From: a virus
Length of the DNA stretch: 24,790 nt
Reading direction: 5' to 3' (one strand)
IMG/VR virus record: IMGVR_UViG_3300036785_000428
Coordinates: 1-24,790 of that record
Shown here piece after piece: positions 1 through 24,790 of this stretch. How positions within the stretch are numbered: position 1 is the first letter of the stretch; every line of letters starts with the position of its first letter. Both the position numbers and the translations under genes were made by a program. The notes under the pieces are model-generated. The model did no database searches. It worked only from the letters and a program-made list of their open reading frames with translations, and was not told the DNA's origin.

Positions 1-83
1 TTTCAATATACGTGGCGGACGAGTATGTAGGACATGCGATCGAGCGAGGTATGTCCCTAGAGGGCTCCAAGCATAGGTTGTAA
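1..83 (+). CDS. 3' end of an upstream gene (partial)
   Basis: Only the last 26 codons are visible. The frame starting at base 3 is open and ends in TAA at 81-83; the other two forward frames stop at 28-30 and 74-76. The readable tail (ADEYVGHAIERGMSLEGS, then KHRL) looks like ordinary protein. In P22-like phages the gene before the scaffold region is usually the portal, and this could be a portal C-terminus, but too little is present to assign it. The next gene starts six bases after the stop. Confidence 0.5.
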   Translation, partial: SIYVADEYVGHAIERGMSLEGSKHRL

Positions 84-88
84 GTGAC

Positions 89-538
89 ATGGCATTCAAC
101 TTCCCCGATTATAGGGCGATGGCCGGCGCAATGCAGACCATGGCCAATCCCGGCGTTCAGCAGCAGACGCCCGGCATTAGCCCGCAGGCGAGCCTGGCTG
201 GCTCCGGGCGTGTGACCATGCCGACGCCTCCGGGTGGGATTAACGCGCCTGGCGGGGCCGGTGGCGGCTCCACGGGCATCGGCGACACCATGCCGGCCTC
301 GGGCATACCAGCTCCAGGTGGTGGTGGGCAGGACACCATCATGCGCATTGTACAATCGCTGACCCAGATGCTCGGGCGGCCACCGACGCCGCAGGAGGTG
401 CGTGCGGTCGTCCAGCAGGTCATGAGCGGTGGCGCGCCCTCGGTCCAGCCGATGCAGTCGCCGGCCGTGCCGGGGCCGTCGATGGGGCCGCTGGGCGGCG
501 GTGGATTGCCGATGGCAGGAGCCGGCGGCGCGGTCTAA
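89..538 (+). CDS. Hypothetical Gly/Pro/Met-rich protein of the head region
   Basis: A 149-residue protein of unknown function. Residues 1-80 and 113-149 are low-complexity and rich in Gly, Pro, Ala and Met. A short ordered-looking helical segment lies near residues 82-112 (QDTIMRIVQSLTQMLGRPP and following, with PTPQEVRAVVQQVM). No signal peptide or membrane segment is seen. It starts six bases after the preceding stop and its own stop overlaps the end of the opposite-strand gene by four bases, so the two genes converge with no room for a terminator. Its position before the scaffold-like gene suggests a minor head or portal-associated protein; that is inference from position only. Confidence 0.65.
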   Translation: MAFNFPDYRAMAGAMQTMANPGVQQQTPGISPQASLAGSGRVTMPTPPGGINAPGGAGGGSTGIGDTMPASGIPAPGGGGQDTIMRIVQSLTQMLGRPPTPQEVRAVVQQVMSGGAPSVQPMQSPAVPGPSMGPLGGGGLPMAGAGGAV

Positions 539-942
539 AGGGTGTGCTTGTGCTTGTCGCGATGGTGGCCGGCTTCCACGGCCTTGCCTGGATCGATGTG
601 CGGATCCGGCGGTGAAGGGCATTTGCCTTTCTCGCGCTCGATGTGCGAGAGCTCGCCGTCGATCTCCTCTGTGTATTTTTTCCAGCTGTGATCGAACGCG
701 GTGCCGCGCTCCTCGACTGCCATATGCTCGGTCGTCGTGGCGGCTTCGTGCGCATGTGAGTAGGGCATGCCTTTGAGCATGTGGCTGCGCTCGCACTGTT
801 CGTGCACGGCGAGGAATTCCCAGAATTTATGCGGCATGCGGTAGTCGACATAGGTCACGCCGGGCTTGCCGCGTGAGGATACGGCGCCGGAGCGCACGGT
901 GTACCTGTTCTCGACAACGCCGGTGCTGACACGTTCGCGCAT
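535..942 (-). CDS. Opposite-strand conserved-looking protein with an HE..E motif
   Basis: A 135-residue protein, the only convincing gene on the minus strand. The translation reads as a folded domain, not as an antisense shadow. Around residues 31-55 it has YVDYRMPHKFWEFLAVHEQCE; then come GMPYSHAHEAATTTEHMAVE and a helical stretch to about residue 103. H47, E48, E51, H65, E72 and H73 form a compact His/Glu set resembling a metal site, but this is not a canonical HExxH zinc-protease motif. I recall similar uncharacterised proteins in phage and prophage structural regions, but cannot name a family. The C-terminus is His-rich (GHHRDKHKH). It converges on the gene before it and is divergent from the gene after it, with 17 bases between start codons. 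No clear Shine-Dalgarno site precedes the chosen ATG. Confidence 0.7.
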   Translation of the reverse strand: MRERVSTGVVENRYTVRSGAVSSRGKPGVTYVDYRMPHKFWEFLAVHEQCERSHMLKGMPYSHAHEAATTTEHMAVEERGTAFDHSWKKYTEEIDGELSHIEREKGKCPSPPDPHIDPGKAVEAGHHRDKHKHTL

Positions 943-959
943 CGTGATATATTGCCGAC

Positions 960-1166
960 ATGGCGATCACCGAGCAAGAGAAAGAACAGCTGCTCAACGA
1001 CGCCCGGATATTGCGCCGGGCTTCGCGCCTGTTCGACGTGGTGGGTGAGATGGCAATAATCTCCACACTCATCCGCAAGGCCGAGCAGCTGCAGAACAGG
1101 GCGTGTGAATTCGAGGAACCGGCCGTGCCATATGACAATCCGCCGGAGGTAAAGCATGCCGATTGA
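960..1166 (+). CDS. Small helical hypothetical protein
   Basis: A 68-residue protein, mostly predicted helix and rich in Glu, Arg and Leu (EQEKEQLLNDARILRRASRL, then a second helix IISTLIRKAEQLQN), with a proline-containing acidic tail. It has no membrane segment. Its last 11 bases overlap the start of the scaffold-like gene. The ribosome site of that next gene, GGAGGT at 1145-1150, lies inside its coding sequence, so translation of the two is probably coupled. Function is unknown. The size and helical content would suit a capsid-assembly accessory protein, but this is a guess. Confidence 0.6.
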   Translation: MAITEQEKEQLLNDARILRRASRLFDVVGEMAIISTLIRKAEQLQNRACEFEEPAVPYDNPPEVKHAD

Positions 1167-2127
1167 AACTGCTGACATGGACGACCAGTCACTGTTCCAG
1201 GCCGCGATCGCGGACGAGGCGCCGGCCGCACCCGACACCAGCATTCCCGATGTACCGCAGGATCAGACCGAGGCGCCTCCTCCTGGCGAGCGGCGGCGCG
1301 ATGCTTCTGGTCGATTTGCTCCGGCTACTCCTGAAATACCCCCTGGTGTTACCGGACAGCCGGGTGCGCCTGCTCCCGCGCCGTCGCCGGATGGGGCTGA
1401 AACGGTTCCCTCCTGGCGGCTGCGCGAGGAGCGGGAGGCGCGTGAGGCGTATGCCAGTCGGCTGGCCGAGCGCGATAACCAACTCAGCCAGGCACTCAAT
1501 TATCTGCGTCTTTTGCAGCAGCAGCAGCAGGCCGCGCCAGCGCCGCAGGCCCCTGACCCGATCCTGGATCCGGCCGGCTATTCGCAATTCAATCAGAGCG
1601 CGCTGCAGACGGTCGAGCAGCGGTTTGCCAATCAGCTGCGCACCATCCAGCTGGAGAATAACCTGCAGCTTACCCGCATGCAGGTCGGCGAGGAGATATT
1701 TGATGATGCCTATGCGGCCTTCATGGATGCCGGTGGCACCGACCAGGGCTTTGCCCGCTCGATCGTGAATTCATCCAATCCTGGCGCGGCCATGGTGAAC
1801 TGGTACCGGCAGGCCACGACCCTGCAGCGGATTGGCAATGATCCCGAGGCCTATCTGCGCTCGCACGAGGAGGCGTTGCTCAACGATACGTCTTTCCTGC
1901 AGCGCGCGGTCGAGCGTGCGCGTGCGATCGCGGCCAATCCGGCGGTACGCGGCCAGGCACCGGGGCGAGCGGCGAGCTCCACTCCATCAAATGTGGTGGT
2001 ACTGCCGCCGTCGCTGCAGAACATCCGCGGCGGCACCACAGCCGAGGCGGGAGCTCCCGGCGGCGAGCATGATCCGATGAGTGATGCCGCACTGTTCAAT
2101 CAGGCATTGCGTCCGGCCGGCAAATAG
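1156..2127 (+). CDS. Putative scaffolding (capsid assembly) protein
   Basis: A 323-residue protein placed directly before the major capsid gene, the usual location of podophage scaffold genes. The N-terminal 90 residues are acidic and Pro/Ala-rich, and include the motif RDASGRFAP that I associate with phage scaffold-like proteins. Residues about 94-125 form a charged heptad-like helix (LREEREAREAYASRLAERD) running into a Gln stretch (LLQQQQQ). The middle third is helical and Gln-rich. The C-terminus is flexible and ends in a short basic tail (ALRPAGK), as expected for a scaffold that docks on coat protein. GGAGGT lies five bases before the ATG. The assignment rests on composition and position. 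Alternatives are an internal head protein or a head protease substrate. Confidence 0.7.
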   Translation: MPIETADMDDQSLFQAAIADEAPAAPDTSIPDVPQDQTEAPPPGERRRDASGRFAPATPEIPPGVTGQPGAPAPAPSPDGAETVPSWRLREEREAREAYASRLAERDNQLSQALNYLRLLQQQQQAAPAPQAPDPILDPAGYSQFNQSALQTVEQRFANQLRTIQLENNLQLTRMQVGEEIFDDAYAAFMDAGGTDQGFARSIVNSSNPGAAMVNWYRQATTLQRIGNDPEAYLRSHEEALLNDTSFLQRAVERARAIAANPAVRGQAPGRAASSTPSNVVVLPPSLQNIRGGTTAEAGAPGGEHDPMSDAALFNQALRPAGK

Positions 2128-2305
2128 GCATAGGCTGCAGCCTCGCCCCGTTGAGCGAAATCAACGAAGACTAAAGCGCCTGCTCCGAGCGAAATCGCGA
2201 GCGTCGCCTGATTGCCGCGACAGGCAATCGCTCCACTGATCACAGCAACGTCGATCGGACGACTATCGATGTCGTGCGCTCGCGGGAAACAGGAGTGGCG
2301 GCGCC
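2128..2305 (+). promoter_or_regulatory. Non-coding leader of the capsid gene with several inverted repeats
   Basis: This 178-base gap is the longest non-coding stretch in the window. It contains a perfect 12-bp palindrome at 2132-2143. It also has four possible stem-loops: GTTGA/TCAAC at 2150-2165; GCTC.CGA/TCG.GAGC with one unpaired base at 2182-2202; GATTGCC/GGCAATC at 2210-2229; and ACGTCGAT/ATCGATGT with one G-U pair at 2248-2272. The first two share the loop GCGAAA and the third has GCGACA. AGGAG at 2291-2295 serves the capsid ATG at 2306. No hairpin is followed by a T-run, so a simple intrinsic terminator is unlikely. No convincing -35/-10 pair was found. A structured 5' leader that boosts or times capsid synthesis is my inference. 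Confidence 0.5.
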
Positions 2306-2312
2306 ATGGCGC
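2301..2312. repeat. 12-bp palindrome containing the capsid start codon
   Basis: GCGCCATGGCGC is identical to its reverse complement and centres on the ATG at 2306. Folded on itself it gives a four-base GCGC stem with CATG as the loop. It lies six bases after AGGAG, so the ribosome would have to open it at initiation. Confidence 0.6.
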
Positions 2313-3481
2313 TCTCAACAGTACAGGCTAATAATAAGCTCGTTCAGTACACCCAGCAGATCAACCGGGAATATGTGCGTGAGAACCTGTTCTCGCCCTA
2401 CATGGGCGAGGCCTCGAACGCCATCATCCGATTGAGAATGGAGACCAAGCGCGGCGGTGAGCAAATGAACATCCCGCTGGTTGCGCGCTTGATCGGCCAG
2501 GGCAAGTCGAGCGGCACGCTGGTCGGCTCGGAAGAGGCGATCGACGACTACGGCTACCGCATCTACGTCGACTATGCCCGCAACGCGGTGAAGACCAACA
2601 AATACCAGCAGCAGATCGATAGCGCCGATGTGTTTGGTGAGGCACGGCCGCTGCTTGCCGATTGGGGCAAGGAGCTGCAGCGTGACGAGACGATCGGAGC
2701 GCTGATGGCATTGCCGGCGGAGTCGGCTCCGGCCGGACTTGCATCCGATGCCGGCCAGCGGATCAACGGCATCTTGTACGAGGACGCCACCGCGGCGCAG
2801 CGTAATACCTGGAACACGGACAATCAGGATCGCATCCTGTACGGCAATACGACCGCGAACTTCAACGCCGTGCACGCCACTGCGCTTGCCAACGTCAATA
2901 ATACCAACTCGGCTGTGCCGGTCCCCACCGATGGCGTGTGCACCGGCCAGTCGGTGCAACTGCTCAAGTATATCGCCCGGCACTGCTTCCCGCGCATTCG
3001 GCCGTTCAAGATCGAGGACGGCAGGGAATATTTCGTGCTGTTTGCCGGCGGCCTGCCGTTCCGCAATCTCAAGCGCGATCTGCAGCTCGTGAACAAGGAC
3101 GCCAGGCCGCGTGAAGGCCGCGCGATGAACGATAATCCGATTTTTCAGGACGGCGACCTGGTATATGACGGCGTCATCATCCGGGAAATTCCGGAAATCG
3201 ATGAGTTCGTCGCGCAGACCTGGACCTCGCTGCTCACCGCCGGCGCCGCCAGCGTGCGCGTCAATCCGGTGTTTCTGTGCGGGCAGACTGCGCTGACGTT
3301 CGCCTGGGGGCAGATGGCCAAGCCGACGTTTTTGCGCGAGGACGATTATCAATTCTACACCGGCGTTGGTGTGGAAATGTGTTATGGCATCGGCAAGGTG
3401 TTCAAGAAAGTCCCGAAGACCGGGACCGCGCTCAAGCAGTGGGGCGTGGTGACCGGGTTCTTTGGCAACACCAGCACTTGA
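2306..3481 (+). CDS. Major capsid protein, N4-gp56-like
   Basis: A 391-residue protein that I recognise as a major capsid protein of the N4-gp56-like group, which has the HK97 coat fold and forms the icosahedral shell. Family-type segments include the N-terminal QQINREYVRENLFSPYMGE, the stretch MNIPLVARLIGQGKSSG, then DGREYFVLFAGGLPFRNLK near residues 233-251, and NPIFQDGDLVYDGVIIREIPEI near 275-296. The length fits that group. It follows the scaffold-like gene and is followed by a strong ribosome site for a probable decoration protein. Expression is probably high; it has its own long leader with AGGAG ten bases before the ATG. The ATG lies within a 12-bp palindrome. I see no truncation or frameshift. 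Confidence 0.9.
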   Translation: MALSTVQANNKLVQYTQQINREYVRENLFSPYMGEASNAIIRLRMETKRGGEQMNIPLVARLIGQGKSSGTLVGSEEAIDDYGYRIYVDYARNAVKTNKYQQQIDSADVFGEARPLLADWGKELQRDETIGALMALPAESAPAGLASDAGQRINGILYEDATAAQRNTWNTDNQDRILYGNTTANFNAVHATALANVNNTNSAVPVPTDGVCTGQSVQLLKYIARHCFPRIRPFKIEDGREYFVLFAGGLPFRNLKRDLQLVNKDARPREGRAMNDNPIFQDGDLVYDGVIIREIPEIDEFVAQTWTSLLTAGAASVRVNPVFLCGQTALTFAWGQMAKPTFLREDDYQFYTGVGVEMCYGIGKVFKKVPKTGTALKQWGVVTGFFGNTST

Positions 3482-3498
3482 GATAAGGAGGTCAGCAA

Positions 3499-3927
3499 AT
3501 GGGTCTGCGTCCTAATGTAGTATTCCCGCCCAAGTACTATCCGACGCTTGACAGCGATGTCATGTATCGGGGCGAGGTGAACTTCAACTCGCCCGGCCTC
3601 GTAGTGGCGGGCACCACGCCAGTCAAGATTGGCCGGCTGGCGATCGGCAGTGAAATCCTCGCTGCCAAGATCAAGGTGGTCACGCCGTTCGCCGGCTCGA
3701 CCACCGCGACCGTGTCGATCGGTACCAACTCGCCGACCTACAACAACATCATTGCCGCGGTTGATGTGACCGCGGTGGGCGGCACTACCATCACCGTGGC
3801 CGCCACCGGCTTGCAGCTCGACACCTCGACCACCGAGCTCGATGTCTTCATGGCGCTGGCACAGACCGGTGCGGCGGCCACTGCCGGCAAGGTGCGCGGC
3901 TTCCTTGACGTGGTCAATTACCCATGA
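3499..3927 (+). CDS. Putative capsid decoration or minor head protein
   Basis: A 142-residue, Thr/Val/Ala-rich protein with alternating beta-strand patterns (GRLAIGSEILAAKIKVVTPF; ATVSIGTNSPTYNNIIAAV; GGTTITVAATGLQLDTST) and no membrane segment. The layout suggests a small beta-sandwich. It is preceded by a strong ribosome site, AAGGAGGT at about 3484-3491, implying heavy translation, and it follows the coat gene by 17 bases. Head decoration or cement proteins are commonly encoded in this position. The assignment is from fold-like pattern and position; no family motif is recognised. Confidence 0.6.
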   Translation: MGLRPNVVFPPKYYPTLDSDVMYRGEVNFNSPGLVVAGTTPVKIGRLAIGSEILAAKIKVVTPFAGSTTATVSIGTNSPTYNNIIAAVDVTAVGGTTITVAATGLQLDTSTTELDVFMALAQTGAAATAGKVRGFLDVVNYP

Positions 3928-4292
3928 CCAGGCGGGTCGTGACGTGGCTGGGCGAGGATCTGGTTGACGAGGGGACCGGGCAGGAGGTGCCCGGTCCCTC
4001 CTTCAACATCTGGGGCGATACGCTCACGCGGGCACAGTTCAAGTTCGCCAAGGGCGAGGGCGTCGTCGTCGACGACGAGGAGGGGCCGGTCGAGCTGCGC
4101 CAGCTCGCGCGGCACATCATCGAGGTGGCGGACACCAATCAGCATTACACCATCGAAGAGGAAGTGATCGAGCCGCCACCGGAGGAGCCATCACCGGAGG
4201 GGGATGATCCGCTGCCGTGGGAGGAGGATGAGGAGGAGCATCACGCGGCGCGCACAAGGCATGTGCCGCCAAAGCGCAAACCGAAGAAATAG
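3924..4292 (+). CDS. Hypothetical head-region protein with acidic then basic tail
   Basis: A 122-residue protein of unknown function. Residues 1-75 look folded (RVVTWLGEDLVDEGTG; FNIWGDTLTRAQFKFAKGEG; ELRQLARHIIEVADTNQHYT). From about residue 77 the chain is disordered and very acidic (EEEVIEPPPEEPSPEGDDP and WEEDEEEHH), then switches to a basic end (PPKRKPKK). The start overlaps the stop of the preceding gene (ATGA), and the next gene begins immediately after its TAG. It probably belongs to head completion or the head-tail interface because of its position between coat and adaptor genes. Confidence 0.6.
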   Translation: MTRRVVTWLGEDLVDEGTGQEVPGPSFNIWGDTLTRAQFKFAKGEGVVVDDEEGPVELRQLARHIIEVADTNQHYTIEEEVIEPPPEEPSPEGDDPLPWEEDEEEHHAARTRHVPPKRKPKK

Positions 4293-4664
4293 ATGCAAAC
4301 CGTCTACACTGACCGCGATACGCTCATTCAGCGGGTGCTGGAAAAACTCAAGGTTGTCGCGGTCGGTCAGCCGGCATCGGCTGCCGAATACGAGGCGGTC
4401 GATCAGCGGCTCGACTTTATCCTGACCGAGATCGCGGCGCGCAACATCGTGACCGTGTTCGATACCAGCCAGATCCCGGCCGAGATCCTGGAGGCCCTGG
4501 CGGGCGTGGTGGGCCGGCATACGGCCGCGCTGTTCTCGATCCAGGAGCCCGAGCTCGGGCAGCTGTTCATGCCCGAGGAGCATCCGTACTCGCCCGAGAA
4601 CCGCTGCCGCGCGATCGTGCGCTCGCGGCCACATCGTGCGCCCGCGGTTGCGGATTATTATTAG
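4293..4664 (+). CDS. Putative head-tail adaptor, P22 gp4-like
   Basis: A 123-residue mostly helical protein. The N-terminus (RDTLIQRVLEKLKVVAVGQP) followed by AEYEAVDQRLDFILTEIAARNI, an IPAEI element and a helix ending ALFSIQEPELG resembles the layout of P22 tail accessory factor gp4. That protein binds the portal from below and closes the DNA channel. P22 gp4 is about 166 residues, so this is shorter. It sits immediately before the gp10-like gene, as gp4 does in P22. The similarity is one of pattern and order, not a strong sequence match, so a different connector family remains possible. Confidence 0.55.
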   Translation: MQTVYTDRDTLIQRVLEKLKVVAVGQPASAAEYEAVDQRLDFILTEIAARNIVTVFDTSQIPAEILEALAGVVGRHTAALFSIQEPELGQLFMPEEHPYSPENRCRAIVRSRPHRAPAVADYY

Positions 4665-4674
4665 ATGTCGCGCC

Positions 4675-6417
4675 ATGCAGATAGATTTTCCCACATCGAG
4701 CTATCCGGGCACGATACCGCAGGAGGGAGCCGGCCGGCTGATTAACGCCATTCCGGAGAAACTCGGCGACGGGCTCAAATACATTCGCTCGCCGGGCGTC
4801 ATCCGCTGGGGCACGACACCGCCTGCCGACAACGTCACCAACTTCCGCGGCGCCGCCTTCATGAACAACACGCTGTGGGTGGCCTATGCCGAGCAGCTGT
4901 ATTACACCACGGCGGCGGCCGGTAATATTTTCACCAAGGTGCCATCGGGCGCACCGTCATCGCTGATCGGCAGCGATCCGGTGTTCTTTGCAGTCAATCA
5001 GAAATCGCCAATACCGGACATGGTGGCGGTCAAATCCGCGGGTGGCGCGTTCGTGATCACGCCCACCAGCATCACCGACTATGGTTCGGTTGATACTGAT
5101 CTGCCGAGTGCCACGACGGTCGATGTCTGTTTCGGGTTCGGCTTCTTCTTTTTTGCCGTTGTCGACGGCCGGTGTTTTGCCAGCGGGCTCAACACCACGA
5201 CCATCAATGCGATCGATTTCACGACCGCGCAAGCCAAGAGCGATCGCTTGTATCGCTGCGTGTTCTTTCAGCAGCAGCTGTATCTGATCGGCCCTGACAG
5301 CATCGAGGTATGGGGCCAGCCGGTCAACGCGGTCGGGTTCCCGTTCAACCTGGTGGCGGTCATTCCGCGCGGCATCCTCAATCCGCGCTGCGTCACCGGG
5401 CATGAGAATGGTTTCGACCTCGGGCTTGTCATTCTGGCGAGCAACAACGAGGTAATGCGGCTCAACGGCTTTCAGCCCGAGCGCATATCCGAACCCGATC
5501 TCGAGCGTGCGATCGCGCGCCTGACCGACAAGTCGACGATCGAAATGACGTCGTTCGCGGCCGGCGGGCACATGTATCTGAAGGTGAAATCACCGCTCTG
5601 GTGCTGGATCTACGATTTCTCTGCCGGTTCCTGGCATGAGCGGGCGAGCTATCTGTCAAATACATCGCGGCTCAAGCAGGCGGTCTATTGTCCATTTCCG
5701 TCGCCCGCTGCATCGGTGTGGCTGATTGGCGACGAGAACAGTGCCGATATCGGCTCGATCAGCGGACGGTGCTTCACCGAATTCAACAATCCGCTGGCGT
5801 GGGTCATGCACAGCAAGCCGGTGACCGGGTTTCCCTCGCGCGTGGTGTGCGGCCCGGCACATTTTCATTTCGTTCCCGGCACCGGCAATTACGATCAGCC
5901 GATGATAGCGATGGCCGGCGTGGCAACGGGAAATCCATTGGTCGTTTCGACAGTGGGGCTGCACAATCTGATCGTTGGTGACACGGTGTTCTTTACCGGC
6001 ATCGTCGGCATGGAGAAGCCAGCCGGGGTTTCACAGATGAACGGCCGGCAGCTGCTGGTCGCTGCGCCAATCAATCCGACCTCGTTTGCTGTCACCGATC
6101 TCAACGGCAATGCCATCGATAGCACGGCGTGGAGCGCGTACACGGGCGGCGGGACAATCCGCAAGCAGAATGTGCCGCGGCAGCAGAGCAATCCGATCGT
6201 GGAGATCAATTGGAGCGATGATGGTGGGTTGAACTATCATCCATCACAGGCGCGCAATCTCGGTGCGCTCGGTGACAGCACCAATCTCATTCGTACCTAT
6301 CTGACCGGATCAATCTCGCCATACGGACGCGTCTGGCGGCTCGTCGTCACGGATCCGGTCTATGTGAGTTTTCTTGGCGGGGAGATGCCGCGCATCGGCA
6401 AGCGCGCTGCAGCGTGA
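4675..6417 (+). CDS. Tail hub / packaged-DNA stabilisation protein, P22 gp10-like
   Basis: A 580-residue protein resembling P22 gp10, which binds the gp4 ring and forms the tail hub that keeps DNA in the head. Family-like segments are the N-terminal RLINAIPEKLGDGLKYIRSPG; NFRGAAFMNNTLWVAYAEQL; a beta-propeller-like middle containing FFQQQLYLIGPDSIEVWGQP; SPLWCWIYDFSAGSWHERAS; and a C-terminal RQQSNPIVEINWSDDGG with GRVWRLVVTDPVYVSFLGGE. P22 gp10 is about 472 residues. Much of the extra length is an inserted domain at residues about 413-497 (separate entry). I chose ATG 4675 because it is close to the preceding stop and gives the family-like start MQIDFPTSS; an in-frame GTG at 4636 would add 13 implausible residues. 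Confidence 0.8.
   Translation: MQIDFPTSSYPGTIPQEGAGRLINAIPEKLGDGLKYIRSPGVIRWGTTPPADNVTNFRGAAFMNNTLWVAYAEQLYYTTAAAGNIFTKVPSGAPSSLIGSDPVFFAVNQKSPIPDMVAVKSAGGAFVITPTSITDYGSVDTDLPSATTVDVCFGFGFFFFAVVDGRCFASGLNTTTINAIDFTTAQAKSDRLYRCVFFQQQLYLIGPDSIEVWGQPVNAVGFPFNLVAVIPRGILNPRCVTGHENGFDLGLVILASNNEVMRLNGFQPERISEPDLERAIARLTDKSTIEMTSFAAGGHMYLKVKSPLWCWIYDFSAGSWHERASYLSNTSRLKQAVYCPFPSPAASVWLIGDENSADIGSISGRCFTEFNNPLAWVMHSKPVTGFPSRVVCGPAHFHFVPGTGNYDQPMIAMAGVATGNPLVVSTVGLHNLIVGDTVFFTGIVGMEKPAGVSQMNGRQLLVAAPINPTSFAVTDLNGNAIDSTAWSAYTGGGTIRKQNVPRQQSNPIVEINWSDDGGLNYHPSQARNLGALGDSTNLIRTYLTGSISPYGRVWRLVVTDPVYVSFLGGEMPRIGKRAAA
5911..6165 (+). other. FCCH-like domain inserted in the gp10-like hub
   Basis: Residues about 413-497 of the hub protein read as a small barrel: NPLVVSTVGLHNLIVGDTVF, then GMEKPAGVSQMNGRQLLVAA, NPTSFAVTDLNGNAIDST and AYTGGGTI. 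The order H.L..GD.V...G, MNGR, then N.T.F.V.D.NG matches the FCCH-type module named from ubiquitin-activating enzyme E1 and often seen in phage tail proteins. It lies between the propeller-like body and the conserved C-terminal strand region, which still follow one another, so it looks like a domain insertion. Confidence 0.6.
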
Positions 6418-6425
6418 GGTGAGCG

Positions 6426-6578
6426 ATGCCGACGACCTCGAAATATCAGCAACTGCCGCCGCGGCCACCGCACAACGTGCCGCCGATCGATCCCACGACC
6501 GGGCGCTGGCATCCGCTGTGGGAGCAATGGATCCAGGCGGTCGAGCAGATCGTGCGCGAAACGCAGAGCAAGGTGTAG
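6426..6578 (+). CDS. 50-residue hypothetical protein in the tail-needle position
   Basis: A short gene encoding 50 residues. It starts MPTTSKYQQLPPRPPHNVPP, continues with TGRWHPLWEQWIQAVEQIV and ends in RETQSKV before TAG at 6576-6578. It has a Pro-rich head and an amphipathic helix containing Trp, with no membrane segment. GAGGTGAG lies just before the ATG, eight bases after the hub stop, and the next gene begins two bases after its own stop, so the spacing supports a real gene. In P22 the tail needle (gp26) and gp14 occupy this place. This protein is far too short to be a trimeric needle of P22 type. It may be a small plug or chaperone, but the function is unknown. Confidence 0.65.
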   Translation: MPTTSKYQQLPPRPPHNVPPIDPTTGRWHPLWEQWIQAVEQIVRETQSKV

Positions 6579-6580
6579 CC

Positions 6581-7348
6581 ATGTCGTTCATCAGCGACCT
6601 GTTTACAAATCAACCGGCGCAGCAGGCTGCTGCCGACACGACCAAATATGCGTTGCAGGGGCAGACCCAGGGCCTGGATGCGCTCACCGCGGCCAAGAAC
6701 GCGGCGCAGGGCTATTACGGCGGCGCAATCAATACGCTGGAGCAGGCAAAGAATTACTACTCGCCGATGCTCCCCGGTGCGCAGGGGGCATGGCAGCAAT
6801 ATGCCCAGCTCGTCGGCGCGGCGCCGGAGAGCACACCAGGCTCGGTGCAGGCGACGCTGGAGAGCCAGCCTGGTTTTCAGACCGCGATGGACCTCGGGCT
6901 GCAGGCGGCAAACCGGACCTCGGCTGCGGGCGGCATGGGCGCCTCGGGCAATGCGATTATGTCGGCAATGGATGTCTCACGCGGACTGGAAAGTCAGAAT
7001 ATCAATCAGTATGCGCAGCGGCTCCTGGCGATGGCCGGTTATGATCCCTCGATCGCACAGTCATTGTCCGGCATCAGCGGCGCACAGGCAGGGGTACAGG
7101 GCCAGCAGGCAGCTGCGGAAACGGCGTACGGCGGCAACGTCGCGGGCCTCGACGTCAATACGGCAAACGCGATCGGGACGGCGCAAGCCAATGCTGATCT
7201 CGCCAAGGCGCAGGCGGCATCCAATGTCTGGAGCGCAATCATGGGTGTTGCCGGACTGGGCGTAAATGCGGCCTCTGCCTTCATGCCGAAGAAGCTCACG
7301 ATTGCCGGCATCCCGGCCGCCGGCACGACGACGACGACGGGCGGATAA
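6581..7348 (+). CDS. Putative DNA ejection protein, P22 gp7-like
   Basis: A 255-residue Ala/Gln/Gly-rich protein. The composition and pattern fit small podovirus ejection (internal virion) proteins, which are packed in the head and leave with DNA to form a channel through the cell envelope. Features are the start MSFISDLFTNQPAQQAAADT, many Ala/Gln helices (YGGNVAGLDVNTANAIGTAQ; ANADLAKAQAASNVW) and a C-terminal Gly/Ala-rich hydrophobic stretch at about residues 213-235 (WSAIMGVAGLGVNAASAFM) that could insert in a membrane. P22 gp7 is about 229 residues and is followed by gp20 and gp16, the same order as here. I placed the start at ATG 6581, right after the 50-residue gene; longer in-frame extension upstream would overlap that gene entirely. 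Confidence 0.7.
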   Translation: MSFISDLFTNQPAQQAAADTTKYALQGQTQGLDALTAAKNAAQGYYGGAINTLEQAKNYYSPMLPGAQGAWQQYAQLVGAAPESTPGSVQATLESQPGFQTAMDLGLQAANRTSAAGGMGASGNAIMSAMDVSRGLESQNINQYAQRLLAMAGYDPSIAQSLSGISGAQAGVQGQQAAAETAYGGNVAGLDVNTANAIGTAQANADLAKAQAASNVWSAIMGVAGLGVNAASAFMPKKLTIAGIPAAGTTTTTGG

Positions 7349-7351
7349 GCC

Positions 7352-8623
7352 ATGGCAGCAGGTCCAGGCTGGGGTCCGCCCGCAATCGATGCCGGAGCAA
7401 TCTCGGGATTGCTCGATCCGTTCATCAAGCGGCAAAAGGAGGAGCGCGCCGCATCGTCACTCGCGCAGGGCATGAAAGCATTGCAGGCCGGCGACATGAG
7501 CGGAGCCGCGGCGGCGATGGAGGGGCTCGCGGCAGACAGTCCGACGCTCGCCGCCCATATGATGGCTCAGTTCACGGCGCAGCAGCAGCTTAATGAGACC
7601 AGACAGCAGCACGGTGTTGAAACCTACTACAAGGGAATAACGCCGCATGTGGTTGGCGAGGGACCGTTTGGCAAGGACTACGAAAAGCCTGGGTTGCCGC
7701 CCGGCTACAAGCTGCCCTTTGGAGCATCAGCGCAGCCTGGCGCGACTGGCGCAACGGTGCAGCCGCAGCCAACACAGCAGGGAAGCGTCAATTCGCAGCT
7801 GATTGCCGCGTTGCGCAGCGGCAAGACCGGCGATGAATTCCTGGCAATGGTGCCGGCGGAATACCACGGCCTGATCAAGCAGCTCGCCAACTACGAGCAG
7901 GATCCGCGGCGCTATCAGGCGATGGGGAAGAACGAGATCCTCGGGCTCGCACAGGCCTACAAACCGGATTACCAGCCGGGCAACTATGAGTCTGTCAGAC
8001 TGACCAAGAGCGGCTTGCAGCAGGGCACTCCGAACAGCACCGGCGGCCAGGTCAAGAACCTGAGCGTGGCGAGCCATCATGTGGAAGCGCTGTATCGGCT
8101 GCGCGACCTGATGACGGAAAACCATGTCTCTCCGACCGACAGTGCGACCGTCAACAGATTGCTGCAGGTCGTGTCCAAGGAATTCAATGACCCGACGCTG
8201 GCGAGTTGGGATGCATTGCGTGCAGTAGTCGCGCCGGAGATCCAAAACGTCATCAGTCAAGGGAAGGGTGGCACCGGACACGAGCGCGAGACACTGGCAA
8301 GGATCCTGGCACCAAACTCCAATGCATCATCCTCCTTCGCTGTTCTCGATACGCTGAAGGGAGCAATGGCGCCGCGGTTCGCAGCGCTGAAGCAACAAGT
8401 CGATCAGGGTTTCCATGGCTCGATGCCGTTTCACTACGCTGGGTATCTCCTTCCAGCGGCCAAGCTGAACACGCTGGAGGCAACCGGTGTCAATGTGGCC
8501 GGGCTTACGCCAAAGGCAGTCGAAACGTTGTTTCGAAACCGCGACAAGCCGAATGCGCTGAAACAATTCGATGCACAATTTGGCGAGGGCCGTGCCGAGG
8601 AGGTGCTCAATGGCCTCCGATGA
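7352..8623 (+). CDS. Putative DNA ejection protein, P22 gp20 position
   Basis: A 423-residue soluble-looking protein. The N-terminal 85 residues are helical (GAISGLLDPFIKRQKEERAA; ALQAGDMSGAAAAMEGLAAD; LAAHMMAQFTAQQQL). A Pro/Gly-rich linker follows at about residues 105-145, then a helical C-terminal half with LASWDALRAVVAPEIQNVIS and LDTLKGAMAPRFAALKQQVD. The last 40 residues (TPKAVETLFRNRDKPNALKQ; FDAQFGEGRAEEVLNGL) resemble the tail end seen in large phage internal proteins. Position and size parallel P22 gp20 (about 471 residues). It starts three bases after the gp7-like stop, and its final 14 bases contain the start of the next gene, so translation is coupled. I recognise no enzymatic motif. 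Confidence 0.6.
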   Translation: MAAGPGWGPPAIDAGAISGLLDPFIKRQKEERAASSLAQGMKALQAGDMSGAAAAMEGLAADSPTLAAHMMAQFTAQQQLNETRQQHGVETYYKGITPHVVGEGPFGKDYEKPGLPPGYKLPFGASAQPGATGATVQPQPTQQGSVNSQLIAALRSGKTGDEFLAMVPAEYHGLIKQLANYEQDPRRYQAMGKNEILGLAQAYKPDYQPGNYESVRLTKSGLQQGTPNSTGGQVKNLSVASHHVEALYRLRDLMTENHVSPTDSATVNRLLQVVSKEFNDPTLASWDALRAVVAPEIQNVISQGKGGTGHERETLARILAPNSNASSSFAVLDTLKGAMAPRFAALKQQVDQGFHGSMPFHYAGYLLPAAKLNTLEATGVNVAGLTPKAVETLFRNRDKPNALKQFDAQFGEGRAEEVLNGLR

Positions 8624-10730
8624 GCAGATCGATTTTGGTCCGGTGCGCCCAGGTTTCGTGAAGGCTGAAAAGAAGCCTGAGACCGAGAAAAAAAAGAGCG
8701 AATTCGATTTTGGTCCGGTCGCGCCGGAGCGCAAGCCGGTCAGCGTGAATGAGGTCGGCATGCTCGAAGCGGCGGCGCGTGGTTTTGGCTCCGGCGCTAC
8801 CTACGGCTTCCTGCCGCAGGTCATTGGCGGGCTGACGGCGGGAGCGACGACTTCGCCGGATCTGACCGGAATGCCGGAGCTCGGTGGTGGGGTTTCGGAA
8901 GAAGATCTGAGGAAGATGGGCGAGACCTACAAGCGGGTGAGCACGGAGCAGCGTGCGCGCCAGCAGGAAGCCGAAGCGCAGCATCCTTATGTCTATGGCG
9001 GCGGCGAATTTGTCGGCGGTGCAGTGGCGCCGGTGCCGGTGCCGGCAGGCTCGATCGCCGCCAGGCTGGTTGTCAATCGCCTGGGTCGCCGGATGATCGG
9101 TGGCGGGATAGCCGGTGGCGTGGGTAGTGCCGCGCAGACCGTGGGGCAGTCACAGGGCGAGGCTACGCCCGGCGAGGTTGGCCTGAACGCCTTGATCGGA
9201 ACGGGCGTGGGAACCGCGTTTCCGGTCGTTGGCAAGGCTATCAAATACCCGGCGACGGCGGCGATGGAAAAGCTCGGCATCGGCCGGCTGCCGATCGCGC
9301 GCGACGTCGAAGGCGAAGCGGCGCGCGAGATCCAGGTGGCGCGCACGGCGGCCCAGGCCGAGCGGCAGGCCGTGCAGGCGCAGGGCTACGAGCCGCATAT
9401 GTTGCCCGAGGGTGCGGTCGGCACCGGGGAGGCAATGCCGATCGACGTCTTGGGCGCCAGCGGACGCGATCTGGCGCGCGCCGCCAGCAATATCTCCCCG
9501 ACTGCGAGTGGCATCCTGCGGGGTCCGCTGGAGGCGCGGCGCGCCAGCCAGGCAGCGCGTTACGAGGCCGAGCTCCCGGCGACGCAGACCGAGCACATCG
9601 GCGAACGTCGCGAGCAGCTTGCGCGTGCCAATCCAGAGACTACGCGCGCTTATGACATCGCGCGCGAGCTCGGTGACGGCCGGATTGACCTGCAGACACC
9701 CGGCATGCAGCGGCTGATACAGATGCCGACCGTGATGGCGGCGTTCCGGCAGCTGCGCGGGCAGCTCGACGACGCGCACCAGGTGGATACTTTCCTGCGC
9801 GAGACCCGCGGTCTGCCGGCGCGATCGCAGCCCAGCATCCAGGATCTGGCGGTATGGGATCTGGTCAAGCGCAATCTCGATGCGCGCTACAACCGGATTG
9901 CCGGCAAGGATCCTGGGCGAGCTCGCACCATCGATGCCGAGCGGGGGATCCTGCGCGATGAAATGGACCGGCAGGTGCCCGAGTATGCGCAAGCGCGAAG
10001 CTCGGCACGCGCCGATATCATGACCCGCAATGCGCTCGAAGAGGGCCGCGCGTTCCTGACCAAAGGCGATATCTACGAGACCCAGCACGCAATGGCGGAG
10101 ATGCAGCGCTATGCGCCTGGCGCAGTGCGCGAATTCCAGGAAGGGTTCGTACAGGCGCTGCGGGAGCAGGCGCGAAGCAAGGCCACGGCCGGTAATCTGT
10201 TTGCTCAGATCAAGGACAATCCGAAGTTGCTGGAACGCATGCAGCTGGTATTGGGGCCGCAGCGGACCGCGGCGCTGGAGCAATTGCGCCATCGTGAGAC
10301 CATCATGCAGTCGGCGCTGGAGGCAGTCGTAGGCAATTCAACCACGGCGCGGCAATTGCTCAATGCGGCGCGGGCATCGGGCGCGGGCGCCTTGGCGACG
10401 CCTATCGCGACTGGGGCTGCCGTGACAGGTGCTGATTGGCTGCTCGATCTCAGCCACACCTGGATGACCAACGGATTGAGCGTCGGGCTTGCGGCCAGGG
10501 GCTTGCAGATGGCGCTCAACCGGCGCGGTATTACGGCCGACCGTCAGGTCGCGGACCGCATTGCGCAGATGCTGGTCTCGCGCGATCCGCAGCAACTCAG
10601 CCGGCTGGCGGCGATCGCCAATCGGGTGCCACCGCTGCAGCAGGCGTTGAGCAGTCTCACGGACGTGGCGACACAGGCTGTGGCCAAAGGCACTGCAGCG
10701 ATATTGCCTGAACAGAGGGCGGCGCAATGA
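8610..10730 (+). CDS. Large DNA ejection / internal virion protein, P22 gp16 position
   Basis: A 706-residue protein, third in the ejection set, where P22 has gp16 (about 609 residues). The N-terminus carries two copies of a DFGPV motif 25 residues apart. Residues about 50-220 contain Gly/Ala-rich segments typical of phage internal proteins (ARGFGSGATYGFLPQVIGG; YVYGGGEFVGGAVAPVP; MIGGGIAGGVGSAAQTVG; NALIGTGVGTAFPVVGKA) that may insert in membrane. The rest is long-helical, with a second hydrophobic Ala/Gly stretch near residues 585-610 (ASGAGALATPIATGAAVTGA). ATG 8610 is favoured over ATG 8571 because GAGGAGG lies just upstream of 8610 and the MASDEQ start gives a sensible protein. No lytic transglycosylase motif is evident. 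Its stop overlaps the next start (ATGA). Confidence 0.65.
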   Translation: MASDEQIDFGPVRPGFVKAEKKPETEKKKSEFDFGPVAPERKPVSVNEVGMLEAAARGFGSGATYGFLPQVIGGLTAGATTSPDLTGMPELGGGVSEEDLRKMGETYKRVSTEQRARQQEAEAQHPYVYGGGEFVGGAVAPVPVPAGSIAARLVVNRLGRRMIGGGIAGGVGSAAQTVGQSQGEATPGEVGLNALIGTGVGTAFPVVGKAIKYPATAAMEKLGIGRLPIARDVEGEAAREIQVARTAAQAERQAVQAQGYEPHMLPEGAVGTGEAMPIDVLGASGRDLARAASNISPTASGILRGPLEARRASQAARYEAELPATQTEHIGERREQLARANPETTRAYDIARELGDGRIDLQTPGMQRLIQMPTVMAAFRQLRGQLDDAHQVDTFLRETRGLPARSQPSIQDLAVWDLVKRNLDARYNRIAGKDPGRARTIDAERGILRDEMDRQVPEYAQARSSARADIMTRNALEEGRAFLTKGDIYETQHAMAEMQRYAPGAVREFQEGFVQALREQARSKATAGNLFAQIKDNPKLLERMQLVLGPQRTAALEQLRHRETIMQSALEAVVGNSTTARQLLNAARASGAGALATPIATGAAVTGADWLLDLSHTWMTNGLSVGLAARGLQMALNRRGITADRQVADRIAQMLVSRDPQQLSRLAAIANRVPPLQQALSSLTDVATQAVAKGTAAILPEQRAAQ
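8629..8719 (+). repeat. 16-bp in-frame direct repeat encoding DFGPV
   Basis: TCGATTTTGGTCCGGT occurs at 8629-8644 and again, identically, at 8704-8719, 75 bases (25 codons) apart and in frame. Each encodes a D-F-G-P-V core followed by a proline (IDFGPVRPG and FDFGPVAPE). The intervening codons are Lys/Glu-rich and unrelated, so the motif itself appears selected or recently copied. Confidence 0.7.
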
Positions 10731-11737
10731 GCGGCATCATCATGCTGTGCGGGCAACAGCAGCTCGACAACCAGGGCGATCCACTGGTTGGCGGGCTTGT
10801 CTACATGCTGCAGTCCGGGACGCTTATTCAACAATCCGGTTTCCGTGACGCCGCGCTGCTGAATGCCTGGCCAAACCCATTGCAGCTTGATGCTTCCGGC
10901 CGGGTGCCCCTGATCTGGTTTGCTGATGGCACGATCCGCATCCGTATTACCGATCGCACCGGCATCGTGTTGTTTGATGCTGATCAGCTGCCGGTGCTGG
11001 GCTCGAGCTCGGGTGGCGGCGGTGGCGGTGGAGGCACTGGTGATCCCAATGCACAGTACATTACCGGTGATCTGAAATTGCGTTACGGCACCGGTGTGCT
11101 GGCCGGCTTCGTGCGCGCCAATGGTCTTACGATCGGCAACACTGGCAGCTCGGCAACGGAATTTGCGGATCCAACGGCGCAAAATCTGTTTCAGTATTTG
11201 TGGAACCTGAACGATAACGTTGACTTGCCGGTGTTTCCCTCGCGTGGTGCGAGTGCGGCTGCGGACTGGGCGGCAACCGGGCCGTGGAAAACGATCCAGT
11301 TGCCGGACTTTCGCGGGCTGGTCCCGGCCGGGCTCGACGATATGGGGAACGCGCGGGCTACCCGGCTCACGAATTTCAACTTCACCGGACCCAAGGATGC
11401 GATTGTGCTCGGTGCCGCGGCCGGGCGGCAATTCATCCAGCTCACAATAGCGCAATTGGCGGCGCACAATCATGCCGCCTTCATATTCGACCCGACGCAT
11501 ACGCACGGCATTTCTCCCAGTACTATTCGCAACCAGGCTAGCTCGGGCGCGAATGTTACCGGGGGTGCCATCGGGCTGGCGCTGCCCACCGACGTACCGG
11601 CCTCAATCGCAGCCGCTGCCACGGGCGTGCGGGTGACGGATGGATCAACTCTGGATGTGACGGGAACTCAGGGCTCGTCGCAGCCGATCCAAAGCGTACC
11701 GCCGATGCGATGCATCACTTATTACGTGAGGTTGTGA
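10727..11737 (+). CDS. Tail fibre with collar domain (receptor binding)
   Basis: A 336-residue virion protein in three parts. Residues 1-90 resemble the attachment domain of podophage fibres: DNQGDPLVGGLVYMLQSGTL, NPLQLDASGRVPLIWFADG and IRIRITDRTGIVLFDAD. This is the 'output field' pattern seen at the head of many tail fibres and tailspikes. Residues about 93-105 are a Ser/Gly linker ([11 protein letters not shown]). The remainder is a tail-collar-type domain with DFRGLVPAGLDDMG, the histidine-rich AQLAAHNHAAFIFDPTHTHG and the closing SVPPMRCITYYVRL. HNH and HTH repeats in such collars can coordinate metal in trimeric fibre tips. The start overlaps the previous stop (ATGA), linking ejection and adsorption genes in one operon. 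Confidence 0.8.
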   Translation: MSGIIMLCGQQQLDNQGDPLVGGLVYMLQSGTLIQQSGFRDAALLNAWPNPLQLDASGRVPLIWFADGTIRIRITDRTGIVLFDADQLPVLGSSSGGGGGGGGTGDPNAQYITGDLKLRYGTGVLAGFVRANGLTIGNTGSSATEFADPTAQNLFQYLWNLNDNVDLPVFPSRGASAAADWAATGPWKTIQLPDFRGLVPAGLDDMGNARATRLTNFNFTGPKDAIVLGAAAGRQFIQLTIAQLAAHNHAAFIFDPTHTHGISPSTIRNQASSGANVTGGAIGLALPTDVPASIAAAATGVRVTDGSTLDVTGTQGSSQPIQSVPPMRCITYYVRL

Positions 11738-11738
11738 G

Positions 11739-12152
11739 ATGGCGTACGGCGGGTTTCTCAGCGAAGTCAGCAACCGCGCCAGCTGGATCGACGTGGTCGA
11801 GGTTACTGATCTTGAAGACGGCTCGCCGATCGACCTGACGCAGGCGCAGGAAATTGTGGTGCAGGTCGTGTCGCGCATCTATGACAACTACTATCGCTAC
11901 GATTACGGGTTCGGTGTTGGCGGCTACACTGGCGCCTGGCAAATCATCGCGACATTGTCGGGTGGCAAGATCGTGCTGATCCAGCCCGGCATGTTTCAGT
12001 TCTCGTTCACGCGATCGGAAATGAACACGCTGCCGGGCGGTGACTATGATGTCGGCATGACGATTACGATCGATGACATCACCACGGAGATCTTTATCGG
12101 GCAGGTGCCAATCCGCGAGGGTATCGTGACGATACAGGCAGGTGCGGCATGA
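11739..12152 (+). CDS. Small beta-rich tail-associated hypothetical protein
   Basis: A 137-residue protein of alternating strand pattern ([67 protein letters not shown]). The order 'lineage of strand, Asp-Leu-Thr, strand, E-M-x-x-L-P-G-G-D-Y' resembles small beta-sandwich proteins placed next to phage fibres, some of which act as fibre-attachment or baseplate adaptor domains. It has no signal peptide and no membrane segment. It starts one base after the collar-fibre stop, and its own stop overlaps the giant fibre's ATG. Role in docking one of the fibres is inference from location. Confidence 0.6.
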
Positions 12153-15100
12153 GCATGTTCCCCTCTTCGCGCCCCAACATTGGGGTGCGGGTTCTGAGCA
12201 AGCTGCCGGCGACATTGACTGCCAGCGGCGGGCTCGCAGTCAGCAAGGTCGGTGGCGTCTGGACCTTCATGCCAGACTGGAGCCAGCTCCAGCTGATTAC
12301 ACCGACGGCGACGCTCAGTCCGGCCACCAGAGAACTGTGGGTCCGCGATCCGATTGCAAACATTTACAACCGCATGACGCTGGCCGGTCTCGGCCAGGCG
12401 CTGTGGTGGGGCACGTCTTCGACCTCGCTGCCGATCGCAACCGGACCGGCGACGTTCACGACACAGAGCGGCAAGGACTGGATGCCTGGCATGTTTCTGC
12501 AGGCAAGCAGTGCATCGTCGATCACCAATTTCATGGTCGGTCAGGTGACGAGCTATGTCGGCAACCTGCTCACGCTCAACGTCACTGCGAGCTCCGGTTC
12601 TGGCTCGCATGCGGACTGGACACTGATCCCGTCGGGGGCAGGTGGCGGTGGCGGCGGTGGTGGTGGCGTGACACCAATGGCCGTCAACATCCAGACCTTT
12701 CCTGCGTCCGGCACATACACGCCATCGCCGGGGATGTCATACGCCGTCATCGAGTGCATCGGCGGCGGCGGCGGTGGCGGCGGGACCATTGTCGGCGCCA
12801 ACGTTTCCTGGGGCGGTGGCGGCGGCTCGGGCGGGTATTCACGTAAGGTCATGTCGGCGACGGTCATCGGCGCCTCGATGGCGGTCACGGTTGGAGCAGC
12901 GGGTTCCGCTGGCGGCCCAGCCGGAACGGGCGGCGCCGGTGGCGACAGCAGCTTTGGTACATTCTGTGTTGCCAAGGGCGGCCAGGGCGGTGCGGGTTTC
13001 ACTCCTGCGTCATCGACCCTCGGCTCATTGACGGGGCTCGGCGGTGTTGTCGGCACGGGCGATGTCGTGGCCGGCGGCGCGCCGGGGGACAAGTCGGGAA
13101 TGGGCACGCCTATCGGCGGATCCACGGCGGTTGGCGGGAGCAGTGCGCTCGGTGGCGGCGGCGCGCAGATGATGCCGGGGGCGAACCAGGGGTTCGCGGG
13201 CCTCGATGCGCTGAACTACGGTTCTGGCGGCGGCGGTGGAGTACAGAGCAATGGTGGCACCCCCGTGGGCGGAGGAAAGGGCTCCGCTGGTGTGGTCATC
13301 ATTACCGAATTCATCAGCGGCACCGGTGGCGGCGGGAGCGGGACGGTCAACTCCGGGACTACCGGTCAGCTTGCCTTTTATGCGGCTTCCGGGACTGCGG
13401 TAAGCGGTGCGTCCGGCGCGCAGGCTACCGCGGCGCTCAATATGTTCACTGCCACGCTGCAGGGCGTGGTCCCCTTGTCGGGTGGTGGTACCGCCAATTT
13501 CCTGCGTGCGGATGGAGCGTGGGTGGCTCCTCCAGGCGGCAGTGGCGGCAGTCTTACGGTCGGCACATCGCCAATCAGCGGCGGCACTTCTACACGTGTG
13601 CTCTACGATAATGCCGGCGTGCTGGGCGAGTACACTAATGTCCAGCTGACCGCGTTGATGCAGCTGTTTACCACGGCGCTCAGTGGCGCTGTTCCTTCGT
13701 CCGGTGGCGGTACGGTCAATTTTCTTCGTGCTGACGGTTCCTGGGCTGCTCCTGCAGGCGGCGGCAGTGGGACGGTAGGAGCGGGAACAACAAATCAGAT
13801 TGCTTTCTACAGCGCGAGCGGAACGGCGGTTCAGGGCGAGACCCTGCTGCAGGCGGTCAACATGCCTGCGTTCACCGGAGACGTGACCAGTCCAGCTGGA
13901 TCTTTGGTGAACACCATCGCTGCCGGTGCGGTGACCAACAGCAAACTTGCCACGATGGTGACGGGCACCATCAAGGGAAACAACTCCGGCTCTACTGGAG
14001 CGCCGCTCGATCTGACGTCGACACAAGCAACAGCGATGCTCAACCCGTTCACCTCCACACTGCAGGGTGTGGTCACGGCGAGCGCAGGTGGCACCACGAA
14101 CTTTCTGCGGGCAGATGGAGCCTGGGCAGTCCCTGCGGGCGGCGGCAGCGGAACGCCGCTCTCCATAAGCGTTCAGACTTTCACGGCGTCCGGTACCTAT
14201 ACGCCTACTCCCGGCACCGCTTACGCCATCGTCGAGTGCGTGGGCTCCGGTGGTGGAGGTGGTGGCTGCGCTGTCAGCGCCGGTGTCACCTGGGGCGGTG
14301 GCGGTGGCTCAGGTGGGTACTCGCGTAAGATCCTCTCCGCGGCGGCGATCGGGGCCTCGCAGACAATCACGGTAGGTGCAGCTGGCGCCGGCGCAACTTC
14401 CGGCACCGCTGGCTCAGGTGGCTCAGGTGGCGATGTAAGCTTTGGCACGCTCTGTATAGGCAAGGGCGGCCAGGGCGGCGCTGGCTACACAGGATCCGGC
14501 ATCGGCGATGCGACAGGGGTTGGTGGCGTTGCTGGGACTGGCGATGTTACGGCAGCGGGCGAGACTGGTGGCAAGTCAGGTGCGGGCAACACTGCTACTG
14601 TTCCATCGGCATATGGCGGCAGCAGCACCTGGGGTGGTGGCGGCGCCCAGACAATTCCTGGGGCAGCAGCAGGAAACGATGGGCTTCCAGCCAGCAACTA
14701 CGGATCAGGCGGCGGCGGCGGTATCCAGAACGGTGCTGCAACGCCTCCCGGTGGTGGCAATGGTTCTGCTGGCATAGTCGTCGTCACCGAGTTCAGCGGC
14801 TTCGGCGGCACCGGGACGGTCAGCTCGGGGACTGCCGGCTCGCTGGCTTACTACTCGGCGACCGGGACTACCGTAGTCGCTGCGACCGCAGCGCAGGCAA
14901 CCGCATCGCTCAACGTCTTTACCGCGGCGCTGAAGGGGCTTGCACCGCTCTCCGGAGGCGGCACTACTAATTTCTTGCGGGCTGACGGAACGTGGGCAGC
15001 GCCTGCTGGAGGCGGCGGGGTCAATGCGGGAACTATCAATCAGCTCGCCTACTATGCCGCAGCGGGCTCTACCGTATCAGGTGAGACCCTGTTGCAGGCA

Positions 15101-15697
15101 GTCAACCATCCTGCGCTCACGGGAGATGTGACCTGCACCGCCGGCACGGTAGCGACTACGATTGCTGCTGCTGCCGTCACGAACGCCAAGATGGCGAACA
15201 TGGCGGCCAGTACGATTAAGGGCAATAATACAGGATTGGCAGCTGCTCCACTTGATTTAACGGTAGCACAGACCACGGCGCTGCTCGCCATTTTCACGAC
15301 CGCCTTGCAGGGCCTCGTGCCTGCGAGCGGTGGTGGTACCACCAATTTCTTGCGAGCGGACGGGACGTGGAACACGCCAGGGATCCCGATCAACAATCAG
15401 AGCGCGGCTTATACGGCTGTGCTCGGTGATGCAAACACTGCGATCACGCATCCAACTACAGATAATACGGCGAGGACGTTCACCATCCCAGCTAACGCCA
15501 GCGTGGCTTATCCGATCGGGACCACGCTCACGTTCGTCAACATGATAAACACGCTGACCATAGCCATCACGACAGACACCATGACGCTAGCAGGCGCCGG
15601 CACTACTGGCTCTCGAACCCTCGCTGCCAATGGCATTGCCACGGCGCTGAAGCTTACCTCGACGACGTGGCTGATCTCCGGGACGGGGCTGACCTGA
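12149..15697 (+). CDS. Giant repeat-containing tail fibre with two glycine-rich domains
   Basis: A 1182-residue fibre. Residues about 105-165 carry a common phage-fibre module ([50 protein letters not shown]). Residues about 179-390 and 673-885 are paralogous glycine-rich domains ([51 protein letters not shown]; closing VVIITEF or IVVVTEF). These resemble glycine-rich adhesin domains that can pack as polyglycine helices. Between and after them are five cassettes ending NFLRADGxW and two longer blocks of the form LLQAVN.PA.TGDVT..AG with AVTN.K.A and IKGNN. The C-terminus is a threonine-rich beta region ([36 protein letters not shown]) without an S74 chaperone. It likely contacts the host receptor. 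Confidence 0.75.
12682..15383 (+). repeat. Internal duplication in the giant fibre gene
   Basis: Unit 1 (about 12682-14145) is a glycine-rich domain followed by three NFLRADG cassettes (about 13495, 13715 and 14100). Unit 2 (about 14164-15383) is a glycine-rich domain followed by two (about 14968 and 15345). The unit 1 cassette with [19 protein letters not shown] has no counterpart in unit 2. Protein similarity is clear while codons differ widely, so the duplication is old or the copies were kept apart by selection against recombination. Confidence 0.7.
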
Positions 15698-16521
15698 TGC
15701 CTGCCGCTGCTGCACTGTTCATGGATTACGGGGTTGCTGCTGGTCTCGACGCAGCAACGACGGCGTGGGCTGCGCAGGTTGTCACCAATGGCGGTACTGT
15801 AAGTGCTGGACGCAAGACAACAGTCAATAATCTGATTACCGGCCTAAAGTCGGATGGTGTCTGGACGAAGCTGGATCGGTTGTTCATATTGGCTGCTGAG
15901 AACACGCAAAGTGCACTTACTGATCTGAAGGGTCTAGCTTTAGCTGTAGTTCACAGCACGCCGACTTTTACCATAGATCGCGGGTATACCGGCACTGATG
16001 GCAGCACAGCGGTATACATAGACACTGGTTTTAACCCAAGCACGGCTGGTGGCAATTATACTCAAAATTCTGCGCATTTGTCTGTGTGGAGTAACAGCAA
16101 TATAACGCCTTCGTCAGCAGGAGGGATCCTTACTGGTGGTGACGGATCTGGCGGCCTGCCTGCTTCAAACATATACGCACAATACTCTGACGGAAATGCT
16201 TATTTCAGGATCAACGATGCGGCCAACTCTGCCGGCACAGCGAACGCCAATTCCACCGGGCACTACATCGCCAGTCGAACCGGGGCCTCGCTCTCGGCTG
16301 GGTACAAAAACGGGAGCCTTTTTGCTACCCTGAACCAGACATCTGGCGCCCTCGCAAATATATCTGTTGTCATTCTTGCTACGCAGAACCCCTCTGGCGT
16401 AGGCCAGGGGTGCCCTCATCAGATCACAATGCAAAGCATAGGTGGCGGCCTCAGCGCGACAGATGCGAGCAACTTCTACAATCGTCTGCGGACCTACATG
16501 ACTGCTGTGGGTGTGCCATAA
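15697..16521 (+). CDS. Lectin-like tail protein in AT-richer DNA
   Basis: A 274-residue protein. Residues 1-95 are helical (AATTAWAAQVVTNGGTVSAG; VNNLITGLKSDGVWTKLDRL; FILAAENTQSALTDLKGLA), a recurrent lead-in for phage fibre proteins. From about residue 96 the pattern SPTFT.DRGYTG.DGSTAVYIDTGFNP fits a concanavalin A/LamG-like carbohydrate-binding sandwich, ending NFYNRLRTYMTAVGVP (my consensus wording; the window has STPTFTIDRGYTGTDG). It probably binds surface glycan as a fibre tip or cofibre. The start at ATG 15697 overlaps the previous stop; the in-frame GTG at 15667 would overlap the giant fibre by 31 bases. Three lines I counted (15961-16140) total about 49% G+C, well below the roughly 60-70% of other regions. 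Confidence 0.65.
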   Translation: MPAAAALFMDYGVAAGLDAATTAWAAQVVTNGGTVSAGRKTTVNNLITGLKSDGVWTKLDRLFILAAENTQSALTDLKGLALAVVHSTPTFTIDRGYTGTDGSTAVYIDTGFNPSTAGGNYTQNSAHLSVWSNSNITPSSAGGILTGGDGSGGLPASNIYAQYSDGNAYFRINDAANSAGTANANSTGHYIASRTGASLSAGYKNGSLFATLNQTSGALANISVVILATQNPSGVGQGCPHQITMQSIGGGLSATDASNFYNRLRTYMTAVGVP

Positions 16522-16533
16522 AAGGAGAGAACA

Positions 16534-16800
16534 ATGGCCGATGCGATCAGCTTCATCAATACCTACTCCGCGCAGATCAAAAGCTTTGTGGACATGTTGA
16601 AGGATCTGGAAACAAAGAACCAGCAGCTCACGGAGGATCCTAGCCTGATCACGCGCTACTTTGATCCGACGGCGACGCACCGGGAGGATATCGTCGCAGC
16701 CGACGTGACCGCTGCCCAGGACGCGATCGTGCAGCTGTTGTTCACCTACAACAGTGGCACGCCGACGACGGCTTCTCAGCTCCTGAAGATGTTTCCGTGA
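16534..16800 (+). CDS. 88-residue hypothetical protein between fibre and lysis genes
   Basis: A small protein, helical at both ends (ADAISFINTYSAQIKSFVDM; LKDLETKNQQLTED; VTAAQDAIVQLLFTYN), with no membrane segment or signal peptide. It has a clear ribosome site (AAGGAGA) between the previous stop and its ATG. Position after the lectin-like gene and before the endolysin is the only functional clue; it could be a fibre assembly factor or a lysis accessory. I do not recognise the family. Confidence 0.65.
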   Translation: MADAISFINTYSAQIKSFVDMLKDLETKNQQLTEDPSLITRYFDPTATHREDIVAADVTAAQDAIVQLLFTYNSGTPTTASQLLKMFP

Positions 16801-16825
16801 CCGGCCTTCGAGCGGAGCAGCTGAT

Positions 16826-18403
16826 ATGAGGATTGTCATCAGTAGCGGGCATGGAAAGTACATTCGGGGCGCATCAGGCTCGCCGGTGCCACCACAGCTG
16901 GACGAGGTCGATGAGGCCAGGAGGGTGGTCGATAAGGTCGCCGGGTTCTGGCGTGACAGCGGCGTGGAGGTGGCTGTATTTCACGACAATACCTCGCACG
17001 ATCAGAACACCAACCTGAACACGATCGTGAATTATCACAATAGTCATCTGCAGCCGCACGACCTCGACGTCTCTGTGCATTTCAATGCTTATGACGGCTC
17101 GGCACATGGCGTAGAGTGCCTGTATGTGACGCAGCAGTCTTTGGCCAAGAAGGTGTCGGACGCCATTGCGGCAGTGGGCTTCACTAATCGTGGACCAAAA
17201 AAGCGCACCGATTTGTTCTTCCTGAATAACACGCATGAACCCGCAATCCTCGTGGAAGTATGCTTCTGTGACCACACCGGCGACTCGAACACCTACCGCG
17301 CCAAGTTCAGCGACGTGTGCAAGGCTATTGCCGAGGCGATTTCGGGGCAATCGGTCACCGTGCCACCGCCTGATGGTGGGAGGCCGCCAATCGAGCCGCC
17401 GGTGCCACCGTCCGAGGTATCCAAGCCGGTGCTCGGCAAAGGCGACGAGGGGCCGTTTGTCGAGGACCTGCAGGACGATCTTAACCGTGAATTGGAGGGC
17501 TCTGACCTCACCGTGGATGGTGATTTCGGTGCGCTGACCGAGGATGCGGTAATGGATTATCAGCGTTCGCGCGGGCTCGACGTGGACGGTATCGTCGGCG
17601 AGCAGACCTGGGCCGCGCTCGACAGTCACATGCCGCCGTATGTGCCCCCTGGCACCCCGCCACCATTGAGCGATGAGCAGATGGATGCCATCTCGGCGAT
17701 CGCGATCAATTCCAGAATTGCGAACTACAACTGGGACGATCGCGGCATCGCGCCCGATGGTTACGTGACGGGCTTTGCGCTGGCCTTCGCCAATACCTAC
17801 CGGCAGCTGCTTGGCGGCTATTCTCCGGCAGTCGAGATGGCAAAAAAGAACTCGGGCAACAGCGAGAAGGACGTACTGCAGTGGTACTATACGCAGTATC
17901 GCGATGCTGGGATGGACAATACGAGGGATGGCCCCGATACGCTGCGGCATCTGTGGGCGCTGCTGATGGGGCTTGGCATGCGCGAGAGCTCCGGCCAGCA
18001 CTGCTGCGGCCGCGATCAGAGCGCGGACAATACTTCAAGCGACACGGCAGAGGCGGGGCTGTTTCAGACCAGCTACAACGCGCACACGTGTTCGAGCGAG
18101 TTCGATGAGCTGATGCGCGCGTTTGAGGCCGGACAGCTGCAGGGTTTCCTGGCTCAGTTCGAGGATGGAGTGTCGTGCTCCTCCTCCGACTGGGACAACT
18201 ATGGCTCGGGCGCAGGCGCGGTCTTCCAGGCTTTGTGCAAAAGCGAGCCGGCATTTGCCTGCGAGACGTGTGCGATCGTGCTGCGCAAACTCAGGCAGCA
18301 TTACGGGCCAATCAACCGCGAAGAGGCGGAACTGAAGAACGACGCCGACGCGATGCTCAAGGCGGTGCAGGACTACATCGATACGCAGGAGGCAATTGCG
18401 TGA
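16826..18403 (+). CDS. Three-domain endolysin: amidase, peptidoglycan-binding and lysozyme-like domains
   Basis: A 525-residue lysis protein. Residues 1-174 match zinc-dependent N-acetylmuramoyl-L-alanine amidase (Amidase_3 type), with SSGHG (H9), a probable ligand E30, VHFNAY (H85) and ILVEVCF (E144). Residues about 200-263 form a PG_binding_1 repeat (GPFVEDLQDDLNRELEG; TVDGDFGALTEDAVMDYQRS; DVDGIVGEQTWAAL), linked by Pro-rich spacers. Residues about 275-510 are a third, Cys-rich domain containing GLGMRESSGQHCCGRDQS and TAEAGLFQTSYN. The ES..G then AGLFQTS order resembles lysozyme or lytic transglycosylase folds, with E387 as the candidate catalytic acid. No signal peptide is seen, so release should need a holin. 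The next gene's GTG start overlaps the stop. Confidence 0.85.
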   Translation: MRIVISSGHGKYIRGASGSPVPPQLDEVDEARRVVDKVAGFWRDSGVEVAVFHDNTSHDQNTNLNTIVNYHNSHLQPHDLDVSVHFNAYDGSAHGVECLYVTQQSLAKKVSDAIAAVGFTNRGPKKRTDLFFLNNTHEPAILVEVCFCDHTGDSNTYRAKFSDVCKAIAEAISGQSVTVPPPDGGRPPIEPPVPPSEVSKPVLGKGDEGPFVEDLQDDLNRELEGSDLTVDGDFGALTEDAVMDYQRSRGLDVDGIVGEQTWAALDSHMPPYVPPGTPPPLSDEQMDAISAIAINSRIANYNWDDRGIAPDGYVTGFALAFANTYRQLLGGYSPAVEMAKKNSGNSEKDVLQWYYTQYRDAGMDNTRDGPDTLRHLWALLMGLGMRESSGQHCCGRDQSADNTSSDTAEAGLFQTSYNAHTCSSEFDELMRAFEAGQLQGFLAQFEDGVSCSSSDWDNYGSGAGAVFQALCKSEPAFACETCAIVLRKLRQHYGPINREEAELKNDADAMLKAVQDYIDTQEAIA

Positions 18404-18630
18404 CCCCTGGCCCAGTCGAAGAGGCAGGCCAGACCGCGCGCAGCTTCATCGATGCGCTCAAGGGACAGCCTGCGACCTTGGCCCTGATCATCGCCAATGC
18501 CGCCATGCTGGTCTTCATGTTCTACGCGCTGTCGAAAGCGGCGCAGTTCCGTGACAGCCTGCTGAACCAGCAGTTCGTCTATCAACGTGAGGTCAGCCTG
18601 CTGCTGGCCAAGTGCGTCGTGCCGCCGTGA
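18400..18630 (+). CDS. Holin-like protein with one membrane segment
   Basis: A 76-residue protein starting at GTG 18400, which overlaps the endolysin stop (GTGA) and has AGGAGG about eight bases upstream. A soluble amphipathic lead (EEAGQTARSFIDALKGQP) is followed by one membrane helix at about residues 25-44 (ATLALIIANAAMLVFMFYAL) and a charged cytoplasm- or periplasm-facing tail with SLLLAKCVVPP. Small one-TM proteins of this pattern next to amidases are common in phages and are usually taken as holins. It could instead be an inner-membrane spanin component or antiholin. Longer in-frame starts upstream would overlap the endolysin heavily and were not used. Confidence 0.6.
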   Translation: MTPGPVEEAGQTARSFIDALKGQPATLALIIANAAMLVFMFYALSKAAQFRDSLLNQQFVYQREVSLLLAKCVVPP

Positions 18631-20390
18631 GCCTGCGCCGCAGCACCCCTGTCGCTTTTCACCCGCGCGGTCTCTCCGACGCGCTGGACAGCTCCCTGGT
18701 GTTCTCCGGGGCGATGGCAGGGCTGCGCGACCTCATCCCGGATCCGTCCACGCGCGGGCTATGGCAGTGCCGGCCGGCGGCAATCCTCAATGCCAACATG
18801 GCGGGGGTCCATGGCGCGTTCAGCTTCGGCTTCAGCAGTGGGTTCGACAGCGGGCATCCCTCGATCTTTCCCGTACCGCTCGGTGTCGTTTCCGCCCTGC
18901 TGATCGTCGGTGATACCGCTTACGGCATGGTGGGCGCCGCCGGCTTTGATCAACCGTTCGCGGTCAATCTCAAGACCGGCGTGTTCATTCCCGTCACTGG
19001 TATCGCCACCAACCTTCCTACCACCCAACTGTCGAGCGGCGACTGGGTGCCGCCGACGATGGAGGTGATCGGCTCGACCGTGCTGGTCACGCATCCGGGC
19101 TTCACCGGGGCCAGCAATCACTGGTTCGGCACGATCGACATCTCCACTCCCACTGCGCCAGTCTGGGCCGCGGGCAATATCACCGGCACCGGCGGCTTCG
19201 CCTTTTCCGCCACGACCGGCCCGCCGGTGGCGGTGAAAGCGTTCAACGGGCGCGCCTACTGGGCGTTCAATCCGCCCTCGGGCCCTTCGGCGACCGTGTT
19301 TTCCGACGTGCTCGCGCCGACGGTGGTCACCAACTCAGGCGCGGTACAGATCATCACCTATGACGACAACGTGCCGATCACTGCGCTCGGCGCGCTGCCT
19401 TTGTCCAATCAGCTGGGCGGCATCATCCAGTCCCTGATCGTGTTCAAGGGCGTCACCAACATGTATCAGATAACCGGTGACATCGCGTTGGGACCAGGGC
19501 CGCCGCTCGGCACGCTGACCAAGAACTCGCTCAACGTGGCCACCGGCACGTTCGCCCCCAACTCGCTGGCGTCGACACCCAAGGGGCTCGCCTTCGCCGC
19601 GCCCGACGGCATCCGCATCATCGATTTCAATGCCCAGGTATCTGATCCGATCGGCAACGAGGGCATGGGCAAGACGCTGCCTTTCCTGTTCGCCGTCTCG
19701 CCTTCACGCATGGCTGCCGCTGCCAACGGCACGATCTATCGGATCAGCGTGCAGGACGGCTCGATCAACGGCTCGCCGACTGTGGAATACTGGCTGGATT
19801 TCTCCCGTGGCGGTGTCTGGTCAGGACCACACTCGCTCCCGGGGCGCGTGATCAAGCCATACAAGAATACGTTCATGACGTCGCCCTACGCCGTGTCTAC
19901 CGGCTTGGCCACCGCAGGTCCGGTGTCGTCGGCCACGCTCTACGCCTCGGACTATCTGCAGACCCTGCAATCGACCTTCGTCGAGAACAGTGCGGCGATG
20001 TCCTTCAACTGGCTAAGCTCGCTCCTGCCCGACACCGATCAGATGAGCGAGAACGCCATGATCGAGACCACGATTTATTTAGGCCTGCAGGCCGGTGCGG
20101 CGTATACCGTTCAGGCGCTCAACGAGAGCAGCTCGGTGCTCGGTTCAGTCACCTTGGCCAATATCGCCAACCCCTCGATCTGGGGACAGTTCAACTGGGG
20201 CCAGGAGGCATGGGGCGGCCTGCCGTCGGCGCTGTTCCCGCAACGCCTCGCGTGGTCCAAGCCCGTCGTGTTCCGGCGCATGGCCATGAACGTGATGGGT
20301 CCATCATCGCAACAATTCAGGATCGGCACCATGCATCTGAAATACGAGCAGCTGGGTTACCTGCAGCAGCCGTTCGGGAGTGCCGCATGA
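18627..20390 (+). CDS. Second large hub-like structural protein
   Basis: A 587-residue beta-rich protein. It has a propeller-like series of strands (LLIVGDTAYGMVGAAGF; VIGSTVLVTHPGF; LIVFKGVTNMYQITGDIAL), then TPKGLAFAAPDGIRIIDFNA with QVSDPIGNEGMG, EYWLDFSRGGVWSGPHSLPG, and a C-terminal SKPVVFRRMAMNVMGPSSQ with FRIGTMHLKYEQLGYL. This reads like a tail hub or packaged-DNA stabilisation protein analogous to gp10, but of a different sequence lineage from the one at 4675. I recall similar proteins in other podophage-like genomes without a firm name. GTG 18627 overlaps the previous stop; GTG 18612 in the same frame is also possible. The DNA is GC-richer (70% in 19141-19260 by hand count). Confidence 0.6.
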   Translation: MSLRRSTPVAFHPRGLSDALDSSLVFSGAMAGLRDLIPDPSTRGLWQCRPAAILNANMAGVHGAFSFGFSSGFDSGHPSIFPVPLGVVSALLIVGDTAYGMVGAAGFDQPFAVNLKTGVFIPVTGIATNLPTTQLSSGDWVPPTMEVIGSTVLVTHPGFTGASNHWFGTIDISTPTAPVWAAGNITGTGGFAFSATTGPPVAVKAFNGRAYWAFNPPSGPSATVFSDVLAPTVVTNSGAVQIITYDDNVPITALGALPLSNQLGGIIQSLIVFKGVTNMYQITGDIALGPGPPLGTLTKNSLNVATGTFAPNSLASTPKGLAFAAPDGIRIIDFNAQVSDPIGNEGMGKTLPFLFAVSPSRMAAAANGTIYRISVQDGSINGSPTVEYWLDFSRGGVWSGPHSLPGRVIKPYKNTFMTSPYAVSTGLATAGPVSSATLYASDYLQTLQSTFVENSAAMSFNWLSSLLPDTDQMSENAMIETTIYLGLQAGAAYTVQALNESSSVLGSVTLANIANPSIWGQFNWGQEAWGGLPSALFPQRLAWSKPVVFRRMAMNVMGPSSQQFRIGTMHLKYEQLGYLQQPFGSAA

Positions 20391-21472
20391 AAAAGCTTGC
20401 CCTCCTCTTCCTCCTTCTTCTTGCCAGCTGTCGCGAGGCGACAGCTGGCGTGCCGTGCTCGCTGCCGTTCAATTTGCAAAATGGTCAGCCGGCGGATGCA
20501 ACGCAAGTCATGGCGAACTACAACGCTTTGGTTGCCTGCCTGGGCAATGCCGCGGCGGCCGGCATCAATACCGACATCCAGGCGCTCACCGGGCTGACCA
20601 CGCCCTTGATCCCATCGCTCGGAGGCACGCAGACCTTCGTCGCGACCGCGCCTTCGGGCGGATCAAACAATGCGCAGACTATCGCTGCTACTACGCCTAC
20701 CGGATTTGCTGCGACCAGCGGATTTACCGTGGTCTTCGTCGCCGGGTTCACCAACAGCGACGCCACCACGCTGACGGTGGGGGCTTCGGCGCCGATCAGC
20801 ATCCTGCGGCGCACGTCGGACGGCCTCCTGCCCTTCGCAGGCGGCGAGCTGATCGCGAACACGATGAGCGTTGCCACTTACGATGGCACGCAGTTCCAGT
20901 TGATCAGCAGCACGCAGGTCCCGATCGGGACCGTGCTCACCACGCTGTTCACGGTCCCCGACAACGGGTTCATCCTGATGGCAGGCCAATGCGTCAACAG
21001 CATCGGTTCGCTCAATTCATTGTGGAAAAAGATGGGGCAGCCAGGACAGCAGTTCTGTCCCAACCCGGGCTTCTTCCCGTTGCCGGACGGCCGCGGGCGC
21101 TACATCGCCATGATCGACAGCGGCGGCACCGGACGGATCACGCCGCCCAACTGGGATGGTTCGATCCTGGGTAATTCCGGCGGGCAGCAGATCCTGCCGC
21201 AGTCAGCACTGCCCAACACTCCACTGTTTTACGGCGGCATTGGCGGCAGCCCCGCCCCATCACAGAATGTTACCGGTACCGTCAGCGGTGGAAATCTGGT
21301 AGGTGGAGCTGGCAGCTCCTTGTCCGGCGTGTCCGCCAATATCATCGAGGTGGCGCCGACGTGGACCAATACAGGCGCGCAGGCCGGACAAACCAGCTCG
21401 CTCAATGGTAATACGGGACAGACTGGCAGCCTGCCGCCCACGCTCATGCTCAACCGGCAGATCAAATACTGA
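20387..21472 (+). CDS. Second tail-collar protein, with signal peptide / possible lipobox
   Basis: A 361-residue protein. ATG 20387 overlaps the previous stop. The first 22 residues form a signal peptide: KK, a hydrophobic core LALLFLLLLA, then LASC, a plausible lipobox with C15. A following ATA-G could instead be a signal peptidase I site. Next comes LPFNLQNGQPADATQVMANY and NALVACLGNAA, then a collar-type C-terminal part with IGTVLTTLFTVPDNGFILMA, FFPLPDGRGRYIAMIDSGG and GRITPPNWDG, ending QTGSLPPTLMLNRQIKY. Five cysteines are visible after the core, allowing disulphides after export. It may be an exported envelope protein (for example one that blocks superinfection) or a virion fibre with a co-opted export signal. 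The collar part is distantly like that of the protein at 10727. Confidence 0.7.
   Translation: MKKLALLFLLLLASCREATAGVPCSLPFNLQNGQPADATQVMANYNALVACLGNAAAAGINTDIQALTGLTTPLIPSLGGTQTFVATAPSGGSNNAQTIAATTPTGFAATSGFTVVFVAGFTNSDATTLTVGASAPISILRRTSDGLLPFAGGELIANTMSVATYDGTQFQLISSTQVPIGTVLTTLFTVPDNGFILMAGQCVNSIGSLNSLWKKMGQPGQQFCPNPGFFPLPDGRGRYIAMIDSGGTGRITPPNWDGSILGNSGGQQILPQSALPNTPLFYGGIGGSPAPSQNVTGTVSGGNLVGGAGSSLSGVSANIIEVAPTWTNTGAQAGQTSSLNGNTGQTGSLPPTLMLNRQIKY
20423..20449. repeat. Perfect 12-bp inverted repeat over lipobox codons
   Basis: GCCAGCTGTCGC at 20423-20434, a three-base loop (GAG), then GCGACAGCTGGC at 20438-20449. The stem is perfect and has eight or nine G-C pairs. It begins 36 bases after the start codon of the collar gene and covers the codons for A13 to G21, including the lipobox cysteine. 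No T-run follows on either strand, so it is not an ordinary intrinsic terminator. Confidence 0.85.
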
Positions 21473-21483
21473 AGGAGGTTCTC

Positions 21484-21681
21484 ATGGACAGACCCAGGCA
21501 CACGCACTCGCCGTCCGGTCACGCCGGACATCCGGAGACCAAGCTTCATCAGAAGGGCATGCACCGCAAGGCGCCCTCGGCAGTCGAGCCGCACCCCAAG
21601 GGGCCCTCGGTCAATGCCGGCGATCGACCCAATCCGCACTACGTGCCGTCTGTTTCCGTACCGGGACCGCGCAACGCCTGA
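21484..21681 (+). CDS. Small His/Pro-rich hypothetical protein
   Basis: A 65-residue basic, disordered-looking protein rich in His and Pro (RPRHTHSPSGHAGHPE; LHQKGMHRKAPS; NPHYVPSVSVPGP). A strong ribosome site, AAGGAGG, overlaps the end of the collar gene just upstream, supporting real translation. It has no membrane segment. Eight histidines in the first 45 residues suggest metal binding or nucleic-acid contact, but no family is recognised. Position between the collar gene and the ejection-like proteins of the second module suggests a minor virion component. Confidence 0.6.
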   Translation: MDRPRHTHSPSGHAGHPETKLHQKGMHRKAPSAVEPHPKGPSVNAGDRPNPHYVPSVSVPGPRNA

Positions 21682-21694
21682 ATAGGAGGGCGTC

Positions 21695-22663
21695 ATGTCC
21701 TTCTTCAACCCGCCGGCGGCAAACATCAACCTGCCGTCGCCGTCGCAATTTCCGACCAACCTTTTCAATTACGATCCTTCGCAGATCGCGCCGACGCAGG
21801 GCAGCCTGCTCGGCGGCCTCCAGAACCTGGGCAACTACAACGTCGGCGCCGGCTTCCTGCCGCAGGCGACCAACATTGCCGGCGGCATGATCAACGATCC
21901 CTTTGCGGGGATGGCGCTCGGCATGTCGCAGGGGGCCGCCAACCTGGGCATGGGCGCTGCGCAAAATCAGTACGCCGCCGGCGGCAACATCTATCAGACG
22001 GCGATGGACCCGCAGAGCCTGTTATACAACAGGATGTTTGCGCAGAATACCGAGCAGGCGCGCGCCAACGCCAGCGCTGCGGGGCTCGGCACCACGCCGC
22101 TCGGTGCTAGCTCGGTCGATTGGGCCAATCAGAATTTCAACATCAACTGGCAGAACGCCCAGCTGCAGCGGGAGATCTCGGGCGCGCAGGCCGCGAGCCA
22201 GCTGCAGGGCGGCGCGGCGCCGCTCTATCAGCAGTCCGGGATGTACCCCTGGCAGACGGGCCAGCAGATCGGGCAGGCCAACCTGGGCACGATCGGCAAC
22301 CTGACCAACCTTGGCATCAACGCCGCGCAGATCCCCGGGCAGCAGATTGCCGGCTGGCAGCAGTCGATCCCGACGATGGCGGGCCTGCAGCAGCAGGCCT
22401 ACGGCCAGCAGCAGGGAAACTACATGGACGCGGTCGCGCTCGCGCAGCTCCAGCTGCAGCAGAACCAGCAGAGCTGGAACCAGCAGCAGCAGATGTTCAG
22501 CGGGCTTGGCAAGGTGCTTGGCGGTGTCGGCGGCTTCGCACTTGGCGGCATGCCGGGGGCGGCGATCGGCTCAAACATCTTCGGCGGCAGCAGTCCCACC
22601 GGCACCGGTTGGGGCAGCAATCCCTTCGCGGGGTTGAGCAGCAAACCATTCGGTCAGCCGTAA
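21695..22663 (+). CDS. Second small ejection-like internal virion protein
   Basis: A 322-residue Gln/Ala/Gly/Asn-rich protein that parallels the 255-residue protein at 6581. It starts MSFFNPPAANINLPSPS, contains Ala/Gln helices (RANASAAGLGTTPLG; NINWQNAQLQREISGAQAAS), then LQLQQNQQSWNQQQQMF followed by a Gly/Ala-rich hydrophobic segment at about residues 270-298 (GKVLGGVGGFALGGMPGAA). The order 'Gln-rich helix, then Gly-rich hydrophobic end' is the same in both. AGGAGG precedes the ATG. Expected role: a head-packaged protein that exits with DNA. A direct homologous relationship with the first copy is likely by layout, not proven by eye. The high Gln content suggests long, extended helices. 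Confidence 0.6.
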   Translation: MSFFNPPAANINLPSPSQFPTNLFNYDPSQIAPTQGSLLGGLQNLGNYNVGAGFLPQATNIAGGMINDPFAGMALGMSQGAANLGMGAAQNQYAAGGNIYQTAMDPQSLLYNRMFAQNTEQARANASAAGLGTTPLGASSVDWANQNFNINWQNAQLQREISGAQAASQLQGGAAPLYQQSGMYPWQTGQQIGQANLGTIGNLTNLGINAAQIPGQQIAGWQQSIPTMAGLQQQAYGQQQGNYMDAVALAQLQLQQNQQSWNQQQQMFSGLGKVLGGVGGFALGGMPGAAIGSNIFGGSSPTGTGWGSNPFAGLSSKPFGQP

Positions 22664-22664
22664 G

Positions 22665-24563
22665 ATGTTTTCCCCCCTCGGCGCACTCGGAGCACTCGGC
22701 GGCGGCGCCATGACGGGCGCCGAGACCGGGTTCGACCTGTACCAGAAGCTGCAGGACGCCGAGAGCAACCGGATCGCCATGCAGATGCTCAGCGGTGTCG
22801 GTGGCATGGGTGGCTTGGGCGGCGGCTATGGTGGGGCCACAGCCCCCTCCGGTCCGCCCCCGCCACCGACTGCCGGCCCGATGTCCACGCCCTCGGCTGC
22901 TGCGCTTGCGCGCGGGCTCCCTTCGGTACAGGGCTCGCCCATGATGGGTCCGGGCGGAACCATGATGCCGGGAGGACCCATGGCCGGCGGCATGGTGCAG
23001 CCGCAGGCGCCCGGTCAAGGCCTGCCGCCTGGAATGATGGACCCGTCCGCCATGAGTGCCCAGCAGGGTCCTATGGGCGGTGCACCCATGGGTGGTGGCG
23101 CAGGGGGGCCGCAGATGACCGGCTCGATGCCCATGTTGCCGCAGCAGATGCAGCCGACGGCGCAGGCGCCGCGCATGAGCGTACAGCCGGCGCCGCTCGC
23201 TGCTGCACGTGAGCGGGCGCGCCAGGAGCTGGAGAGCACGCCGGGGCTGCTGCGCCGGGTGGACGAGCTAACCACTGCCGAGGTGGGCAAGGATCCGCGG
23301 GCGCGGCAGATGTTCATGGAAGACATCATCAACGCTTCCGCGGCAGAGAACGTGCCGCTTTCGGCGGTGCTGGAAAACAGGAAATATTTTCCGGAGGAAA
23401 CCTATGCCCGTGCCCGGCGCGAGGGGCCTGCAGGGATGGGCGTGACGCCGGCCATGTTCGATCCGATCAACCCGTCCAACCTGACCAATTTTGGCACCGG
23501 CAATGCCTCGTTCAATCCGAAGACAGGGCGCTGGGTCGGGTTTCAGAAGGGGCCGCAGACCGCGTTCTATCGCGGCGAAGAGCACGGCATCGAACGGCCC
23601 CATCTGCCGTGGGCACGCGCGCATGGTTACGCCGGCCCCGACACCACTGCGCTCGGTCCGCGCGGACCACAGGGCCCGGGCGGGCCGACGGGCGACATCG
23701 GCACGCTCAAGCCGGAAGACATCATGCGCTCACAGCAGACCGGCTACGGTCCGCTCGACGTTGGGCAGATGGCGCGCCGGATCGAGCAGACGTCGCCCAA
23801 CGCTTCGCCCATGGCCAAGTTCAAGGCCATGCAGAAGGTCGCGCAGCTGATGAACCAGAACGGGCAGCAGCAGCTTCAGCAGCTGCATTGGATGATACAG
23901 AACGAGCAGCGCGAGCGCTTCCACGCGGACACGGAGCGCAAGGCCGATGAGCGTGCGGGCCGCGCGCAGGAAGGTCTCGACCTCCGCGAGCGCACGCAGC
24001 TGCGCAACAGTCAATACGTCAAAACTCAGGAACGGCAGCTCAACAAGGCGGCGGACAATCTGACTGCGACCGATCTGCGGGTGGAGAAGATCAAGGGTCA
24101 TATCGCCGCGCTTGAGCCGGTCCTGCGGCAAGTGCAGATCACCGGCAACACCACGGTCGACACTTGGCTGCAGGAGGCGCGCAGCAAGCTGGGCTGGAGC
24201 GAGCCAATCTATCAGCAGTACAAGACCCAGCTGAACAATCTGGTAACCGAGATGGCGGCCCTGAACCAGCAGTCGCTGGGCTCGCTCACAGTAAGCGCGC
24301 GCGAGGACGCCAAGCAGATGGCCCACGGCGTGATGACGCCGGGGATCTTGAAAGCGATGGGAGAGGCGGTAAGGATCGAGAGTGGGGTGACGCGCAGCTC
24401 GATCAAAAAGATTGTCGACAAGCATCAGAACAACATCAATCACTACATGCGCTCGAAGGGTGAGATCCCGGAAGAGCCGAAAGAGGAGGAGGCAGCGGCG
24501 GCGCCGGCAGCTGCAGCTCCTGCAGTGCGCAAATACAACCCTGACACCGGGAAGATCGAGTAA
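22665..24563 (+). CDS. Second large ejection-like / internal virion protein
   Basis: A 632-residue protein following the previous stop by one base. Residues 1-190 are low-complexity Gly/Pro/Met-rich after a short GALGALGGGAMTGAETGFDL start. Residues about 195-260 are helical (RARQELESTPGLLRRVDELT; DPRARQMFMEDIINASAAEN). Near residues 325-345 is a short collagen-like run (GPRGPQGPGGPTGD). From about 375 it is long-helical and Gln-rich (MAKFKAMQKVAQLMNQNGQQ; RTQLRNSQYVKTQERQLNKA), ending in a charged Ala/Pro tail. Its place and helical C-terminal half parallel the 423-residue protein at 7352. It has no signal peptide or enzyme motif. The next gene starts in a TAATG overlap. Confidence 0.6.
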   Translation: MFSPLGALGALGGGAMTGAETGFDLYQKLQDAESNRIAMQMLSGVGGMGGLGGGYGGATAPSGPPPPPTAGPMSTPSAAALARGLPSVQGSPMMGPGGTMMPGGPMAGGMVQPQAPGQGLPPGMMDPSAMSAQQGPMGGAPMGGGAGGPQMTGSMPMLPQQMQPTAQAPRMSVQPAPLAAARERARQELESTPGLLRRVDELTTAEVGKDPRARQMFMEDIINASAAENVPLSAVLENRKYFPEETYARARREGPAGMGVTPAMFDPINPSNLTNFGTGNASFNPKTGRWVGFQKGPQTAFYRGEEHGIERPHLPWARAHGYAGPDTTALGPRGPQGPGGPTGDIGTLKPEDIMRSQQTGYGPLDVGQMARRIEQTSPNASPMAKFKAMQKVAQLMNQNGQQQLQQLHWMIQNEQRERFHADTERKADERAGRAQEGLDLRERTQLRNSQYVKTQERQLNKAADNLTATDLRVEKIKGHIAALEPVLRQVQITGNTTVDTWLQEARSKLGWSEPIYQQYKTQLNNLVTEMAALNQQSLGSLTVSAREDAKQMAHGVMTPGILKAMGEAVRIESGVTRSSIKKIVDKHQNNINHYMRSKGEIPEEPKEEEAAAAPAAAAPAVRKYNPDTGKIE

Positions 24564-24790
24564 TGCCCGCGCAGACCATCGACGTTCCGGGGCATGGTCT
24601 GGTCGAATTTCCCGAAGGCATGGACGACGCGGCCATCGTCAAGGCCATCAAGGGGCTTGACGCACCTGCGCAAGGCGGGGGGTCGCCGGTGCATGACTTT
24701 TTCTTTGGAGGCTCCACCGGTGCCGGCGGGTCGTTTGCCCGTGCCACCCAGAACCTTCCCGGCAGCGCAGAAGGCGTCGCCACCGGCTTG
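24563..24790 (+). CDS. N-terminus of a third ejection-like protein (partial)
   Basis: Only 76 codons are present; the frame runs off the window end. It begins at ATG 24563, overlapping the preceding TAA (TAATG). The start, PAQTIDVPGHGLVEFPEGMD followed by DAAIVKAIKGL, is a motif that I know from the N-termini of large phage internal virion proteins. It is followed by a Gly-rich stretch (HDFFFGGSTGAGGSFARAT) like the membrane-active segments of the protein at 8610. By order it would be the gp16-like member of the second set. Length and C-terminal domains cannot be judged. Confidence 0.65.
   Translation, partial: MPAQTIDVPGHGLVEFPEGMDDAAIVKAIKGLDAPAQGGGSPVHDFFFGGSTGAGGSFARATQNLPGSAEGVATGL

Follow-up and report, generated by a model that had tools for sequence, protein, structure and literature searches.

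The leader that separates the scaffold gene from the major capsid protein (MCP) gene in the window, by which is meant the whole 24,790-base IMG/VR virus record IMGVR_UViG_3300036785_000428, contains a conserved cis-acting RNA element, an array of hairpins that lies on the coding strand and whose stems covary; on this point very little doubt is left, and selection clearly acts on the hairpins. An RNA-level role tied to the expression of scaffold and capsid is supported by the conserved loop and the covarying stems, in line with the original prediction, made from the letters of the window, that the leader might hold an RNA element controlling capsid output. More specifically, the leader may be an operator array in which each hairpin displays the pentamer CGANA in its loop, and the scaffold may bind these loops with the N-terminal end of helix 86-126 (PSWRLREERE...) and so set the translation of the shell genes. 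Control of scaffold and capsid translation by the scaffold through this array is given a probability of about one half, with the binder suggested by a correlation that is confounded by gene linkage. Among the relatives the array mostly borders on the ribosome-binding site of the scaffold gene, an arrangement that would amount to autogenous control; in the window clade it lies between scaffold and MCP, where MCP output would respond to free scaffold.

The gene order of the window agrees with that of the Pseudanabaena phage Pam1 record, in which portal, scaffold, MCP and cement are annotated (Table 1). Because the 323-aa protein has no match in PHROG and Pfam searches, its identity rests on homology and position, and it is taken as the scaffold on those grounds. 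Both ends of this protein carry alike short helices of an LFxxA type, SLFQAAIAD and ALFNQAL, at residues ~8-18 and at the C-terminus, which are perhaps capsid-binding. Upstream of the scaffold gene, a 135-aa ORF (535-942) lies on the minus strand, opposite to the head genes and between two plus-strand ORFs, and is also without a match in PHROG and Pfam searches. Searches with the MCP returned 37 and then 80 viral loci, together with 39 genome loci, many of them from Rhizobiales records; some loci repeat one contig. A search for relatives using the protein at 7352-8623 found none.

Table 1. Features of the window, with positions counted from its first base
Feature	Position	Strand	Remarks
Scaffold gene, 323 aa	1156..2127	+	Pam1-like position and length; aligns with the scaffolds of relatives
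Codons of scaffold residues 84-103, VPSWRLREEREAREAYASRL	1405..1464	+	Segment tracking loop type
12-bp palindrome AGGCTGCAGCCT	2133..2144		Not conserved
Hairpin 1, CGTTGA[GCGAAA]TCAACG	2149..2166	+	Pairing probability at least 0.95 in context
Candidate anti-Shine-Dalgarno stretch GCGCCTGCTCC, 5' foot of hairpin 2	2176..2186	+	Minimum-energy fold pairs it with the Shine-Dalgarno region
Hairpin 2, GCTCCGA[GCGAAA]TCGCGAGC	2182..2202	+	7 bp, C2198 bulged
Hairpin 3, GATTGCC[GCGACA]GGCAATC	2210..2229	+	Pairing probability ~1.0
Stem-loop 4 of the original prediction	2248..2272	+	Pairing probability 0.12; outside the conserved array
Shine-Dalgarno AGGAG of the MCP gene	2291..2295	+	15 nt before the ATG at 2306
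MCP gene, 391 aa	2306..3481	+	phrog_334, E 2e-47; PF13252, E 4.3e-35

Hairpins 1 to 3 carry the three near-identical loops (GCGAAA, GCGAAA and GCGACA) that had first drawn attention to the leader, at the places then given, and the repeat noted 34 nt apart is borne out, with GAGCGAAATC at 2153 and again at 2187. The earlier list of four stem-loops holds for these three, which are conserved and covarying; stem-loop 4 is present, but without conserved pairing in relatives. Neither this hairpin nor the 12-bp palindrome has a counterpart in the aligned window-clade relatives, and both, though listed with the element at first, are incidental. Another perfect 12-bp palindrome, GCGCCATGGCGC, surrounds the MCP start codon at 2300-2311. 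Within the window at 1900-2400 no intrinsic terminator (a GC-rich hairpin followed by a T run) was detected, no sigma-70 promoter was found in the leader, and no conserved complement for loop-loop kissing was seen by eye.

When the leader was dinucleotide-shuffled 3000 times, three GCGANA hairpins arose in none of the shuffles, and three hairpins with any one common loop class in 2. The comparison of folding energy with shuffled sequence, proposed at the outset as a check, gives an excess of stability over dinucleotide shuffles (z = -2.07), and a rerun with strands gave -2.2 on the plus and -0.1 on the minus strand for the whole leader and -2.7 for hairpins 1-3. This excess is modest and coding-strand-specific, and folding energy alone, at z of about -2, was set aside as weak proof of an element. 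An excess of about 2 sd in a single leader would suit hairpins that arise by chance, or as a by-product of composition or coding constraint; such an origin is scarcely credible, being already contradicted by the covariation, the conservation of the loop over widely diverged phages, the strand asymmetry and the result of the context-blind search described below.

A tree built from 89 MCPs places the window with nine relatives in a supported group of ten, each of which has the array in the gap from scaffold to MCP. The 5' arms of hairpin 1 in this group read CGTTGA, CGCTGA, CGCTGG, GGCCTGA, GCCAGGA, GGGGTGA and GCCGGGA, each with a matching 3' arm, while the GCGANA loop stays constant. Among the homologues, 93.9% of the cells of hairpin 1 are paired and two-sided changes occur in 5 of 7 pairs, with a covariation score of 0.748 as against 0.208 when shuffled. 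The likeness of the loops had been named as the stronger argument for the element, and rightly so: the motif is kept across the phage family and the stems change in a compensatory manner. A loss of the hairpins in homologues, with no compensatory changes, had been named as the outcome that would speak against it; the homologues keep both.

The same array is found in more distant relatives, down to 37% MCP identity, directly upstream of the scaffold gene, as 2-4 copies of the core CGANA that are ~25-34 nt apart. The forms A[GCGANA]T and C[ACGANAC]G, in which N may be any base, are common among the loops. CGANA occurs 193 times in 89 leaders and is flanked there by stems of at least 5 bp in 83 cases; other patterns of like form are stem-flanked in a mean of 3.5% of cases, and CGANA inside MCP genes in 23 of 659. 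In an alignment of 26 leaders, two-sided changes are present in 11 of 12 pairs, and the covariation is 0.604, compared with 0.173 when shuffled and at most 0.203 in a slid control. These leaders were aligned by sequence (MAFFT) and picked for two CGANA hairpins at the right spacing, with a structure named from one member, so some pairing bias is built into this test, and the count of 83 in 193 is the less selected of the two. A covariance model of the scaffold leaders finds the MCP leader of L005 with E 3.2e-8; the element at the scaffold and MCP positions is therefore the same.

G-U pairs outnumber A-C mismatches in the stems by 23 to 11, and this excess, together with the folding of the coding strand and the conservation of the loop rather than the arms, shows that the element acts as RNA and not as DNA. 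In a palindromic DNA operator it is the arms that are conserved, which is the reverse of the array here. In L088 and L056, a TTGACA-like hexamer is seen by eye upstream of the first array hairpin; it could mark a promoter, which would make the array a 5' leader in these two.

The array belongs largely to this one family of phages of soil bacteria, in which it stands in the leader of the scaffold or of the MCP gene. A context-blind DNA pattern search of IMG/VR, run with no gene information, returned 54 stretches. All of those with stems of at least 4 bp on both hairpins are found either ahead of a gene of this MCP family or on a contig that stops short of the MCP, and several stretches that precede the MCP have imperfect stems by a strict count; most of the other stretches have short stems (1-3 bp) and no MCP in the vicinity. 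A second array elsewhere in the genome was not seen among 18 phage genomes, Rfam 15, at its curated gathering score, matches neither the window nor any of ten related loci, and a literature search for a described motif found no usable paper. When 397 genomes of the host order, Hyphomicrobiales, were searched with cmsearch, using a model that needs two hairpins and that single host hairpins would escape, three matches were obtained. The credible one, L262, is phage-like and lies near an MCP-family fragment; L264 matches with one hairpin, and the match of L263 is inside a host ORF. On this count a motif spread through host genomes was rejected.

These results bear on the possibility that the array is instead recognised by a ribonuclease or RNA-binding protein of the host, or by some other phage protein, acting on the translation or processing of late mRNA. 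The scaffold has no recognisable RNA-binding domain, and no phage gene family specific to the genomes with CGANA (type A) arrays was found, none among ten, the shared families being core head and tail genes; both points would suit another binder. However, one credible match in 397 host genomes, as counted by a model blind to single host hairpins, is a poor fit to a host target, and close phages differ in loop and array type, which would be odd for a shared host factor. Such a binder is thus considered quite unlikely.

Evidence for the scaffold as the binder comes from natural changes of the loop. Loops shift together within an array, L044, L045 and L017 reading CGTYA where relatives read CGANA, and L110 having CGNA in all three copies where its relative L102 has CGANA; some of these cases were read by eye. 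Change in concert suggests a trans-acting recogniser, and we infer that this is a protein. A segment of the scaffold tracks the loop type: VPSWRLREERE accompanies CGANA, and L044, L045 and L052 carry VGMRQLREA, mostly with CGTYA loops, so that the swap is seen in three scaffolds and two MCP lineages. Of its four loops, L052 has two of CGTYA and two of CGANA (CGACA) type. At loop base 3, A and T stand at 94 to 2 with VPSWRLRE-type segments and at 1 to 5 with VGMRQLREA (Fisher 1.5e-6, an overstated value, as related sequences are counted as independent).

The replacement of the scaffold segment is local. Between L045 and L050 the identity is 0.74 in the N-terminus, 0.32 in the segment and 0.78 in the rest, and between L052 and L008 it is 0.68, 0.29 and 0.70; for L050 and L008, a CGANA/CGANA control, the values are 0.79, 0.64 and 0.63. 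Residues 86, 87, 88, 90 and 95 of the window scaffold, plus 17, are among the columns that best tell CGANA arrays from the other type, and AlphaFold2 (mean pLDDT 78, pTM 0.48) predicts a helix at 86-126 that starts exactly at the segment, after a low-confidence linker. There are exceptions, in that L085 and L099 each have one CGTNA loop with a WRLRE-type scaffold, and VPLRE-type scaffolds are also found with CGANA. Charge gave no sign that the scaffold binds RNA: taken as a whole the protein is acidic (net -5 to -19), and the start of the helix is only mildly basic.

The MCP tree contains two independent contrasts between the A and B types, which leaves no power for a tree-corrected correlation, and because array and scaffold gene are adjacent, co-inheritance can mimic co-evolution. 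Further scaffold searches for CGTYA-type phages, in which the new loci were not read singly, identified no new VGMRQL-type lineage. Among the specific functions proposed at first, a coat- or scaffold-binding site fares best in its second form: a scaffold-binding operator is the best-supported option, suggested by the correlation of segment and loop. Nothing was found in support of a packaging-like signal, and an RNA-processing site is conceivable.

The output of the array is probably translation. In 27 of 30 such scaffold leaders, the last CGANA starts 19-25 nt before the scaffold ATG, beside the Shine-Dalgarno sequence. The window differs, with ~89 nt between its last array loop and the MCP ATG, a distance at which direct occlusion of the ribosome at the MCP start is unlikely. 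A switch at the MCP ribosome-binding site, by anti-Shine-Dalgarno pairing, is offered as a suggestion only, from predicted folds. Hairpin 2 has a pairing probability of 0.97 in a local fold and of 0.06 in the full leader, where the minimum-energy fold has hairpins 1 and 3 and lacks hairpin 2; there the 5' arm of hairpin 2 pairs with the Shine-Dalgarno region, its 5' foot at 2183-2186 being opposite 2291-2295. The two pairings are mutually exclusive in the window fold. In L007, L046, L049 and L054 the same place pairs in another register (CCTGCT:AGCAGG), and in L002 and L003 another partner is predicted to be preferred at the Shine-Dalgarno region. Scaffold binding in the window could switch the ribosome-binding site by way of hairpin 2 versus the anti-Shine-Dalgarno pairing, with either sign.

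Relatives without CGANA arrays have a second type (type B) at the same place, consisting of tandem units of the form S1-GCCGCCN-S1'-linker-GGGCG. The carriers include Rhizobium-type prophages, sphingomonad and Caulobacter loci, and Pam1. Of the GCCGCC/GGGCG units, 106 stand in leaders and 7 elsewhere, with 1 on the minus strand. Each of three positions of S1 is paired in 71-73 of 84 distinct units that had not been selected for it, and S1 covaries in a chosen subset of units; the pairing of the loop with GGGCG is invariant, and the units are possible H-type pseudoknots. They are seen in the portal-scaffold leader at L119:4962-5096 and in more than 30 other loci (e.g. L121, L122, L131, L133, L144 and L207), and Rfam has no match in L119, L131, L133 or L207. 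L119, L084, L104, L144, L133 and others with the second type also have a CTCC[CACGACATT]GGAG-like hairpin 15-40 nt before the scaffold ATG, in which the 3' arm is the likely Shine-Dalgarno sequence and the loop has a CGANA core.

The occurrence of two array types in one place suggests a shared role. That role might be simply to form compact, stable folds that protect or delimit the mRNA, so that scaffold and MCP messages outlive that of the portal, with the loop kept for folding and no dedicated phage protein. The array does stand right after the upstream gene and before highly expressed shell genes, the pseudoknot-like arrays of related phages are unrelated to it, as if any compact fold would serve, and the CUUCGG hairpins, with their variable stems, are a precedent (PMC8948821). 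This account is nevertheless unlikely, given that loops change in concert within a leader and track a local protein segment, and that the distance from the last hairpin to the scaffold ATG is near-constant, which stability does not need.

Nineteen relatives (e.g. L008, L050, L076 and L102) have a strong hairpin resembling an intrinsic terminator between scaffold and MCP, a short way ahead of the MCP start, with the sequence ACCCGCC..GGCGGGTTTTTT in most; L133 is a weak match among the 19. The 18 related phages with a terminator between scaffold and MCP are without the second, pseudoknot-like array type. Conserved-loop hairpins upstream of a strong intrinsic terminator, as in these 18, would be expected of an antitermination element, comparable to lambda nut or HK022 put, that works on RNA polymerase and lets it pass downstream terminators. 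It is very unlikely that the array is of this kind: the window clade and most other array phages lack the terminator, and a distance to the scaffold ATG that hardly varies speaks for translation.

Control by the scaffold through an operator array may extend to a modular code, in which tandem RNA elements in the scaffold or capsid leader are recognised by the scaffold, and RNA motif and helix segment are exchanged together; this broader idea is tentative, a possibility worth keeping in mind. To the same tentative degree, the motifs of the code would be the CGANA hairpin, the CGTYA hairpin and the GCCGCC/GGGCG pseudoknot-like unit. The operator proposal names a definite RNA site and a definite protein segment, each with natural variants. 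Should it be true, phages would keep shell and scaffold in balance through an operator array with a swappable RNA motif in a fixed place, and a new small hairpin-peptide pair would be added, along with an RNA element family absent from the Rfam copy searched.

Several known systems invite comparison. In phage P22, free scaffold controls scaffold synthesis after transcription, an autoregulation of the scaffolding protein that is said to have been described by King, Hall and Casjens in 1978 and by Casjens and Adams in 1985; a literature search for a text on it found no usable paper, and we know of no hairpin array described in P22 and of no defined RNA site for this autoregulation. The head module here has a P22/Pam1-like gene order and is proposed to be controlled by free scaffold in a similar way; the window clade differs in that its array precedes the MCP. 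In phage lambda, a helix of N bearing Arg and Trp reads boxB, a short hairpin with a small loop, and the array resembles this in its short, small-loop hairpins and in the Arg/Trp-bearing helix proposed as their reader. It differs in standing before head genes and in its proposed output, translation, and its loops, with the core CGANA inside GCGANA or ACGANAC, are not GNRNA (GNRA-like) apical loops of the lambda type.

Phage T4 provides closer parallels in the RNA. Its CUUCGG intercistronic hairpins combine a conserved loop with a variable stem between phage genes (PMC8948821), but the loop sequence is another one, the array loops not being UUCG loops closed by C-G, and the array here occupies one place in the genome and changes its loops in concert. 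In the T4 gene 32 operator, a pseudoknot in the leader nucleates protein binding near the ribosome-binding site (PMC3014915). The type-B arrays of the relatives are likewise pseudoknot-like, although built of tandem GCCGCC/GGGCG units, whereas the window has hairpins. The T4 gene 43 operator is a hairpin upstream of the start codon at which gp43 represses its own gene, and between phages the loop and top bases are conserved and the rest varies (PMC3014915). That operator has one hairpin, in place of the 2-4 here, its binder is a DNA polymerase, and its loop is UAAC and not CGANA. As in operators of the gp43 or MS2 type, the loop of the array is conserved and the stem is free to vary but paired. 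The hairpin is next to the ribosome-binding site in the 27 of 30 scaffold leaders (-19 to -25); in the window the nearest loop of the array is ~89 nt from the MCP ATG. The likeness to the gp43 operator, seen at the level of sequence, is that of a leader hairpin with a conserved loop in a variable stem.
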